NCBI RefSeq assembly: GCF_000719865.1
Contig: NZ_JOID01000011.1
Span: forward strand, 124,001-188,000
Length of the DNA stretch: 64,000 bases
Direction of reading: 5' to 3'
DNA from: Streptomyces albus subsp. albus
GTDB taxonomy: Bacteria; Actinomycetota; Actinomycetes; Streptomycetales; Streptomycetaceae
The notes beneath the pieces were generated by a model. The model saw nothing but the letters and a program-made list of their open reading frames with translations, was not told the origin of the DNA and searched no databases. The position numbers were made by a program, and so were the translations under genes. Positions 1 through 64,000 of this stretch are shown here, one piece after another. Position 1 is the first letter of the stretch. Every line of letters begins with the position of its first letter.

Positions 1-560
1 CGGTCGGCGCCGATGAGGTTCGGCAGCAGCGCGCAGCCGCCCCAGCCCGGGACCAGCCCGAGGAAGACCTCGGGGAGGGAGAAGGCCGGGATGGCGGTGG
101 AGACGGTGCGGTACGAGCAGTGCAGCCCGATCTCGACACCGCCGCCCATCGAGGCGCCGTTGTAGTAGGCGAAGGTGGGGACGGAGAGGCCGGAGAGCCG
201 CTTGAAGACGTCGTGGCCGCCCTTGCCGATGGCGAGCGCGTCCTCCCGGCGCTTCAGCAGCTCGACGCCCTTGAGGTCGGCGCCGACGGCGAAGATGAAC
301 GGCTTGCCGGTGACACCGACGCCCTTGATCTCGCCGGCGGCGGCCTCCTTCTCGACCTGGTCGAGGGCGGCGTTGAGGTTCGCCAGCGACTGCGGGCCGA
401 TGGTGGTCGGCTTGGTGTGGTCCAGGCCGTTGTCCAGGGTGATGAGCGCGAAGCGCCCGGCGCCCTGGGGGAGGTCGAGGTGGCGCACGTGCGCCTGCGT
501 CACGACCTCGTCGGGGAACAGCTCGGCCGCTCCCTTGAGCAGTTCAGCGGTCGTGCTCAC
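1..560 (-). CDS. FadB-like 3-hydroxyacyl-CoA dehydrogenase / enoyl-CoA hydratase, N-terminal part (truncated by window edge)
   Basis: The first 186 residues of a multifunctional fatty-acid oxidation alpha subunit are present; the rest lies beyond the window edge. What is visible is the crotonase (enoyl-CoA hydratase) domain. It has the oxyanion-hole stretch FAVGADLKG, the NGASMGGGVEIGLHCSYR segment, and the FSLPEVFLGLVPGWGG loop that carries a catalytic glutamate. In this family an NAD-binding hydroxyacyl-CoA dehydrogenase domain follows. The GTG start at 560 overlaps the stop of the upstream thiolase gene by four bases, so the two are translationally coupled as the FadA/FadB pair of the beta-oxidation cycle. 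Confidence 0.9.
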   Translation of the reverse strand, partial: MSTTAELLKGAAELFPDEVVTQAHVRHLDLPQGAGRFALITLDNGLDHTKPTTIGPQSLANLNAALDQVEKEAAAGEIKGVGVTGKPFIFAVGADLKGVELLKRREDALAIGKGGHDVFKRLSGLSVPTFAYYNGASMGGGVEIGLHCSYRTVSTAIPAFSLPEVFLGLVPGWGGCALLPNLIGAD

Positions 561-1777
561 TTGTTGCCTCCGTCGAAGTGCGGGTTCTCCCAGATCACGG
601 TGCCGCCCATGCCGAAGCCGACGCACATGGTGGTCAGGCCGTAGCGGACGTGCGGCTGCTGCTCGAACTGGCGGGCGAGCTGCGTCATCAGCCGGACGCC
701 GGAGGAGGCCAGCGGGTGGCCGAAGGCGATGGCGCCGCCGTACTGGTTGACGCGCGGGTCGTCGTCCGCGATGCCGTAGTGGTCCAGGAGCGAGAGCACC
801 TGCACCGCGAAGGCCTCGTTGATCTCGAACAGGCCGATGTCACCGATCGACAGCCCGGCCTTGGCCAGCGCCTTCTCGGTGGCGGGCACCGGGCCGATGC
901 CCATGACCTCGGGCTCCACGCCCGCGAAGGAGTACGACACCATGCGCATCTTGACCGGCAGGCCCAGCTCGCGCGCGACGTCCTCGGCGGCGATCACGGA
1001 GGCGGTGGCGCCGTCGTTGAGACCGGCGGCGTTGCCCGCGGTCACCCGGCCGTGCGGGCGGAACGGGGTCTTGAGGCCCGCCAGCATCTCGACGGTGGTG
1101 CCCGGCCGCATCGGCTCGTCCTGCGTCGCCAGGCCCCAGCCGGTCTCGCCGGCCTCGGCGTTGGTGCGGCGCACGGAGACGGGCACCAGGTCGGCCTGGA
1201 TGTTGCCGTCGGCGTAGGCCTTGGCGGCCTTCTCCTGGCTGCGGGCCGCGTACTCGTCGGCGCGCTGCTTGGTGATGTGCGGCAGCCGGTCGTGCAGGTT
1301 CTCGGCCGTCATGCCCATGAACATGGCGGACTGGTCGACGATCTTCTCGGAGACGAAGCGCGGGTTGGGGTCGACGCCCTCACCCATCGGGTGGCGGCCC
1401 ATGTGCTCGACACCGCCCGCGATCGCGATGTCGTACCCGCCGAAGGCGATGCCGCCCGCGGTCGTGGTGACGGCGGTCATCGCGCCGGCGCACATCCGGT
1501 CGATCGAGTAGCCGGGCACCGACTGGGGCAGCCCGGACAGCAGGGCGGCGGTGCGGCCGAGGGTCAGGCCCTGGTCGCCGATCTGCGTGGTGGCGGCGAG
1601 GGCGACCTCGTCGACGCGCTCCGGCGGCAGGTCCGGGTTGCGGCGCAGCAGCTCCCGGATGCACTTGACGACGAGATCGTCGGCCCGGGTCTCGTGGTAG
1701 ATGCCCTTCGGGCCCGCCTTGCCGAACGGGGTGCGGACGCCGTCGACGAAGACGACATCCCTAGCGGTACGAGGCAC
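557..1777 (-). CDS. fadA: acetyl-CoA C-acyltransferase (thiolase, FadA-type)
   Basis: This 406-residue thiolase performs the last step of beta-oxidation: thiolytic cleavage of 3-ketoacyl-CoA to acetyl-CoA and a shortened acyl-CoA. The nucleophilic cysteine is Cys96 in DRMCAGAMTA. The C-terminal acid/base residues are His354 in GHPLASSG and Cys385 in CVGFGMGG, so the active site looks complete. The GTG start at 1777 is preceded by a strong AGGAGGAG at about 1786-1793 and gives the expected N-terminus (VPRTARDVVFVDGVRTPFG); longer in-frame starts would add Arg/Gly-rich sequence without homology. It overlaps the downstream FadB-like gene by four bases, forming a two-gene operon. Confidence 0.94.
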   Translation of the reverse strand: MPRTARDVVFVDGVRTPFGKAGPKGIYHETRADDLVVKCIRELLRRNPDLPPERVDEVALAATTQIGDQGLTLGRTAALLSGLPQSVPGYSIDRMCAGAMTAVTTTAGGIAFGGYDIAIAGGVEHMGRHPMGEGVDPNPRFVSEKIVDQSAMFMGMTAENLHDRLPHITKQRADEYAARSQEKAAKAYADGNIQADLVPVSVRRTNAEAGETGWGLATQDEPMRPGTTVEMLAGLKTPFRPHGRVTAGNAAGLNDGATASVIAAEDVARELGLPVKMRMVSYSFAGVEPEVMGIGPVPATEKALAKAGLSIGDIGLFEINEAFAVQVLSLLDHYGIADDDPRVNQYGGAIAFGHPLASSGVRLMTQLARQFEQQPHVRYGLTTMCVGFGMGGTVIWENPHFDGGNK

Positions 1778-2015
1778 GTTGGCTCTCCTCCTGATGCGTA
1801 ACGGGCACTGCGGGGCTGCCTGCGACGGCGGCTCACACCGCCGTGCGGAGACGGCGGACTCCCGCCATGCTACTTGCGGGTAACCAAGCTGCCCACCCCT
1901 GTCCGCCGGAGCGGCGGAGATCACACGCCGGGCCCGGCCCTCGCGCGCCGTCCGACGGCCTGCCGCCTGGCGGCCGGGCCCCGGGCGGGACACGCCGCGG
2001 AGCCCGCGTGGCCTG

Positions 2016-3299
2016 CTACTCCGGCGGTGCGGCCGACAGCGCGCCCGCCAGCAGCGGCGCGGTCAGCTCGATCTGCCAGGGCCGCGCACCGTGCCCGGCG
2101 AGCGCCCCGGCGACCGCCTCCGGGGTCGGCTCGGCCGGCGGCTCCCAGCAGATCCGGCGCACCGTGTCCGGGGTGATCAGGTTCTCCTGCGGGAGGTTCA
2201 GGCTCTCCGCGAGCGCGGTCACCGCCGCCCGCGCCGCCGACAGTCGCGCCGCGGCGGCCGGGTCCTTGTCGGCCCAGGAGCGCGGCGGCGGCGGTCCGGT
2301 CACGGCCTGGCCGGGCTGCGGCAGCTCGGACTCGGGCAGTGCGCGGGCCCGGTCGACGGCGGCCTGCCACTGCTCCAGCTGCTTGCGCCCCATCCGGTGC
2401 CCGAAGCCCGGGAGGACGGCGAGCGCCTGCGCGTTCTGCGGCAGGGCGAGGGCGGCCTCGACGATGGCGGCGTCACTCAGCACCTTGCCGGGCGACACGT
2501 CACGGCGCTGCGCGATCCGGTCCCGGGCCGTCCAGAGCTCCCGGACGACGGCCATCTGACGGCGCCGGCGCACCTTGTGCATGCCGGAGGTGCGGCGCCA
2601 GGGGTCCTTGCGCGGCGGGGGCGGGGGCGCGGCGGCGATGGCGTCGAACTCCTGGCGGGCCCAGCCGAGCTTGCCCTGCCGGTCCAGCTCCTCCTCCAGC
2701 GCGTCCCGCAGGTCCACCAGCAGTTCGACGTCGAGCGCGGCGTACCGCAGCCAGGGCTCGGGCAGCGGGCGGGTCGACCAGTCGACGGCCGAGTGGCCCT
2801 TCTCCAGGGCGAAGCCGAGCACCTTCTCCACCATGGCCCCGAGGCCCACGCGCGCGAACCCGGCGAGGCGCCCGGCCAGCTCGGTGTCGAACAGCCGGGC
2901 CGGCCGCATGCCTATCTCCCGCAGGCAGGGGAGGTCCTGGCTCGCGGCGTGCAGCACCCATTCGGTACCGGCGAGGGCGTCGCCGAGCAGGGAGAGATCG
3001 GGGCAGCCGACGGGGTCGATCAGGGCGCTCCCGGCCCCCTCGCGGCGCAGCTGGACGAGATAGGCGCGCTGTCCGTAGCGGTAGCCCGAGGCGCGCTCGG
3101 CGTCGACGGCGACGGGGCCGGTGCCCGCGGCGAAGGCGGCCGCCACCCGCTCCAGCTCTCCGGGGTCGGCGGTCACCGGGGGGATGCCCTCGCGGGGGTC
3201 CAGTAGCGGAACCGGCGCGTCGTGGACGGGAACATCCGGGGGAGCGCCCCCGGGAATGCGCAGTGTGCGGTCTTCTGCGGTCTCTTGGGCGTCGGTCAC
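2016..3299 (-). CDS. rnd: ribonuclease D (DEDDy 3'-5' exonuclease with HRDC domain)
   Basis: This 427-residue protein has the layout of ribonuclease D, which trims RNA 3' ends, classically tRNA precursors. The exonuclease core starts near residue 60 with the D-x-E motif in VAVDAERASG and continues with LHAASQDLPCL and FDTELAGRL. It ends with YAALDVELL, the Y-x3-D motif of the DEDDy subgroup. A C-terminal HRDC-type helical region (around ELWTARDRIAQRRDVSPGKV) follows. The GTG start at 3299 gives VTDAQETAEDRTLRIPG; the frame stays open upstream for 850 bases but only with Arg/Pro-rich non-coding sequence. It lies just after the response regulator and its palindromic terminator. Confidence 0.92.
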   Translation of the reverse strand: MTDAQETAEDRTLRIPGGAPPDVPVHDAPVPLLDPREGIPPVTADPGELERVAAAFAAGTGPVAVDAERASGYRYGQRAYLVQLRREGAGSALIDPVGCPDLSLLGDALAGTEWVLHAASQDLPCLREIGMRPARLFDTELAGRLAGFARVGLGAMVEKVLGFALEKGHSAVDWSTRPLPEPWLRYAALDVELLVDLRDALEEELDRQGKLGWARQEFDAIAAAPPPPPRKDPWRRTSGMHKVRRRRQMAVVRELWTARDRIAQRRDVSPGKVLSDAAIVEAALALPQNAQALAVLPGFGHRMGRKQLEQWQAAVDRARALPESELPQPGQAVTGPPPPRSWADKDPAAAARLSAARAAVTALAESLNLPQENLITPDTVRRICWEPPAEPTPEAVAGALAGHGARPWQIELTAPLLAGALSAAPPE

Positions 3300-3326
3300 C
3301 GGACCAGGGTATCCATGAGTGGCGGA

Positions 3327-3358
3327 CGCCCGCCGACGGAACGTTCCGTCGGCGGGCG
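3327..3358 (-). terminator. 32-nt perfect palindrome between the response regulator and rnd
   Basis: Positions 3327-3342 are the exact reverse complement of 3343-3358, centred on AACGTT. In RNA this folds as a very stable GC-rich hairpin. It lies 33 bases after the response-regulator stop and 28 bases before the rnd start, so it probably ends transcription of the regulator. No U-tract follows, as is usual in Streptomyces. A perfect DNA palindrome could alternatively be a protein-binding site acting on rnd. Confidence 0.7.
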
Positions 3359-3391
3359 CGGGCGGGGCCGGGAGGCGGGGGCGAAGGGGGG

Positions 3392-4054
3392 TCAGTGGAT
3401 GATGCCGGTGCGCAGGGCGACGGCCACCATGCCGGCGCGGTCGCCGGTGCCCAGCTTGCGCGCGATCCGGGCGAGGTGGCTCTTGACGGTCAGGGCGGAC
3501 AGCCCCATGGAGACGCCGATCGCCTTGTTGGACTGGCCCTCGGCGACGAGCCGGAGCACCTCGACCTCGCGGCCGGACAGCTCCCGGTAACCGCCCGGGT
3601 GACCGGGGGCGCCGGGCGGGCGGCGGTGCATGCGCGCCGCCGCGGCGCCGACGGGCACGGCGCCGGGGCGGCCCGGGATGCCGAGGTTGGTGCGGGTGCC
3701 GGTGACGACGTAACCCTTGACGCCCCCGGCGAGGGCGTTGCGGACGGCGCCGATGTCGTCGGCGGCGGAGAGGGCGAGGCCGTTGGGCCAGCCCGCGGCG
3801 CGGGTCTCGGAGAGCAGGGTGAGACCGGAGCCGTCGGGGAGGTGGACGTCGGCCACGCAGATGTCGCGGGGGTTGGCGACCCGCGGGCGGGCCTCCGCGA
3901 TCGAGGAGGCCTCGATGACGTCCCGGACTCCGAGCGCCCAGAGATGGCGGGTGACGGTGGAGCGGACACGGGGGTCGGCGACGACGACCATGGCCGTCGG
4001 CTTGTTCGGACGGTAGGCGACCAGGCTTGCGGGCTGCTCGAGAAGAACGGACAC
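3392..4054 (-). CDS. LuxR-family response regulator with an atypical receiver domain
   Basis: This 220-residue protein has an N-terminal receiver-like domain (about residues 20-135) and a C-terminal LuxR/NarL helix-turn-helix (about 155-215; ELSGREVEVLRLVAEGQSNK, then TVKSHLARIARKLG). The putative phospho-acceptor Asp69 is present in VADVHLPDG. The acidic pair is reduced to one residue (A26-D27 in VVVADPRV). The conserved lysine after the GY motif appears to be threonine (GYVVTGT, Thr118). No histidine kinase gene is adjacent. It may therefore work as an orphan regulator with altered or absent phosphorylation control. The target genes cannot be read from the sequence. Confidence 0.85.
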   Translation of the reverse strand: MSVLLEQPASLVAYRPNKPTAMVVVADPRVRSTVTRHLWALGVRDVIEASSIAEARPRVANPRDICVADVHLPDGSGLTLLSETRAAGWPNGLALSAADDIGAVRNALAGGVKGYVVTGTRTNLGIPGRPGAVPVGAAAARMHRRPPGAPGHPGGYRELSGREVEVLRLVAEGQSNKAIGVSMGLSALTVKSHLARIARKLGTGDRAGMVAVALRTGIIH

Positions 4055-4554
4055 CAGGCCTCCTGCTGGGGGAGTGCGGGGGAAGGGCTCGGTATGGGGG
4101 GGTGAGCCGGGGGCTTCGTCCCGTGGGGGACACCTGGTCCTTCGGCAGCATTCGGGGGAGTCTTTAGCGAATGATCACGATTTAGTGAGTAACAATTCGG
4201 GCAATTCGGACGATTGCTCGATCATGGAACGGCCGGAGAACGGCTGCCCCGCGCGGCCCGTAAGGCCTTTCCGGGCCGGGTGAGTGCCCGTCCCGGCGGG
4301 GTGCGCCGGTCTGCCCGTGCGTGCGGGCCAGCGCCGCCGCAGAAGCGGGCGCCCCCGCTCGGCTCCGCCGGCACCGGCGGCCCGCCGGGCCCGGAGGCGC
4401 ACCGGGGTACGGCGCCGAAGAGGCTGCCGTTTCCGGCCGCCCGGGGTCTCGCCGCCGTCAGCGTTCCTCCGGCGCCTGCCCCGGCGGCGCGGCGCGGCCG
4501 GCGGGGTCGGAACCGGAGGATCTCCGGGCCGGGACACGACGGACGGGACGCGGG
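4055..4554. other. 500-bp non-coding region between the response regulator and DUF3000 genes
   Basis: No convincing gene was found. The right-hand 330 bases are extremely GC-rich and open in several frames, but only with Arg/Pro/Gly-rich translations. The left end (about 4150-4230) is an AT-rich island described separately. The DUF3000 gene ends at the right edge and the regulator begins at the left edge, both on the minus strand, so the stretch holds the DUF3000 3' region plus the regulator's promoter and leader. Confidence 0.6.
4150..4230 (-). promoter_or_regulatory. AT-rich probable promoter region of the response regulator, with direct repeats
   Basis: In a context above 75% GC this island is unusually AT-rich (tagcgaatgatcacgattta, then gagtaacaattcgg). 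It contains two direct copies of CAATTCGG at 4193-4200 and 4202-4209, spaced nine bases start to start, followed by a related CGATTG. It lies 100-175 bases upstream of the regulator's ATG on the minus strand, a normal distance for a promoter plus leader. I could not assign a clear -35/-10 pair with canonical spacing. The repeats could be operator half-sites, possibly autoregulatory. Confidence 0.5.
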
Positions 4555-5196
4555 TCAGCGGGCGCGGGGGCCGCGGCGCTGCGGCAGGGTCACCACGGCC
4601 GCGTCCACGCCGCCCGTGGGCGGCAGGCCGCCGATCTGGCAGAGCAGTTCGCACCAGGCGGTGAGGTGGGCGGCCGTGTCCGGTACGCCGTCGCGGCCCT
4701 CGCGCGGTGTCCAGGAGGCGCGGATCTCGATCTGGGTGGCCGGGGGGCGGTCGCCGAGGCCGCCGAAGTAGTGCGAGCCCGCCAGGGTCACCGTCCCGCT
4801 CAGCTCGGCGTGGGAGACACCTCGGGCCTCGAACGCGCCGGTCAGCCAGGACCAGCACACCTCCGGGAGCAGCGGGTCACCGGCCATCTCCGGCTCCAGC
4901 TCGGCCCGGACCAGGGTCACCAGGCGGAAGGTGCCCTGCCAGGCCTCGTGCCCGGCCGGGTCGTGCAGCAGGATGAGGCGGCCGTCGGCGAGGTCCTCGT
5001 CGTCCTGGACGACCGCCGCCTCCAGCGCGTACGCGTGCGGGGCGAGCCGGGCCGGAGCGCGGGTCGCTGCGATCTCCAGTTCGGGGCGCAGGCGCGCGCC
5101 GCGCAGCCCTTCGACCGCGTTCCGGAACGCGGCCGGCGCCTCGTCCCCGCCCCCGTCGTCCGGACCGTCCGCAAGATGTCCCTGAGCCGCAGCCAT
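4555..5196 (-). CDS. DUF3000 family protein
   Basis: This 213-residue protein is recognised as the actinobacterial DUF3000 family, usually found divergent from hemE as here. Its function is unknown. Family-like segments are [19 protein letters not shown] near residue 25, [12 protein letters not shown] and [12 protein letters not shown] in the middle, and RASWTPREG followed by [16 protein letters not shown] near the C-terminus. It is soluble with no signal peptide or membrane segment. The ATG at 5196 begins [15 protein letters not shown], a short acidic disordered start. Conserved linkage with haem biosynthesis genes hints at a related role, but that is inference only. Confidence 0.82.
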
Positions 5197-5303
5197 GCCG
5201 GGAAGACTAGGCGGAACGGGCCCCGCAGCCACGGAGGACACCCGGGTGGGGGCAAAGGCGGGCGGGCGGATCCGGGCGGGTGCCCGCGTGCGAAGATTCG
5301 GGG

Positions 5304-5402
5304 GTGAGTGCCAACGACGTTCCGCAAGCTCCTCGCTCCGTCCGAGCCGGGGAGATCCCCTCCCGGACTCTCCGTGCCGCCGCAGCCGGGGAGGCCCGAT
5401 GA
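5304..5402 (+). CDS. short upstream ORF overlapping the hemE start (32 codons)
   Basis: A GTG at 5304 opens a frame beginning [16 protein letters not shown] that ends in TGA at 5400-5402. The stop overlaps the hemE ATG at 5399, giving an ATGA junction. From memory, many Streptomyces HemE proteins begin with MSAN, so this start may be the ancestral hemE start displaced into another frame. Alternatively it is a translationally coupled leader peptide. There is no clear Shine-Dalgarno sequence before the GTG, whereas hemE has its own GGGGAGG, so translation of this ORF is uncertain. Confidence 0.35.
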
Positions 5403-6451
5403 CGAGCCCGCAGCACAGCGGCAAGACCGCCGACTCGGCCTTCCTGAGGGCCTGCCGGCGCGAGCCGGTCCCGCACACCCCGGTGTGGTTCATGCGCCAG
5501 GCGGGGCGGTCGCTGCCGGAGTACCTCAAGGTCCGCGAGGGCATCGCGATGCTCGACTCCTGCATGCGCCCGGACCTGGTCACCGAGATCACCCTCCAGC
5601 CGGTCCGCCGGCACAAGGTCGACGCGGCCATCTACTTCAGCGACATCGTCGTGCCGCTCAAGGCCATCGGCATCGACCTCGACATCAAGCCCGGGGTAGG
5701 CCCCGTCGTCGAGCAGCCGATCCGGACCCGCGCCGACCTCGCGCGGCTGCGCCCGTTGGAGCCGGACGACGTCCGTTACGTGACCGAGGCCGTCGGCATG
5801 CTCACCGGCGAACTCGGTGGCACCCCCCTGATCGGCTTCGCCGGTGCCCCGTTCACGCTGGCGAGCTACCTGGTGGAGGGCGGCCCGTCCCGCAATCACG
5901 AGCACACCAAGGCGCTCATGTACGGCGACCCGGAGCTCTGGGCGGATCTGCTGGACCGGCTGGCGGACATCACCGCCGCCTTCCTCGACGTGCAGATCGA
6001 GGCGGGTGCCTCCGCCGTACAGCTTTTCGACTCCTGGGTGGGCGCGCTCGCCCCCGCCGACTACCGGCGCTCGGTGATGCCCGCCTCGGCCAAGGTGTTC
6101 GACGTCGTCGCCCGCCACGGTGTGCCGCGGATCCACTTCGGGGTGGGCACGGGCGAACTGCTCGGTCTGATGGGCGAGGCCGGTGCCGACGTGGTGGGCG
6201 TGGACTGGCGGGTCCCGATGGACGAGGCGGCGCGCCGCGTCGGTCCCGGCAAGGCCCTGCAGGGCAACCTCGACCCGGCGGTGCTGTTCGCCCCGCGGGA
6301 GGTCGTGGAGACCAAGGCCGGCGAGGTGCTGGACGCGGCGCGGGACCTGCCCGGGCACGTATTCAACCTCGGGCACGGGGTGCTCCCCTCGACCGACCCG
6401 GACGCACTGACCCGGCTCGTGGAGTACGTCCACAGCCGCAGCGCCCGCTGA
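5399..6451 (+). CDS. hemE: uroporphyrinogen decarboxylase
   Basis: This 350-residue enzyme decarboxylates the four acetate side chains of uroporphyrinogen III to give coproporphyrinogen III. It has the hallmark N-terminal loop [13 protein letters not shown] with substrate-binding arginines, then the Asp-containing [15 protein letters not shown] segment. [16 protein letters not shown] follows, and the C-terminal [11 protein letters not shown] carries a conserved active-site histidine. The ATG at 5399 has GGGGAGG six bases upstream; the frame is open further upstream without family similarity. It is divergent from DUF3000. Its product feeds HemG and HemQ encoded 5-8 kb downstream. Confidence 0.96.
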
Positions 6452-6610
6452 GCGGATACGGCCCGCGGGCGCCGGCGCGATGGACGGCGCGGGTGACGGC
6501 GTACGGATGACGGTGGACGGATGACGGTGGTGCCGGCCGGTGCGGCCCTGCGGGATCCCCGGCCGCGCCGTCGGGCGGCGGTGCGTGATGCGCTGCGCGG
6601 CTCCGCACAG

Positions 6611-6643
6611 CCCTGCGGGAGGGATGTAGACCCTCCGGCAGGG
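6611..6643. terminator. bidirectional terminator hairpin between hemE and the convergent mannosyltransferase gene
   Basis: CCCTGCGGGAGGG (6611-6623) pairs with CCCTCCGGCAGGG (6631-6643) in a 13-bp stem with one mismatch, around the seven-base loop atgtaga. It sits between convergent genes that end at 6451 and 6774. No U-tract is present. Nothing else was recognised in the 322-base intergenic stretch. Confidence 0.7.
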
Positions 6644-6773
6644 TGCCCGGGATCGCGGAGCCGGGGGACCGCCCGGAGCGCGACGGCCCGGGTGCCGCCT
6701 CCACCACGGCGTCGTGCCGCGTCGCGCGGTCGCCCCGCCGGAGCCGGGCGCGCGGTCCGGCGCCCGGCCGCGC

Positions 6774-7973
6774 TCAGGGCGGGCCCGGGCCCAGCAGGGT
6801 GACGGCTCCGTACACCCCCGAGGCCACGGCCGCGACGGCGCAGATCAGCGCGGCCCGCGCCGGCCGCTGCCGGGCCACCACCACGGCCACCGGCAGCAGC
6901 AGCGGGAACGCCGGCATGATCAGCCGGGGCCGGGAGCCGAAGTAGCCGGAGCCGGCCAGCGAGACCGCGACGACGGCGAACGAGTACACCAGCAGCGGCA
7001 GCGGCTGACGCTGCCGGACACACAGCCACAGCAGCCGGCACACGAGCGCGAGGGCCGCGCACAGAGCGAGCCCCGCGAGAGTGTTCGACCCCAGCGTCCT
7101 CAGGACGAAGACCGCGAGGGCCCGGCCGCCGTCGAAGCCGTTGCCCCACGCGGCCTGCACCGCGAAGTAGCCGAACAGGTCGTCCTCGCGGGCCGCCACG
7201 AACAGCAGGTAGGAGAGCCAGCCCAGCGGGGCCAGGAGCACGCCGAGCAGCATCGGCCGGTGCGCGCGCAGCAGGACGGCCGGCGGGGCGCCGGCCCGCC
7301 AGTCGCGGACGAGGACCAGGAGCGCCGGGACGGCCACGGCCGCGATGAGCGCCGCCGCCGTCGGGCGGGTCAGCCCCGCCGGCACGGCCAGGGCCCCCGC
7401 CGCCTGCCAGCGGCCGGTCAGCACGGCGTACAGGGACCAGGCGGCGAAGGCCGTGAACAGCGTCTCGGTGTAGGCCATCGACTGCACGAAACCGGTCGGG
7501 TACGCGCCCCACAGCGCCGCGAGCACGATCCCGGTGGCGGGGCCGCGGAGCAGGGCGCCGACCGCGTAGATGCCCCAGGCGGCGGCGAGTGAGGCGAGCC
7601 AGCTGACCAGCAGGCCGGCCACGGGCGCCTCGAACGGGGTCAGTGGCGCCAGGACCCGCTCCAGGGCGGGCAGCAGGGGGAAGAAGGCGAGACTGGAGTG
7701 GACGCCGTCCGGGGTCGCGATCTCGAAGCCGTAGCCGTGCTCGGCGACCCTGGTGTACCAGACGGCGTCCCAGCGTCTGCTGAGCAGGCCGAGGACGTCC
7801 CGGCCGGTGGCCGCCGCCGGTACGGCGAGCAGCAGCAGACCCGTGAGCCGCACCGCCGCGTAGGCCAGGATCGCGGGTGCGGCGTCCCGCAGCGCGGCCT
7901 CGGCGCGCTCGCGGAGGAGGAGTGCTCCGGGGCGGGCGACCGGTGCCGGTGGTGCGTGAGTGCGTTCGGGCAT
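6774..7973 (-). CDS. integral membrane mannosyltransferase-like protein (PIG-V / GT-C type)
   Basis: This 399-residue polytopic membrane protein has about eight to ten hydrophobic helices (for example TGLLLLAVPAAA and LLVSWLASLAAAWGIYAVGA). The luminal-type motif RRWDAVWYTRVAEHGYGFE and the following SLAFFPLLPALERVL resemble bacterial relatives of the PIG-V mannosyltransferase family. Members are thought to transfer sugars from polyprenyl-phosphate donors outside the membrane; the acceptor here is unknown. The ATG at 7973 was chosen; an in-frame GTG at 7988 adds five residues. It stands alone between the hemE terminator and the next minus-strand gene. Confidence 0.72.
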   Translation of the reverse strand: MPERTHAPPAPVARPGALLLRERAEAALRDAAPAILAYAAVRLTGLLLLAVPAAATGRDVLGLLSRRWDAVWYTRVAEHGYGFEIATPDGVHSSLAFFPLLPALERVLAPLTPFEAPVAGLLVSWLASLAAAWGIYAVGALLRGPATGIVLAALWGAYPTGFVQSMAYTETLFTAFAAWSLYAVLTGRWQAAGALAVPAGLTRPTAAALIAAVAVPALLVLVRDWRAGAPPAVLLRAHRPMLLGVLLAPLGWLSYLLFVAAREDDLFGYFAVQAAWGNGFDGGRALAVFVLRTLGSNTLAGLALCAALALVCRLLWLCVRQRQPLPLLVYSFAVVAVSLAGSGYFGSRPRLIMPAFPLLLPVAVVVARQRPARAALICAVAAVASGVYGAVTLLGPGPP

Positions 7974-8253
7974 GGGGGCGATTATCACCGAGCCGCGACC
8001 CCGGCACGCCGGGGGCCCTCGGCCCGGAACTCCCGGGAGGGGCCGGGGAGATCACCGGGGGGCCGGGGGCGGCCGAGGGGCCCGGCCACGCCGGCGGTGC
8101 GGTGGCTGCGGCGGGTGGGTCACGGCGGTGGGGGCAGGAGCGGCGGCGGGTGCCGGAGCGCCGCCCGGTGCGGTCACCCTGCCCGGTGCGGCCGTGCCGC
8201 TCGGTGTTGGCAGGCCGGCGGACGCGGTCGTGCCGGCACGACCGCGGGTGCCG

Positions 8254-9651
8254 TCAGTGGGCCCGGACGTCGGCGGCCACCGCCGCCGTCGCCTTGCGGG
8301 CGGCGACCAGCACCGGGTCCCAGACCGGGGAGAACGGGGGCGCGTACCCCAGGTCGAGTGCCGTCATCTGCTCCACCGTCATGCCCGCGGTCAGCGCGAC
8401 CGCCGCCACGTCGACCCGCTTGCCGGCCCCCTCGCGCCCGACGATCTGCACGCCGAGCAGCCGTCCCGTGCGCCGCTCGGCCAGCATCTTGACCGTCATC
8501 GGGCGGGCGCCGGGGTAGTAGCCCGACCGGCTCGTCGACTCGATGGTCACCGTGACGAAGTCCAGCCCGACCTGCCGGGCCTGCGCCTCCAGCAGCCCGG
8601 TCCGGGCGATCTCCAGATCGCAGACCTTGCTGACCGCCGTGCCGACCACGCCGGGGAACGTCGCGTAGCCGCCGCCGATGTTGGTGCCGATCACCTGCCC
8701 GTGCTTGTTGGCGTGGGTGCCGAGGGCGATGTGCCGGGTCCGTCCGGACACCAGATCGAGGACTTCCACGCAGTCGCCGCCCGCCCAGATGTTCTCCTCG
8801 CCGCGCACCCGCATCGCGAGATCCGTCAGGAGTCCGCCGGACGCGCCGAGCGGGAGCCCCGCCTCCCGGGCCGGCCCCGTCTCGGGCCGCACGCCGAGGC
8901 CCAGGACGACGAGATCGGCCGGATACTCGCCCTCGCGGGTGCGGACGCCGGCGGCCCGGCCGCCGTCCCCGGTGAGCACCTCCGTCACCTCCGCGCCGGT
9001 CACGGTGTCGATGCCCAGCTCGCACATCGCCTCGTGGACGATCCGTCCCATGTCCGGGTCGAGCGTCGACATGGGCTGCTCGGCCTGCTCCAGCACGGTG
9101 ACCCGGCAGCCCCGGCGCACCAGGGCCTCGGCCATCTCCACGCCGATGTAGCCGGCGCCGACGACCACGGCGCGCAGCCCTTCGGGGTCCTTGCCGAGCG
9201 CCTCGTGCAGCGCCCGGCCGTCGTCGAGGTTCTGCACGCCGTGCACACCGGGCGCGTCGATGCCGGGGATGTCCGGCCGCAGGGGGCGGGCGCCGGTGGC
9301 GACGACCAGCTCGTCGTACCCCTCCCAGCGCTCGCCGTCCGTCCCCGGGCGCTCCAGGTCGCGCACCAGCACCCGCTGCGCCGCGGTGTCGATCGCGGTG
9401 ACCTCGGTGCGCAGCCGGACGTCGATGCCGCGGGCCCGGTGCCCGTCGGCGGTCCGGGCCACCAGGGCGTCCGGCCCGTCGACCACGCCGCCGACCCAGT
9501 ACGGGATGCCGCAGGCGGAGTACGACGTGAAGTGGCCGCGCTCGAACGCGACGATCTCCAGCTCCTCCGGGCCCTTCAGCCTGCGTGCCTGCGACGCGGC
9601 GGACATGCCGGCCGCGTCCCCGCCGATGATGAGCATCCGCCGCGCCGCCAT
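8254..9651 (-). CDS. FAD-dependent pyridine nucleotide-disulfide oxidoreductase (CoA-disulfide reductase-like)
   Basis: This 465-residue flavoprotein has an N-terminal FAD-binding motif (LIIGGDAAGMSAASQARR) and a second dinucleotide fold (VVVGAGYIGVEMAEALVRRG) for NAD(P)H near residue 160. The second FAD motif is IWAGGDCVEV, and a C-terminal dimerisation domain follows. Cys47 in SYSACGIPYW matches the single redox cysteine of CoA-disulfide reductases, NADH oxidases and related enzymes, rather than the CxxxxC pair of glutathione reductases. Reduction of CoA disulfide, polysulfide or oxygen are all possible. Its ATG at 9651 is far from other genes, so it is monocistronic. Confidence 0.88.
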   Translation of the reverse strand: MAARRMLIIGGDAAGMSAASQARRLKGPEELEIVAFERGHFTSYSACGIPYWVGGVVDGPDALVARTADGHRARGIDVRLRTEVTAIDTAAQRVLVRDLERPGTDGERWEGYDELVVATGARPLRPDIPGIDAPGVHGVQNLDDGRALHEALGKDPEGLRAVVVGAGYIGVEMAEALVRRGCRVTVLEQAEQPMSTLDPDMGRIVHEAMCELGIDTVTGAEVTEVLTGDGGRAAGVRTREGEYPADLVVLGLGVRPETGPAREAGLPLGASGGLLTDLAMRVRGEENIWAGGDCVEVLDLVSGRTRHIALGTHANKHGQVIGTNIGGGYATFPGVVGTAVSKVCDLEIARTGLLEAQARQVGLDFVTVTIESTSRSGYYPGARPMTVKMLAERRTGRLLGVQIVGREGAGKRVDVAAVALTAGMTVEQMTALDLGYAPPFSPVWDPVLVAARKATAAVAADVRAH

Positions 9652-10146
9652 GCGGTGTCCTTTCGCCCGGGCTTCCGCGTTCCGTCCCCCACGGTAGGGC
9701 GACTGCCCGGCGGGCGCCGGATGGATGCGGGCCGCGCGGGTCCTCGCGCCGTCCCCCCGCTCCCGGTGCTCGGCGCGGGGGCGCGGACCGGGCGTGCGGT
9801 CACCCGGTCCGCGCCGGGGCGGCAGGTGCTCCCTCCGGGCGCTTGTGCGCGCTCGCGGTGGCTGCCGGCGTACGGGCCTGCTGCCGGCCACCGGCGATGT
9901 GACGGCATCCGGCGGCGCGACGGCACCCGGCCACGTGACGGGGCCGGGTGGCGCTGCGGCACCCACCACCGTGCCCCACCCGCCCCGGCGACCGCACCGC
10001 CACGGCGTGACCGCGCCCCTCGGCCGACCCGGCCCCACGCGGTGGTCTCCCCGGCCCTTTCCGGGAGTGCCGGGCCGGGGGCGTCCGGGAAGGGCCCGGG
10101 GGGCGGCACGCGGGCCCGCCGTGGCCGCCGCCCCCGGGCCCGGGTT
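9652..10146. other. 495-bp intergenic stretch without a convincing gene
   Basis: The stretch lies between the flavoprotein start and the DUF4349 stop. It is highly GC-rich and open in several frames, but translations are Arg/Pro/Gly-rich with no recognisable domain. Around 9890-9970 there are loosely repeated units built on ACGGCAYCCGG / ACGTGACGGGG, which may be regulatory or slippage-derived. No clear promoter box was found. Confidence 0.55.
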
Positions 10147-11253
10147 CTACTCCTCCCGGGCCGGGTCCGACGGTTCCGGCCGGGGAGCCGGGACCGTGCC
10201 CCCGGCCGGCGGCGCGGCCGCGGCGGGCTCCGCCGTGCCGCGCCTCCGCCCCGCGCGGTCCGGGAGCAGCCGCCCGGCCAGCCGGACCAGCACCAGGATC
10301 ACGGCCAGGGCCACGGCAAACGGGAGGACGGCGCCCACCACCACGGCCAGCCACCGCAGAGCCGTGATCATGGCGTTCCAGCCGCCCGCCAGGGCGTCGG
10401 TGAAGGAGGTTTCGTCGTCGTCGGGCTTCTTCTCCGCCCGCGCCGTCTCGGTGAGACTCAGCGTGACGGTGGCCATCGCCGTGCGCTCCTTCAGCGACGC
10501 CTGCTGCGCGAGCAGCGCCTCCAACGCGCTCTGGCGCGTGCTCAGTTCGCCTTCCAGTGTGACGATGTCGCTGAGCTTGTCCGCGCGGTCCATCAGCTCG
10601 CGCACCCGTGCGACGCTCGCGCGCTGCGACTTGACGCGGCTCTCGACGTCGACGACCTGGTCGGTCACGTCCTGCGCCTCGACCTTGCGTTCGATGAGCT
10701 TGCCCGTGCCGGCCAGTTCCTCCAGCAGGTCCCCGTACTCCTCCTGGGGGACCCGGAGCACCAGGCGCGACCGTTCGCGGCCGTCGGAGTCGCGGTCCGT
10801 CGTCTCGTCGCCGACATAACCGCCCGCGTTCTCCACCGCCGTACGGGCCGTGTCGAGCGCGGACGGCACGTCCTTCACCCGGACGGTGAGCGTCGCCGTA
10901 CGGATGACGTGCGCGGGGAAGGACTTCGGCACCCGGGCCGCGTCTCCCGGCGAGGCCGGGCCGGTCCCCTCCCGCGTGCCGCCCGGCTGTGCGGCGCGGC
11001 CGTCCGTCCCGGCGTCGCCGACGGCGGGGCCGTCCGCCGCGCTGCCGCCGCCGCCCCGGTCCTCCTGTGACGCGGGTGCCTCCGCGGCCGACTTGCCGTC
11101 GGCGCCGCCGCTGCTGCCGCATCCCGCGGCGCCGAGCAGGGCGGTGAGCAGAACGGCCGCCGCGGCCGTGCGGGCCGGCCCGCGGTAGTGGTTCCGGCCG
11201 CGCCGGCGGCCTCCGGCGCGGCTCTCCGGTATGTGGTGCGTCGGACTTGTCAT
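10147..11253 (-). CDS. DUF4349 lipoprotein
   Basis: This 368-residue membrane-anchored protein begins with an Arg-rich stretch and a hydrophobic segment ending in the lipobox LLGAAGC, so Cys45 would be lipidated. A disordered Gly/Asp/Ser region (about 46-105) follows. DUF4349 comes next (from about 115), with the family sequence VIRTATLTVRVKDV and a long coiled-coil (EAQDVTDQVVDVESRVKSQR onward). A single transmembrane helix lies near residues 300-325 (WLAVVVGAVLPFAVALAVIL), before a Pro/Ala-rich tail. The function is unknown. It is divergent from hemG, with 285 bases between them. Confidence 0.86.
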   Translation of the reverse strand: MTSPTHHIPESRAGGRRRGRNHYRGPARTAAAAVLLTALLGAAGCGSSGGADGKSAAEAPASQEDRGGGGSAADGPAVGDAGTDGRAAQPGGTREGTGPASPGDAARVPKSFPAHVIRTATLTVRVKDVPSALDTARTAVENAGGYVGDETTDRDSDGRERSRLVLRVPQEEYGDLLEELAGTGKLIERKVEAQDVTDQVVDVESRVKSQRASVARVRELMDRADKLSDIVTLEGELSTRQSALEALLAQQASLKERTAMATVTLSLTETARAEKKPDDDETSFTDALAGGWNAMITALRWLAVVVGAVLPFAVALAVILVLVRLAGRLLPDRAGRRRGTAEPAAAAPPAGGTVPAPRPEPSDPAREE

Positions 11254-11538
11254 CGCTCGTCCCCCCGGGAAGTTCGGTGATGTCGCCCGTTTGACGGGGG
11301 AGGAGGGCGCCGGGTTGCCGTTGTGCGGTCCCGATGCGGTCACGGAGAGGTACCGGGGAGATACCGGGGGGGCCGGCGGGGGACCGGGCCGAGGCCGGCG
11401 GAGGAGCCGGCGGAGGGACCGGCGGAGGGACCGGACGGGAACGCGGCGGACGCGGCGGAGACCCGGGACGGGCCGGGGACCCGGAGGGGCCATTGGACCC
11501 TGGCGCCCGCCGGGCCGGGCTCTGAGAGAGTGGACGGC

Positions 11539-13062
11539 ATGAGTGAGACGCACGCATCCGCAGGCCATGTCGTCGTCGTCGGAGGCGGTGTCTCCGGACT
11601 GGCGGCCGCGCACCGGCTGCTCGCGGGCGGCGCCCGGGTCACGGTCCTCGAAGCCTCCCCGCGGGTCGGCGGAAAGCTGCTCGCCGGTGAACTCGCGGGC
11701 GTACCCGTCGACTTCGGCGCGGAATCGATGCTCGCCCGGCGCCCGGAAGCCGTGGACCTGGCCCGCTCCGTGGGCCTGTCCGGCCGGCTCCAGCCGCCCA
11801 CCACCGCCTCGGCCACGCTCTGGACGCGGGGCGCGCTGCGCCCGATGCCCAAGGGGCACGTCATGGGCGTACCGGGCGACGTCGAGGCGCTGGCGGCCTC
11901 CGGGGTGATCTCGGAGGAGGGGCTGGCCCGGATAGCGCGCGAGCCGGAGCTGCCGCCCGACGGCATCGGTGAGGGCGAGGACGTGGCCGTCGGCGGATAC
12001 CTCGCGGACCGGCTCGGCCGCGAGGTCGTGGACCGGCTCGTCGAGCCGCTGCTCGGCGGGGTCTACGCCGGTGACTCCTACCGCATCTCGCTGCGCGCCG
12101 CGGTACCGCAGCTGTACCGGCTGGCGCGCGAGGGGCGGTCGCTGACCGAGGGGGTGCGCGAGATGCAGCGGCGTGCCGCCGGGCAGCCGGACCCGGGACC
12201 GGTCTTCATGGGCCTCGACGGAGGCGTCGGCACGCTGCCCCCGGCCGTGGCCGAGGCCTGCCGGGCGGCGGGCGCGGAGGTCGCGACCGGGGCGTCCGTG
12301 ACGGAACTGCGGCGCACGGGCGAGGGCTGGCGGCTGGCCGTCGAGGGGCCGGGCGCGGAGCCGGCGGCGGCCGCCGCGGCGGGCCGGCCCGGGGCGGCGG
12401 CCGCCGCCGGCTCCGGCGTGTCCGGGCCGGGGCGGCGGGTGATCGAGGCCGACGCCGTGGTGCTGGCCGTGCCCGCCCCCGTCGCCGCGCGGCTGCTCAC
12501 CGCCGAGGCCCCGGCCGCGGCCGCCGAGCTGGCGGCGGTCGAGTACGCGTCCATGGCCCTGGTCAGCATGGTGTTCCGCCGCGCCGAGCTGACGCCGGTC
12601 CCCGAGGGCAGCGGCTTCCTGGTGCCGCCCGTGGACGGGCACACCATCAAGGCGGCCACCTTCGCCAGCCGCAAGTGGGGCTGGATCGACGCCGCCGCCC
12701 CGGACCTCTTCGTGATCCGCACCTCCGTCGGCCGGTTCGGAGAGGAGGCCGAACTGAAGCGCGACGACGCCGGCCTCGTCGAGGTGTCGCTCCGGGACCT
12801 GGGCGAGGCCGTCGGGCTCCGCGCCCGCCCCGTCGCCACCCGCGTCACCCGCTGGACGGACGGACTGCCGCAGTACCCGGTGGGCCACCCGGACCGGGTC
12901 GCCCGCGTCCGCGAGCGGCTGGCGGGCCTGCCCACCCTGCGGCTCTGCGGGGCGGCGTACGACGGCGTGGGCATCCCGGCCTGCATCGCGAGCGCGGCCG
13001 GCGCGGCCGGCGCCGTACTGGACACCCTGACGCGGCGCGCCGCGGAGGGCGGAGGAGAATAA
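11539..13062 (+). CDS. hemG: protoporphyrinogen / coproporphyrinogen III oxidase (HemY/HemG type, CgoX)
   Basis: This 507-residue FAD enzyme has the amine-oxidase fold. The N-terminal dinucleotide motif is [21 protein letters not shown], and the conserved C-terminal FAD contact is [20 protein letters not shown]. In actinobacteria it oxidises coproporphyrinogen III to coproporphyrin III, upstream of ferrochelatase and HemQ. An Ala/Gly-rich loop at about residues 272-300 looks like a lineage-specific insertion. The ATG at 11539 is supported by the [14 protein letters not shown] start; the SD is weak (GAGAG). The hemQ ATG follows its TAA by five bases, and hemQ's SD lies inside the hemG 3' end. 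Confidence 0.94.
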
Positions 13063-13067
13063 GGGTT

Positions 13068-13781
13068 ATGACTGCTCCTGAGAAGACCCCGAACGCCGGC
13101 AAGAAGGCCAAGGACCTCAACGAGGTCATCCGCTACACCCTCTGGTCGGTCTTCCGGCTGCGGGACGTGCTCCCGGAGGACCGCGGCGGCTACGCGGAAG
13201 AGGTGGACGAGCTCTTCGCTCAGCTCGCCGCCAAGGACGTCGTCGTACGCGGCACCTACGACGTGTCCGGCCTGCGCGCCGACGCCGATCTCATGATCTG
13301 GTGGCACTCGGAGACGGCCGACGCCCTCCAGGAGGCGTACAACCTCTTCCGCCGGACGAGGCTCGGCCGCGCGCTGGAGCCCGTGTGGTCGAACATGGCG
13401 CTGCACCGCCCCGCCGAGTTCAACAAGTCGCACATCCCGGCGTTCCTGGCCGACGAGGAGCCGCGCCAGTACGTCAGCGTGTACCCCTTCGTGCGCAGCT
13501 ACGACTGGTACCTGCTGCCGGACGAGGACCGCCGCCGGATGCTCGCCGACCACGGCAAGATGGCGCGCGGCTTCCCGGACGTCCGGGCCAACACGGTGCC
13601 CTCGTTCTCGCTGGGCGACTACGAGTGGATCCTCGCCTTCGAGGCCGACGAGCTCTACCGCATCGTCGACCTCATGCGGCACCTGCGCGGCTCCGAGGCG
13701 CGGATGCACGTCCGGGAGGAGATCCCCTTCTACACCGGGCGCCGCAAGCCGGTCTCCGAACTGGTCGCCGGCCTGGCCTGA
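13068..13781 (+). CDS. hemQ: coproheme decarboxylase ChdC/HemQ (chlorite dismutase family)
   Basis: This 237-residue enzyme performs the last step of actinobacterial haem synthesis: two oxidative decarboxylations of coproheme to haem b. Family hallmarks include [19 protein letters not shown], the [13 protein letters not shown] segment with the probable radical-forming Tyr139, and the proximal haem ligand His162 in [18 protein letters not shown] at 13051-13057 precedes the ATG at 13068. It is five bases downstream of hemG and clearly co-transcribed. It lacks the distal arginine context of true chlorite dismutases, as expected for HemQ. Confidence 0.95.
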
Positions 13782-14014
13782 GCCGGCCGGTCGGGGCCGG
13801 GCCCAACCTGAGCGTTCCGCGCCGGGCCCTGCGCATGCTGTGCCCGGCCCGAGGGGCGGGGACTGGCCGACGCGCCGGCCGTCCGCCGCACGCCGCACCC
13901 GTCGGGTCACGGTGCGGTGCGGAGCGGCACCGCCCGGCGGGCGGGCCCGGGCCGGGTGGGCCGGGTCGGGTGGTGGTGCGTCTTCCCGGTCCCGCCGGGC
14001 GCTGCGCAGGCCCG

Positions 14015-15907
14015 TCAGCCCTGCCGTCCTCTTTCGCCGGGCTGCGGCGTCTGGGGTTCCGGGCGGCCCGGCGCCCTGCGGAGGCCGGCGCGGAGCAGGC
14101 CGGCGATCCGGTGTCGGAGCGGCGGTGACGGGCGGGAACGCTCACGCCACCATCGGTCGAGCCGCCGTCGCACCGCCGGTTCCAGGCGGGGGCCGGCCGG
14201 GCCGAGGACGTGCTCCGCGAAGCTCAGCGCGTCCTGCCGGTAGCCGCCGGTGATCGGCCGGTTCCGGGCGTAGCCCGCGAACTCCGCGCGGAACCGCGGG
14301 CCCAGGATCCGCGGCAGCTCGGGCGCCACCTTGGCGATCACACCGGCCCGCTTCCGGACCAGCGCCCGGCTCTGCACGCCCAGCCGTGTCCGGTCGAAAC
14401 CGTCGGGCGCGGGGGTTCCGGCGACGAGGGACGACAGCAGCGCCGTCTGCGCCACGGCCAGCCGCAGCCGCGCGGCGTCCGTCGCGGTCGGGGCGCTGCG
14501 GCCGCCCGGGGAGGGGGCCGTGGTCCCCGTTCCGGCGGGGACGGCCGCACTGGTGGTCGCGCCCGCACCGGTGGTGGGCGCACCGGTGGTTGCGCTGGTG
14601 GTGCCTGTCCCGGCGGAGGTGGCCGAACCGGCGGTGGTCCCTGTCCTGGCGGTGGTGCCCGAAGTGGTGGCGGTGCCTGTCCCAGTGGTGCCGGCCGCAC
14701 TGGCGGTGGTACCTGAACCGGTGGCGTCGTCCGTCCCGGTGGAGGTCCCCGAACGGGTGGCTGGGCGCCGGTCGTTCGTCGCGGACGGCGGGGCCGTGTC
14801 CGCCCGCCGGGCGTCCCCCGTGGCGGCCGCCGCGCCCGCCGCCACGGAGGCGGCGAGGCCCGCCGCTTCCGCGGCAGCGGTGACAGTCTCGGCGGGGACC
14901 ACCGGAGTCGCCCGGTCCGCGTCAGCGTCCGCGGCCGTGTGCGCGCCTCCGTTCACTCCCGTGTTCGCGCCCGCGTCCACGTTCGTGCCGCTGTCCGGCG
15001 GGGAGGCCGCGTTCCGCACGGCCGGCGCTCGGACCCCGGTGCGGCCGGTGCGGCCGGTGCGGGCCGTGCGGGCGGCGCGGGCGGCCGTCAGCACGGCGCG
15101 GATGGCGTCCAGTTCGCCCGCCAGTTCTGCCGGGGCGGGGAAGTCCTCGTCCCGTTCCAGGAGGACGCCCGGCGGCTCCGTCCGGGCGCACAGCTCCGCC
15201 AGGACGTCGAGCACCGGGCCGGTGACCGGGTGGGCGTGGCTGTCGTGCCAGACGCCGTCCCGTTCGACGCCTCCCGCGACGTGGACGTAGGCCAGGGCCT
15301 GCCACGGCAGGGTGTCGAGGACCGCGGACGGATCCTCGCCCCGGTTGACGGCGTTCGTGTGCAGATTGGCGACGTCGATCAGCAGACCCACGCCGGTGCG
15401 CTCCACCAGCTCGGTGAGGAACTGTCCTTCCGTCAGTTCTTCGCCGGGCCACGAGATCAGCGCGGCGATGTTCTCCAGGGCCAGCGGCACCGGCAGCGCG
15501 TCCTGCGCGATCCGTACGTTCTCGCAGAGCACGTCGAGTGCGTCGCGGGTGCGCGGCACCGGCAGCAGATGACCGGCCTCCAGCCGGGGCGAGGCGGTGA
15601 GCGGCCCGCCCGCGCGGACGAAGGCGATGTGCTCGGTGACGAGCGGGGCGCCCAGGGCCCCGGCGCGCTCGGCGAGAGCGGCGAGCCGGCCCGGATCCGG
15701 CCGTTCGGGACCGCCGAGGCCGAGCGAGACACCGTGCGGAACGACCGCCGTACCGCGCTCGCGGAGCCGGAGCAGGGAGTCGGGGAGGTGTCCGGGGCAG
15801 ATGTTCTCCGCCACCACCTCGACCCAGTCCAGGCCCGGCAACTCCTCGATGTGGCGGGCGATCTCGGGCCGCCAGCCGATTCCCGTCCCCAGTCCCAGTC
15901 GCGCCAT
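14015..15907 (-). CDS. DUF692 (MNIO/MbnB-like) protein with long low-complexity linker and C-terminal partner-like domain
   Basis: This 630-residue protein has three parts. Residues 1-280 form a DUF692 TIM barrel of the multinuclear non-haem iron oxidase type, with candidate metal-ligand motifs [42 protein letters not shown] and YVHVAGG. Residues about 281-473 are a Thr/Gly/Ala-rich linker ([20 protein letters not shown] and similar). Residues about 474-630 are helical ([20 protein letters not shown], then [15 protein letters not shown]) and resemble the DUF2063/MbnC partner domains that accompany MNIO enzymes; that likeness is inference. No Cys-rich precursor peptide was found nearby. The ATG at 15907 fits the family N-terminus. 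Confidence 0.85.
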
Positions 15908-16294
15908 GATCCGGTGATCCCCCCTCGTCCGCGTACCGGCCCCCTCCGGGAGAGACATGGCCCGCGCCGGAGCCGTCGAACCGCGGGAGGGCCCGTTCCA
16001 GAGGTTGATTTGAGCTATCGCGGTGGAGCCGTGCCGATCAGCGGCCGGGACGGAGGCCGGCAGCCCCGGAAACCGTAAGCCCCGGGGCCGGCCGGTGCGG
16101 GACGGACCACCGGGGCGGAGAGCCGGGGCGGGACGGAAAGCGGGCAATGGGAAGAGCGGGCGGTGGGGAGCGGGGGAAGTGGGGCGGAGGAATGGTCTGG
16201 TGGGTGGTTGGGGACCATCCCTCCGCCCCGGCACCGCGGTCGGCCGCCCTTGCCGACCGCGTGCCCGTCTCGGCTCCCGGCTCGTCTCGGCCCG
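15908..16294. other. 387-bp intergenic region upstream of the DUF692 gene
   Basis: No gene was recognised on either strand; open frames are Arg/Pro-rich shadows. A less GC-rich pocket near 16000-16020 (gaggttgatttgagctatcg) may contain the promoter of the DUF692 gene on the minus strand, but no well-spaced boxes could be assigned. I looked specifically for a short Cys-rich precursor ORF for the MNIO-like enzyme and saw none. Confidence 0.5.
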
Positions 16295-17122
16295 TTACGG
16301 GGCGGAGCCGGCCGGGGCGCCGGCGCCGGGTGCCGGCTGGTCACCCGTGGGCTGCGGGGTGGGCTCGACCGCGTCGTTCGGCGGGCCGGTGGTCTCCGGC
16401 GCGGCGGACGGCAGGGACGTGGCGCCCGGAGGTGTGACGACCGGCACCGGGGAGCCGATCACGGAGGACGTCGACGGGGGCGGCGGCGGGGGAGCCGGCT
16501 TCTGCGTGGCGGCCGCGGCCTCCTCGGCGGCGATGGTGTCGAAGTCCACCATCCCGGTGTTCTCCAGCATGGTGATGTGGTCGAGCACGGTGATGTTGGC
16601 CGCGTCCGCGAGATCGCGGATCAGCTCGTTGCGGGTGGTGTGCCGCACCTGGCCGATGAGTCCGAACACCTTGCCGTGGGCCGTCCGCAGGATGTTGGCG
16701 AACTTCCGCTGGTAGTCCTCGCCCTGGGCCTCGGTCATCTCCCGAAGCCAGCCCTTCTGCTGGTCGGTCGGCTCGTTCGGCAGCTCCACGCCGAGCTTGG
16801 CGGCGATGTCCCGGGCCCGCCGGTCCAGGTCCGCGTGGCCGACGACGAGGTGGTCGCCGGCGTCGCGGATGGCCTGGTTGGGGGCCCGCTCCATGGCCTG
16901 CCGGCCGGCGGGCAGCTCCCACAGGCCGGCCAGCCTGACCTTCACCAGGAAGTCCCGGTCGATGGCCGTCATCGGCCCCCACTTGGTGGACACGGTCTGT
17001 GCCTGGAGGCTTGCGAGGCCGGTGCCGGACCGGTCCTCGTAACTCCAGATCGGGTAGATCAGCGCACCGATGGTCGCGGCGATCGCCACGAGAATGGCGG
17101 CGGTTCCGTTGATGCGTCGCAA
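16295..17122 (-). CDS. DUF4142 protein, secreted or membrane-anchored
   Basis: This 275-residue protein starts with RRINGTAAILVAIAATIGAL, a single N-terminal hydrophobic helix. The DUF4142 helical domain (about residues 50-195) follows, with DRDFLVKVRLAGLWELPAGR, AGDHLVVGHADLDRRARDIA and FANILRTAHGKVFGLIGQVR. It ends in a Pro/Thr-rich tail with a polyproline run. Its role is unknown; DUF4142 proteins are usually periplasmic or cell-surface. TTG at 17122 is preferred because GGAG lies just upstream and homologues start MRRINGT. The alternative ATG at 17137 lacks a ribosome-binding site and would swallow that GGAG. Confidence 0.83.
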   Translation of the reverse strand: MRRINGTAAILVAIAATIGALIYPIWSYEDRSGTGLASLQAQTVSTKWGPMTAIDRDFLVKVRLAGLWELPAGRQAMERAPNQAIRDAGDHLVVGHADLDRRARDIAAKLGVELPNEPTDQQKGWLREMTEAQGEDYQRKFANILRTAHGKVFGLIGQVRHTTRNELIRDLADAANITVLDHITMLENTGMVDFDTIAAEEAAAATQKPAPPPPPPSTSSVIGSPVPVVTPPGATSLPSAAPETTGPPNDAVEPTPQPTGDQPAPGAGAPAGSAP

Positions 17123-17695
17123 AGTATCTCCTGCCATGGCGGCGCACTCGCAGGGAGCGAGGAGCGGGGCCGGCCCGTCCCGCCGCCGCGATGCGCGGCG
17201 GGCCGTGCCGGACCAGCGTGGACTGAGCGGTTGGTCAAGCCGGTTGGGTCTGCCGCCGGCCGGGCGGGGCCCGCGCCGGTGGCGTCAGGCATCGATACGT
17301 ACGGGGCGCGGGAGGTGTTCAACGCGGCGCGCGATCCCCTCGGGGTCCTCACCACCGGGCGCGAGCGGACACCACCCAACGCGGGCGCGCCCGGGCACGC
17401 TTTCCGGGCCGGGCCCGCCCCGGGGTGCGGGCCGGTTCCGCGCGGCTTCCGGACGTGCTCCGGCCCGGTACGGTCCGGGCCGTCTCGGTTCCCGGCAGGG
17501 TCCGGGGGCACGCTCGGCCGGACGCGCCGTTCCGGCCCGCACGCGCGAGCCGAGCGCAAGCCGGACCCGCAAGCCGGACCTGCAAGCCGGACCCGCGGGA
17601 CGTACGCGCAAGCCGGACCCGCGGGACGCACGCGCGAGCCGAGCGCGCCGCCGGGCACGGGACGTGCTCCGGGGCGCGGCTCGCTCAGCGGTCCC
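17123..17695. other. 573-bp intergenic region upstream of DUF4142, containing a 13-nt repeat array
   Basis: No gene was recognised. The sequence is very GC-rich and open on both strands only with Arg/Pro/Gly-rich translations. Its right half holds the 13-nt array described separately. DUF4142 begins at the left edge and the PTH2 gene ends at the right edge, both on the minus strand. Confidence 0.55.
17556..17646. repeat. 13-nt tandem repeat, seven units
   Basis: Seven consecutive 13-nt units fill 17556-17646: GCAAGCCGGACCC (four near-identical copies), alternating at the right with GCGGGACGYACGC, and ending GCGAGCCGAGCGC. The period is not a multiple of three, which argues against a coding repeat. 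It lies about 50 bases downstream of the PTH2 stop. It probably arose by slippage; the GC-rich units could also fold in the transcript. Confidence 0.8.
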
Positions 17696-18529
17696 TCAGC
17701 GCGCCTTCAGCGCCGGGTGTTCCGCGACGACCGTGCAGGAGCCGGGCGCGATCTCCGTGAAGCCCGCGTCCCGGACCAACGGCAGCCCGCTCCGGGTGAG
17801 TCGCGCCCAGCGCGCCCGGTCCGCGGTCCGTACGGCGAGCGGGAAGCCGGCCGCGCGCCACGCCGACCGCTCGGCGGGCGGCAGGCGCAGCCACGCCAGC
17901 TGGGCGCCGTGCCCCGCCTGTGCCATCGCCTTGCCCGCCGACATCTCCAGCTCCGGGCTGAGCCACAGCACGGGGCGGCCGGACGCCGGTGCGGGCGGCG
18001 GTACGGGGTCGGCCAGCTCCGTACCGGACACCTGGAGCTTCACCAGTTCCTTCGGCCAGCCGTCGACCGGGACCGGCGGGTACACCCGCACCTCGGCCGA
18101 GCCGCCGGTGACGGTGATGCCCGGCAGGGCCGCCGCGCGCCGCCACTCCGCGCCGCGCGCCCTGCGCACCACCTTGCGGATCCGGGCGTCCTGCCAGGAG
18201 CGGACGGCCCGGTACCAGGCGCCGTCCGGGTCCGCCGCCCGCTCGTCCGACAGCAGCACGAGCACCGCCCGTGCCGCGGTCTCCAGCGCGTCCGTGCGCG
18301 ACGGCGGGGCGGCCTTCTCGATCCGGACCACCAGGGGCAGGACGAACTGTGGTGCGGCGTCCCGTTCCGGGGCACTGTGCCGGAACGCGGCGGTGTCCGC
18401 GTGGCTGCCGCGGTCCGCTCCGGGGCCGGCGCCGGCACCGGAGTTGGTGCCGGTGTCGGTGCCAGTGCCGGTGCCAGTGCCGGTGCTGGTGCCGGATTCG
18501 GTGTCGGTGTCGGTGTCGGCGGAGGTCAT
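17696..18529 (-). CDS. peptidyl-tRNA hydrolase 2 (PTH2) family protein
   Basis: This 277-residue protein carries a C-terminal PTH2-like domain. The diagnostic helix is MSAGKAMAQAGHGAQLAW (about residue 190), comparable to the conserved K-x-A-x-Q-x-x-H of PTH2 enzymes, followed by ADRARWARLTRSGLPLVRDAG and GSCTVVAEHPA. PTH2 enzymes release peptides from peptidyl-tRNA. The first 45 residues are a Thr/Gly/Asp low-complexity run (DTDTDTESGTSTGTGTGTGT) encoded by short DNA repeats. A middle region of unknown fold (about 60-170) is typical of Streptomyces members. The ATG at 18529 is divergent from AIM24, 81 bases away. Confidence 0.78.
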   Translation of the reverse strand: MTSADTDTDTESGTSTGTGTGTGTDTGTNSGAGAGPGADRGSHADTAAFRHSAPERDAAPQFVLPLVVRIEKAAPPSRTDALETAARAVLVLLSDERAADPDGAWYRAVRSWQDARIRKVVRRARGAEWRRAAALPGITVTGGSAEVRVYPPVPVDGWPKELVKLQVSGTELADPVPPPAPASGRPVLWLSPELEMSAGKAMAQAGHGAQLAWLRLPPAERSAWRAAGFPLAVRTADRARWARLTRSGLPLVRDAGFTEIAPGSCTVVAEHPALKAR

Positions 18530-18610
18530 CCGGTCAGTCTGCCAGCCGGAGTGGCCCGTATCCGCGGGACCTCCTTGGCGGAATGTTGCATTCCGGGACA
18601 GCATTGCCCC

Positions 18611-19285
18611 ATGCGCAGCGATCTCTTCGCCTCCGAGAACATGGTTCAGCCACCCACCGCGCCGGGGATGGTGCTGCAGAACTCCAAGGCGGTCAAATAT
18701 GTGGTGAACGGCGAGTGTTACGCCCGCCAGGGCTCGATGATCGCCTTCCGCGGCAATCTCCGGTTCGAGAAACAGGGCCAGGGCGTGGGGAACTTCCTCA
18801 AGCGCGCCGTCACGGGCGAGGGGCTGGCCCTGATGGCCGTCCGCGGCCAGGGCGAGGCGTGGTTCGCCCACGAGGCGGCCAACTGTTTCATCATCGACTT
18901 CGTCCCCGGCGACAGCCTCACCGTCAACGGCCGCAACGTCCTCTGCTTCGACGCCGGGCTCGGCTACGAGATCAAGGTTGTCAAGGGCGCGGGGATGGCC
19001 GGGGGCGGGCTGTTCAACAGCGTCTTCAGCGGCCAGGGCCGGCTCGCGGTGATCTGCGAGGGCGATCCCATCGTCATCCCCGTCTCGCCGCAGGTCCCCG
19101 TCTTCGTCGACACCGACGCGGTCGTCGGCTGGAGCGCGCATCTCGCGACCTCCCTGCACCGTTCGCAGAGCGTCGGTTCGATGATCCGCGGCGGCTCGGG
19201 GGAGGCGGTGCAGCTCCGGCTGGAGGGGGACGGGTTCGTCATCGTCCGGCCGAGCGAGGCGAAACCGGTACCGGCCTCGAACTGA
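18611..19285 (+). CDS. AIM24 family protein
   Basis: This 224-residue soluble beta-rich protein of the AIM24 (DUF124) family has Gly-rich strands throughout: VVNGECYARQGSMIAFRGNL, AVTGEGLALMAVRGQGEAWF, FDAGLGYEIKVVKGAGM and LFNSVFSGQGRLAVICEG. Bacterial members have no settled biochemical function; a tandem TRAP-like fold is known. The ATG at 18611 follows a short divergent promoter region shared with the PTH2 gene. No signal peptide or membrane segment is visible. Confidence 0.9.
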   Translation: MRSDLFASENMVQPPTAPGMVLQNSKAVKYVVNGECYARQGSMIAFRGNLRFEKQGQGVGNFLKRAVTGEGLALMAVRGQGEAWFAHEAANCFIIDFVPGDSLTVNGRNVLCFDAGLGYEIKVVKGAGMAGGGLFNSVFSGQGRLAVICEGDPIVIPVSPQVPVFVDTDAVVGWSAHLATSLHRSQSVGSMIRGGSGEAVQLRLEGDGFVIVRPSEAKPVPASN

Positions 19286-19386
19286 CGCGGGCCGGCGTGC
19301 GGAGCGGCAGAGGGCGGAGCGGCAAAGGGGCCGTGGTGGGGAAGCCTGCGGGGCCCCGGACACGGCGCCGGCGGCGCTTCCCGCGC

Positions 19387-19462
19387 TCCGCCGTCCGGCT
19401 GCGCCTCCGCCGTCCGGCTGCGCCTCCGCCGTCCGGCTGCGCCTCCGCCGTCCGGCTAAGCC
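19387..19462. repeat. 19-nt tandem repeat, four units, at the zapE 3' end
   Basis: The unit TCCGCCGTCCGGCTGCGCC occurs exactly three times (19387-19405, 19406-19424, 19425-19443). A fourth copy (19444-19462) has two changes, TG to AA at the GCTGCG position, and this change creates the zapE stop (TAG on the minus strand, 19456-19458). The array lies between the convergent AIM24 and zapE genes. The zapE reading frame ends inside the repeat, so array expansion may have redefined the 3' end. Confidence 0.85.
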
Positions 19463-20547
19463 TCCGCGAGCGGCTTCGCGTCCCGGGCGAGTGCGGTGAG
19501 CCGGGATATCGCCCGGAAGTACTTCTTGCGGTAGCCACCCTTGAGCATGTCCTCGCCGAACAGCTGGTCGAAGGGCACACCCGAGGCGAGCACGGGTATC
19601 TCGCGGTCGTACAGCCGGTCCGCCAGCACGACCAGGCGCAGGGCCGTGGACTGGTCCGGAACCGGCCGCACATCGGTCAGACAGACGGCGCGGAGCTCGT
19701 CCGTCAGCGCTCCGTAGCGGCTGGGGTGGATCCGGGAGAGGTGCTCCAGCAGGTCGGGGAAGGCGTCGAGCGAGGCGCCCGGGGTGCGGTGCGCGGCCCG
19801 CTCGACCTCCTCGCCGGCGAAGGGCGGCGGCGCCTCCGGCAGACCGCGGTGACGGTAGTCCTCACCGTCGATCCGCAGCGGCCGGAAGTGCGCGGAGAGG
19901 CCCTGGATCTCACGGAGGAAGTCCTGGGCGGCGAACCGGCCCTCGCCGAGCTTGCCCGGCAGGGTGTTCGAGGTGGCGGCGAGCCCGACGCCGGCGTCCA
20001 CCAGCTTGCCGAGCAGCGTGGACACGAGCACGGTGTCGCCCGGGTCGTCCAGCTCGAACTCGTCGATGCACAGCAGCCGGTGGTCGCCGAGCGTCCGCAC
20101 GGTCTGCTGGAAGCCGAGCGCGCCGACCAGATTGGTCAGCTCCACGAAGGTGCCGAACGCCTTCCGCTCCGGCGGGGCCGGCGTGGCATGCCACAGCGAG
20201 GCGAGCAGATGGGTCTTGCCGACGCCGTAGCCGCCGTCGAGGTACACCCCGCGCGGGCCCGCCGGGGCGGCCGGCTTCCGGGCGAACCAGCGGCGCTTCC
20301 CGCCGCCCGCGGCCCCCTCGCCGCCGAGCCCGGCGGCGAAGCCGCTCAGCACCTGGACGGCCTCCGCCTGGCTGGGCTGCGCCGGGTCCGGGATGTACGT
20401 CTCGAAGCGGGCGTCCCGGAAACGGGGCGGCGGCACCATCTCCGCGACCAGGCGCTCGGCGGGCACCTGCGGATCACGGGCGCAGAGCGACAGCGGAGCC
20501 TCCGTGACGTCGGTCATCGGGCTCGGGGCGGCGGAGGAAGAGTGCAC
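19456..20547 (-). CDS. zapE: cell division protein ZapE / AFG1-like ATPase
   Basis: This 363-residue P-loop ATPase of the AFG1/ZapE family has Walker A GVYLDGGYGVGKTHLLASLW (about residue 100), Walker B RLLCIDEFELDD, and the sensor segment GVGLAATSNTLPGKLGEGRF. C-terminal signatures are RLVVLADRLYDREIPV and GGYRKKYFRAISRL. In E. coli ZapE acts at the FtsZ ring under stress; the actinobacterial role is not established. A Gly-rich loop before Walker A is lineage-typical. The GTG at 20547 was chosen; ATG at 20517 would shorten it by ten residues. It is divergent from the RibD-C reductase gene. Confidence 0.87.
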   Translation of the reverse strand: MHSSSAAPSPMTDVTEAPLSLCARDPQVPAERLVAEMVPPPRFRDARFETYIPDPAQPSQAEAVQVLSGFAAGLGGEGAAGGGKRRWFARKPAAPAGPRGVYLDGGYGVGKTHLLASLWHATPAPPERKAFGTFVELTNLVGALGFQQTVRTLGDHRLLCIDEFELDDPGDTVLVSTLLGKLVDAGVGLAATSNTLPGKLGEGRFAAQDFLREIQGLSAHFRPLRIDGEDYRHRGLPEAPPPFAGEEVERAAHRTPGASLDAFPDLLEHLSRIHPSRYGALTDELRAVCLTDVRPVPDQSTALRLVVLADRLYDREIPVLASGVPFDQLFGEDMLKGGYRKKYFRAISRLTALARDAKPLAEA

Positions 20548-20728
20548 AGCACCCCAGCCTAACCGGACATGCGTCCGGCCGCGGACCGTGATCCCGCGCA
20601 CACCGGCCGCCGGGGCAGCCGTCCGCCGCGCGGTACCGGCGCGGCCCGGTGCGGGGCTCCCGGCGGGCGGCAACCGCGCTTCGCGCGCCCCGGAATGCCC
20701 CGTGGGGGAGCGTGACAGACTGCTGACC

Positions 20729-21553
20729 ATGCGACGTCTGTTCCCCCTGACCGCCGAGTCCGCCACCCCGGACCTGCTCGTCGAGCGCGAGTGGGGCCTG
20801 GGCGAACTGGCTGACACCTACGCCTATCCGGAGGACGGCGCGCTGCCCTGGCTGCGGGGCAACATGGTCGCCTCCCTGGACGGCGCCGCGTACCACGACG
20901 GACGGTCCCAGCCGCTTTCCTCCCCGGCCGACATGCGCGTCTTCGGGGTGCTGCGCGGCCTGGCGGACGTCGTGATCGCCGGAGCGGAGACCGTGCGCAA
21001 GGAGGGCTACCGCCCGGCCCGCGCGCGCGAGGCGTTCGCCGACCGCCGGGCCGCCCTCGGCCAGGCGCCCGCCACGGTGATCGCCGTGGTGAGCGCGAGC
21101 CTGGACCTGGACTACACGCTGCCGCTCTTCACGGAGCCGCTCGTTCCCACGCTGGTCCTCACCGGCGCGGCTGCCGTCGCCGAGCGCCCCGAACGGGTCC
21201 GGCGCGCCCGTGCGGCGGGCGCGGAGGTGCTCACGGCGGGGCACGGCGAGGGCGTCGAGCCCGCGGTGGCCGTGCGGGTCCTCGCGGAACGGGGGCTGAC
21301 CCGCCAGCTGACGGAGGGCGGCCCGCGGCTGCTCGGCCAGTTCGCCGGGGCCGGCGCGCTCGACGAACTGTGCTTCACCCTCGCCCCGGTGGTCACCGCC
21401 GGGGCAGCGCCGCGCATCATGCAGGGACCGGCGATCACCGTGCCGGAACGATTCGCTCTCGCCTCGGTCCTGGAGGAGGACGGCTTCCTCTTCACCCGCT
21501 ACCGCAGGGAGCCGGGTGATCGCCCGGACGGGCCGGGCGGCCCGGACGGCTGA
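20729..21553 (+). CDS. RibD C-terminal (pyrimidine reductase / DHFR-like) family protein
   Basis: This 274-residue protein belongs to the RibD C-terminal reductase family. NMVASLDGAAYHDGRSQPLS corresponds to the conserved N-terminal substrate loop. LADVVIAGAETVRKEGY and LTEGGPRLLGQFAGAGALDE are the NADPH- and substrate-binding motifs. True RibD reduces a ribosylaminopyrimidine in riboflavin synthesis. Stand-alone actinobacterial copies like this have unassigned substrates, and no other rib gene is nearby. The ATG at 20729 follows a GGGGGAG-like site. A hairpin after the stop suggests a single-gene transcript. Confidence 0.82.
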   Translation: MRRLFPLTAESATPDLLVEREWGLGELADTYAYPEDGALPWLRGNMVASLDGAAYHDGRSQPLSSPADMRVFGVLRGLADVVIAGAETVRKEGYRPARAREAFADRRAALGQAPATVIAVVSASLDLDYTLPLFTEPLVPTLVLTGAAAVAERPERVRRARAAGAEVLTAGHGEGVEPAVAVRVLAERGLTRQLTEGGPRLLGQFAGAGALDELCFTLAPVVTAGAAPRIMQGPAITVPERFALASVLEEDGFLFTRYRREPGDRPDGPGGPDG

Positions 21554-21566
21554 GCCGGCCCGGGCA

Positions 21567-21588
21567 CCGGGAGCCGGTCAACTCCCGG
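21567..21588 (+). terminator. terminator hairpin after the RibD-C reductase gene
   Basis: CCGGGAG (21567-21573) and CTCCCGG (21582-21588) are perfect complements around an eight-base loop, 14 bases after the stop codon. The stem is short and no U-tract follows, so it is a modest candidate. Confidence 0.5.
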
Positions 21589-21712
21589 AAGATATCGTTC
21601 CGCCTGACCCCGTTGGACGACAGGCTTGTCTGGACAGGCCCCGTGCGCGCGAGTGCGGGGCAGGATGGTTTCCGTAGGGCCCGCGGGCCCGAGAGGAAGA
21701 AGGGCGCTCGCC

Positions 21713-22180
21713 GTGTTCACCTCCGTACTCATGATCGAGAAGCCGCTGGTGCCCGCCGACGTGGAGCTCGTCACCACGCTCCACGGGGACGAACCCGTCG
21801 CGTTCGTCGTGCTCATGCAGCCCCACGGCGACCAGGACCGGCTCCTCAGAGCCCTCGACGACGTGGCCCTCGGCGAACTGGGGGAGGCCATCCGCGAGGC
21901 GGACGAGCCCGAGGGCGAGGAGGCGGCCGGCCCGGCGGAGCGCGCCCTCGCCCACTCCCTGGAGTCCCTCCGCGCGGCCGGCGCCGAGGCGGTCGGGCAG
22001 ATCGTCGAGGAACACCCGCTCGACCTGCTGAAGAGCGTCGTCGAACAGACGCACGCCGACGAGGTGATCGTGCTGACGGCGCCGCACCTCGTCGAGGAGT
22101 TCTTCCACCGCGACTGGACCTCCCGCGCCCGGCACAAGGTCGGCGTCCCGGTGCTCAAGCTCTACGCCCACACCGAATAG
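21713..22180 (+). CDS. conserved actinobacterial protein of unknown function (often mislabelled indole-3-glycerol phosphate synthase)
   Basis: This 155-residue protein starts at GTG 21713, preceded by the purine-rich AGAGGAAGAAGGG; other in-frame starts upstream give Arg-rich sequence. The fold looks alpha/beta: SVLMIEKPLVPADVELVTTL and DEPVAFVVLMQPHGDQDRLL near the start, and DEVIVLTAPHLVEEFF near the end, loosely reminiscent of universal-stress-type domains. It does not carry the barrel motifs of indole-3-glycerol phosphate synthase, the label it often has in databases (from memory). It sits 58 bases before murC in the same direction and may share its transcript. Confidence 0.72.
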   Translation: MFTSVLMIEKPLVPADVELVTTLHGDEPVAFVVLMQPHGDQDRLLRALDDVALGELGEAIREADEPEGEEAAGPAERALAHSLESLRAAGAEAVGQIVEEHPLDLLKSVVEQTHADEVIVLTAPHLVEEFFHRDWTSRARHKVGVPVLKLYAHTE

Positions 22181-22238
22181 GCTGGGGCCGCTCAGACCCC
22201 CGGGCCGGCCGGCCCGCAGCGACCCAGGAGATACCCGC

Positions 22239-23645
22239 ATGGCACCCGCCGTCCCGTCCGCCATGGACCGCCCGCACTTCATCGGCATCGGCGGTGCGGG
22301 CATGTCGGGAATCGCCAAGATCCTCGCCCAGCGCGGGGCGCGCGTGGCGGGCAGCGACGCCCGCCACTCGGCGACCGCCGAGGCGCTGCGCGGGCTGGGC
22401 GCCACCGTGTACATCGGCCACGCGGCGGAGCATCTGGCCGCCGACGCCAGCTGCGTGGTCGTCTCCAGCGCCATCCGCGCCGACAACCCGGAGCTGGCGG
22501 CGGCCACCGAACGCGGCATCCCCGTGATCCACCGCTCCGACGCCCTCGCCGCGCTGATGGAGGGGCTGCGGCCGATCGCCGTCGCCGGCACCCACGGCAA
22601 GACCACCACCACCTCCATGCTCGCGGTGGCCCTGACCACCCTCGGCCGGGACCCCTCCTACGCGATCGGCGGCGATCTGGACGCCCCCGGCTCCAACGCC
22701 CTGCACGGCAGCGGCGAGATCTTCGTGGCCGAGGCGGACGAGAGCGACCGCAGCTTCCACAAGTACGCGCCCGAGGTGGCGGTGGTCCTCAACGTGGAGC
22801 TGGACCACCACGCCAACTACGCCTCCATGGAAGAGATCTACGAGTCCTTCCAGATCTTCGCCGGCCGTATCCGCCCCGGCGGCACCCTCGTCGTCTCCGC
22901 CGACCAGGCCGGGGCGCGGGAGCTCACCGCGCGGATCACCGCCGAGGGGGCGCCGGGCCGGGATCTGCGGATCGTCACCTACGGCGAGGCGGAGGACGCC
23001 GACGTCCGCATCGTCACCATCAAGCCGCGCGGACTGACCAGCGAGGTCACCGTGCTGTTCGACGGCCGCGTGATCACCTTCACCGTCTCCGTCCCGGGCC
23101 GCCACTACGCGGGCAACGCCGTGGCCGCCCTGGTCGCCGGCAGCGCGCTCGGCCTGCCGGTGCACAACCTCGCCTCGGCCCTCGGCTCGTACACCGGCGT
23201 CAAGCGCCGCCTCCAGCTCCGGGGCACCGCGAACGGCGTGCAGGTCATCGACTCCTACGCCCACCACCCCACCGAGATCGCCGCCGACCTGGAGGCCATC
23301 CGCGGCGGCGCCGGCGACGGCCGGGTCCTCGTCGTCTTCCAGCCCCATCTCTTCAGCCGCACCCAGGAGCTGGGCATCGAGATGGGCGAGGCCCTGACCC
23401 TCGCCGACTCCTCCGTGGTCCTGGACATCTACCCGGCCCGCGAGGACCCGGTCCCCGGCGTCACCAGCGCCCTGATCATCGACGCGGCCACCGCCAAGGG
23501 CGCCGACGTACGGGCCGAGCACTCCATGAACGCCGTGCCGGAGCTGATCGCGGGAATGGCCCGGCCCGGCGACCTGGTTCTCACCATGGGCGCGGGCGAC
23601 GTCACCGAGCTGGGCCCGGAGATCCTGGCCCGCCTGGGGAGCTGA
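22239..23645 (+). CDS. murC: UDP-N-acetylmuramate--L-alanine ligase
   Basis: This 468-residue cytoplasmic ligase adds L-alanine to UDP-MurNAc in peptidoglycan precursor synthesis. The N-terminal UDP-binding Rossmann motif is HFIGIGGAGMSGIAKILAQR. The ATP P-loop is IAVAGTHGKTTTTSML, EADESDRSF is the Mg-binding region, and NVELDHHANY is a Mur-ligase core motif. The C-terminal domain includes YAHHPTEIAADLEAIR and VVFQPHLFSRTQ. An AGGAG is present eight bases before the ATG at 22239. It lies outside the dcw cluster, as usual in Streptomyces, and is followed by msrB. Confidence 0.97.
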   Translation: MAPAVPSAMDRPHFIGIGGAGMSGIAKILAQRGARVAGSDARHSATAEALRGLGATVYIGHAAEHLAADASCVVVSSAIRADNPELAAATERGIPVIHRSDALAALMEGLRPIAVAGTHGKTTTTSMLAVALTTLGRDPSYAIGGDLDAPGSNALHGSGEIFVAEADESDRSFHKYAPEVAVVLNVELDHHANYASMEEIYESFQIFAGRIRPGGTLVVSADQAGARELTARITAEGAPGRDLRIVTYGEAEDADVRIVTIKPRGLTSEVTVLFDGRVITFTVSVPGRHYAGNAVAALVAGSALGLPVHNLASALGSYTGVKRRLQLRGTANGVQVIDSYAHHPTEIAADLEAIRGGAGDGRVLVVFQPHLFSRTQELGIEMGEALTLADSSVVLDIYPAREDPVPGVTSALIIDAATAKGADVRAEHSMNAVPELIAGMARPGDLVLTMGAGDVTELGPEILARLGS

Positions 23646-23724
23646 ACCGCGGCCGGGCCGGCCGGGGCGCCGCCCCGCACGCACCTGCGCGGGGACGCGC
23701 GAGGACACGAGGAGAGGACCGCAG

Positions 23725-24132
23725 ATGCCGTACGAGATCGAGAAGACGGACGAGCAGTGGCGCGCGGAGCTGTCCCCGGCCGAGTACGCCGTGCTCCGCG
23801 GGGCGGGCACCGAACCCGCGTACACCGGTGAGTACACCGACACCAAGACCGCCGGCGTCTACTCCTGCCGGGCCTGCGGCGCCGAACTCTTCCGGTCCGA
23901 CACCAAGTTCGCGTCGCACTGCGGCTGGCCGTCCTTCTACGACCCCAAGGAGTCGGACGCCGTCGAACTGATCGAGGACCGCTCGCACGGCATGGTCCGC
24001 ACCGAGGTGCGCTGCGCCCGCTGCGGCTCCCACCTGGGCCACGTCTTCGAGGGCGAGGGCTACCCGACGCCGACGGACCAGCGGTACTGCATCAACTCGA
24101 TCTCCCTGCGGCTGCTTCCGGACGAGGGCTGA
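23725..24132 (+). CDS. msrB: peptide-methionine (R)-S-oxide reductase MsrB
   Basis: This 135-residue repair enzyme reduces methionine-R-sulfoxide in proteins. The catalytic residue is Cys122 in DQRYCINSISL. The structural zinc site is complete, with Cys48 and Cys51 (CRAC) and Cys97 and Cys100 (CARC). The substrate-pocket motif HCGWPSFYDP contains Cys66, which might act as resolving cysteine. GAGGAGAGG lies upstream of the ATG at 23725. It is in the same direction as murC, 79 bases downstream, so co-transcription is plausible. Confidence 0.96.
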   Translation: MPYEIEKTDEQWRAELSPAEYAVLRGAGTEPAYTGEYTDTKTAGVYSCRACGAELFRSDTKFASHCGWPSFYDPKESDAVELIEDRSHGMVRTEVRCARCGSHLGHVFEGEGYPTPTDQRYCINSISLRLLPDEG

Positions 24133-24139
24133 CGCGAGT

Positions 24140-25006
24140 TCAGCCGCGCTGCTGAGCACGGCCGGCCGCGTCGCCGCCCTCCCCGGAGACAGCGCCGGCG
24201 CGCCGGTAGCGCGCGGGTGTGGTGCCCACATGGCGGGTGAAGTGCCGGTTCAGGTGGGACTGATCGTGGAAGCCCGCGGCGGTGGCGACGTCGGCGGGCC
24301 GGTGCCCGTCGAGGAGGAGACGGCGTGCCCGCTCGATGCGCCTGCCGGTGAGATAGGTGTGCGGCGGCAGGCCGTAGGTCTGCTTGAAGCAGCGGATCAG
24401 ATGGGTGGGGTGGGCGTGCAGGGTGGCAGCGGCGTCCTGGAGGGAGAGGCCGGCCGTGATCCGGGCGTCCAGGAGTTCCCGCAGCCCGGTGGCGAGCCGG
24501 TTCGCCTCACGCTCCGGCGGGCGGGGCCGGCGGGCCGCGAGGTGGAAGTGGAGCCGTTCCCGGATGAACGCCAGGCGGGACTCGGCCTCGAACTCGTCCC
24601 CGGCGCGGGCGAGTGCGGCGTGCAACTGCTCGATCCGGTGGCGTAACAGCGCGTCGCCGATGACCGGAGCGTCCACCGCACGGCCCGTCAGACGCCGCGG
24701 CAGCACGGAGGTGTCGAGGTACAGGTTGCGCTTGCGGAAGCCGGACGGGGTGACCGTCCGGCCGTCATGGGGGACGCCGGGCGGCAGCAGGAGAACGGCT
24801 GCGCGGCCGGCCGCCCCGTGGCGGCGGCGGTCGAGCGCGAAGTCCACCGAGCCGTCGTCGAGGATCATCAGATCCCAGGTGTCGTGGGTGTGGGCGGGAT
24901 AGGCGTGGTCGGTGAAGTGCGCGTGGAAGACCTCGGCGATCCCGGGGACCGGCGGCCTCCAGGCTCTGACGGAGGTGCGGGTGCGGTCGGACCCCGTGCC
25001 AGGCAT
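24140..25006 (-). CDS. AraC-family transcriptional regulator (contains a TTA codon)
   Basis: This 288-residue protein has an N-terminal cupin-like sensing domain (FTDHAYPAHTHDTWDLMIL, then LLLPPGVPHDGRTV). Two C-terminal AraC helix-turn-helices follow: LSLQDAAATLHAHPTHLIRC and PADVATAAGFHDQSHLNRHF. Leu121 is encoded by TTA (24644-24646 on the plus strand reads TAA), so translation should depend on the bldA tRNA in Streptomyces. It is divergent from a small cupin gene, 107 bases between starts, which it may control. The ATG at 25006 was chosen over a longer GTG-type extension. It is convergent with msrB, with only seven bases between stops. Confidence 0.88.
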   Translation of the reverse strand: MPGTGSDRTRTSVRAWRPPVPGIAEVFHAHFTDHAYPAHTHDTWDLMILDDGSVDFALDRRRHGAAGRAAVLLLPPGVPHDGRTVTPSGFRKRNLYLDTSVLPRRLTGRAVDAPVIGDALLRHRIEQLHAALARAGDEFEAESRLAFIRERLHFHLAARRPRPPEREANRLATGLRELLDARITAGLSLQDAAATLHAHPTHLIRCFKQTYGLPPHTYLTGRRIERARRLLLDGHRPADVATAAGFHDQSHLNRHFTRHVGTTPARYRRAGAVSGEGGDAAGRAQQRG

Positions 25007-25113
25007 GCCAGCAACGTACAAGACCGGCGGAGCCCGGAGACGGCAGTCTCGTGACCCCGGCCGGAGGGCCGGAGCGGCCACTCCCGGTGGCCGGCCGCGA
25101 GAAGGGGTGCCCT

Positions 25114-25497
25114 ATGTCCGTGTCAGCAGTTCCTGTCAACCTCGCCGACAAACTCTCGCGGTTCAGCGAGTTGTGGACGCAGAAGAAGGTGGCCGCGCTC
25201 AACGACTACGAGGTCAAGCTGGCCAAGCTCAAGGGGGAGTTCGTCTGGCACACCCACGAGGACACCGATGAGCTGTTCCTCGTCATCGGCGGACGGCTGA
25301 CCATCCGGCTCAGGGAAGGCGGCAGGGACGGCGCTGTGGTGCTGCGGCCCGGCGAACTGTTCGTGGTGCCCCGCGGGGTCGAGCACTGCCCCCTGGCGGA
25401 CGAGGAGACCGCGATCCTGTTGTTCGAACCGGCGGGAACGCTCAACACCGGTGGCGCGGGAGGGCCGATGACCAAGGCGGCCGAAATCCTCGGCTGA
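25114..25497 (+). CDS. small cupin-domain protein
   Basis: This 127-residue single cupin barrel has the metal-binding first motif WHTHEDTDELFLVIGGRLTI and the second motif PGELFVVPRGVEHCPLADEE, providing His/His/Glu and His ligands. It is probably a small metal-dependent enzyme or binding protein; the ligand is unknown. The ATG at 25114 follows GAAGGGG. Its position, divergent from an AraC regulator that itself has a cupin-like sensing domain, suggests a regulator-target pair. Confidence 0.87.
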   Translation: MSVSAVPVNLADKLSRFSELWTQKKVAALNDYEVKLAKLKGEFVWHTHEDTDELFLVIGGRLTIRLREGGRDGAVVLRPGELFVVPRGVEHCPLADEETAILLFEPAGTLNTGGAGGPMTKAAEILG

Positions 25498-25848
25498 GGA
25501 GCGGCGCCGGCCGCCGTCCCCGCGCTGTCCACGGGATCGCCGAGCCCGGCACCGCGGGCCGGGGGCGTCCCGCCGGATCACGCCGATGCCGGGGCCCTGC
25601 TGGCAGATCGACCGCGACAGCCTGGTCGAGGTCCTCACCGACAGCCGGCTGAACCTTATGTTGGAGTGGCCCGCTCCCGGCCCCTCGTCTTCGCTCTCCT
25701 TGCCTCCGGCTCCCCGTGCTGCACGGCTCCCTACCCTGCCACGCCCGGGTTCGACCGTCTTCGTCCTCCTGAACCGGGGAGCGGAACCGGGGAGCGGACC
25801 CTCAACGTGTTCCTCGGGGCTCGGTCTCGGACAGCGCCTTCATCCCGT
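25498..25848. other. 350-bp stretch at the start of a lower-GC patch, no supported gene
   Basis: An ATG at 25586 opens a frame beginning MPGPCWQIDRDSLVEVLTDS, which looks protein-like for about 30 residues and then becomes Pro/Ser-rich. It may be a fragment of an older gene, but I cannot name a family. The composition shifts here from the surrounding very high GC, marking the left edge of the accessory patch with the DUF5937 and peptidoglycan-binding genes. Confidence 0.4.
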
Positions 25849-26844
25849 TCATGGCGACGTTGGTGTGCCGGCACGCAGGAGTGAGGCTCCGAGCGGGGTG
25901 AGTGTATGGAGCACGGATGTGGTGTGCCGGTGGCTGACGATGAGGCCGGCATCGCGCAAGGTGGTGGCGTGCTGGCTGGCCGATGACGCCGAGACCCCCA
26001 CCGTCCGGGCGAGTTCCCCGGTGGTGGCTCCAGCGGCAACGGCGCGCAGGACCGCCGCCCGGGTACGCCCGAGAAGGGCCGCCAGGGGCACGCTGGAGCC
26101 GAGGTCTTCCGGAAGCGCCGAGCAGTGGGGCTCGTGATTGAGCGGGTAGAGCAGGACAGGGGCCAGCGTTGTGTCGCCGAAGGTCACAGGGTTTCCCCAG
26201 CAGAAGTAGGACGGGACCAGAAGGAGTCCGCGGCCGCTGAGGTACAGGTCGCGGTCCTCGGGATAGTCCGTGTGCAGGACCGGGCGCCGCCATCGAAGAC
26301 CGGGCCCCAGGCTCCGCAGGATCCCCTCGGTTCCGTGATCGACCACGGCGCGAGCGCGCGCGGCCCGCTCTGCTTCGACGCGGGCTTCGATGCGGTCGCC
26401 GTACGGAGCGATGACGGTGTTGTAGTAGGCGCGCAGGGCTCGTACCAGTTGCTTGCGCATGTCCGGCTCGGCCAGGCGGGCCGCCCAAGCGGGGGCGCCG
26501 CTGGTGCGGTCGAGGATGCTCATCTCGTGCAGGACCCGGCGTCGCGGCGTACGAAGGATGGCCTCAAGACCGGTGTCGAGCCCTTCGGCGCCCTCGGGAG
26601 GGGTGAGGAAATCGGGAAAATAGACGGCGCGAGGGACCAACGGTAACAAAAAGGTGCGCACGGTGTGGCTGAACCCTGTGGCATGCAGGCGGGTCCGGGC
26701 CGTGCGATGCCACTCCGCATGGGCCCAACGACCCTGGCGGGACTGGAAACGGTGGAGGCTCATGCAGATTTCCCACAGTGGATCCGGTGCGGCCGCAATA
26801 CGCGTCCGGCTCAGGTCGGCATCGTTGAAGTGGATCCGGAGCAT
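25849..26844 (-). CDS. DUF5937 / ArsR-type winged-helix regulator (contains a TTA codon)
   Basis: This 331-residue protein combines an N-terminal DUF5937 region (MLRIHFNDADLSRTRIAAAP, DPLWEICMSLHRFQ) with a C-terminal ArsR-like winged helix. The latter includes LGRTRAAVLRAVAAGATTGE, VGVSASSASQHATTLRDAGL and VSHRHTTSVLHTLTPLG. DUF5937 regulators are common in Streptomyces and their signals are mostly unknown. Leu67 is encoded by TTA (26644-26646 read as TAA on the plus strand), predicting bldA dependence. The gene is noticeably less GC-biased than its surroundings. It is divergent from a secreted peptidoglycan-binding protein, 146 bases away. Confidence 0.84.
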   Translation of the reverse strand: MLRIHFNDADLSRTRIAAAPDPLWEICMSLHRFQSRQGRWAHAEWHRTARTRLHATGFSHTVRTFLLPLVPRAVYFPDFLTPPEGAEGLDTGLEAILRTPRRRVLHEMSILDRTSGAPAWAARLAEPDMRKQLVRALRAYYNTVIAPYGDRIEARVEAERAARARAVVDHGTEGILRSLGPGLRWRRPVLHTDYPEDRDLYLSGRGLLLVPSYFCWGNPVTFGDTTLAPVLLYPLNHEPHCSALPEDLGSSVPLAALLGRTRAAVLRAVAAGATTGELARTVGVSASSASQHATTLRDAGLIVSHRHTTSVLHTLTPLGASLLRAGTPTSP

Positions 26845-26990
26845 TCTGTTCCCCCTTGTGACCTGGGCTTTTCCGGCAGAGCCAAGGACTCTGGCCGGCC
26901 ATGCTCGCGCACGGGATGCTCGGGTTCAACGCGGCGCGAGGATCGCGGTCCTCGGCGGCGCCCCGGACGACATGAGGAGGTCTTGAGTAG

Positions 26991-27443
26991 ATGAAGCGTC
27001 AAACCTTGCGCAGTGTTGCTGGATTCGTGATGGGCATGGGGCTTCTGGGCGGTGTGGGCGTGGTCGCCACGTCAACGCCCGCTGCTGCGGCTACGCCGAA
27101 CTGCAACACCACCCACCAGTGGGCTGCGGGCAACTACAACAACCAGAGGACCCATCTCAAGCTGCCCTCGTACACCGGTGGCCTGACGACCTGCTACATG
27201 GGTCCCGGCTTCTCCGGGAGCGAGGTCTACGCACTCCAGCACGCCCTGGTGAAGTGCTACAAGCGGGACATCGCCATCGACGGCCAGTATGGCAGCCAGA
27301 CCAAGTCAGCCCTTGCGTACGCTCAGCGTCAGGAGGGGATCGATGACGACGGACTGTACGGGTGGGTGACACGGAAGAGCATCAAGTGGCCGCGGTACTA
27401 CTCCAGCTTCCACACGTGGACCAAGACATGCAGGCGCATCTGA
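26991..27443 (+). CDS. secreted peptidoglycan-binding-like protein
   Basis: This 150-residue exported protein has a signal peptide (MKRQTLRSVAGFVMGMGLLG onward, cleavage probably after PAAAA near residue 34). It contains one PG-binding-1-like repeat: GSEVYALQHALVKCYKRDIA, then DGQYGSQTKSALAYAQRQEG and DGLYGWVTRKSI. Cysteines at NCNTTH, TTCYM, VKCYK and KTCRR could form two disulfides. There is no catalytic domain, so it probably binds cell wall or inhibits something there. GAGGAGG lies 11 bases before the ATG. A neat terminator follows. Codon use is less extreme than in core genes. Confidence 0.82.
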   Translation: MKRQTLRSVAGFVMGMGLLGGVGVVATSTPAAAATPNCNTTHQWAAGNYNNQRTHLKLPSYTGGLTTCYMGPGFSGSEVYALQHALVKCYKRDIAIDGQYGSQTKSALAYAQRQEGIDDDGLYGWVTRKSIKWPRYYSSFHTWTKTCRRI

Positions 27444-27457
27444 ACCCTGAGGTGCAG

Positions 27458-27480
27458 GCCCCGCACACCAGATGCGGGGC
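27458..27480 (+). terminator. terminator hairpin after the peptidoglycan-binding protein gene
   Basis: GCCCCGCA (27458-27465) and TGCGGGGC (27473-27480) form a perfect eight-base stem around a seven-base loop, 14 bases after the stop codon. It would also protect the convergent treZ transcript. Confidence 0.75.
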
Positions 27481-27701
27481 GCGTCCTCCGAGCACGCGGG
27501 GGGAATGATCCCTATCCGCTCGACCGGGTCTTCCCGTGTTTGAGGATCAGGCGAGGCCTGGCCGACGCGGATGCAGGCCGGGCCAGATGATCACGGGTGT
27601 CGAATCCGGATGACCACAACGGGGCCCGTGCCCGCGTCCTTGGACGGGCCGCTCGGGATCCGGACCGATCCCCGCACGGCCCCCCAAGCGGTCGCGCGGC
27701 G

Positions 27702-29525
27702 TCAGGGCACGGCCAGGACCGCCGCCGACTCCGGGGGCAGCCGCACCACCCCGTCGGCGCCCGGGGCCCCGCAGTCGCCCCATGCCGCCAGCACCCGGGC
27801 GTGCGGGGCGTCGGCGGGCACGCGGGCCTCACGACCCGGCGACAGGTTCACCACGGTGCGCAGCGCGCCCCGGGCGGCGCACAGCCAGCGTTCCGCGCCG
27901 TCGTAGGTGACCCGCGTGCCGTCCAGGCAGGGGCCGGCGGCCGGCTCCGGCAGCGCGCGGCGGAGCGCGATCAGCTCGCGGTGCCAGGCCAGCAGCCGGG
28001 TGTGCGGATCGCGGCCCGGCTCGTCCCAGTCCAGGCAGCTGCGCCCGCGGGTGGCCGGGTCCTGCGGGTCGGGGATGTCGTCCTCCGCCCAGCCGTGCGA
28101 GGCGAACTCCCGCCGCCGGCCGCGCCGTACGGCTTCCGCCAGCTCCGGGTCCGGGTGGTCGGTGAAGTACTGCCAGGGCGTGCGCGCGCCCCACTCCTCG
28201 CCCATGAAAAGCATCGGCGTGTACGGGGAGGTGAGTACGAGCGCGGCGGCGCAGGCCAGCAGCCCGGGGGAGAGGCCGGCGGCGAGCCGGTCGCCGAGGG
28301 CGCGGTTGCCGATCTGGTCGTGGGTCTGGGCGTAGGCCAGCAGCCGGTGCGCCGGGGTGGTGCGCGGGTCGAGCGGGGCGCCGTGCGAGCGCTCCCGGAA
28401 GCTGGACCAGCCGCCGTCGTGGAAGAAGCCGCCGGTGAGGGTCTTGGCCAGGGCGTGCAGCGGGTCCTCGGCGAAGTCGGCGTAGTAGCCCTGCCGTTCG
28501 CCAGTGAGCGCGGTGTGCAGGGCGTGGTGGAAGTCGTCGTTCCACTGGGCGTGCACCCCGTGGCCGCCCGCCGCGCGGGGCGCCGTGGTGCGCGGGTCGT
28601 TGACGTCCGACTCGGCGATCAGGAAGAGCGGCCGGCCGGTCCGGACGGCCAGCGCGTCCACCGCGGCGGAGAGCTCGGCGAGGAAGTGCCGGGCCCGGTC
28701 GTCGCGCAGGGCGTGCACGGCGTCGAGCCGCAGGCCGTCGGCGCGGTAGTCGCGCAGCCAGGACAGGGCGCTGCCGGTGAAGTACGCGCGGACCTCGTCG
28801 GAGCCGGGGGCATCCAGATTGACGGCCGCGCCCCACGGGGTGTGGTGGCGCTCCGTGAAGTACGGGCCGAATTCCGGGAGATGGTTGCCGGAGGGGCCGA
28901 GGTGGTTGTGGACGACGTCCAGGACGACGCCGAGCCCGTGCCCGTGCGCCGCGTCGATGAACCGCTTGAGACCGTCGGGCCCGCCGTACGGTTCGTGCAC
29001 CGCCCAGGGCGCCACCCCGTCGTAGCCCCAGCCGTGGGTGCCGGGGAACGGGCAGACGGGCATCAGTTCGACGTGGGTGACGCCCAGATCGGCCAGATGG
29101 CCCAGCCGCCGGGCGGCCGCGCCGAAGGTGCCCTCGGGGGTGAACGTGCCGATGTGCAGCTCGTACAGCACGGCTCCGGGCAGCGGCCGGCCGTGCCAGG
29201 GATGCCGCCAGTCGAACAGGCCGTGGTCCACGACGGCGCCCGGGCCGCCGGGGCCGTCCGGCAGCCGGGGGGCGCGCGGGTCGGGGCGGACGGGGCCGCC
29301 GTCCACGGAGAAGCCGTAGCGGGTGCCGTCCGCGGCCGGTGCCTCGGCCCGCCACCAGCCGGGGCGTGCCGGGTCGCGCTCCATGGCGGTCACGGCGTCA
29401 CCGGCACGATCGGCGCCACCGCTGCTACCGGCGTCACCTCTGCCGCCGCTGCCGCCGGTGCCACTGCCGTCCGTCAGGTGCAGCGCGACGGCACCGGCCC
29501 GCGGTGCCCACACCTCGAAGTCCAC
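27702..29525 (-). CDS. treZ: malto-oligosyltrehalose trehalohydrolase
   Basis: This 607-residue GH13 enzyme releases trehalose from maltooligosyl-trehalose made by TreY. An N-terminal beta domain starts VDFEVWAPRAGAVALHL. The catalytic barrel includes VELMPVCPFPGTHGWGYDGV, the nucleophile region ADGLRLDAVHALRDD, the acid/base segment LFLIAESDVNDPR, and AQTHDQIGNRALGDRL. A Gly/Ser-rich insertion near residues 20-48 is unusual. The GTG at 29525 follows GGGAGGAG and gives the expected start. The partner treY and glgX lie 6-11 kb downstream on the same strand, separated by transport and regulator genes. Confidence 0.94.
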   Translation of the reverse strand: MDFEVWAPRAGAVALHLTDGSGTGGSGGRGDAGSSGGADRAGDAVTAMERDPARPGWWRAEAPAADGTRYGFSVDGGPVRPDPRAPRLPDGPGGPGAVVDHGLFDWRHPWHGRPLPGAVLYELHIGTFTPEGTFGAAARRLGHLADLGVTHVELMPVCPFPGTHGWGYDGVAPWAVHEPYGGPDGLKRFIDAAHGHGLGVVLDVVHNHLGPSGNHLPEFGPYFTERHHTPWGAAVNLDAPGSDEVRAYFTGSALSWLRDYRADGLRLDAVHALRDDRARHFLAELSAAVDALAVRTGRPLFLIAESDVNDPRTTAPRAAGGHGVHAQWNDDFHHALHTALTGERQGYYADFAEDPLHALAKTLTGGFFHDGGWSSFRERSHGAPLDPRTTPAHRLLAYAQTHDQIGNRALGDRLAAGLSPGLLACAAALVLTSPYTPMLFMGEEWGARTPWQYFTDHPDPELAEAVRRGRRREFASHGWAEDDIPDPQDPATRGRSCLDWDEPGRDPHTRLLAWHRELIALRRALPEPAAGPCLDGTRVTYDGAERWLCAARGALRTVVNLSPGREARVPADAPHARVLAAWGDCGAPGADGVVRLPPESAAVLAVP

Positions 29526-29867
29526 GGATGCTCCTCCCGCCGGTGTCCGGGTACGGGGCCGCGCGCCGGCGCCCCCGCCGGCCGGGAACGGCCGGGCCTC
29601 CATGCTGCGCGATCCGGGGCGGGGACGCAGCAGGGCACGGGCCGTCCGTCCGGACAGGACGCCATGGGAGAGCTCCTGGCCGCGCCCGCTCGCCTGTGCG
29701 GTACGGGCAGCCGTGGCCGTTCCGGCGCTCCCTGCCGGGCTGCTGCCCGGCCGAGCACCGGCCGGCCGGGGAACCGCCCCGGCCACGCGGGACCGGGGCG
29801 GCAGCCGGGGAGGACGGCCGGGAAGCCATGAGGTCCTGGGATCAGGAGCCGCAGGGCCTGCCCCGCG
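29526..29867. other. 342-bp intergenic region upstream of treZ
   Basis: No gene was recognised. The sequence is very GC-rich with scattered short inverted repeats but no clear promoter boxes. It separates the GNAT gene from treZ on the same strand. The treZ ribosome-binding site lies at its left edge. Confidence 0.55.
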
Positions 29868-30800
29868 TCAGCCGTCCGCGGGCGCGGGCACGAGGCAGAT
29901 CCGCTCCTGCGTGATCGGATAGCCCGCCTTGGCGAAGGCCGCGGCCATGGGGAAGTTGCCCTGGTCGGTCGCGGCGGCGATACGGTCCGCGCCCTCGGCG
30001 GCCAGCTTGTGCGTGCACTCGGCCAGCAGTTCGTACGCGTAGCCGTTCCCGCGGTGCTCCGGCAGCACCCCGATGAAGCCGACGCAGGGGCCGCTCGGGT
30101 TGTGGGCGGGGATGTGCACCCCGGCCAGGGTGCCGTCCGGGGCGTGGGCCAGCTGCCACCACTCGCGCGGCGAGGGGCACCAGCGGAAGAAGTCGAGATC
30201 CTCCTGAGCCGCCGCCTCGGCACCGTGCCGGGCCGCGGTGTCGCGGGTGTGGGCGTCGAGGCTGCCCTCCGCGATCCGGCGCAGCACGTCCAGGAACACG
30301 GCGTCGTCCGGCTCGCCGCGGAAGCGCAGCCGTCCCGGCCGCTCGGGCAGGCCGCAGTCCGGCGTCCACGCGTAGCGGAAGCGTTCGACGAGGAGCCGCA
30401 GCCCGGCGGCGCGCGCCGCGCCGAGACGCCGTTCGGCGGCCGCACGTGCCCGCGGGCTGGTGCGCCAGCCGGTGGGGAGCATCAGTTCGTACTCGGTCCG
30501 CAGGGGAGAGCCGCGCAGGAGTTCGGCGGCCGCCTCGTCCTCGCCCTCGGCGAAGTCGAACCAGTCGAGCAGGACCGGCTTCGTATCGCCGGGGCCTCCC
30601 CACCAGGCGGCGCGCGCCACGACGCGGCCGTCGCGCAACGCGACCCGGGTCCAGTCGGGGCGGTACTCGCCGCCCTCGCGGACAGTGCGGTAGACGTGCC
30701 CCAGCAGCTCGCGGCCGACGAGACCGGTGTCGGGGTGGGAGAGGGAGGTGAACAGATGTGCGTCGCTCTCGGTGAGCGCGCGGAAGACCAGCTCGGTCAT
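29868..30800 (-). CDS. GNAT-family N-acetyltransferase
   Basis: This 310-residue protein carries a C-terminal GNAT fold. The acetyl-CoA loop region is CVGFIGVLPEHRGNGYAYEL, followed by DRIAAATDQGNFPMAAAFAK and the final strand ITQERICLV. The N-terminal half resembles a degenerate GNAT domain (FRALTESDAHLF), so it may be a tandem GNAT. The substrate is unknown. The ATG at 30800 has AAGGA upstream. The gene is preceded by a short ORF with an excellent ribosome-binding site and a consensus-like promoter, which points to leader-peptide or coupled control. Confidence 0.84.
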   Translation of the reverse strand: MTELVFRALTESDAHLFTSLSHPDTGLVGRELLGHVYRTVREGGEYRPDWTRVALRDGRVVARAAWWGGPGDTKPVLLDWFDFAEGEDEAAAELLRGSPLRTEYELMLPTGWRTSPRARAAAERRLGAARAAGLRLLVERFRYAWTPDCGLPERPGRLRFRGEPDDAVFLDVLRRIAEGSLDAHTRDTAARHGAEAAAQEDLDFFRWCPSPREWWQLAHAPDGTLAGVHIPAHNPSGPCVGFIGVLPEHRGNGYAYELLAECTHKLAAEGADRIAAATDQGNFPMAAAFAKAGYPITQERICLVPAPADG

Positions 30801-30849
30801 GGGGTCCTTCCGGGAAACGGGGTGCACGCTCCCGGATGGCGCGGTCGGC

Positions 30850-30906
30850 TCAGCCGTGGGACGCCCGGCGGACGGGGCGGGAGCGTGGCATGGCGGTGAT
30901 GTGCAC
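30850..30906 (-). CDS. short leader ORF upstream of the GNAT gene (18 residues)
   Basis: The sequence AAAGGAGG (30915-30922 on the complementary strand) lies eight bases before a GTG at 30906. The GTG opens the 18-codon ORF VHITAMPRSRPVRRASHG and ends in TGA, 49 bases before the GNAT ATG. The near-perfect Shine-Dalgarno is far better than that of most genes here, and a promoter with -10 TAGGTT sits just upstream. This looks like a translated leader peptide. It is Arg-rich (four of 18) and His-containing, but I do not recognise the family. Confidence 0.5.
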   Translation of the reverse strand: MHITAMPRSRPVRRASHG

Positions 30907-30949
30907 GGCTCTCGCCTCCTTTCCGGCTGGTCGTCGGGCGTCAACGGCG

Positions 30950-30979
30950 AACCTAGCGGCAGTGGTTGGGGATGTCGAA
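30950..30979 (-). promoter_or_regulatory. promoter of the leader ORF / GNAT transcript
   Basis: On the minus strand, TTCGAC (30974-30979) and TAGGTT (30950-30955) are separated by 18 bases. This closely matches Streptomyces HrdB-type promoters (TTGACN-N18-TAGRRT). The start point would fall near 30943, about 37 bases before the leader GTG. Confidence 0.65.
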
Positions 30980-31193
30980 CGCTTTTCGCCAGGACGCACG
31001 AACCGCCCTGGCCGCGCCGGCCGCTGCGCCGGCCGAACGGTTCCCCGGGCCGGCCGTGCCCGCGCCCGAGGCCGGCTCCGGCGTGCGGTGTCCCGCTCCG
31101 GACCCTGGGCCCGCCGACCGGTGCACGGACCTCCGCCCCGGACGGTCAGCCGGTGAGGTGCCCGGGTGGCCGTGGTCCCGGCCGAGGGGGAAG

Positions 31194-31243
31194 CGGACGG
31201 GAAGCGGGCCGCGCCGGGGGCCTCCGGGCCCGCTTCCCGTCCG
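31194..31243 (-). terminator. strong terminator directly after the MMPL transporter gene
   Basis: Positions 31194-31210 (CGGACGGGAAGCGGGCC) are exactly complementary to 31227-31243, giving a 17-bp perfect stem with a 16-base loop. The stem abuts the MMPL stop codon at 31244, so the hairpin would form immediately after translation ends. It separates this gene from the GNAT unit. Confidence 0.8.
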
Positions 31244-33562
31244 TCATGCGCGGGTCCCGGGCACCCGTCCGTCCTCGTGATCGCGCTCCGTGGGCCGTCC
31301 TGCCGGCGAAGCGCCGCCGTCCGGAGTTCCGTCGGGGCCGGCCGGCAAACCGCCGGCCACCGGACCCCCGCCCCCGGCCGCCGCCTCACCCGGCAGTCGC
31401 GGCAGCAGCCGCAGCAGCGGGCGCGGCATCCACCAGGCGGCCTTGCCCAGCACCGCCATCACGGACGGGACGAGGACGAGCCGGACGAGGGTGGCGTCGA
31501 TCGCGATGGCGACGGCCAGGCCGAAGCCGAAGAGGTTGACGACCCGCTGGTCGTTGAGCTGGAAGCTGCCGAAGACGACGACCATGACCGAGGCCGCGGC
31601 CGTGATGACCCGGGCGGTGGCGGCGATGCCGTCCCGGACGGAGCCGCCGGTGTCGCCGGTGCGCAGGTACTCCTCGCGGACCCGGCTGAGCAGGAACACC
31701 TCGTAGTCCATCGAGAGCCCGAAGAGCACCGCGAAGAGCATGATCGGGGCGAAGGACTCCACCGGCCCCGGCTCGGCCCCGAGCAGCCCGGCACCCCAGC
31801 CCCACTGGAAGACGGCGACCACGACGCCGTAGGCGGCGCCCACGGACAGCAGGTTCATCACCGCGGCCTTCAACGGAAGGACGAGGGAACGGAATTCGAC
31901 CATGAGCAGCAGGAAGCTGAGCCCCACCACGAAGGTCATGAACCAGCCCATCTCCCGGCCGAGCCGGTCGGCGAGGTCGATGGCGGTGGCGGTGGAGCCG
32001 CCGACGTGCGCCTCGGCGGCCTGCGTGTCCTCGGCGCCCTCCGTGTCCTCCACGGCGCCGGGCAGTACGTCGTCCCGCAGCCGGTGCACCAGCTCCTCGG
32101 TGGACTCCTCGTCCGGCGAGCCCTCGGGGACGACGGTGTAGAGGGCGGTCGTCCCGCTCTCGTCGAGCCGCGGCGGGCGCACCTCGGCCACCCCGTCCGT
32201 GCCCGCCAGTTCGGTGCGCAGATCCGCGGCGCTCCGCCGCACCTCCGCCCGGGAACCGTTCGCGCCGAAGTCCGCTGTGACGACGAGGGGGCCCGTCCAG
32301 CCGGGGCCGAAGTCCTCCGTGACCAGTTCGTAGGCGCGGCGCTGGGTGGTGTCCTCCGGGGCCGACCCGTCGTCGGCCGTGCCGAGGCGCAGGGAGAACA
32401 GGGGCAGGGCCAGGGCGACGAGGGTGACCGTCGAGGCCAGCAGGTACGGCCAGGGGTGCCGCTGGATGTGGGCGGTCCAGCGGTGCCAGCCGCTCGCCCG
32501 GCCGCCGCCGTGGTCGAAGCGGAGCCGCCGGACGCGGAACCGGTCCAGCCGGTCCCCGAAGACCGCCAGCAGCGCCGGCAGCAGGGTGACCGCCGCCAGC
32601 AGGGTGGCGGCCACCGTGAGGGCGCTGGCCAGGCCGAGGGCCGACACGAAGGGAATGCCGATCAGATAGAGGCTGAGGATGGCCACGATCACCGTGGCCC
32701 CCGCCACCAGCACGGACCGCCCGGCCGTGGACAGCGCCAGCGGGATCGACTCGGCCGGGGGGTGCCCGGCGCGCAGGTGCTCGCGGTGGCGGGTCACGAC
32801 CAGCAGCGCGTAGTCGATGCCCACGCCGAGGCCGATCATGGCGGCGACCACGGGCCCGGAGGTGCCGATGGTGGTGAGACCGGCGGCCAGATGCACGGCC
32901 GACAGCCCCAGGGCGAGCGCGAACAGCGCCGTCACCAGCGGCACCACCATGGCGAAGACCGAGCCGAAGGCCACCAGGAGCACCAGTACCGCGGCGGCCA
33001 GGCCGATCGCCTCGCTGCCGGACGGGCCGCTCTCGGCCTGGAGCACGGCACCGCCGAACTCGACCTCCGCGCCCGCGTCCCGCACCGGGGCGAACGCCTC
33101 CTGCGCGGCGTCCACCGACTCCGCGGGCACGTCCTTGGCGCGCTCCTCGAACCGCACGGTGGCCATCGCGGTCCGTCCGTCCTCCGAGACCATGGCCGGG
33201 CCCGGGCCGTACGGGGACTGTGCCGCGGCCACGCCGTCCGCGTCGCGCACCTCCGTGAGGGCGTCCGCGACGGCGGCCTTCACCTCCGGCGAGGTCACGT
33301 CCCCGCCGCCGTCCCGGCCGTTCCCGCCGGTGTGGATCACCACCTGCATGCCGTCCCCGGACATGTCCGGGTAGCGCTCGCGGAGGGTGTCGTACGCGGC
33401 CTGGGAGTCGGAGTCGCTCAGCGTGAGGTCATTGCTGAACTCGCCGCCCGCGCCGCGCGCGGCGAGGCCGGCGCCGGCCACCGCCAGCAGCCAGAGGGCG
33501 ATCACCAGCCATCGGTGCCGCACCGAGAAACGAGCCAGGGCAGAGAGCACGTCAGCCTCCAT
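31244..33562 (-). CDS. MMPL/RND-family transporter
   Basis: This 772-residue membrane transporter has two repeated halves. Each has one N-proximal helix (WLVIALWLLAVAGAGLAARG), an extracytoplasmic domain and a helix bundle. MMPL signatures are IGLGVGIDYALLVVTRHREHL in the first half and LFGLSMDYEVFLLSRVREEY in the second, with the buried Asp-Tyr pairs of the proton relay. Such proteins export lipids or drugs. The divergent TetR gene and shared promoter region strongly suggest efflux induced by a small molecule. The ATG at 33562 fits family starts. A strong terminator follows the gene. Confidence 0.92.
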   Translation of the reverse strand: MEADVLSALARFSVRHRWLVIALWLLAVAGAGLAARGAGGEFSNDLTLSDSDSQAAYDTLRERYPDMSGDGMQVVIHTGGNGRDGGGDVTSPEVKAAVADALTEVRDADGVAAAQSPYGPGPAMVSEDGRTAMATVRFEERAKDVPAESVDAAQEAFAPVRDAGAEVEFGGAVLQAESGPSGSEAIGLAAAVLVLLVAFGSVFAMVVPLVTALFALALGLSAVHLAAGLTTIGTSGPVVAAMIGLGVGIDYALLVVTRHREHLRAGHPPAESIPLALSTAGRSVLVAGATVIVAILSLYLIGIPFVSALGLASALTVAATLLAAVTLLPALLAVFGDRLDRFRVRRLRFDHGGGRASGWHRWTAHIQRHPWPYLLASTVTLVALALPLFSLRLGTADDGSAPEDTTQRRAYELVTEDFGPGWTGPLVVTADFGANGSRAEVRRSAADLRTELAGTDGVAEVRPPRLDESGTTALYTVVPEGSPDEESTEELVHRLRDDVLPGAVEDTEGAEDTQAAEAHVGGSTATAIDLADRLGREMGWFMTFVVGLSFLLLMVEFRSLVLPLKAAVMNLLSVGAAYGVVVAVFQWGWGAGLLGAEPGPVESFAPIMLFAVLFGLSMDYEVFLLSRVREEYLRTGDTGGSVRDGIAATARVITAAASVMVVVFGSFQLNDQRVVNLFGFGLAVAIAIDATLVRLVLVPSVMAVLGKAAWWMPRPLLRLLPRLPGEAAAGGGGPVAGGLPAGPDGTPDGGASPAGRPTERDHEDGRVPGTRA

Positions 33563-33606
33563 GGGTCAGGGCGTGCGGGGGGCCGGACCACTCCGCGACA
33601 TGTGCC

Positions 33607-33644
33607 TTGACGCTAGAGTAAACACGTGTCTACACAGGTGGCAA
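33607..33644. promoter_or_regulatory. facing overlapping promoters around a 16-bp operator palindrome (TetR/MMPL intergenic region)
   Basis: The plus strand shows TTGACG (33607-33612), 18 bases, then TACACA (33631-33636). The minus strand shows TTGCCA (complement of 33639-33644), 18 bases, then TACTCT (complement of 33615-33620). The quasi-palindrome GTAAACACGTGTCTAC (33618-33633, one mismatched pair, core ACACGTGT) lies in the spacers of both. A TetR dimer bound there would block both promoters, the usual layout for an autorepressed efflux regulator. Confidence 0.7.
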
Positions 33645-33839
33645 ACATGTGCCTGGGTGCGAGAGGGAAGACGAGGAAGGGGGAGAGGACGCGGAGCCGG
33701 GCGCGGCGGGCGCGGCACGGGCTCGCGGGACCGGCGTTGCGGAGGGAGCGTGCCGCCGAGGAAGATCGGGGGCGAGCACGGCCGGCGGGCCACCGACGGC
33801 ACCCGCCCCGGCCGCGCGACCGGCGAAACAGGAGGAACG

Positions 33840-34451
33840 ATGACCGTACGGCCACCCGGATTCGGCAGCCCCCGGGCCGAACGGCGGGAGAAGGCCCGCG
33901 ATGTCGTGGTGGAGACGGCGCTGCGGCTGTTCTCCGAGCGCGGGTACATCGGGGTCAGGGTCGAGGACATCGCCACCGAGGCGGGGATCTCCCGGGCCAC
34001 GTTCTACAAGTACTTCTCCGAGCGGGAGGAGATCCTCGCCGAACTGTTCGCCCGGCTCCTCGGCCGCGAGCCCGTCCCCGCCCCGCCGGGCGGTACCGAC
34101 CGCACCCTGGAGCGTGTGGAGGACCTGCTCGTCGCGACGGCCGAGCGCATGCTGCGGGACGAAGTGCTCGCCCGCTTCGTCTACACCCTGCCCATCCGCC
34201 ACGCCGCGCTGCTCGGCGAGGGCGCGCGGCCGCCGGTGCTGGACACGGTGGAGGGCATGCTCGCCGAGGCGGCCGGCGCGGGCGTGCTCCGCGCCGACGT
34301 GCCCGCCCCCCTCCTCGCCGCCCATGTGGGACGGGCCTACGAGGCCGCCATGCGGGACTGGGCGGAGCGGCGCTGCGAGGACGCCCCCGGCCAGGTGCGG
34401 CTGCTCCTCGGCCTGGCCTTCCACGGCATCGCCGCCCCGGACGGGAGTTGA
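33840..34451 (+). CDS. TetR-family regulator, probable repressor of the divergent MMPL transporter
   Basis: This 203-residue protein has a canonical TetR DNA-binding domain (about residues 15-62): VVETALRLFSERGYIGVRVE followed by IATEAGISRATFYKYFSERE. A helical ligand-binding domain follows. It starts at ATG 33840 with AGGAGGAA eight bases upstream; upstream in-frame codons encode only Arg-rich sequence. It is divergent from the MMPL gene, with a palindromic operator between them. Repression of both genes until a ligand binds is the likely arrangement; the ligand cannot be inferred. Confidence 0.92.
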   Translation: MTVRPPGFGSPRAERREKARDVVVETALRLFSERGYIGVRVEDIATEAGISRATFYKYFSEREEILAELFARLLGREPVPAPPGGTDRTLERVEDLLVATAERMLRDEVLARFVYTLPIRHAALLGEGARPPVLDTVEGMLAEAAGAGVLRADVPAPLLAAHVGRAYEAAMRDWAERRCEDAPGQVRLLLGLAFHGIAAPDGS

Positions 34452-34889
34452 CCCGGTCCGGAGTCGACCCGGTCCGGAACCGAACCGATGCGGGAGTTGA
34501 AGCGGACGGGAGCCGGCCCGGAGCGGCCCGGGACGGGATCTGACCCGGCACGGAGCCGGCCCGAGACGGGAGTTGACCCCGACGGAAGCGGCCCGGCCCG
34601 GAGCTGACCGGACGGGAGCTGACCGGACGGGGGCTGACCGGACGGGAGTCGGCCGAAAAGGAGTCGGCCGAAAAGGAGTCGGCCGAACGGGAGTCGGCCG
34701 GACGGGAGTTGCTCCGGCCCGAAGCCGGCCCGTGCGGGAGCCGGCCCGTCACCGAGCCGTCCCGGCCCTGAGCTGCCCCGGACCGGGACCCTGCCCGCGG
34801 CGGCCCGGCCGCCGGGCCGCCCCGGCCGGTACGGTCCTGGTACACAGCGCACTGGACATGCCGGGGCCCGTGATCGGACAATCGGACCC
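34452..34889. other. 438-bp repeat-rich intergenic region downstream of the TetR gene
   Basis: Most of this stretch is built from degenerate units of the type CGGGAGTTGACCCGG, becoming a strict 15-nt array at 34601-34720. The frame is open on both strands only because the period is a multiple of three. No gene, signal or conserved motif was recognised. The FHA gene starts at its right edge. Confidence 0.6.
34601..34720. repeat. 15-nt tandem repeat, eight units
   Basis: Eight consecutive 15-nt units fill 34601-34720: GAGCTGACCGGACGG twice, GGGCTGACCGGACGG, GAGTCGGCCGAAAAG twice, then GAGTCGGCCGAACGG, GAGTCGGCCGGACGG and GAGTTGCTCCGGCCC. Looser copies extend left to about 34446. The array lies in the gap between the TetR and FHA genes. 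Two sub-families of units suggest stepwise expansion. Confidence 0.88.
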
Positions 34890-35459
34890 GTGACCTCCTC
34901 CCACGAGCTCCAGCCCTGGCCGGGCCCCGTCCCGCGAGGCCCCGCCCGGGTGTCGGACGCCGACCGGGACCGGGCGATCAGCCGTCTCCGGGAGGGCGCC
35001 GCGGAGGGACGGCTGTCCCAGGACACCTTCCTGCGGCGCATGGAGCTCGCCCTCGCGGCGCGCGGCCACGACGAACTGCGCGCCCTCACCGCGGATCTGC
35101 CCCACGAAAGCCGCTGGTCCCGTGCCGTGTTCGGCTCGGTGGCGGCCGTCTCCTCCTTCACCCTGCGGCTGCGCCGGGCCTGGCAGACCGAGCGGCTGCC
35201 CCGGCTGCTGCTCCCCGAGCCGGGCCCGCAGCCCCTGCGCATAGGCCGGGAACCGGCCAACGGCCTGCGGCTCGGCGACGAGACCGTCTCCCGCTTCCAC
35301 GCCGAGCTGGTCTCACGCGGCGGGATCTGGATCCTGCGTGACCTCGGCTCGGCCAACGGCACCTGCGTCAACGGCCGCCGGGTCACGGACACGGCCGTCG
35401 TGCACCCCGGCGACCAGGTCAGCTTCGGCCGCCTCAGCTTCCGCCTCGCCTCCCGCTGA
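34890..35459 (+). CDS. DUF1707 and FHA domain protein
   Basis: This 189-residue protein joins an N-terminal DUF1707 (about residues 20-72: RVSDADRDRAISRLREGAAE, LSQDTFLRRMELALAARGHD) to a C-terminal forkhead-associated domain (about 112-187). The FHA core motifs are all visible: LRIGREPANGLRL, VSRFHAELV, LRDLGSANGTCVNGRRV and HPGDQVSFG. FHA domains bind phosphothreonine peptides made by Ser/Thr kinases; no kinase gene is adjacent. There is no membrane segment. The GTG at 34890 was chosen. It is convergent with treY, with a hairpin between. Confidence 0.9.
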   Translation: MTSSHELQPWPGPVPRGPARVSDADRDRAISRLREGAAEGRLSQDTFLRRMELALAARGHDELRALTADLPHESRWSRAVFGSVAAVSSFTLRLRRAWQTERLPRLLLPEPGPQPLRIGREPANGLRLGDETVSRFHAELVSRGGIWILRDLGSANGTCVNGRRVTDTAVVHPGDQVSFGRLSFRLASR

Positions 35460-35491
35460 CGGGTCAGCGGCATCCGGCCCGGCGGCGCCCC

Positions 35492-35514
35492 CTGACCGGG
35501 CCGCGCCCGGTCAG
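35492..35514. terminator. bidirectional terminator between the FHA gene and treY
   Basis: CTGACCGGGC (35492-35501) and GCCCGGTCAG (35505-35514) pair perfectly over ten bases around the three-base loop CGC. It lies in the 102-base gap between convergent stops at 35459 and 35562. Confidence 0.75.
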
Positions 35515-35561
35515 CCCCCCCGGGGGAAGCCCCGGCCGCACCGGCACGCCGCCCCGGCTGC

Positions 35562-38168
35562 TCACACGCGGATCAGCAGCGCCACCGGCCACCGGTCCAG
35601 CAACTCCGCGAGAGCCACCGTCCCCTCGGCCTCCGCCCCGGTCAGCCGGTCCCGCCAGCGGCCCGGGGGCAGTGGCAGCCCCGTCGTCCGCCAGCCGCCC
35701 GAACGCTCCAGCAGCCGGGACAGCCGCGTCACGACCGTGACCGCCCGCCCGGAGCGGCCGAAGGCCACGCAGTGCTCCGCCGCCGGGCCCTCCGCGGCCA
35801 GCGGGTCATACGAGCCGGCGCGGCCGAACCAGTCCGGGTGCTCCCGGCGCAGCCGGAGGGCGGCGGCGGTGAGCCGCAGCTTCTCCTCCGGCAGACTCTG
35901 CGGCGGCCGCCCCTCGTCGAGGCCCGCCAGCGTCTCCGGGCGCGGACGGTACGGCGGCCGGTTGTCCGGGTCGACCAGCGCCCTGAACTCCCATTCGGTG
36001 CCCTGGTAGACGTCGGGGACGCCCGGCATCGTCAGATGGACGAGGGCGCCGCCGAGGATGTTCGCGCGGGCGTGCGCGCCCAGCGCGCGGGCGAAGGCCG
36101 CGGCCGCCGGGTGCGGCGGCCCGCAGGGGCCCGCCTCCGTGAACGCCCGTACGGCGTCCTCGTACGCCGGGTCCGGCTCGGTCCAGGTGGTCCGCAGCCC
36201 CGCCTCCCGGGCGGACTTCAGCACGGCCGGGACCAGCCGCTTTGCCGGCAGCGGCCCGGACAGCCCGTAGCCGAGGCCGAAGGCGGTCTGCCAGGCGGTC
36301 CACGCCAGCTGGGCGTCCGGCACGCCCGCGCCGCTCGCGCGCGCCGTCTCCTTGGTCAGCCGCTCCACCAGTTCCGCCCACTCCAGGGGCGCCTCCGACA
36401 GCAGCGCGATGCGCGCCCGGACGTCCGCGCTGCGCTTGGTGTCGTGCGTGGACAGCGCGGTGCCCGTCTCCGGCCAGTCGCGCTGCAGCCGCGCGCAGAA
36501 GGCGTGGAACTCCTCCGGGGACACGCCCGGCCGGTCCGGCTCGCCGCCCACCTCCGCCGCCGACAGCAGGGGCGTGTAGCGGTAGAAGGCGGTGTCCTCG
36601 GCCGACTTGGCGCGCAGCGCGGAGGAGGTCTGGGCGAACCGCGCGCAGAACTCCCGGTGGTCCGCGGAGTCCCCGGCGGTGCCGAGCGCCAGCTCGCGCA
36701 CCAGGTCCACCGCCTCGGCCTCCTCCGGTACGGCGAAGGCGGCCCGCGCCCCCTCGGCGGCCTGCCGGAGCATCGCCGCGTCCCGCTCCGGCACGGCCTT
36801 CCCCGGGGCCGTGTACGGCCGGTAGACGGGGACGCGCAGCAGCAGTTCCCGGATCGCGGTGCGCAGCGCCCAGGGGGCGTGGTCGGGCGGGGCGGGCGCC
36901 GTCTCGCAGATCCGTGCGGCCGCGCGGGTCAGCGCCGCCACCTCGGCGGCCAGCTCGTGCTCCACCACCTCGCGCGCGGCCCGCGCGGCCGTGGCCGTCC
37001 ACTCGCCGCCCAGATCGGCGGGGGCGCCGGTGAACTCCCGGTGCAGCGCGTCGAGTTCGCGGGCGCCTGCGGGGTCCGTGAACAGGCCGTCGGCCCGGCG
37101 CAGCGCGTCGTACCCGGTGGTGCCCGCGACGGGCCAGCTCCCCGGCAGCTCCTCCTCGCCGGTCAGGATCTTCTCCACCACCGTCCAGCAGCCGCCGGAG
37201 GCGTCCCGGAGCCGCCGCAGATAGCCCTCCGGGTCGGCCAGCCCGTCCGGGTGGTCGACGCGCAGGCCCTGGACGACCCCGTCGCGCAGCAGCCGCAGCA
37301 CGGTCGCGTGGGTGGCGCCGAACACGGCCGGGTCCTGCACCCGCACCCCGATCAGCCCCGAAATGGTGAAGAACCGCCGGTAGTTGAGCTCCGTGCGGGC
37401 CAGCCGCCACCAGGCCGGCCGGTACCACTGGGCGGCCACCAGCTCGGGCAGCGGCAGCCGCTCCGTCCCCGGCCGCACGGGGAACACGTGATCGAAATAG
37501 CGCAGCACATACCCGGCGCCCTCCCCGCTCGCCGCCCCGGCGCCCGCCGTGCCCTCCGCCCCGCTTCCCGCCCCGCTCTCCGCCCCGTCCTCCCGTTCGA
37601 GCCGGAAGTGCCGCAGTTCCCGGTCCAGCCGGCCGCCGAGGACCGGCAGGAGTATCCGCCCGCGACGCGCGCCGGGGGCGCCCGGGGCCCCGGCCTCCCA
37701 GTCGATGTCGAACCAGCGGGCGTAGGGCGAGCCGGGCCCGTCGCGCAGCACGCTCCACAGCGCCCGGTTCAGCCGCTCCGGCACGGGGACGGCCATGTGG
37801 TTCGGCACGATGTCCAGGACGATGCCCATCCCGTGGGTGCGCGCGGTGGCCGCCAGCCGCCGCAGCCCCGCCTCGCCGCCCAGCTCGGCCCGCACGGCGG
37901 AGTGGTCCACCACGTCGTAGCCGTGGCCGGAGCCCGGTACGGCCTCCAGCACGGGCGAGAGATGCAGATGGGAGACGCCGAGCGCGGCGAGATGGGGCAC
38001 GGCGGCCTCGGCCGCGGCGAAGGGGAAGTCCGGCTGGATCTGCAGCCGGTAGGTCGCGGTCGGCACGGCGCCGGCCGCGGCGGACGGTGGGGCGCCCGGC
38101 GCGGTCTTCTCGCCGGCGTGCGCGGTGGCGGACGGTTCCGGGGGCGGCGCGAGCGGCTCGGAAGTCAT
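35562..38168 (-). CDS. treY: malto-oligosyltrehalose synthase
   Basis: This 868-residue GH13 enzyme isomerises the reducing end of maltodextrins to a trehalosyl unit, the substrate of TreZ. Motifs include TYRLQIQPDFPFAAAEAAVP, VLEAVPGSGHGYDVVDHSAV and IVLDIVPNHMAV. The catalytic stretches are LRVDHPDGLADPEGYL (nucleophile Asp), CWTVVEKILTGEEELPGSW (acid/base Glu) and ALSTHDTKRSADVRARI. The Ala/Pro-rich first 45 residues are disordered. The ATG at 38168 was chosen. glgX lies 127 bases upstream on the same strand, so glgX-treY probably form a glycogen-to-trehalose operon, with treZ further down. Confidence 0.95.
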   Translation of the reverse strand: MTSEPLAPPPEPSATAHAGEKTAPGAPPSAAAGAVPTATYRLQIQPDFPFAAAEAAVPHLAALGVSHLHLSPVLEAVPGSGHGYDVVDHSAVRAELGGEAGLRRLAATARTHGMGIVLDIVPNHMAVPVPERLNRALWSVLRDGPGSPYARWFDIDWEAGAPGAPGARRGRILLPVLGGRLDRELRHFRLEREDGAESGAGSGAEGTAGAGAASGEGAGYVLRYFDHVFPVRPGTERLPLPELVAAQWYRPAWWRLARTELNYRRFFTISGLIGVRVQDPAVFGATHATVLRLLRDGVVQGLRVDHPDGLADPEGYLRRLRDASGGCWTVVEKILTGEEELPGSWPVAGTTGYDALRRADGLFTDPAGARELDALHREFTGAPADLGGEWTATAARAAREVVEHELAAEVAALTRAAARICETAPAPPDHAPWALRTAIRELLLRVPVYRPYTAPGKAVPERDAAMLRQAAEGARAAFAVPEEAEAVDLVRELALGTAGDSADHREFCARFAQTSSALRAKSAEDTAFYRYTPLLSAAEVGGEPDRPGVSPEEFHAFCARLQRDWPETGTALSTHDTKRSADVRARIALLSEAPLEWAELVERLTKETARASGAGVPDAQLAWTAWQTAFGLGYGLSGPLPAKRLVPAVLKSAREAGLRTTWTEPDPAYEDAVRAFTEAGPCGPPHPAAAAFARALGAHARANILGGALVHLTMPGVPDVYQGTEWEFRALVDPDNRPPYRPRPETLAGLDEGRPPQSLPEEKLRLTAAALRLRREHPDWFGRAGSYDPLAAEGPAAEHCVAFGRSGRAVTVVTRLSRLLERSGGWRTTGLPLPPGRWRDRLTGAEAEGTVALAELLDRWPVALLIRV

Positions 38169-38295
38169 GGCAAGGATGTACCCGGACGGACGCCTGCCGT
38201 GCCTGCTGAACGGCGCATCCGGGCCACCCCGGACCACCCCGGCCCGTTGCGCCGTCCGGGTGAGCAGGCGTGGACCGGCCGGGTCCGGCGACGGC

Positions 38296-40548
<2,253 letters not shown>

Positions 40549-40907
40549 GATGTCGACTCTTCCACTCCGGATCCGGGCTCCGCGGGACGGGATGACCCCG
40601 GCAGGAGAGGAATCCTCGCCCAACCAGCGGTGCGCCGGGGCGCTTTCGTCGGAACTCTCGCGAAAAGGGGGCATCCTCCCAACGGTTTCTCCTCGTCCTC
40701 CGGCCGGGGCGTTCCGCTCCCTATGCTGTTTTACAGGGGAAAACCAGGACAGCCGGGCAAGCGGGGTCCATGACGCGCCGTTGTCCTCCGGCGTGGCGGA
40801 CCGTCATCGATCCCTCACGCTTCCCACCGGGGTTCCGGGTGCACCGGCTCCCGCGCACACAGTAGGCTCCGGTGATCGAAGACCCGGGGGCGGAAGGCGG
40901 TGCGCAG
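40549..40907. other. divergent promoter region between glgX and the SAV2148-family gene
   Basis: This 359-base gap has no gene. Around 40715-40755 GC drops sharply (cctatgctgttttacagggg, then aaaaccagg) and TGTTTT...AAAACCA forms a loose inverted repeat. A plus-strand -10-like TATGCT occurs at about 40720. These are likely promoter elements for one or both genes, but no confident -35/-10 pair could be set. Confidence 0.45.
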
Positions 40908-42146
40908 GTGAGCTCGGGCGGGTTGGAGCTGCCACCTGGTGACAGTGGTCAGGACGGCGGCGCCGCGGACGTCCCTCCCGGCGCGGTGTCCCTGGCCCGG
41001 CCGATGGAGATCGGGGCGGAGCTGGACTGGGGCCCCGACGCCTGGAACGAGGTGCGGACACGCGCCCGCCGGGCCGGACGGGCCTACATATGGCTGAATC
41101 TGGTCGAGCAGCGGCTGCGCGCGGTCGTCGCCGCGGTCCTCCGGCCGATCTACGAACCGGTGCACGGCGACGAGTGGGTGGTGGCCGCCGCCGGCCCCGC
41201 GGGGCACGAATGGGTGCAGCGCGCCGTCGCCGTCCGCGAGGTCAGCCGGCGGAAGGGCTATCTGCTCGACCCGGCCGACGACAACGTCCTCAGCTTTCTG
41301 ACCCTGCCGCAGCTGCGCGAGCTGATGGTGCAGCACTGGCCGTGTTTCGAGCCGTATCTGGACGACCGCCGCGATCTCGAACTGGCCCTGGACGAGCTGG
41401 AGGTGGCGCGCAACGTCGTCTCCCGCAACCGGGCCCTGTCCGAGGCCGTCCTGGCGCAGGCCGAGCGGGCCTCCGCCCGGCTGCTGCGGATCCTGGGCAC
41501 CGGGGCCGGCGCCCCGTCCTCCGACCGGCTGCCCGTCGACGCCGTGGAGGACCTGGTCGGCGACCGCTACGCGGACGTCGTCGGCGTCCACCCGGACCGG
41601 GTCCGGCTGCAGCGGCAGCTGCCCGCCGAGGACCTCTTCGGCGGCGCCCGCCGGCTCGACGGGATCGGCATCGGGCTCAACCTGCTCGTGCAGAACTACT
41701 CCGGGCGGCGGCTCGTGCGCCTCGCCGAGGCCGGCTGCCGCACCCGCCTGCTCTTCCTCAACCCGGCCAGCAGCGCCGTGCGCCGCCGCGAGCGCGAACT
41801 CGGCCTGAAGAAGAACGAATTGAGCCGCTCCGTCGAGATGAACATCCTGCACATGCGGCGGGTGCGGGCGAGGCTGCGGGACACCGGCGCCTTCCAGATC
41901 AACGTGTTCGACGAGACCCCGCGCTTCACGGCCTACCTCGTCAACGGCGACGGCTCCGACGGCCTGGCGGTGGTGCAGCCCTATCTGCGCCGCGCGCGGG
42001 GCATGGAGGCGCCCGTGTTCGTGCTGCGCGGTGGGCGGCGGCAGACGCTGCGGGAGGACGGCGGGAAGGAGCGGGAGGCCGGACTGTTCGACACCTACCG
42101 CGAGGAGTTCGAGAGCGCCTGGGCCGACTCCCGGCCGGTGTCCTGA
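40908..42146 (+). CDS. SAV2148 family HEPN-domain protein
   Basis: This 412-residue protein is recognised as the Streptomyces SAV2148 family. It begins VSSGGLELPPGD, then VPPGAVSLARPMEIGAELDW. Conserved blocks include AYIWLNLVEQRLRAVVAAVL, EVSRRKGYLLDPADDNVLSF, LDELEVARNVVSRNRALSEA (HEPN-like helical region), ADVVGVHPDRVRLQRQLPAE and ELSRSVEMNILHMRRVRARL. HEPN domains are often RNases or nucleotide binders, but no R-x4-6-H catalytic motif stands out and the function is unknown. GTG at 40908 with GGAAGG upstream was preferred over GTG 40872. Its strong conservation suggests a housekeeping role. Confidence 0.86.
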   Translation: MSSGGLELPPGDSGQDGGAADVPPGAVSLARPMEIGAELDWGPDAWNEVRTRARRAGRAYIWLNLVEQRLRAVVAAVLRPIYEPVHGDEWVVAAAGPAGHEWVQRAVAVREVSRRKGYLLDPADDNVLSFLTLPQLRELMVQHWPCFEPYLDDRRDLELALDELEVARNVVSRNRALSEAVLAQAERASARLLRILGTGAGAPSSDRLPVDAVEDLVGDRYADVVGVHPDRVRLQRQLPAEDLFGGARRLDGIGIGLNLLVQNYSGRRLVRLAEAGCRTRLLFLNPASSAVRRRERELGLKKNELSRSVEMNILHMRRVRARLRDTGAFQINVFDETPRFTAYLVNGDGSDGLAVVQPYLRRARGMEAPVFVLRGGRRQTLREDGGKEREAGLFDTYREEFESAWADSRPVS

Positions 42147-42285
42147 GCTCCGCGCCGGCCGCGCCGGCGGCCGCGTCCCCGGCCGGCCCGCGGCCATCGG
42201 CACCGCTCCCGCGCACGGCCGTGTTGTCAGTGGCCGGTGGGAGAGTGGAGCACATCGGGGGACGCACAACAGAAGGAGAGCCGTC

Positions 42286-43056
42286 ATGGGGTGGCACCGG
42301 GAAGCGCTGATCGGGTTCGACCTGGAGACGACGGGCACCGACATCGAGACGGACCGCATCGTGACGGCGGCGCTCGCGGAGCTGACGCCGGACGGCCGGC
42401 CCGGTCCGGTGCGGACCTGGCTGCTCGACCCGGGCATCCCGGTGCCCGAGGAGGCCGCCGCGATCCACGGCATCACCACCGAACGCGCCGTGCGGCACGG
42501 CCTGCCCGCCGCCGAGGGCGTGGCGGAGATCGTCGCGGCCGTCGCCGAAGTCCTGCGCTCGGGACGGCCCCTGGCCGTCATGAACGCCCGCTACGACCTC
42601 TCCCTGCTGGACCGGGAGTGCCGGCGGCACGGCATCCCCCCGCTCGCGGCCCGGCTCGGCCGCGAGCCGGGCCCGGTGATCGACCCGCTGGTCCTCGACA
42701 AGCACGTGGACCGCTACCGCAAGGGCAAGCGCACCCTGCAGGCGCTCTGCGCGCACTACGCGGTGCCGCTGACGGGGGCTCACGACGCCGGGGCGGACGC
42801 CTTCGCGGCCGCCGGTGTCGCCGCGTGCATCGGCCGGCGTCACGCCTCGGTCGGCTCCCTGGAACCGGCGGCGCTCCACGATCTCCAGATACGGGCCGCG
42901 GCGGACCAGGCGGCCTCCTTCCAGCGCTATCTGCGCCGGACTTCCGATCCGCGGGCGTACGTCGAGGGGGCCTGGCCGCTGATACCCGCTCAGCGGGAGC
43001 GCGTGGGCGGGCGCGTACCGGGCGGCGGCGCGAAGCCGGGCGGCGCGGGGGCCTGA
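42286..43056 (+). CDS. DnaQ-like 3'-5' exonuclease
   Basis: This 256-residue DEDDh exonuclease has Exo I at the N-terminus (IGFDLETTGTDIETDRIVTA; Asp12, Glu14). Exo II is AVMNARYDLSLLDRECRRHG. The Exo III region is THDAGADAFAAAGVAA-like (GAHDAGADAFAAAGVAACIG), with the family His and Asp. Such stand-alone proteins degrade ssDNA or RNA ends or resemble DNA polymerase III epsilon. The ATG at 42286 is preceded by AGAAGGAGAG. It is 139 bases after the HEPN gene in the same direction and convergent with a phosphotransferase gene. Confidence 0.9.
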   Translation: MGWHREALIGFDLETTGTDIETDRIVTAALAELTPDGRPGPVRTWLLDPGIPVPEEAAAIHGITTERAVRHGLPAAEGVAEIVAAVAEVLRSGRPLAVMNARYDLSLLDRECRRHGIPPLAARLGREPGPVIDPLVLDKHVDRYRKGKRTLQALCAHYAVPLTGAHDAGADAFAAAGVAACIGRRHASVGSLEPAALHDLQIRAAADQAASFQRYLRRTSDPRAYVEGAWPLIPAQRERVGGRVPGGGAKPGGAGA

Positions 43057-43115
43057 CGCCCCCGATTCGTCCGGTGGCTGCCGTCCGTCCGGCTTCCGCG
43101 GACCACCCGGTGCGG

Positions 43116-44024
43116 TCAGAAGGGGTGCCAGCGGACCTCCTGGTCGCCCTCGCGCAGTGAGGCGACCCGGCGGCGGAACTCCGCCAGCGCCGCCGGGCTG
43201 CCCGGTGCGCTCTGGGCGACCCAGGCGCAGCTGGCCGTCTCCCGGGCGCCGCGCAGCAGGGCGCAGCCGTCCCACTCCCGCACATCCCAGCCGTAGCCGC
43301 GGGTGAAGGCCGTGTACTCCTCGGCCGGGAGGCCGTAGCGGTCCCGGGAGAGGGCCATCACCACCAGGTCGTGCTCGCGCAGATCGTGGGAGAAGGTCTC
43401 CAGGTCGACGAGCACGGGGCCGTCCGGGCCGATGTGCACATTGCGGGGGAGCGCGTCGCCGTGGATCGGGCCGGGCGCCAGCCGGGGCACCAGCCCGGCC
43501 GCGGCCTCCGCGAACCGGTCGCGGCGCTCCCGCAGATAGGCGGCGTCGGCCGGGTCGATCGCGTCGCCCGCGAGCCGCAGCCAGCGCTCGACGCCGCCCA
43601 GCAGATCACGGCGCGGCAGGGGAAAGGGGGGATCGGGCAGGGCGTGCACCATCTTCAGCAGCTCCGCGAGGTCGGCGGCCCGGGCGGGCCGGACGGCCTC
43701 CGGCAGCCGGTACCAGTACGTCACCGGGTGGCCGTCCACGAGCCGCGCCTCCGGCTCGGCGGGCCGCACGGACGGCAGGTTCTGCTTGGCGAGCCAGTGG
43801 GCGATACCCAGTTCGCGGCGCGCCCGGTCGAGCAGTTCGGGGCTGCGGCCGATCTTGACGACCGGTCCCTCGTCGCCCAGCGCCAGGACGGCGTTCTCGC
43901 CGAAGGCGATCAGCGGCGCGTCGGCCGCCGCGCCGGGATGCCCGGCGGCGGCCAGCACCTCCCGTGCCCGGTGCTCGCTGAACACCGCTGCCGCGGCTCC
44001 CGGTCCCGCTGCTGCCTCCGGCAC
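43116..44024 (-). CDS. aminoglycoside phosphotransferase (APH)-like kinase
   Basis: This 302-residue protein has the APH/choline-kinase fold. The N-lobe ATP-anchoring segment is GDEGPVVKIGRSPELLDRAR, the hinge region follows, the catalytic loop is GPIHGDALPRNVHIGPDGP, and the metal-binding motif is VLVDLETFSHDLREHD. The substrate is unknown; many such proteins phosphorylate metabolites rather than antibiotics. The GTG at 44024 starts just before the folded region, and the frame is open up to 44228, so the true N-terminus is uncertain. It lies next to, and divergent from, a macrolide-type glycosyltransferase, so a role in antibiotic tolerance is conceivable. Confidence 0.8.
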   Translation of the reverse strand: MPEAAAGPGAAAAVFSEHRAREVLAAAGHPGAAADAPLIAFGENAVLALGDEGPVVKIGRSPELLDRARRELGIAHWLAKQNLPSVRPAEPEARLVDGHPVTYWYRLPEAVRPARAADLAELLKMVHALPDPPFPLPRRDLLGGVERWLRLAGDAIDPADAAYLRERRDRFAEAAAGLVPRLAPGPIHGDALPRNVHIGPDGPVLVDLETFSHDLREHDLVVMALSRDRYGLPAEEYTAFTRGYGWDVREWDGCALLRGARETASCAWVAQSAPGSPAALAEFRRRVASLREGDQEVRWHPF

Positions 44025-44535
44025 TGTGGCCTCCGCTGATGGTGTCGTGGTGCGATCGTGCGGCTGTGCGGTGGCATTCTCCCAGTTCCGGAGGGAGCCC
44101 CGGCGCCGCCGGGGGCGGGGTGCGGGCCGGAGCGTTCCGCCCGGCGCGGTGCCGGGGCCGCCCGGCACCGCGTTCCGCGTCGGGTGGCACGGTGATCCCG
44201 GCCGATCCCGGCCGATCCCGGCCGACACCCCCGGCCTGTCGGGGGCTCGCCCCCGATCCGAAGCAGGCCGCCGGCTTCAGGAAGGGCCTGGCCGCGCAGG
44301 TGCCGCTGGGCCGGCTCGTGCGCCCGAAGGCCGGGCCTGCCGCTCTGGCGCGCGCCTTCCGCCGTCCGGGCGCGTAAATCATTAAACGATACGTGCCGTC
44401 TCGCGTACGGTGGCTCCCGGCCGGTCCCCGGCGTCCGCGGCCGAGCGGGCCCGGGCCGTCGCCCACCGTCCCCCGCGCCATCCCGTGTCCCCCGCGGGCC
44501 GGCCCCGTACGCCATCGCCCGAGGAGTTCGCGTCC
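44025..44535. other. 511-bp divergent region between the APH-like and glycosyltransferase genes
   Basis: No gene was recognised. It is GC-rich except for a short AT-rich pocket at 44370-44395 that probably holds promoter/operator elements. Near 44190-44215 a nine-base unit (CCGATCCCG / GGCCGATCC) is repeated about three times. The glycosyltransferase SD (GAGGAG at 44521) lies at the right edge. Confidence 0.5.
44378..44390. promoter_or_regulatory. AT-rich quasi-palindrome upstream of the glycosyltransferase gene
   Basis: ATCATTAAACGAT is a 13-base imperfect inverted repeat (one mismatched pair) inside the only AT-rich pocket of the intergenic region, about 150 bases before the glycosyltransferase start. 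It could be an operator or part of a promoter. No matching regulator gene is adjacent. Confidence 0.4.
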
Positions 44536-45741
44536 ATGCGCCATGAACCAGCCCATATCGCCATGTTCGGCATCGCCGCCCACGGCCACGTCAACCCCAG
44601 CCTGGAGGTCATCCGCGAACTGGCCGCCCGCGGCCACCGGGTCACCTACGCCATCCCGCCCGCCTTCGCGGACCTCGTCGCCGGTGCGGGGGCCGAGCCC
44701 CGCACCTACACCTCCACCCTCCCTCTGGACGAGGACCCGGACGCCTGGGGCACGGAACTCCTGGACAACGTGGAGCCGTTCCTCCACGACGCGATCCAGG
44801 CGCTGCCGCAGCAGCTCGCCGTCTACGACGGCGACGAACCGGACCTGGTGCTGCACGACATCGGGGCCTACCCGGCACCCGTCCTCGCCCACCGCTGGGG
44901 CGTGCCCGCCGTCCAGCTCTCCCCGTGCATGGTCGCCTGGGAGGGGTACGAGGAGGTGGCCGAGCAGATGTGGGCACCGGTGCGGGAGACGCCGCGCGGC
45001 CGGGCCTACTTCGCGCGGTACCGCGCCTGGCTCGACGAGCACGGCATGACGCACACCGATCCCGACCGGCTGATCGGCCGGCCCCGGCGCTGCATCGCCC
45101 TGATCCCGCGCGCGATGCAGCCCGAGGCGGACCGCGTGGACCCCGCCGTGTACACCTTCACCGGGCCCTGTCTGGGGGACCGGTCCCACCAGGGCACCTG
45201 GCGGCGACCGGCGGACGCGGAGAAGGTGCTGCTGATCTCGCTCGGTTCGGCCTTCACCAAGGAGCCCGCCTTCTACCGCCGGTGCGTCGAGGCGTTCGGC
45301 GGCCTGGACGGCTGGCACGTCGTCCTGCAGATCGGCAAGTTCACCGACGAGGCCGAGCTGGGCGAGGTGCCGGCCAACATCGAAGTGCACCGCTGGATTC
45401 CGCAGCTCGCCGTCCTCCGGCAGGCCGACGTCTTCGTCACCCACGCCGGGATGGGCAGCTCCCAGGAAGGGCTGGCCTGCGGGGTTCCCCTGCTCGCCGT
45501 ACCGCAGGCGGCCGACCAGTTCATGAACGCCGATCTGATCGAGCGGATCGGCGTGGGCCGGCATCTGCCCAAGGAGGAAGCCACCGCCGGACGGCTGCGG
45601 GAGCAGGTGCTCGCCCTCGCGGACGACCGCGCGGTCCGGGAACGCTGCGCGGCCGTACAGCGGGAAGTGGCCGCCGAGGGCGGCACGGCCCGGGCCGCCG
45701 ACCTCATCGAGGCGGAGCTCCCCGGCGCCGCCCGCTCCTGA
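44536..45741 (+). CDS. macrolide-type glycosyltransferase (OleD/Mgt family)
   Basis: This 401-residue GT1-family enzyme resembles OleD/Mgt macrolide-inactivating glycosyltransferases. The N-terminal acceptor domain begins [20 protein letters not shown], with the probable catalytic-base His in AHGHVNP. The C-terminal UDP-sugar domain has [41 protein letters not shown] and the donor motif [20 protein letters not shown]. Family members glucosylate macrolides and flavonoids with UDP-glucose. The ATG at 44536 follows GAGGAG at 44521. Its substrate in this strain is unknown; self-protection or detoxification is likely. Confidence 0.88.
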
Positions 45742-45796
45742 CCGCCGTCGACCCGCTCCGTGCGGATACACCGCCGTGCGAAGCCTGACGCAGCCA

Positions 45797-45835
45797 TTGA
45801 CAAGGACACCCAAGACGACCCTTACCGGTGGGTAA
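45797..45835 (+). promoter_or_regulatory. promoter-like region with inverted repeat upstream of the CDP-alcohol phosphatidyltransferase gene
   Basis: TTGACA, a perfect -35 box, lies at 45797-45802. Downstream, TTACC (45822-45826) and GGTAA (45831-45835) form a five-base inverted repeat with four bases between, in the -10 region. The -10 box itself is not clear (CTTACC at 18-19 bases). About 85 bases of relatively AT-rich leader precede the ATG. Confidence 0.45.
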
Positions 45836-45918
45836 AGGTTGTACGGCGCTCATCTTGTTCTTTGGGTGGCGGGATTCTTAACGTCAGGTGAACACCCACC
45901 CGGACAAGAGAGTTCACC

Positions 45919-47091
45919 ATGCGCAGAGACATTCCTCCGCTCGCGGAGGTACGCCGCACCACCGAGAAGAAACGCGACGCCTGGTGGACGGTGCTGCTCG
46001 TGGACCCGCTGGCCACCCCGCTCGTCCGCTGGACGGCGATGTGGACCCGGATCACTCCCAACCAGATCACCTGGGCCGCGCTCTTCCTCGGGCTCGGCGC
46101 GGCGGCCTGCTTCGCCACCGGAAGCTGGGGCTGGCTGCTGGTGGGCGCCGCCCTGTACCACCTCAGCTTCATCCTGGACTGCATGGACGGGAAGCTGGCC
46201 CGGCTCACCGGCACCGGCACCGTCTTCGGCGCCTGGCTGGACTACGTCTTCGACCGGGTGCGGGTGCTGGTCTGCGCCATCGCGCTGATGGGCGGCCAGT
46301 ACTCCCGCACCGGGGACGTGATCTTCCTCTGGCTGGCCCTCGCCGTCGTCTTCCTCGACATGCTCCGGTACGTCGACGCGCTGCAGATCTTCAAGATCCG
46401 GCACGGCATGCGCAAGCAGATCAAGGCCCGCGCCCGGGCGGCCCGGCGGGCGGACGACGAGCGGCGGGTCTCCTTCATGGAGGACCTGCTCCGCGAGAAC
46501 CCCGAGGCGGACTTCGACCACGAGGACCGCACCGCCGCCGATGACGACGGCCCGGTGCCCGCGCACCACGGCGCCGGCGCGGAGGACGGCGCCGTGGTGG
46601 ACGCGGCCGTGGTGAACTCCCTGGTGGGCGGGGACGTGGCGGAGGGGGCCGTGGCGGACGGGGCCGTGGCGGAGGGGACGGCCGGTCCCGCTTCCGGCGC
46701 CCGGCCGAAGGGGCCGGTCATCGACCTGCACCAGGAGTTCAAGAGCCGCTTCCCCTGGTACGGCCGGTTCCGGAACCTGCTGCTGCGCCATCGCATCCGC
46801 ACGCACCTGGTCAGCGGCATCGAATTCCAGATGGCCGTCTTCATCATCGGTCCGGCGGTGGGCGCCGTCGCCGCGGTGACCATCGGAGCCGGGGCGCTGC
46901 TGCTCGTCTTCGAGCTGGCGATCATCTACAAGCTGCTGCTCTCCACGCGGGACTTCACCCGCACCATCAAGTCCTTCGACGAGGCGGGCGCGTCGCAGGC
47001 CACCGAGGTCACCGGGGCCGAAGGGGCCGCCGCCGTCACGCCGGCTCCGGCGGTTCCGGCGCAACGGCGGGAGACGACGACCGCGGCCTGA
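45919..47091 (+). CDS. CDP-alcohol phosphatidyltransferase family membrane protein
   Basis: This 390-residue membrane enzyme carries the full CDP-alcohol phosphotransferase signature (D-x2-DG-x2-AR-x8-G-x3-D-x3-D) as DCMDGKLARLTGTGTVFGAW followed by LDYVFD (Asp87 to Asp112). Helices lie near residues 50-110 and 130-150, with two or three more near the C-terminus (MAVFIIGPAVGAVAAVTIGA). A long acidic/Ala insertion at about 195-260 (repeats like VAEGAVADGAVAEG) sits between helices. It transfers a phospho-alcohol to an acceptor such as a diacylglycerol derivative or inositol phosphate; the exact product is unknown. Confidence 0.88.
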   Translation: MRRDIPPLAEVRRTTEKKRDAWWTVLLVDPLATPLVRWTAMWTRITPNQITWAALFLGLGAAACFATGSWGWLLVGAALYHLSFILDCMDGKLARLTGTGTVFGAWLDYVFDRVRVLVCAIALMGGQYSRTGDVIFLWLALAVVFLDMLRYVDALQIFKIRHGMRKQIKARARAARRADDERRVSFMEDLLRENPEADFDHEDRTAADDDGPVPAHHGAGAEDGAVVDAAVVNSLVGGDVAEGAVADGAVAEGTAGPASGARPKGPVIDLHQEFKSRFPWYGRFRNLLLRHRIRTHLVSGIEFQMAVFIIGPAVGAVAAVTIGAGALLLVFELAIIYKLLLSTRDFTRTIKSFDEAGASQATEVTGAEGAAAVTPAPAVPAQRRETTTAA

Positions 47092-47165
47092 ACCGGGCCC
47101 GCCCGGCGGTCCCCCCCGGTCACGGGGAGCGGAACGGCGGCATCACCGCACGCGGCACCCGCCGC

Positions 47166-47237
47166 GCACGACGGGCACGACGCGCACGATGCGCACGACG
47201 GGCACGATGCGCATGACGCGCACGACGGGCACGAGCC
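47166..47237. repeat. 9-nt tandem repeat, eight units
   Basis: Eight units of GCACGAYGS-type sequence (GCACGACGG, GCACGACGC, GCACGATGC and variants) run head to tail from 47166 to 47237, straight into the terminator hairpin. They lie in the 3' region of the CDP-alcohol phosphatidyltransferase gene. The multiple-of-three period leaves open frames on both strands (Ser-Cys-Ala on one, Arg-Thr on the other), which are unlikely to be real. Confidence 0.85.
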
Positions 47238-47261
47238 CGGGGCACACCGCCCCGGGCTCGT
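47231..47261 (+). terminator. strong terminator after the CDP-alcohol phosphatidyltransferase gene
   Basis: ACGAGCCCGGGGC (47231-47243) and GCCCCGGGCTCGT (47249-47261) pair perfectly over 13 bases around a five-base loop (acacc). It is about 140 bases after the stop, beyond a 9-nt repeat array, and is the best hairpin in this region. Confidence 0.8.
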
Positions 47262-47660
47262 CCGCATATACGGCTCTCTTGCGCCCGGCCGCCGGCGCTC
47301 CCTCGGCCCTCCGCCGCCTCGGCCCGGCCGCCCTCCCTCGGCCGCCGGCACTCCGTCGGCCCGTCCGCCTCTTCGGCCCGCCGGTCGGCCCTCTCTCGGT
47401 CCGGCCGGCGGGCCGCGCCCGGCCTGTCCGGCCCGCCTCGTCGTCCGGCCTGGGGCGCGGCCGCGTACGGTCGGCTGCCCGACCGCGACGACGCGCCCGC
47501 CGAGCCTCCGGCGGCCCGGGCCGGCTCGTCCGGTCAGCGGACGGCGTCGGCCGCAAGGGCGGCCGGAGCTCCGTCGCCGTCCTCCGGACGCCCGTCAACT
47601 CCCCGTGCACGGCGGAGGGGTGCCGGTGCCCTTGCCCCAACTGCGCCCGTTGTGGCGGAC
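47262..47660. other. 400-bp GC-rich stretch before the first subtilisin gene
   Basis: Nothing was recognised. Open frames on both strands translate as Arg/Pro/Ala-rich sequence without motifs. The right end merges into the AT-richer conserved upstream region of the first subtilisin gene. Confidence 0.55.
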
Positions 47661-47740
47661 TTTGCGATAACCAGACGATGTTAGCCACGTCACACCGCTG
47701 AGCGAACACATTGAAATGCGCGCGTCAATCGGTCAGGGTT
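47661..47740 (+). promoter_or_regulatory. upstream regulatory region of subtilisin 1, shared with subtilisin 2
   Basis: The segment is strikingly similar to the one before the second subtilisin gene: both have GCGATNACC-GACG-TGT, then GTCACACCGYTGAGCGAAC (47689-47707 here) and GCGCGTCAATC about 17 bases later. Conservation well above the flanking non-coding DNA marks it as a promoter/operator. No clear sigma-70 pair is obvious, so an alternative sigma factor or activator site is possible. It ends about 130 bases before the ATG. Confidence 0.65.
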
Positions 47741-47867
47741 TCGATCACGTCGAGCACGCGGACTGCCGTCGCCCCCACGGACCGGACACGCCGCGATGTC
47801 GCGTCATCTCCCACTTCCCCCACTTCCCCCACGTCCCCCCACTCAGCGCACGAGGAGACCCCCCTTC

Positions 47868-49082
47868 ATGGCTACTCACCCGCGTTCCGGCACGCGCCGC
47901 CTCACCGTCGCCATCACCGCCGCCGCGGCGGTCGTGGGCACCACCCTCCTGGCCCTCCCGGCCGGTGCGGCCCCCGCCGAGGGCAAGATCTACGGCGCGG
48001 ACGCCGAGAACGCCGTCAGCGGCAGCTACGTCGTCCTGCTCAAGGACGGCGCCGCCGCCAAGACCCTGAAGGCGACCGGCAAGAAGGACCTCGCCAAGAC
48101 GTACGGCGGCAAGCTCGACCACAACTACTCGGCGCTGGAGGGCTTCTCCGCCACCGGTCTCACCCGGACCGAGGCCAAGCGCCTCGCGGCCGACCCGGCC
48201 GTCGACAAGGTCGTCCAGGACCAGAAGTTCACCATCACCGGCACCCAGAACAACCCGCCGTCCTGGGGCCTGGACCGGATCGACCAGACCGCGACCGCCG
48301 GCGACGGCGCGTACACCTACCCGGACAGCGCGGGCCAGGGCGTCACCGCGTACGTCATCGACACCGGTGTCCGCGTCACCCACCAGGACTTCGAGGGCCG
48401 CGCCAGCCTCGGCTACGACGCCATCGACGGTGACAACTCGGCCGACGACGGCAACGGTCACGGCACCCACGTGGCCGGCACCATCGCCGGCGCCTCGCAC
48501 GGTGTCGCCAAGAAGGCGAAGATCGTCGCCGTCCGCGTGCTCGACGACAACGGCTCCGGCACCACCGCGGGCGTCGTCGCCGGCATCGACTGGGTCGCCA
48601 AGAACGCCTCGGGTCCCTCCGTGGCCAACATGAGCCTCGGCGGCGGCGCCGACGCGGCCCTGGACGCGGCCGTGCGCACCGCGATCTCCTCGGGCGTCAC
48701 CTTCGCCGTCGCGGCGGGCAACGAGTCGAGGAACGCCTCGACCGGTTCCCCGGCCCGCGTCACGGAGGCCATCACCGTCGCCTCCAGCACCAGCGGTGAC
48801 CAGCAGTCCTCCTTCTCCAACTTCGGCAGCGTGGTGGATCTCTACGCGCCGGGCTCCAGCATCACCTCGACCTGGAACACCGGCGACAGCGCCACCAACA
48901 CCATCTCCGGTACGTCCATGGCCACCCCGCACGTCGCGGGCGCCGCGGCCGTCTACCTGAGCGGCCACACCACCGCCAGCCCGGCGCAGGTCGCCTCGGC
49001 CCTGACCGGCGGCGCCACCTCGGGTGCCATCAAGAACGCGACCGGTGGCACCCCGAACAAGCTGCTCAAGATCGTCGAGTAG
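47868..49082 (+). CDS. secreted subtilisin-like serine protease (S8 family), copy 1
   Basis: This 404-residue preproprotease has a Sec or Tat-like signal (MATHPRSGTRRLTVAITAAA, cleavage near AGAAPA). An I9-type inhibitor propeptide (GSYVVLLKDGAAAKTLKATG, about 50-122) follows, then the S8 domain. The triad is Asp165 (YVIDTGVRV), His198 (GNGHGTHVAG) and Ser350 (SGTSMATPHVAG), with oxyanion Asn285 (AAGNES), so it should be active. It is of the proteinase-K/aqualysin type. The ATG at 47868 follows CGAGGAGA. A close paralogue lies 1.5 kb downstream; both share upstream and terminator sequences. Confidence 0.95.
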   Translation: MATHPRSGTRRLTVAITAAAAVVGTTLLALPAGAAPAEGKIYGADAENAVSGSYVVLLKDGAAAKTLKATGKKDLAKTYGGKLDHNYSALEGFSATGLTRTEAKRLAADPAVDKVVQDQKFTITGTQNNPPSWGLDRIDQTATAGDGAYTYPDSAGQGVTAYVIDTGVRVTHQDFEGRASLGYDAIDGDNSADDGNGHGTHVAGTIAGASHGVAKKAKIVAVRVLDDNGSGTTAGVVAGIDWVAKNASGPSVANMSLGGGADAALDAAVRTAISSGVTFAVAAGNESRNASTGSPARVTEAITVASSTSGDQQSSFSNFGSVVDLYAPGSSITSTWNTGDSATNTISGTSMATPHVAGAAAVYLSGHTTASPAQVASALTGGATSGAIKNATGGTPNKLLKIVE

Positions 49083-49100
49083 GCACGGATCGTCACAGGC

Positions 49101-49128
49101 TCCGGCCCGGGTCCGCCCCCGGGCCGGA
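49101..49128 (+). terminator. first terminator hairpin after subtilisin 1
   Basis: TCCGGCCCGGG (49101-49111) pairs with CCCGGGCCGGA (49118-49128), an 11-bp perfect stem with a six-base loop, 18 bases after the stop codon. Confidence 0.75.
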
Positions 49129-49145
49129 CGGCGTGCGCAGCGCCG

Positions 49146-49189
49146 GAGCCCGGCCGCCCTCCCGCCCGCGCGGGGAGGCGGCCGGGCTC
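49146..49189 (+). terminator. second terminator hairpin after subtilisin 1, duplicated after subtilisin 2
   Basis: GAGCCCGGCCGCC (49146-49158) pairs perfectly with 49177-49189, and CTCCC/GGGGAG extends the stem inward. A closely related hairpin with the same outer arms and the same trailing ctcatgtgcg follows the second subtilisin gene, so the terminator was part of the duplicated unit. Confidence 0.78.
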
Positions 49190-49481
49190 ATGTGCGTTCG
49201 GCCCGCGTGGGGCGGGGCCCGGCGCGGCGCGGGGCTTGTGCGCCCCGGCTGCCGTCCGCCCCTCGATGCGCCGCGCCCGTGCCGCCTGCCGGGGCGCACC
49301 GGCGCAACCCCGGCGGTGAGGTGGCAGGACGCAACTCCGGCCGTGGACACGGCAGGGCGCAAGCCTCGCCGTCGACCCGGCGGGTGGACGCCGCAGGCGT
49401 CCGCGGTCCGGGCGGCGACGCCGGGCGCCGCTCCCGCGAAGGCGCCCGGACCGGGACGCCCGGCCCGGTAGCGTGCCGTCC

Positions 49482-50033
49482 GTGACGACGACATACGCGG
49501 CCCTGCTGCGGGGCATCAACGTGGGCGGCAACAACAAGGTCCCCATGGCCGAACTGCGGTCCGTGCTGACCGGCCTGGGCTACGAAAACGTGCGCACCCT
49601 CCTCCAGAGCGGCAACGCGGTCTTCGCCGCCCCGGACCACCGGGACCCCGGCCGTCTGGCCGCCGAGCTCGAACGGGCCCTCGCCGAGTGGTTCGGCTTC
49701 CCGATCGCCGTCGTCGTCCGCACCGCCGAGGAACTGCGCACCGCCGTGGACGCCAACCCCTTCCCGGATCCGGCCGCCGACCCGGCGAAGCACACGGTCA
49801 CCTTCCTGGCGGGCCGGGCGGACCCGGAGCAGCTGGACGCGGTCGACCCGGCGCTGTACGCCCCGGACGAGTACCGCCTGGCGGACGGCGGCCGTGAGCT
49901 CTATGCGTACTTCCCGAACGGCCAGGGACGCAGCAAGCTCGCACCGCTCCTGGACAAGCGGAAGCTGGGCGTCGAGGCGACGACCCGCAACTGGAACACC
50001 GTCACCAAACTGCTGGCCCTGACGGAGAGCTGA
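49482..50033 (+). CDS. DUF1697 family protein
   Basis: This 183-residue protein is recognised by the DUF1697 opening YAALLRGINVGGNNKVPMAE and LGYENVRTLLQSGNAVFAAP. It continues with FGFPIAVVVRTAEELRTAVD and ends with FPNGQGRSKLAPLLDKRKLG before TTRNWNTVTKLLAL. It is soluble and of unknown function, and common in bacteria. GTG at 49482 was chosen, three codons inside an alternative GTG at 49473. It lies between two duplicated protease genes but shows no functional link to them. Confidence 0.92.
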   Translation: MTTTYAALLRGINVGGNNKVPMAELRSVLTGLGYENVRTLLQSGNAVFAAPDHRDPGRLAAELERALAEWFGFPIAVVVRTAEELRTAVDANPFPDPAADPAKHTVTFLAGRADPEQLDAVDPALYAPDEYRLADGGRELYAYFPNGQGRSKLAPLLDKRKLGVEATTRNWNTVTKLLALTES

Positions 50034-50423
50034 CGGGGACCGGCGCGCACAGCGCACTCTCCACCACCCCGGCCGCCTTTCGGCGGTGTTGGCCGCGCGC
50101 TTGAAGGGGCTCGGCGCGACGCCCGTCGGCGCGAGCCGGGGTGGCTTGCGATGGCGGATTCCGGCCGACCCGGCAGGCAGCGCGTTCCGCGTCCCCGGAC
50201 CGGTCTGAAGCCCTGTCACCCTGGGCCCTGCCGCCCCGACGCGGAGTCTTCCGGACCGCTCCGCCGGGCGCAGGCCCCATGCCCACGGCCCCGAGACTGT
50301 CCAGAGGGTGTCCCCCGTGAAGTCCTCGCCTTCCGCCGTCATGGCCGGGGGCGGCCGCAGGCCCGGCCGGTGACGTCACATCAGCCACTGCCCCCGTGGC
50401 CGGTTTCCGCCCGTCGCGCGGAT
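50034..50423. other. 390-bp intergenic region between DUF1697 and the second subtilisin's promoter
   Basis: No gene was recognised. Composition is somewhat less GC-biased than surrounding gaps. Open frames translate to unpatterned Arg/Pro-rich sequence. It may be residual DNA from the duplication event that produced the second protease. Confidence 0.5.
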
Positions 50424-50500
50424 ATTCGCGATTACCGGACGGTGTAACCCATGTCACACCGTTGAGCGAACGTATTGATGTGGGCGCGTCAATCAGTCAC
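50424..50500 (+). promoter_or_regulatory. upstream regulatory region of subtilisin 2
   Basis: It contains GTCACACCGTTGAGCGAAC at 50453-50471, differing by one base from the copy before subtilisin 1, with similar flanks (GCGATTACCGGACGGTGT before, GGGCGCGTCAATCAGTCA after). Spacing to the protein start is similar: 121 bases from motif end to ATG here, 160 in copy 1. This is the duplicated promoter/operator. Confidence 0.65.
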
Positions 50501-50592
50501 CGTGCTGACTCATCGGAGCGGGCCTCGACCCCACGGCCCGCCGCGACGTTCCGCCCCCGCACACCCCCACTCAGTGCACGAGGAGATCCCTC

Positions 50593-51813
50593 ATGGCAAC
50601 TCGTTCGCGTTCCGCTCTGCGCCGCCTCACCATCGCGATATCCGCCGCCGCGGCCGTCGTGGGCACCGGCCTCGCGGCCGTCCCCGCCGGTGCCGCCCCC
50701 GCCCCGGCCGAGGGCAAGATCTACGGCGCCGGCGCCAAGACCGCCATCGACGGCAGCTACGTAGTCCTCCTGAAGGACGGTGCCGCCGCCAAGACCCTGA
50801 AGGCCACCGGCAAGAAGGAGCTGGCCAAGACCTACGGCGGCAAGCTCGACCACAACTACACCGCCCTGGACGGCTTCTCCGCCACCGGCCTCAGCGAGAC
50901 CGAGGCGAGACGCCTCGCGGCCGACCCGGCCGTCGACAAGGTGGTGCAGAACAAGACCTTCCGCATCACCGGCTCCCAGGCCAACCCGCCGTCCTGGGGA
51001 CTGGACCGGATCGACCAGACTTCCCGTTCGCGGGACGGCGTCTACAACTATCCGGACAGCGCCGGGGAGGGCGTGACCGTCTACGTCATCGATACCGGTG
51101 TCCGCGTCACCCACCAGGACTTCGGCGGCCGCGCCAGCCTCGGCTACGACGCCATCGACGGCGACAACTCCGCCACCGACGGCCACGGGCACGGCACCCA
51201 TGTGGCGGGCACCGTCGCCGGTGCGGCGCACGGTGTCGCCAAGAAGGCGAAGATCGTCGCCGTCCGCGTGCTCGACAACAACGGCTCCGGCACCACCGCC
51301 GGTGTCGTCGCAGGCATCGACTGGGTCCAGCGGAACGCCTCCGGCCCGTCCGTGGCGAACATGAGCCTCGGCGGCGGTGCCGACGCGGCCCTGGACGCGG
51401 CCGTGCGCTCCGCGATCGCCTCGGGCGTCACCTTCGCCGTCGCCGCGGGCAACTCGGCGGCCAACGCCGCCAATTACTCCCCGGCGCGGGTCCAGGAGGC
51501 GATCACCGTCGCCGCCAGCACCAGCAGCGACTCGGAGCCGTACTACTCCAACTACGGCAGTGTGGTGGACATCTACGCGCCCGGTTCCTCCATCACCTCG
51601 GCCTGGCGGAGCAGCGACACCTCCACCAACACCATCTCCGGTACGTCCATGGCCAGCCCGCACGTCGCCGGTGCCGCCGCCGTCTACCTGGGCCGCCACA
51701 CCGGCGCCACCCCGGCCCAGGTCGCCAGTGCCCTGACCGGCGGTGCCACCGCCGGAGCGATCACCAACGCGACCGGTTCCACCCCGAACCGGCTGCTGAA
51801 GGTCGTCGAGTAG
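50593..51813 (+). CDS. secreted subtilisin-like serine protease (S8 family), copy 2
   Basis: This 406-residue preproprotease is closely similar to copy 1 along its whole length. It has a signal peptide (MATRSRSALRRLTIAISAAA), an I9 propeptide (GSYVVLLKDGAAAKTLKATG is identical), and an S8 domain with Asp (YVIDTGVRV), His (GHGHGTHVAG) and Ser (SGTSMASPHVAG). The main differences are in surface loops: SRSRDGVYNYPDSAGEG, AANAANYSPARVQE and SDSEPYYSNYG against SGDQQSSFSNFG. These may alter specificity or stability. AGGAGA precedes the ATG. It is followed by a terminator like that of copy 1. Confidence 0.95.
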   Translation: MATRSRSALRRLTIAISAAAAVVGTGLAAVPAGAAPAPAEGKIYGAGAKTAIDGSYVVLLKDGAAAKTLKATGKKELAKTYGGKLDHNYTALDGFSATGLSETEARRLAADPAVDKVVQNKTFRITGSQANPPSWGLDRIDQTSRSRDGVYNYPDSAGEGVTVYVIDTGVRVTHQDFGGRASLGYDAIDGDNSATDGHGHGTHVAGTVAGAAHGVAKKAKIVAVRVLDNNGSGTTAGVVAGIDWVQRNASGPSVANMSLGGGADAALDAAVRSAIASGVTFAVAAGNSAANAANYSPARVQEAITVAASTSSDSEPYYSNYGSVVDIYAPGSSITSAWRSSDTSTNTISGTSMASPHVAGAAAVYLGRHTGATPAQVASALTGGATAGAITNATGSTPNRLLKVVE

Positions 51814-51876
51814 CCGCCCGCCCCCACCCCTGCCGGCCCGGGACCGCTCCAGGGCCGGCGCGGCGGGCCGCCGCCG

Positions 51877-51921
51877 GAGCCCGGCCGTCACCTCCTCCCG
51901 CGAGGGGTGGCGGCCGGGCTC
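51877..51921 (+). terminator. terminator hairpin after subtilisin 2
   Basis: GAGCCCGGCCG (51877-51887) pairs with CGGCCGGGCTC (51911-51921), with CACC/GGTG extending inward. It mirrors the second hairpin after subtilisin 1, down to the following catgtgcgg. Confidence 0.75.
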
Positions 51922-52010
51922 ATGTGCGGGGAGTTCGGTCGTTCCGGCCGTCAGGCCCTGCGCTTGGGCCGCGCCGAGCGCCGTCACCAACCCGGCCGCG
52001 CCGAGGGGGA

Positions 52011-52109
52011 GTTGACAGCTCAGATCGTCCTGGCCGCCAATGTGCGGCGAACCGCTCCCGACTGTCAACTCAAGGTTGACATTCACCGACTGTCAACCTA
52101 CGGTTGCCT
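52011..52109. promoter_or_regulatory. GTTGACA/TGTCAAC operator cluster upstream of the HTH-Clp_N gene
   Basis: TGTCAACTCAAGGTTGACA (52063-52081) is a perfect inverted repeat with seven-base arms and a five-base centre. A second 19-mer at 52091-52109 has the same left arm and a partial right arm (GTTGCCT) and ends one base before the ATG. A further single GTTGACA lies at 52011-52017. Centres of the two palindromes are 28 bases apart, nearly three helical turns. The adjacent gene encodes an HTH protein, so autoregulation is the simple reading. The GTTGACA arms also resemble -35 boxes. Confidence 0.72.
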
Positions 52110-52110
52110 C

Positions 52111-52848
52111 ATGACGGAACCCGTGCGCATGACGAACCCGGTCCGGCTCGACGACCTCATCGACGCGATCAAGAAGACCCACTCCGATGTGCTGGAACAG
52201 CTCACCGACGCGGTCGTCGCCGGAGACCACCTCGGAGACGTGGCCGACCACCTGATCGGCCACTTCGTGGACCAGGCGCGCCGCTCGGGCGCCTCCTGGA
52301 CGGACATCGGCCGCAGCATGGGCGTGACACGGCAGGCCGCACAGAAGCGCTTCGTCCCGAAGGGGACGGGGGAGTCCCAGGATCTCGACCCGAGCCAGGG
52401 CTTCAGCCGCTTCACCCCGCGCGCCAAGAACGTGGTGATGGCCTCCCAGAACGAGGCCCGCGCGGCCGGCAACGACACCATCGCCCCCGCCCATCTCGTC
52501 CTGGGCCTGCTGGCGGAGCCCGAAGGGATCGGCGCGCTGGCGATCAGTGACCAGGGCGTAGGGCTGGACGCCGTACGGCGGGATGCGACGGAGGCCCTCC
52601 CGCCGGCCGCCGGACAGGTCCCCGAGCTGATCCCGTACGACGCGGAAGCGCGCAAAGCCCTCGAACTGACCTACCGCCAGGCGCTCCGCCTCGGCCACAA
52701 CTACATCGGCACCGAGCACATCCTGCTCGCCCTGCTGGAGTCCGAGGACGGCACGGGCCCGCTCACCGGACTGGGGATCGACAAGGCGGCCGCGGAGACA
52801 TGGATCGCCGAGAAGATCGCCGCCCTGACGGCCCGTTCGACGGACTGA
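52111..52848 (+). CDS. HTH protein with two Clp_N-type repeats (probable autoregulator)
   Basis: This 245-residue protein contains a helix-turn-helix at about residues 60-80 (GASWTDIGRSMGVTRQAAQK). A C-terminal ClpA/B/C N-domain with its two helical repeats follows: FSRFTPRAKNVVMASQNEAR with IAPAHLVLGLLAEPEG, then YDAEARKALELTYRQALRLG with YIGTEHILLALLESED. There is no AAA+ ATPase domain. Clp_N domains bind substrates or adaptors, so this may be a regulator sensing protein damage. The ATG at 52111 directly follows paired palindromes that it may bind. It is monocistronic. Confidence 0.86.
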   Translation: MTEPVRMTNPVRLDDLIDAIKKTHSDVLEQLTDAVVAGDHLGDVADHLIGHFVDQARRSGASWTDIGRSMGVTRQAAQKRFVPKGTGESQDLDPSQGFSRFTPRAKNVVMASQNEARAAGNDTIAPAHLVLGLLAEPEGIGALAISDQGVGLDAVRRDATEALPPAAGQVPELIPYDAEARKALELTYRQALRLGHNYIGTEHILLALLESEDGTGPLTGLGIDKAAAETWIAEKIAALTARSTD

Positions 52849-53168
52849 CCGGGAGCGGGAGCCGCCCGCTGGAGCAGGCGGGAAGTCCCGGCGGGCGGTG
52901 CCACTCCCGGCCGCACCCGGCCGAGCGCACTCGTCAACGAGCTGAAGCCGCACCTCGACGCGACCGTCCGTGAACGGGGCATGGCTCCAAAGGTGCCGAG
53001 CAGGAGTCAAGTTGACGGGTCCGCCTGCGTCTTCTTGCCGTTCCGGCGCCTGCCGGGAGAGAGTGGACGGCCGGAGGGCGGCCGCCCCATGACGGACTCG
53101 CTCCGGCGTCGGCACAGCGGCCTTCCGCCGTCCCGTCACAAGCAGGCCGTACGAGGAGGCCCAACGAG
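52849..53168. other. 320-bp stretch with a possible gene remnant
   Basis: A frame around 52925-53000 reads ALVNELKPHLDATVRERG, which looks protein-like, but there is no start or domain context, so it may be the remnant of a lost gene. Near 52870-52910, GC-rich inverted sequences (CCGCCCGC...GCGGGCGG) could form a terminator for the HTH-Clp_N gene. An SD-like CGAG precedes the next ATG. Confidence 0.35.
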
Positions 53169-53630
53169 ATGACCGCGCCCGCCCGGCCCCCGGATCAACG
53201 CAGACTCGACGTGCTGAAGCGGCTCGACCAGGACATTGACGCCTGGGTGGCCACGGCCGACCCGGAGACGGGCACTCCGTACCTGGTTCCGCTCTCCTTC
53301 CTCTGGGACGGCACCTCCCTGTGGCTGGCCACCCCGGCGTCGAGTCCGACCGGCCGCAATCTGCGCTCCACGGGCAGGGTCCGCCTGGGTATCGGGCCGA
53401 CTCGGGATGTCGTGCTGATCGAGGGAACGGTGGACGCACTGACGGCCGGCGAACTGCCGAAGGGCTTGGGCGAAGCCTTTGCCGCCAGAACGGGCTTCGA
53501 TCCGCGCGAGGCAGCCGGGGCCTACCTCTACTACCGGGTCACACCGGACCGGCTGCAGGCCTGGCGTGAGGCCAACGAACTCAAGAGGCGTGACCTCATG
53601 CGCGACGGGCAGTGGACCGTGGGCGGCTGA
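53169..53630 (+). CDS. pyridoxamine 5'-phosphate oxidase-like FMN-binding protein
   Basis: This 153-residue split-beta-barrel protein belongs to the PPOX/F420-type family. The N-terminal strand pair is WVATADPETGTPYLVPLSFL, the flavin-phosphate-binding strand is SSPTGRNLRSTGRVRLGIG, and DVVLIEGTVDAL follows. The C-terminal YYRVTPDRLQAWREANELK is typical of actinobacterial members. In this group many proteins bind F420 or FMN and reduce unknown substrates. The ATG at 53169 was chosen. It is convergent with a GNAT gene, with a hairpin between. Confidence 0.86.
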   Translation: MTAPARPPDQRRLDVLKRLDQDIDAWVATADPETGTPYLVPLSFLWDGTSLWLATPASSPTGRNLRSTGRVRLGIGPTRDVVLIEGTVDALTAGELPKGLGEAFAARTGFDPREAAGAYLYYRVTPDRLQAWREANELKRRDLMRDGQWTVGG

Positions 53631-53652
53631 GAGTCCCGGGCCTCCTGCTGAC

Positions 53653-53671
53653 CCGCGGCCGGTGGCCGCGG
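53653..53671. terminator. terminator hairpin after the PPOX-like gene
   Basis: CCGCGGCC (53653-53660) and GGCCGCGG (53664-53671) pair perfectly around a three-base loop (ggt), 22 bases after the stop codon and between convergent genes. Confidence 0.6.
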
Positions 53672-53829
53672 CGGCCAACCCGCGGGCATTGAGCGACGGG
53701 ACCGCCGAGTTCACGGATGGGCCGAACCTTACCGGTGCCATCGGAGCCACCCGCTCTGTTGACCGGCAGTGTCCGGAGCCCGAGCCGCGCCTGACCAGTC
53801 GCGCGAGCGCCGCACCGGGCCGCTGTCCG

Positions 53830-54603
53830 TCAGGGCCGGAAGATGTACGGGGTGGTCGTGCTGAGGGCCGTGAAGCCGAGGCGGTGCAGGATCGGGCGGC
53901 TCTGGTCGGAGGCGTCCACCTGGAGGTAGCGGTAGCCGCGTTCGGCGGCGATCCGGGCACGGTGCGCTACCAGGGCCCGGTAGACCCCCCGGCCCCGCCA
54001 GGCGGGCAGGGTGCCGCCGCCCCACAGCCCGGCGAAGTCCGTGCCCGGGTACATCTCCAGACGCGCCGATGAGACGGGCAGGTCACCGGCCATGACGACG
54101 GTCATCGCCACGGTCTCCGGCCGTTCCGCGAGCTGTGCGGTCAGCTGCCGCCGCAGCGACCGGCCCGGCCCGAACACCTCTTCGTGGACCCGTACCATCA
54201 GCTCCACCCCGTCCGGGTCGGTCACCGGCCGCAGAGCCAGCCCCTCGGGCAGTTCGACGGCGGTGCTCAACTCGTGTGCCGTGGCGACCATCAGGGTCTC
54301 CTCCGGCTCTGGAACCAGCCCGGCCGCCCGGAGCCGCTCGCCGAGATCGGCGGGCCGGTCGTGGCCGTACAGCTTCCACTCGAACTCCCGCCCCAGCGAG
54401 GCGAAATGGCGGATCTGCCCGGCGATTGCCGCGTCCGCGGAGCCGGCGCCGAGGTCCGACCAGAGCACGCAGCTCCAGTCGTCTCCCGCCCCGAGCTGCC
54501 GCACCACGTCACCGACCCGCTCGACCCGGGCCCCGGGCGAGTCGGCGGGCGCACGCCGGCGCATCTGGTCGTCGTACAGGGCGAGTACCGCGTCGGTGTC
54601 CAT
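53830..54603 (-). CDS. GNAT-family N-acetyltransferase
   Basis: This 257-residue protein has a C-terminal GNAT fold. Acetyl-CoA motif A is GGGTLPAWRGRGVYRALVAH, followed by AERGYRYLQVDASDQSRPIL and GFTALSTTTPYIF. The N-terminal half (EWKLYGHDRPADLGERLRAA) is typical of actinobacterial two-lobed GNAT proteins. The substrate is unknown. The ATG at 54603 was chosen. It borders the mosaic region of gene fragments on its upstream side. Confidence 0.87.
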   Translation of the reverse strand: MDTDAVLALYDDQMRRRAPADSPGARVERVGDVVRQLGAGDDWSCVLWSDLGAGSADAAIAGQIRHFASLGREFEWKLYGHDRPADLGERLRAAGLVPEPEETLMVATAHELSTAVELPEGLALRPVTDPDGVELMVRVHEEVFGPGRSLRRQLTAQLAERPETVAMTVVMAGDLPVSSARLEMYPGTDFAGLWGGGTLPAWRGRGVYRALVAHRARIAAERGYRYLQVDASDQSRPILHRLGFTALSTTTPYIFRP

Positions 54604-54946
54604 CCGGTCATCCCAGCACCGTGGGGCGGAGCGGCCAAGTCAATATCGACGGGGCTGTGCTCCGCCCGGTCACGGTGAGTGGGCAGCCCTTCTCCGACTC
54701 AGTCGCCGGCCTCCGCCGCGTCGAGGAGTAGCCGGGCCGGTTCGCGCGGCTGGGAGGACGTGGGCCAGTGGCCGGTGGCCGTGAGGGGACTTCTTGAGCC
54801 CGGTCCTGAGTCCCGTTCCGCGAGCTCCTGTTCTCCAAGCGAGTTGGGGTTGCCCCACCCTGTTCCCGGAGGCTTGTCGGAGTGCCTGAGTCCGGCGCCG
54901 CGTGATCGGCTGCTCGCACGGGATTCGCGTGACGGAAGGTGGACAG
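54604..54946. other. 343-bp fragment-bearing stretch upstream of the DUF998 gene
   Basis: Apart from the alpha/beta-hydrolase tail described separately, no gene is present. Composition is lower in GC to the right. A GGAAGG at 54934-54939 is the probable ribosome-binding site of the DUF998 gene. Confidence 0.5.
54699..54780 (-). pseudogene. 3' fragment of an alpha/beta-hydrolase gene, duplicate of the intact copy at 55930
   Basis: This segment reads on the minus strand as ATGHWPTSSQPREPARLLLD followed by AAEAGD and a stop. It is nearly the same as the C-terminus of the intact hydrolase at 55930 (DTGHWPMLSQPRELARILLD, AAGPGD). The DNA match starts exactly at the stop codon and runs for about 80 bases, then ends abruptly. 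The rest of the gene is absent, so this is a truncated duplicate. It indicates a recombination breakpoint near 54780. Confidence 0.8.
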
Positions 54947-55645
54947 GTGAGAGTCCGGATCGGGTACTCGGCATGGATCGCGGGCGTGGTGCAGTTCTTC
55001 GTCATCCACGGGATTGCCGAATCGGCTTGGGCGAGACCGTACAGCTGGGCACGCAACAACATCAGCGACTTGGGTAACGCTCACTGCGCCCTGCAGCCAG
55101 AGCCTGAGCCGCGGTACATCTGTTCCCCGGAGCACGACCTGATGAATGTTTCGTTCATCGTCCTGGGAATGCTGCTCGTGGTTGGCGCCGCCCTGACCGG
55201 TGGTCTCCTGTGGCGCAGAGGCCCGGCCGCTGCCGCAGCACGTCTTCTGCTGGCCGGTGCCGGCGTGGGATTCGTGCTGGTCGGGCTGGCACCGGCGGAC
55301 GTCAATGAGAACCAGCATGTCTTGGGCGCCCTTCTCATAATGGCAGCGGGCAACATAGGTCTCGTCCTCTCGGGGCTCGGCCTGGCGGAACACGTTCCGG
55401 CCCCACTGCGGTGGGGCACCAGCCTGCTGGGCATCACAGCGTTCACGGCTTTCGGGCTGTTTCTCTCCCGTCACTACGTCGGTCTCGGCATGGGAGGCAT
55501 GGAACGGGTCGCCGCTTTTCCCCTCCTGTTCTGGGCGCTGGCTGTCGGCGTTCGCGGCCTCCTCCGTTCTGAACGTCGCCGGGATCGTGCACTCGGAGGA
55601 CGAGGCGGCCCTGCACGGCGAGCGGGCTCGTCGCGTCGCCATTGA
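54947..55645 (+). CDS. DUF998-like membrane protein with a displaced C-terminus
   Basis: This 232-residue polytopic membrane protein resembles DUF998. Family-like blocks are SWARNNISDLGNAHC, LMNVSFIVLGMLLVVGAALT, NENQHVLGALLIMAAGNIGL and GLGMGGMERVAAFPLLFWAL; about six helices are visible. After the last helix (near residue 206) the sequence turns into RSERRRDRALGGRGGPARRA and continues to residue 232. That tail is the out-of-frame reading of nitrilase-family DNA, so the native C-terminus was lost or replaced. GTG at 54947 follows GGAAGG. Function is unknown, and the protein may still fold because the helices are complete. Confidence 0.74.
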   Translation: MRVRIGYSAWIAGVVQFFVIHGIAESAWARPYSWARNNISDLGNAHCALQPEPEPRYICSPEHDLMNVSFIVLGMLLVVGAALTGGLLWRRGPAAAAARLLLAGAGVGFVLVGLAPADVNENQHVLGALLIMAAGNIGLVLSGLGLAEHVPAPLRWGTSLLGITAFTAFGLFLSRHYVGLGMGGMERVAAFPLLFWALAVGVRGLLRSERRRDRALGGRGGPARRAGSSRRH

Positions 55646-55790
55646 GCACGGTGTCTGGGTCGCGATGGCGAGCTTCGCCGACCCCACAGGCGGTTGCTAC
55701 GGCCGGACCGCCGGGCGCTCCGGCATCTGGTCACCCGACGGCGCCGTGGTGGCCGAGGCGGGCCCGGAACCCGGCGACTTCGCAAGGGCC
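55551..55790 (+). pseudogene. C-terminal fragment of a carbon-nitrogen hydrolase (nitrilase family)
   Basis: In a frame different from DUF998, this DNA encodes FAASSVLNVAGIVHSEDEAA, GERARRVAIEHGVWVAMASF and ADPTGGCYGRTAGRSGIWSP followed by DGAVVAEAGPEPG. This is typical of the C-terminal part of nitrilase-family amidohydrolases (from memory). The catalytic Glu/Lys and Cys regions are missing and no start codon with an SD serves it. It overlaps the 3' end of the DUF998 frame, showing fusion by rearrangement. It fades after about 55790. Confidence 0.75.
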
Positions 55791-55798
55791 GGCGCTGC

Positions 55799-55915
55799 CA
55801 CTGCCGTGAACCGCGCACCTCGTGGCAAGGCCGGCGCGGAGCCGCCCTTGGCCACGTGGTCGGCCTCGGCCGGTATGAGCGGGGGCAGCCGTACTGGTCG
55901 TCGCAGCGTGCGTGA
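55799..55915 (+). other. possible further coding fragment in the mosaic region
   Basis: A frame reads TSWQGRRGAALGHVVGLGRY then ERGQPYWSSQRA and a stop. The aromatic, glycine-containing ending looks like a true protein C-terminus rather than a GC shadow, but I cannot name a family and no N-terminal portion is present. It sits between the nitrilase fragment and the intact hydrolase, consistent with accumulated gene debris. Confidence 0.3.
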
Positions 55916-55929
55916 TCGTCCACTCCTCC

Positions 55930-56622
55930 TCAGTCGCCGGGCCCCGCCGCGTCGAGGAGTATCCGGGCCAGTTCGCGCGGCTGGGAGAGCATGGGCCAGT
56001 GGCCGGTGTCCATCGTGGCCAGCCGCCACCGGTCGCTCTTCAGCAGTTCGGCCACATCGGGGCTCGGCTCGGGCCAGTCGAGCAGGCACTTGATGTACGT
56101 CGCGGGGAGTTCGCCGAGCGGGCGGGTCAGCACCGCCGGTTCGGTGAGCGTGGCGCCCGGGTGCGGGGTCCCCTCGGCCGTGATGCGGGCGATCTGCTCG
56201 GCGCCGAGCCCCTGGTCCGCGAACTCGTCCGCGTCCGGGACCGGCCAGAAGCCCCCGTTCGCGGCGATCGCCGCCCTGCCGTCCGACCCAGGGGAGAAGA
56301 ACGACTCGCTGTCGGCCGGGACATCGGAGTCCACGAAGACCACCCGGGTCAGCCGGTCCCCGATCCGCTCGGCGGCCTGGCCGGCCGGGATGCCCGAGTA
56401 GCTGTGCCCGACCAGCACGACATCGCGCAGGTCCCGGCGCTCGATCTCCCCGACGATGTCCTGGACATGTGTTTGCTGCCCGGCGGGTGCGTCTCTCCTC
56501 TCGGCGAGGCCGGACAGCGTCAGGGGATGCACGCCGTGCCCGGCCGCCCGCAGCTCCGGGACCACGTCGTCCCACGCCCACGCTCCGAGCCACGCGCCTG
56601 CCGTCAGTACGTATTCGGTCAT
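55930..56622 (-). CDS. alpha/beta-hydrolase (EstC / salicylate-esterase-like)
   Basis: This 230-residue hydrolase starts YVLTAGAWLGAWAWDDVVPE, the oxyanion-side loop of the plant-esterase-like group. The nucleophile elbow is VVLVGHSYSGIPAGQ (Ser74). The catalytic His208 lies in DTGHWPMLSQP, and an Asp/Glu is expected in the WPEPSPDVAELL region. Many Streptomyces homologues are esterases of unknown substrate. The ATG at 56622 was chosen. Its 3' end is duplicated as a fragment 1.2 kb away, so the locus has recombined. Confidence 0.88.
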   Translation of the reverse strand: MTEYVLTAGAWLGAWAWDDVVPELRAAGHGVHPLTLSGLAERRDAPAGQQTHVQDIVGEIERRDLRDVVLVGHSYSGIPAGQAAERIGDRLTRVVFVDSDVPADSESFFSPGSDGRAAIAANGGFWPVPDADEFADQGLGAEQIARITAEGTPHPGATLTEPAVLTRPLGELPATYIKCLLDWPEPSPDVAELLKSDRWRLATMDTGHWPMLSQPRELARILLDAAGPGD

Positions 56623-56682
56623 GGCGGCAAGGTAGCGAGAGGGTCTGACATTGATGCCGATGCCCGGGTCCCGGTGGGGAGT

Positions 56683-57162
56683 TCACGCGGCCATGGTGAA
56701 GCGTTCGCGCCGGACGAGTTCGATCCAGAGGAGCTTGCCGCGCGGCCCGGGCCACGGGTGGTCGCCGTCGCCGAGCAGGCAACTGCCCCAGTTGTCCGCC
56801 CAGAGCCTGACGAGGTGCAGCCCACGGCCGTGCTCGGCCTCCGCCTCCACCACGTCCGCTCCGGCTCCGGCTCCGGGGCACGGGGGCTTGTCGAAGGGCG
56901 GCGGAATGGTGGGGTCGGTGTCCCAGACGGCGATCCGCGGTCGCCCGTCGGGCAGCCCGCGCAGGCGCATGGACGACGGCCCGCCGGTGTGCCGGTAGGC
57001 GTTGGTGACCATCTCGGACGCCAGGAGTTCGGCCGTGTCCGCCAGGTCGTTCAGGCCGTGTCCGTCGAGCACGGCTCGCAAGGTTGTACGGGCGATACGC
57101 GGGGCGCGGGGATCGTGGGGAAGTTGGAGGGCGTACGCCCAGTCCGGGGCTACGGTGAGCAT
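56683..57162 (-). CDS. HATPase_c protein of the SpoIIAB/RsbW type (WhiJ/AbaA-module partner)
   Basis: This 159-residue GHKL ATPase-like protein has an N-box at AELLASEMVTNAYRHTGGP (Glu50, Asn54). The G1 region is IAVWDTDPTIPPPF and the G2 box is EHGRGLHLVRLWADNWG. Such single-domain proteins act as anti-sigma-like kinases or as partners of Scr1-type regulators. The ATG at 57162 follows AGGAG; the longer upstream frame has no ribosome-binding site. It is divergent from the Scr1-like regulator gene, 174 bases between starts, as in WhiJ/AbaA-type clusters of Streptomyces. It has no receiver or histidine-kinase dimerisation domain. Confidence 0.88.
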   Translation of the reverse strand: MLTVAPDWAYALQLPHDPRAPRIARTTLRAVLDGHGLNDLADTAELLASEMVTNAYRHTGGPSSMRLRGLPDGRPRIAVWDTDPTIPPPFDKPPCPGAGAGADVVEAEAEHGRGLHLVRLWADNWGSCLLGDGDHPWPGPRGKLLWIELVRRERFTMAA

Positions 57163-57336
57163 CGTTTTCTCCTGGGAGGTCGTGGAGTCGGACCGCGCGG
57201 TGGCGTGGGCCGGGGAACTGCCGGCTCTGACCGTAGCGCCCAACATGGTCTAATTCCCATGGAGAACGGCGTCATAAGACCATGAACCACCGATCTGGTG
57301 ACCGGGCGTTCTGCTGTACGAGCGAGGAGAGAGTCA

Positions 57337-58191
57337 ATGTCTGCCACGAACGCCGTTCCGACGGTTCGGCGCAGGCGCCTGGGCGCGGAGTTGCGGAGAC
57401 TGCGCGAGCGCACCGAACTTTCCGCGACGGAAGCAGCCGCGCGGCTGGGCGTGCCGCAGTCGCGGCTCAGCGGGATCGAAGCCGGCCGGTACGGCGTGAG
57501 CGGCGACCGCGTGCGGGCCCTTGCCCGCAACTACGGCTGCACGGACGAGGCCTTGGTCGACGCGCTCGTGGGCATGACCGGTGACCGCAGGCGCGGGTGG
57601 TGGGAAGAGCACCGCGAGACTCTGTCGCAAGGCTTGCTGGATCTTTCGGAACTCGAGCATCACGCGACGGCCATCCGGGTGGCTCAAGTTGTCCACATTC
57701 CTGGGCTTCTCCAGACGATCGACCAAGCTCGGGCTCTGTTCGGACAGGTGGTACCGGCGCTGCTTCCGCACGAGCTGGAATTCCGGCTGTCTCATCGCGT
57801 GAAGCGCCAAGTGGTTCTCCACCGGGACCGGCCGGTGCCGTACACCGCTGTCATCCACGAAGCGGCTCTGCGCATGCAGTTCGGCGGTGCCGCGACCAGC
57901 AGAGCACAGATCCAGCACCTCATCGACATGAGTGAAAGGGAGGACATCACTGTCATGGTGATTCCATTCGGCGGGGCTCCCTTTCCCTGTTCGGGTCAGG
58001 GCATCGACTACTTCAGCGGGCCGGTGAGGCAACTCGACACAGTGCAGATCGACACCGAACACGGGGTGGAACTCGTGGATGCGCAGACTCGGTTGGATAG
58101 GTATCGCCTGGTGCTGGACCGTATGGAGAATGCTGCTCTCAGTCCGGCGGCCTCCAGGGACTTCCTGCACCGCCTTGTCCGCGACCTGTGA
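57337..58191 (+). CDS. XRE-family regulator of the Scr1/WhiJ type (DUF5753)
   Basis: This 284-residue protein has an N-terminal XRE helix-turn-helix (about residues 15-65): LGAELRRLRERTELSATEAA and LGVPQSRLSGIEAGRYGVSG. A DUF5753 sensor-like domain follows (about 100-275): VVHIPGLLQTIDQARALFGQ, RQVVLHRDRPVPYTAVIHEA and PFPCSGQGIDYFSGPVRQLD. Such regulators act with DUF397 proteins and HATPase proteins in development and antibiotic control. GCGAGGAGAG precedes the ATG at 57337. It is tightly followed by two DUF397 genes, the first starting 11 bases after its stop. Confidence 0.93.
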   Translation: MSATNAVPTVRRRRLGAELRRLRERTELSATEAAARLGVPQSRLSGIEAGRYGVSGDRVRALARNYGCTDEALVDALVGMTGDRRRGWWEEHRETLSQGLLDLSELEHHATAIRVAQVVHIPGLLQTIDQARALFGQVVPALLPHELEFRLSHRVKRQVVLHRDRPVPYTAVIHEAALRMQFGGAATSRAQIQHLIDMSEREDITVMVIPFGGAPFPCSGQGIDYFSGPVRQLDTVQIDTEHGVELVDAQTRLDRYRLVLDRMENAALSPAASRDFLHRLVRDL

Positions 58192-58202
58192 AAGGACTCA
58201 CT

Positions 58203-58406
58203 GTGTCTGTGCTCAACTGGCAGAAATCCAGCTTCAGCCAGGAAGCGTCCTCCTGCGTCTACGTTGCCTCCGCGCCCGATGGCACGCTCCGACTGCGGGA
58301 GAGTGACGAGCCGGAGGCCGTCATCCGCACCACCCCGGGCGCGTTGCGCGCGCTCATACGAGGGGTGAAGGCTGGGCAGTTCGAGGCAGGGCACCCAGTG
58401 TCGTAG
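58203..58406 (+). CDS. DUF397 protein, copy 1
   Basis: This 67-residue DUF397 protein has the family core LNWQKSSFSQEASSCVYVAS, then PDGTLRLRESDEPEAVIRTT and ALRALIRGVKAGQF. DUF397 proteins are small partners of Scr1/WhiJ-type regulators. GTG at 58203 is supported by AAAGGA seven bases upstream; a longer GTG at 58188 overlapping the regulator's stop has no better site. It is co-transcribed with the regulator. Confidence 0.92.
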   Translation: MSVLNWQKSSFSQEASSCVYVASAPDGTLRLRESDEPEAVIRTTPGALRALIRGVKAGQFEAGHPVS

Positions 58407-58456
58407 GGCGCCCAGCGGGCGGAATTCGTCGACACATGCAGACGGAGGAACATCAG

Positions 58457-58654
58457 GTGCTCAGTTGGCAGAAGTCCTCATTCAGCGAGCAGGCCTCCTC
58501 TTGCCTCTACGTTGCCTCCGCGCCCGACGGCACGCTCCGGTTACGGGAGAGCGACGGACCAGAGGCTGTTCTCAGGATCACCCCCGACACGCTTCGCGCC
58601 CTCATCCGTGCCGTCAAGGCGGGCGAGTTCGCGTTCGCCCCTTCGGAGATGTGA
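58457..58654 (+). CDS. DUF397 protein, copy 2 (contains a TTA codon)
   Basis: This 65-residue DUF397 paralogue of copy 1 (VLSWQKSSFSEQASSCLYVA, then PDGTLRLRESDGPEAVLRIT) is very similar to it at the DNA level, indicating tandem duplication. Leucine in TLRLRES is encoded by TTA (58541-58543), whereas copy 1 uses CTG there. In Streptomyces this would make it bldA-dependent. GTG at 58457 is preferred because GGAGGAA lies just upstream; ATG at 58436 has none. Confidence 0.9.
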   Translation: MLSWQKSSFSEQASSCLYVASAPDGTLRLRESDGPEAVLRITPDTLRALIRAVKAGEFAFAPSEM

Positions 58655-58687
58655 GCCGGCGGCGGCCCTGCCGGTGGAACCGCGGGT

Positions 58688-59266
58688 GTGGGAGCGGGTG
58701 CGGAACAGCCCGCAGCCGTCACCCCGATGTCTGCCGCGATACGGTCCGGTGGGCGGGCCGCGGCGGTGACCGGCGGGCCCACCACCACCGGCCGGGGCCC
58801 GTGGCTGATCGCAGGGGTGGTTCAACGGCGAAGGGCGGGGCTTGTGGACCGGAGTGAGGACGAGATCCTGACCGGAGAGATCGCGGCACTGGGCACGGCC
58901 GTCGGAGCCAGTGGCCGGTTGACCGGGCGTGTGGCCAAGCGGCTGAAGAAGAACGTCCACGAGATCGACCTGGTCATCCCCCTGCCCTTCGACGACGCCG
59001 TGAAGCGTGTCGCCGATGTCCTCGGAGCAGCCGGGCCGGCCGTTGAGCCCGCACGCGTCGAGCCCGGCGGGGACCGGTGGACGATCCGGGTCGTCGCCGG
59101 CGCCGGCGTCGGCGGGATGAATCCCGTCGTGGTCACCGCCCTGGTGACACGGGGCGGTGAGGGCGGTTCGGCGGTCAGACTCCGTGCGGCGGCCAAGGAA
59201 GGCCTGATCAAGCAACGGGCGGGCGAGAAGACCGCCGTCCGCCTCGCGGCGTCGCTGAGCGGGTAG
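58688..59266 (+). CDS. hypothetical protein
   Basis: This frame of up to 192 residues is not assigned to a family. Its C-terminal two-thirds looks protein-like: DRSEDEILTGEIAALGTAVG, KKNVHEIDLVIPLPFDDAVK, VADVLGAAGPAVEPARVEPG and VVTALVTRGGEGGSAVRLRA, with an alpha/beta pattern. The N-terminus is uncertain; GTG 58688, ATG 58727 and GTG 58842 are possible, none with a strong SD. It lies between the DUF397 genes and the convergent chelatase gene, whose stop is 37 bases away. Confidence 0.55.
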   Translation: MGAGAEQPAAVTPMSAAIRSGGRAAAVTGGPTTTGRGPWLIAGVVQRRRAGLVDRSEDEILTGEIAALGTAVGASGRLTGRVAKRLKKNVHEIDLVIPLPFDDAVKRVADVLGAAGPAVEPARVEPGGDRWTIRVVAGAGVGGMNPVVVTALVTRGGEGGSAVRLRAAAKEGLIKQRAGEKTAVRLAASLSG

Positions 59267-59302
59267 CGCGGACGGGGTGAGGCACCTCGGGGAGCGGAGC
59301 GG

Positions 59303-60127
59303 TCAGGCGCTCGCCGCCGTGAGCGGGCGGAGAGCCGGGCGGGCCGCGCGGGACGCGTCGTAGCGGGTGAGGAGCAGGCGCGCCAGCCGCTCGTCCGGGC
59401 CGAGAACGCCGGCCAGGACGTCCGCGCCCGCCTCCCGGGCGCCCGCCGCGATGCGGTCCGGGAGGCGGCCCGGGGCGATGACGTACGGGGCCACCGCCAC
59501 CCGGCGGGCGCCCTCCGCGTGCAGGGCGCGGACGGCGTCCGCCGTGCGGGGGAGGGAAGCGGAGGCGAACGCAGGCCGCACGGCGCACCAACCGGTGCGC
59601 CGCCACTCCCGCGCGGTTTCTGCGATCACTGCGATCGCCTCCGGGTCGGAGGAGCCCGCCGAGGCCAGGACGATCCCGGTCGACGCGCGGTCGTCCGGGT
59701 CCAGTCCCGCTTCGTACAGGCGCTGTTCGAGGGTGTCGAGGAGGAGCGGGGACGGGCCCAGGACGTCTGCCTGGGTGATCGTCAGGCGGGGCAGCCGGGC
59801 GCGGGCCTCGCCGAGCACCCCCGGGATGTCGGACTTGGCGTGGAACGCCCGGGTGAGCAGGAGCGGCAGGGCGACGACCTCCCGGACTCCCTCCGCCTCC
59901 AGCCGGTCCAGCAGCCGCGGGACGCTCGGGGCGCAGAAGTCCAGGTAGCCCGTCTCGACGCGCAGGCCCGGCCGCAGGGCGCGGACGCGTTCGGCGAGCG
60001 CGGTGACCGTCGCGGCGTGGCGCGGGTCGCGGCTGCCGTGGGCGGTGATCAGGAGGACGGGCGCGGCGGGAGCGGTGCCCGGGACGGCGCGCGGGACGGT
60101 GCGCGGGGGCGGCGGCTGTGGGGTCAT
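59303..60127 (-). CDS. sirohydrochlorin chelatase (CbiX/SirB type)
   Basis: This 274-residue class II chelatase has two CbiX half-domains. The N-terminal half carries PVLLITAHGSRDPRHAATVT with the metal-binding His in AHGSRD, and PLLLTRAFHAKSDIPGVLGE with the second His. The C-terminal half is RRVAVAPYVIAPGRLPDRIA. It inserts iron or cobalt into sirohydrochlorin. Next to sulfur-assimilation genes, siroheme for sulfite reductase is the likely product. The ATG at 60127 lies 16 bases after the permease stop, so it is the last gene of the sulfonate transporter operon. Confidence 0.9.
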   Translation of the reverse strand: MTPQPPPPRTVPRAVPGTAPAAPVLLITAHGSRDPRHAATVTALAERVRALRPGLRVETGYLDFCAPSVPRLLDRLEAEGVREVVALPLLLTRAFHAKSDIPGVLGEARARLPRLTITQADVLGPSPLLLDTLEQRLYEAGLDPDDRASTGIVLASAGSSDPEAIAVIAETAREWRRTGWCAVRPAFASASLPRTADAVRALHAEGARRVAVAPYVIAPGRLPDRIAAGAREAGADVLAGVLGPDERLARLLLTRYDASRAARPALRPLTAASA

Positions 60128-60143
60128 GGTGGCGGGGGTCCGT

Positions 60144-61106
60144 TCAGCGGGCGCCGGCGATGAGGCCGCGGCTGCGCAGCACGCGGCGTTCGACGGGCGC
60201 GAAGACGAGCAGTTCGATGCCGATGCCGACGACGAGGATGAGGGTGATGGCGCCGAGCACCAGCGGCATGTCCTGGTAGATCCGGCCCGTTTCCAGGAGC
60301 TGTCCCAGGCCGACGCCCAACTCCGGTGACCTGGCGATCAGTTCGGCCGCCATCAGCGCGCGCCAGGAGAACGCCCAGCCCTGCTTGAGGCCGGAGATGT
60401 AGCCGGGCATCGCGGCGGGCAGCAGCACATGCCGTATGCCCCGGAGCCCGCCCGCGCCGATGACCTGGCCCGCCCGCAGATACAGCGGCGGGATCCGGTC
60501 GACGCCCGCGACCAGGCCGTTGGCGATCGACGGGACGGCGCCGAGCAGCACCACCGCGTAGATCGTGGCGTCCGAGAGGCCGAACCAGATGATGGCCGCC
60601 GGCACCCAGGCGACCGACGGCAGCGACTGCAGCCCGGACAGGATCGGGCCGATCGCCGCCCGCACCGGCTTCACCCGGGCGACGAGCAGGCCCAGCGGGG
60701 TGCCGATGGCCAGCGAGGCGGCGAAGCCCAGCGCGCCCCGGGAGACGCTGTTCCACACCACGCCGAGGATCGTGCCCTTGTACCACTCCGCGGCCAGGGC
60801 GTTCCAGACGTCCAGCGGGCCGGGCAGCTGGTAGTGCGGCTTGATCTCCAGGGCGTACGCGAGCTGCCACAGCGCCAGCACGGTCACGATCGCGACGACC
60901 GGCGGCAGCACCTTGTCGAGCAGCAGCCGGCCGAGCGGCACCCGGGACGCGGTGTGCGTCTCCAGGGCGTCGAGCCCGGCCTCCAGCCCCTCCAGGTCGC
61001 TCGGTGAGTCGTTCGGTGAGCCGTTCCCGGTGGTGGTGGAGGGCGACGCGGACGAAGCGTCACCACCGGTGCCGTCTCCGCCGCCCCGGGTGTCAGTGCT
61101 GGCCAT
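60144..61106 (-). CDS. ABC transporter permease (sulfonate/nitrate/taurine type)
   Basis: This 320-residue inner-membrane permease has an Ala/Ser/Asp-rich cytosolic start and about six helices (VVAIVTVLALWQLAYALEI near the first). It carries the SsuC/TauC-type EAA motif region LPAAMPGYISGLKQGWAFSW, the ATPase contact. It forms the channel for alkanesulfonates or taurine. Its start overlaps the ATPase gene stop by 14 bases, so both are translationally coupled. It ends 16 bases before the chelatase gene. Confidence 0.92.
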   Translation of the reverse strand: MASTDTRGGGDGTGGDASSASPSTTTGNGSPNDSPSDLEGLEAGLDALETHTASRVPLGRLLLDKVLPPVVAIVTVLALWQLAYALEIKPHYQLPGPLDVWNALAAEWYKGTILGVVWNSVSRGALGFAASLAIGTPLGLLVARVKPVRAAIGPILSGLQSLPSVAWVPAAIIWFGLSDATIYAVVLLGAVPSIANGLVAGVDRIPPLYLRAGQVIGAGGLRGIRHVLLPAAMPGYISGLKQGWAFSWRALMAAELIARSPELGVGLGQLLETGRIYQDMPLVLGAITLILVVGIGIELLVFAPVERRVLRSRGLIAGAR

Positions 61107-61881
61107 GCCGGCGGATCTCCCCCCGCAGCTGTTCGGTGATCTCCACGGAGAGCCGGGCCACGCCCGCGTCCTCGATGCGGCGCGGCTGCGGGATGTCCAC
61201 CCGCCACTCCCGGGCGATCCGGCCGGGGCGGGAGGACAGCAGCACCACGCGCTGCGCGAGCCGGACCGCCTCGCGCACGTTGTGGGTGACGAAGAGGACG
61301 GAGAGGTTCGTCTCGCTCCAGATCCGGGTCAGCTCCTCGTGCAGCACATCGCGGGTGATGGCGTCGAGAGCGGCGAACGGCTCGTCCATCAGCAGCAGAT
61401 TGCTGTCCTGCGCCAGCGCCCGGGCCAGCGCCACCCGCTGCCGCATGCCGCCGGACAGCTCGTGCACCCGCTTGCCGTACGCGCCCTTCAGCCGGACCAG
61501 CTCCAGCAGCCGCTCGGCCTCCGGGCGGCGGTCCGCCTTGGGCACGCCCCGCAGGCGCAGGGCCAGTTCGATGTTGCGCCCGGCGGTGAGCCAGGGGAAC
61601 AGGGCGTGCTCCTGGAACATCAGGGCGGGCCGGCCGTGCGGGACGCCGATCTCCCCGGAGGTGGGCTTGTCGAGGCCCGCCACCAGGTTGAGCAGCGTGG
61701 ACTTCCCGCAGCCCGACGCGCCCAGCAGACAGACGAACTCGCCGTTCGCCACATCGAGACTGATGTCGTCCAGGACCGGCTGGCGGCCGCTGCCGCGGCC
61801 GAACGACTTGGACACGTGATCGAGCCGTACGGCGTGGTCGGCCGGGGCCTCGGTGTGCGGCGCGAGGAGTGCGGTGGCCAT
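61093..61881 (-). CDS. ABC transporter ATP-binding protein (sulfonate type)
   Basis: This 262-residue ATPase has Walker A LLGASGCGKSTLLNLV, Q-loop LMFQEHALFPWL, signature LSGGMRQRVALARALA, Walker B LLLMDEPFAALDAITR and the H-loop VLFVTHNVREAVRL. It is of the SsuB/TauB class and energises uptake of sulfonates. The ATG at 61881 follows GGAGGTGAC; the frame is open upstream without homology. It overlaps the permease start. Confidence 0.95.
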   Translation of the reverse strand: MATALLAPHTEAPADHAVRLDHVSKSFGRGSGRQPVLDDISLDVANGEFVCLLGASGCGKSTLLNLVAGLDKPTSGEIGVPHGRPALMFQEHALFPWLTAGRNIELALRLRGVPKADRRPEAERLLELVRLKGAYGKRVHELSGGMRQRVALARALAQDSNLLLMDEPFAALDAITRDVLHEELTRIWSETNLSVLFVTHNVREAVRLAQRVVLLSSRPGRIAREWRVDIPQPRRIEDAGVARLSVEITEQLRGEIRRHGQH

Positions 61882-62015
61882 CGGTGTCACCTCCGGGGGG
61901 ACGGGTTCGTCGCTGCGGTGGGCGGTGCTGGGGCGGCCGGTGCTGCGGTGGACCGCGCCGCGTCGGCGGTTCGGGACTGTGCGGGCTGCTGGCTGTGGGT
62001 CCGGGCCCGGGCCGC

Positions 62016-63182
62016 TCAGCCGGTGCCCAGGCCGGCGGCGGAGACCTTCCGCGCGCCCCGTTCCGCCAGCACCTCGTTGAGGAGCCTCAGGTCGTACAGG
62101 CCCCGCAGATCGGGCTTCTCCAGCAGCCCGGCCCGCACGGCGTGTTCGGCCTGGCGGGCCAGGGTGGCGGCGAGCGGATCGTCGAGCACCTCGATGTGCT
62201 CGAACGCCGGGTCGAGCACATCGGGCGGCAGGGCCTTGCCGCCCTGCCGCTCCAGCGCGGTGTTGAGCGCGGCCTTGGCCTCCTCCGGGTGGCTCCTGAT
62301 CCAGGCGTTCGTCTTCACCGAGCCGCGCAGCGCGGCCTCCACCGCCTCCGGGTGCTTCGCCAGGAACCGCTGCGAGACGACCATGGTGGTGATGACGTGC
62401 CGGCCGTCCTCCCACAGCTCCCGCTCGTCCAGCAGGACCCTGCCGCCCTGGGCGACGAGCTGCGAGGCGGTCGGCTCCGGCACCCAGGCCGCGTCCACGT
62501 CACCGCGCTGGAAGAAGGCCGGGGTCTCCTTGTTGTCGACGCGCAGCACGGTCACCTCGCCCTCGCCGCTGTCCGGGTCGACCCGGTAGCCCTTCCCGGA
62601 GAGGTAGTTGAGCAGGGCGACATCCTGGGTGTTGCCGAGCTGCGGGGTGGCGATCCGCTTGCCGCGCAGGTCGCCGAGGCCGCTCACCCGGTCGGGGTGC
62701 GCGACGAGGGAGACTCCGCCGGAGGCCGAGCCGGAGATGATCCGGAGGTTCCGGCCGCCGGCCCTGGTGTAGCCGTTGACGGCGGGCGAGGGGCCGAGCC
62801 AGGCGATGTCCACGGAGCCCGCGTTGAGCGCCTCGACGGCGGACGGGCCCGCGCCGAACACCTGTGAGGTCACCCTCGTCCCGCCCAGCTCCCGCTGGAA
62901 GAAGCCCTCCCGGTCACCGACGAGCGCGGTGGCGTGGGTGACGTTCGCGAAGTAGCCGAGCCGGATCTCGTCCAGCCCGCCGGTGCGCTCACCGCGCGGC
63001 TGCACCTTCGCGACGCCGCCGGCCTCGGCCCGGGAGCCGTAGCCGCAGGCGCCGAGCGCGACGGCCATCAGCGCGGCGAGCGCGGCGGCGACGGCCGCGG
63101 TGGCGTACCGGTGCCGGGGGCGCTGCCGCCGGCGGGTGCGGCGGCGCGGCCCCCGGGGCGGGGCGGGGCGGTCGGCAGGCAC
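62016..63182 (-). CDS. ABC transporter substrate-binding lipoprotein (sulfonate type)
   Basis: This 388-residue lipoprotein begins with an Arg-rich n-region and a hydrophobic segment ending in the lipobox AVALGAC (Cys46). The SsuA/TauA-like domain has EIRLGYFANVTHATALVGDR, VEALNAGSVDIAWLGPSPAV and GKRIATPQLGNTQDVALLNY. It binds sulfonate-type ligands outside the membrane. The GTG at 63182 starts the gene, with GAGAGG further upstream. It precedes the ATPase gene by 134 bases and is followed in operon order by permease and chelatase. Confidence 0.92.
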   Translation of the reverse strand: MPADRPAPPRGPRRRTRRRQRPRHRYATAAVAAALAALMAVALGACGYGSRAEAGGVAKVQPRGERTGGLDEIRLGYFANVTHATALVGDREGFFQRELGGTRVTSQVFGAGPSAVEALNAGSVDIAWLGPSPAVNGYTRAGGRNLRIISGSASGGVSLVAHPDRVSGLGDLRGKRIATPQLGNTQDVALLNYLSGKGYRVDPDSGEGEVTVLRVDNKETPAFFQRGDVDAAWVPEPTASQLVAQGGRVLLDERELWEDGRHVITTMVVSQRFLAKHPEAVEAALRGSVKTNAWIRSHPEEAKAALNTALERQGGKALPPDVLDPAFEHIEVLDDPLAATLARQAEHAVRAGLLEKPDLRGLYDLRLLNEVLAERGARKVSAAGLGTG

Positions 63183-63459
63183 GGGAGGGGTGTCCTCTCG
63201 GTGGGCGGCCGGGCTCGGTGCGGGGTGGTGGCGCGCCCGGCGGGGCGGCGGAAACGGGACGGCGGAAACGGGACGGTGCGGTGCGGCGCGTGACGGCGCG
63301 GGCGCGTGACGACGCGGCGCGGCGGGTCAGCCGCTCAGCCGCGGGCACATCGCCCGACGCCGCCCTCCCCACTGCCGAGGGCGCCGCTGCCGACCCGGCC
63401 GCCCTCCTTCGCGAAGGTCGACCAGCTCTCGGTGGCGGGACGCGCCGCGGTGGTCACGG

Positions 63460-64000
63460 TCAGAAGTCCCATCCGTCATCGGCGGCCGCGCCGTCCCCCG
63501 CCCGCGCGGCGGTGTGCGCGGACTCGGGGAACGCGTCGCCCGCCATGCCCGCCGTCAGCGTCGTGCCGTCCGCCGGGTCGATCAGGAGGAACGATCCGGT
63601 GCGGCGCGAGTCGGCGTACGCGTCGAGGGCGAGCGGCTCGGAGGTGCGCAGCACGATCCGGCCGATGTCGTTGGCGGCCAGCTCGCCCGGCGCCGGGTGC
63701 CGCGCGAGGCCGCCGTGCTCGTCGGGCTCGCTGAGCGCCAACCGGGACGGGATGTCCTTGACGATCGCCTTGACGGTGCGGGTGGTGTGCTTGAGCAGCA
63801 CCCGGTCGCCGACGGCCAGCGGCCGGTCGTGCAGATGGCAGGCGGTCGCCTCGACGTCCTGGGTGACGCCGGGGGCGGTCGCGGTGGTGACGATGATGTC
63901 GCCGCGCGAGATGTCCAGGTCGTCCGCGAGGAGGACGGTGACGGACTGCGGCGACCAGGCCGCGTCCACGTTCTCCCCGAGGGTGTCGATGGCCGTGACG
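63460..64000 (-). CDS. cysN: sulfate adenylyltransferase large subunit CysN, C-terminal part (truncated by window edge)
   Basis: The visible C-terminal 180 residues have the beta-barrel domains typical of CysN: AWSPQSVTVLLADDLDISRG, DIIVTTATAPGVTQDVEATA, DRPLAVGDRVLLKHTTRTVK, NDIGRIVLRTSEPLALDAYA and DSRRTGSFLLIDPADGTTLT. The GTPase domain lies outside the window. CysN with CysD makes adenosine phosphosulfate. The reading frame is open to the edge and continues into cysD territory in related genomes (from memory). The stop is at 63460, 277 bases before the sulfonate-binding protein gene, and the two probably share regulation. Confidence 0.93.
   Translation of the reverse strand, partial: VTAIDTLGENVDAAWSPQSVTVLLADDLDISRGDIIVTTATAPGVTQDVEATACHLHDRPLAVGDRVLLKHTTRTVKAIVKDIPSRLALSEPDEHGGLARHPAPGELAANDIGRIVLRTSEPLALDAYADSRRTGSFLLIDPADGTTLTAGMAGDAFPESAHTAARAGDGAAADDGWDF

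Follow-up and report, generated by a model that had tools for sequence, protein, structure and literature searches.

The window analysed here is a stretch of 64,000 nucleotides from Streptomyces albus subsp. albus. An open reading frame on its forward strand, at 52111-52848, encodes a ClpC2-type protein of 245 amino acids, identified from the reading frame, Pfam and PDB similarity. The protein has an N-terminal helix-turn-helix (HTH) and dimerization domain, two Clp_N repeats and no ATPase; the first-pass annotation had described the HTH, the repeats and the missing ATPase. Pfam placed Clp_N (PF02861) on two stretches of the protein (E = 7.9e-24) and gave neither an ATPase/AAA+ match nor any other family up to an E value of 1. 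The HTH was not reported by Pfam, and is backed by likeness to the Rv2667 and RelI chains. The genes flanking clpC2 match a subtilase on one side and a PNPOx-family protein on the other. Two subtilase genes (S8 with an I9 propeptide), at 47796-49082 and 50593-51813, lie upstream of clpC2; they are 81% identical over 406 amino acids and are likely a local duplication. Between clpC2 and the PNPOx-family gene, at 53007-53017, the window reads GTCAAGTTGAC, half-sites with a one-base spacer.

Domains and predicted promoter of the window gene

The top four PDB matches of the protein are the ClpC2 chains 9p2p, 8b9o, 8ad9 and 8ada, of which 8b9o was deposited merely as a "Clp amino terminal domain protein". 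8ada (Rv2667) aligns with window residues 1-72 with no shift, while the other ClpC2 chains among the matches start only at residue 88 or 98. The structure model, at modest confidence, has helices at residues 13-23, 27-41, 43-58, 63-70 and 74-81. Using the alignment and the model helices, residues 1-81 (52111-52353, forward strand) were assigned to the dimerization and HTH domain. The predicted HTH is made of helices 63-70 and 74-81, with 10-residue pLDDT means of 72 and 63. Residues 74-81, RQAAQKRF (52330-52353, forward strand), are the proposed recognition helix, from the model, conservation and covariation at equivalent positions. The two Clp_N repeats, residues 98-232 (52402-52806, forward strand), form the putative ligand-binding domain according to Pfam, PDB similarity and the ClpC2:CymA structure of a homologue. 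Window residues Q96, F98, Y176 and E185 were placed opposite the Rv2667 cyclomarin contacts Q94, F96, F172 and E181, a correspondence that is our own numbering match. Among 110 sequences F98 and E185 are kept in all and Q96 in 82, and position 176 is Y in 58 and F in 52.

Two candidate operators lie directly upstream of the gene, as first annotated. O1 (52063-52081) is a perfect TGTCAAC-N5-GTTGACA. O2 (52091-52109) is TGTCAAC-N5-GTTGCCT, has two mismatches, and is separated by one base from the ATG at 52111; the two centres are 28 bases apart. On the forward strand the right arm of O1 supplies a candidate -35 element, TTGACA (52076-52081), and the centre of O2 a candidate -10 element of the form TAnnnT, TACGGT (52099-52104). 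The spacer between them is 17 bp. Only 6 bases separate the -10 element from the ATG, and a leaderless clpC2 transcript is therefore predicted in this organism. A stricter sigma-70 scan gave no promoter in the clpC2 upstream region.

Operator matches with up to three mismatches number three in the window vs 0.63 expected, a count reached in 2/100 shuffles; the third match, at 59131, carries three mismatches. The heptamer GTTGACA occurs five times vs 2.17 expected, and three of the five are within O1 and O2. The pair geometry that recurs among homologues is stronger evidence than these counts within the window.

Conservation of the operator pair in fused and split systems

Fused homologues of the window protein were collected as the best 80 of at least 573 confirmed stretches plus 29 from further genomes, which gave 109 homologues, or 110 with the window. 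Since the 80 are the best of at least 573, the sample is biased toward close homologues. Sites were scored as YGTCAAC-N5-GTTGACR with at least 11/14 positions matched in each. Two sites were found upstream of 109/109 other close homologues, and the pair is thus present in 110/110 with the window included; a search of homologous upstream DNA for this palindrome was the check that the first-pass annotation had proposed. As a control, 1926 random windows from the same loci were scanned; 39 had at least one site and none had a pair. There was no extra perfect site in the 554,367 bases of the fused loci. The promoter pattern is kept along with the operators. TTGAC is present at -35 in 110/110 loci and TAnnnT at -10 in 108/110, the two elements are separated by 17 or 18 bp in 110/110, and the start codon follows the -10 element by 6 (96 loci) or 7 (14 loci) bases. 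Recognition-helix residues 75-81 are invariant (110/110).

A lone GTTGACA at 52011 had been noted at first as a further copy. A half-site lies within 60 bases before the upstream operator in 1/109 homologues, and in none at the same place. When measured from query residue 1 the count is 3/109, but where a locus has a longer N-terminus its operators may have been counted too. This half-site is not conserved in the 109 homologues and was dropped as a third operator.

Another 18 fused homologues, most of them diverged (best-segment identity 32-63%), were scanned as well, and 14/18 had an N5 pair. Of the exceptions, L376 has an N6 pair and L377 one N5 site; in L379 two N5 sites are spaced by 23; and L363 has no scanned site, its frame being broken in that assembly. 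In L363 (G010:C2) clpC2 is split over two open frames, with the N-terminal part apart from the Clp_N part, by either a sequencing error or decay.

The same genome also has a split relative. At locus L116 (G000:C26) a 74-amino-acid HTH-only gene is preceded by two N4 operators, and a separate gene for a 206-amino-acid Clp_N protein begins just a few bases after it. The HTH of the 74-residue protein matched Pfam only below the cut-off. The model of an HTH-only relative has a mean pLDDT of 93.8, with helices at 53-60 and 64-71. Foldseek gave no significant fold match with this model, and VIA-align put Fis chains at the top with modest Z. A split relative was found in 51/60 genomes of the same genus (best E <1e-12). 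The best 30 loci for the L116 protein, its own included, have two N4 sites in 30/30. Among 83 HTH-only matches from its own genome and 100 relatives, the 30 included, 72 have at least two sites, and 148/152 site calls are N4. A short-protein search was dropped as a source of HTH-only relatives; its at least 120 matches were 78-92% identical and too close. A larger set of 202 distinct HTH-only genes came from 224 loci taken out of the listed matches, including a class-wide draw of 246 genomes. These were scanned with YGTCA...TGACR fixed and the gap left free, and two sites 24-32 apart were required. An operator pair was present at 156/202 genes and was not found at 46/202. All pairs (157/157) were N4 and none was N5. 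A downstream Clp_N reading frame was found for 175/202 genes. Longer proteins, of about 200 amino acids, also carry a related HTH: L117 (G000:C1:62413), which has GGTCA-N8-TGACC upstream, and L205-L210, where YGTCAAC sites were found in 0/6.

It appears to be new that the HTH is often a gene of its own, that a Clp_N gene usually comes after it, and that its half-sites are the same but with an N4 spacer. No published report of the split operon or of a residue/base code was located in a search that covered mainly listings and abstract openings, with most subscription journals outside its coverage.

The distance between operators varies in both sets. It is 28 (62) or 29 (48) bases in the 110 fused loci, window included, and 27 (79), 28 (69), 29 (7) or 25 (1) in the 156 paired HTH-only loci. 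The promoter spacer in the latter is 17 or 18 bp in 148/156, and TAnnnT is present in 129/156. Because the spacer stays at 17 or 18 bp in all of the fused N5 loci and most of the N4 loci, operator spacing follows the promoter and not a fixed distance between bound dimers. The 28-base spacing had been taken as a sign of cooperative binding; we set that argument aside, as the shift adjusts to keep the promoter spacer and the spacer explains the spacing. Taylor 2023 (PMC10030653) did observe simultaneous occupation of both ClpC2 operator sites, which by itself does not imply cooperativity.

No downstream Clp_N reading frame was detected at 13/156 paired HTH-only loci. Ten were inspected, the others being L123, L200 (at a contig end) and L299. 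A beta-lactamase-family hydrolase gene comes next in 4/10 (L355, L356, L357, L361) and an ABC exporter gene in 2/10 (L359, L360). In another 2/10 (L352, L362) the next genes encode a MoxR-type ATPase and then a VWA protein, and for 2/10 (L353, L358) the next gene was left without a call. At L352 (G048:C23) and L362 (G307:C11) the N4-operator HTH-only gene sits after an MbtH-like reading frame, a label that is our own reading, and in L362 an NRPS module comes before it. L354, the same locus as L211, has one N4 site only and an HTH-only gene directly before a beta-lactamase-family serine hydrolase.

The genome was also searched for solitary sites. O1 is the only N5 site with zero or one mismatch to TGTCAAC-N5-GTTGACA. 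Nine sites have two mismatches, O2 among them, and the reversed-pattern control gave none. The other eight are at C1:418330, C8:169387, C15:120667, C23:64470, C27:25960, C29:1500, C31:4852 and C40:14389 of the genome (G000). Three N4 sites have zero or one mismatch: the split operon accounts for two, and the third is at G000:C26:39413. Two mismatches are found at a further 22 N4 sites; the reversed control gave a total of 14. The single one-mismatch N4 site at L381 (G000:C26:39413-39430), with the split operon about 5 kb away, lies shortly before a reading frame that we read as NUDIX-like; it may be a chance occurrence. A wide ClpC2 regulon is not supported, though other target genes may exist.

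Which domain reads the DNA

Taylor 2023 (PMC10030653) describes a mycobacterial ClpC2 that represses its own promoter. Cyclomarin A binds its Clp_N part and hinders DNA binding. The first-pass annotation had proposed a self-repressor with a Clp substrate-binding domain as its sensor. That core matches the mycobacterial protein and the conserved operators; its lone half-site and its cooperativity argument fell away, as described above.

The reading we favor, with a probability of about 0.8, is that the window gene is a ClpC2 orthologue, that the HTH of its dimer reads two operators over its own leaderless promoter, and that a ligand on Clp_N releases it. The dimer would be held together by the N-terminal domain, and the HTH (recognition helix 74-81) would enter the GTCAAC half-sites of both predicted operators. 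The operators overlie the predicted -35 and -10 elements of clpC2's own leaderless promoter, where the bound protein would block RNA polymerase. The C-terminal Clp_N pair would be a copy of the substrate- and drug-binding domain of ClpC. Its ligand would be a peptide directed at ClpC1, which in mycobacteria is cyclomarin A, or perhaps unfolded protein, and upon binding it the dimer would leave the DNA. ClpC2 would then be made in bulk and soak up the ligand. Both the identity of the ligand in this organism and the route by which its binding would reach the HTH are inferred.

Taylor 2023 (PMC10030653) assigned DNA binding to a helix of Clp_N that carries two arginines. The crystals in that work comprise fragments 4-72 and 94-252 and include a ClpC2:CymA structure. 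With 8ada aligned unshifted over residues 1-72 and the recognition helix predicted at 74-81, this proposed helix is absent from both crystals.

The same half-site accompanies the HTH-only proteins. Residue/base tables were made from the 156 paired loci, the 46 pairless HTH-only genes being omitted. For base 6 of the half-site, column 69 of the HTH-only protein ranks first and column 66 second (0.712 and 0.705 bits; next 0.473; 156 loci). Residue 69 also ranks first for base 7 (0.531; next 0.316; column scan, 156 loci). Both residues sit in the HTH-only recognition helix, RQx66VHx69K. An Ala at residue 66 is paired with A in 132/134 loci, and a Ser or Thr there with G in 22/22. At residue 69, Lys goes with C in 113/126 and T in 13/126, Arg with C in 9/9, Glu with G in 4/4, and Ala, Thr or Asn with T in 8/9, while Gln is found with 2 C, 4 G and 2 T. 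The columns of the Clp_N partners, scored at 143 loci, served as a control. The best of them reached 0.511 vs 0.821 for the HTH at base 6, and 0.560 vs 0.641 at base 7, where the margin is small. The covariation was also placed on a tree of 97/156 loci, left after removal of near-identical rows. Each trait changes 4 times and only one pair falls on well-supported branches; with so few independent changes the covariation is not phylogenetically independent and can be given no significance. The diverged fused proteins L364-L380, compared by eye, all combine Ala at the first helix position with an A as base 6. The six whose second residue is Lys show C; where it is Gln, the base is C, G or T.

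The shared half-site, the covariation, the L364-L380 pattern, fused homologues that lack the published arginines, and HTH-only loci without a Clp_N gene together argue that the N-terminal HTH, instead of the Clp_N domain, is likely the DNA reader. We infer that the base contacts are made by the HTH rather than by the Clp_N helix. The conserved operator and promoter architecture, the N4/N5 rule and the residue-base covariation are what comparison at the sequence level shows.

Against an HTH-only reading, the Clp_N domain does matter in at least one species, given the R185A/R189A mutant, whose DNA binding in vitro is weaker (PMC10030653). The 46/202 HTH-only genes without a pair, the lack of DNA-binding evidence for the HTH relative RelI (PMC13284704), the phylogenetic dependence of the covariation, the small margin at base 7, the lack of a significant Foldseek match and the empty sigma-70 scan also weigh against the favored explanation. 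Because the arginine mutant binds DNA less well, both domains may touch DNA. The half-sites would be read by the HTH, with a further, non-specific contact from the Clp_N arginines that gives way when the ligand binds. This would refine the favored explanation; it reconciles the mutant data with the HTH covariation and accounts for DNA release upon ligand binding to Clp_N. Homologues with Asp at both arginine positions would need another contact or another release route, and we hold this version as tentative, though plausible enough to keep in view.

That the Clp_N helix itself reads the DNA through the two conserved arginines (window R189 and R193), with the N-terminal domain merely dimerizing, is improbable. 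The arginines are well kept in close homologues (R189 in 110/110, R193 in 109/110). The in vitro result speaks for this reading, as does expression, which rises 2.0-fold in the equivalent M. smegmatis double mutant; in the same source (PMC10030653) derepression is greater, 4.6-fold, in the dimer mutant R57A, which counts for the favored reading. However, three fused proteins (L369, L370, L372) with Asp at both published positions keep N5 operator pairs, an assignment made from gap-free BLAST alignments for L369 and L370 and from a multiple alignment for L372. The split Clp_N partners have Arg at the first position in 128/175 but at the second in only 11/175, and operators are also present at HTH-only genes where no Clp_N gene was found nearby. 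It is very unlikely that another regulator binds the palindromes and clpC2 is just its target, for although the eight additional two-mismatch sites (reversed control 0) make other targets possible, mycobacterial ClpC2 binds the same type of sequence (PMC10030653), the genome has no other N5 site of zero or one mismatch, and operator variants track variants of the adjacent HTH.

With the HTH as reader, ClpC2 probably represents one variant of a portable switch cassette in actinobacteria, in which a small HTH dimer is combined with two operators set in a leaderless -35/-10 promoter. The HTH, not Clp_N, would read through residues 66 (Ala for A, Ser or Thr for G) and 69 (Lys or Arg for C, Glu for G, Ala, Thr or Asn for T, Gln relaxed). 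The N5 spacing of fused genes vs the N4 spacing of split genes may prevent cross-talk within one cell. The same cassette would stand before the hydrolase, exporter and MoxR/VWA genes. The DNA-binding site would have been sought in Clp_N because the crystals miss the recognition helix.

ClpC2 affects mycobacterial survival under cyclomarin-type drugs, and the released-repressor model hinges on which domain touches DNA. If it is the HTH, the route from drug to DNA must be redrawn. The split relative, with its sensor and its DNA reader on different proteins, is a simpler system. What this analysis adds is the proposal that the HTH and not Clp_N reads the DNA, together with the N4/N5 rule and the idea of a portable cassette.

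Comparison with known systems

The window gene's kind is already in print and the outline of its regulation is known (Taylor 2023). In that paper (PMC10030653), the mycobacterial operator is CGTCAAC-n5-GTTGACG, 1-2 nt before the reading frame, and many species have another copy upstream of it. The operators overlap -35 and -10, and the transcript is probably leaderless. Dimerization is through the N-terminal domain, ClpC2 expression rises under heat stress, and a figure legend covers seven actinobacteria. In a 2026 report (PMC12913811), M. tuberculosis ClpC2 was raised by desoxycyclomarin alone of three peptides. Hoi et al. 2023, as cited in a review (PMC10864484), deals with ClpC2/ClpC3.

The window gene is like mycobacterial ClpC2 (Rv2667 and its M. 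smegmatis homologue) in domain order, operator type and conserved R57 and, by sequence pattern, in the overlap with candidate -35 and -10 elements and a predicted leaderless transcript. It differs in the outer base T, in the imperfect O2 and in having Tyr176 for Phe172 (our numbering). RelI (Rv2664), the antitoxin of RelS-RelI, has a related HTH region; unlike the window protein it has no Clp_N and is paired with a toxin, and PMC13284704 reports neither a sign of DNA binding nor upstream inverted repeats for it. A RelI-type layout is absent at the window gene, where a 245-amino-acid Clp_N protein is flanked by matches to a subtilase and a PNPOx-family protein. ClpC and ClpB unfoldases share the Clp_N domain, but the window protein has no AAA+ match. 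The split operon L116 is like the window gene in its related HTH, its paired operators on the -35/-10 pattern and its Clp_N partner. In contrast to the window gene it is made of two genes and has N4 operators, and HTH residues 46-82 are 46% identical.
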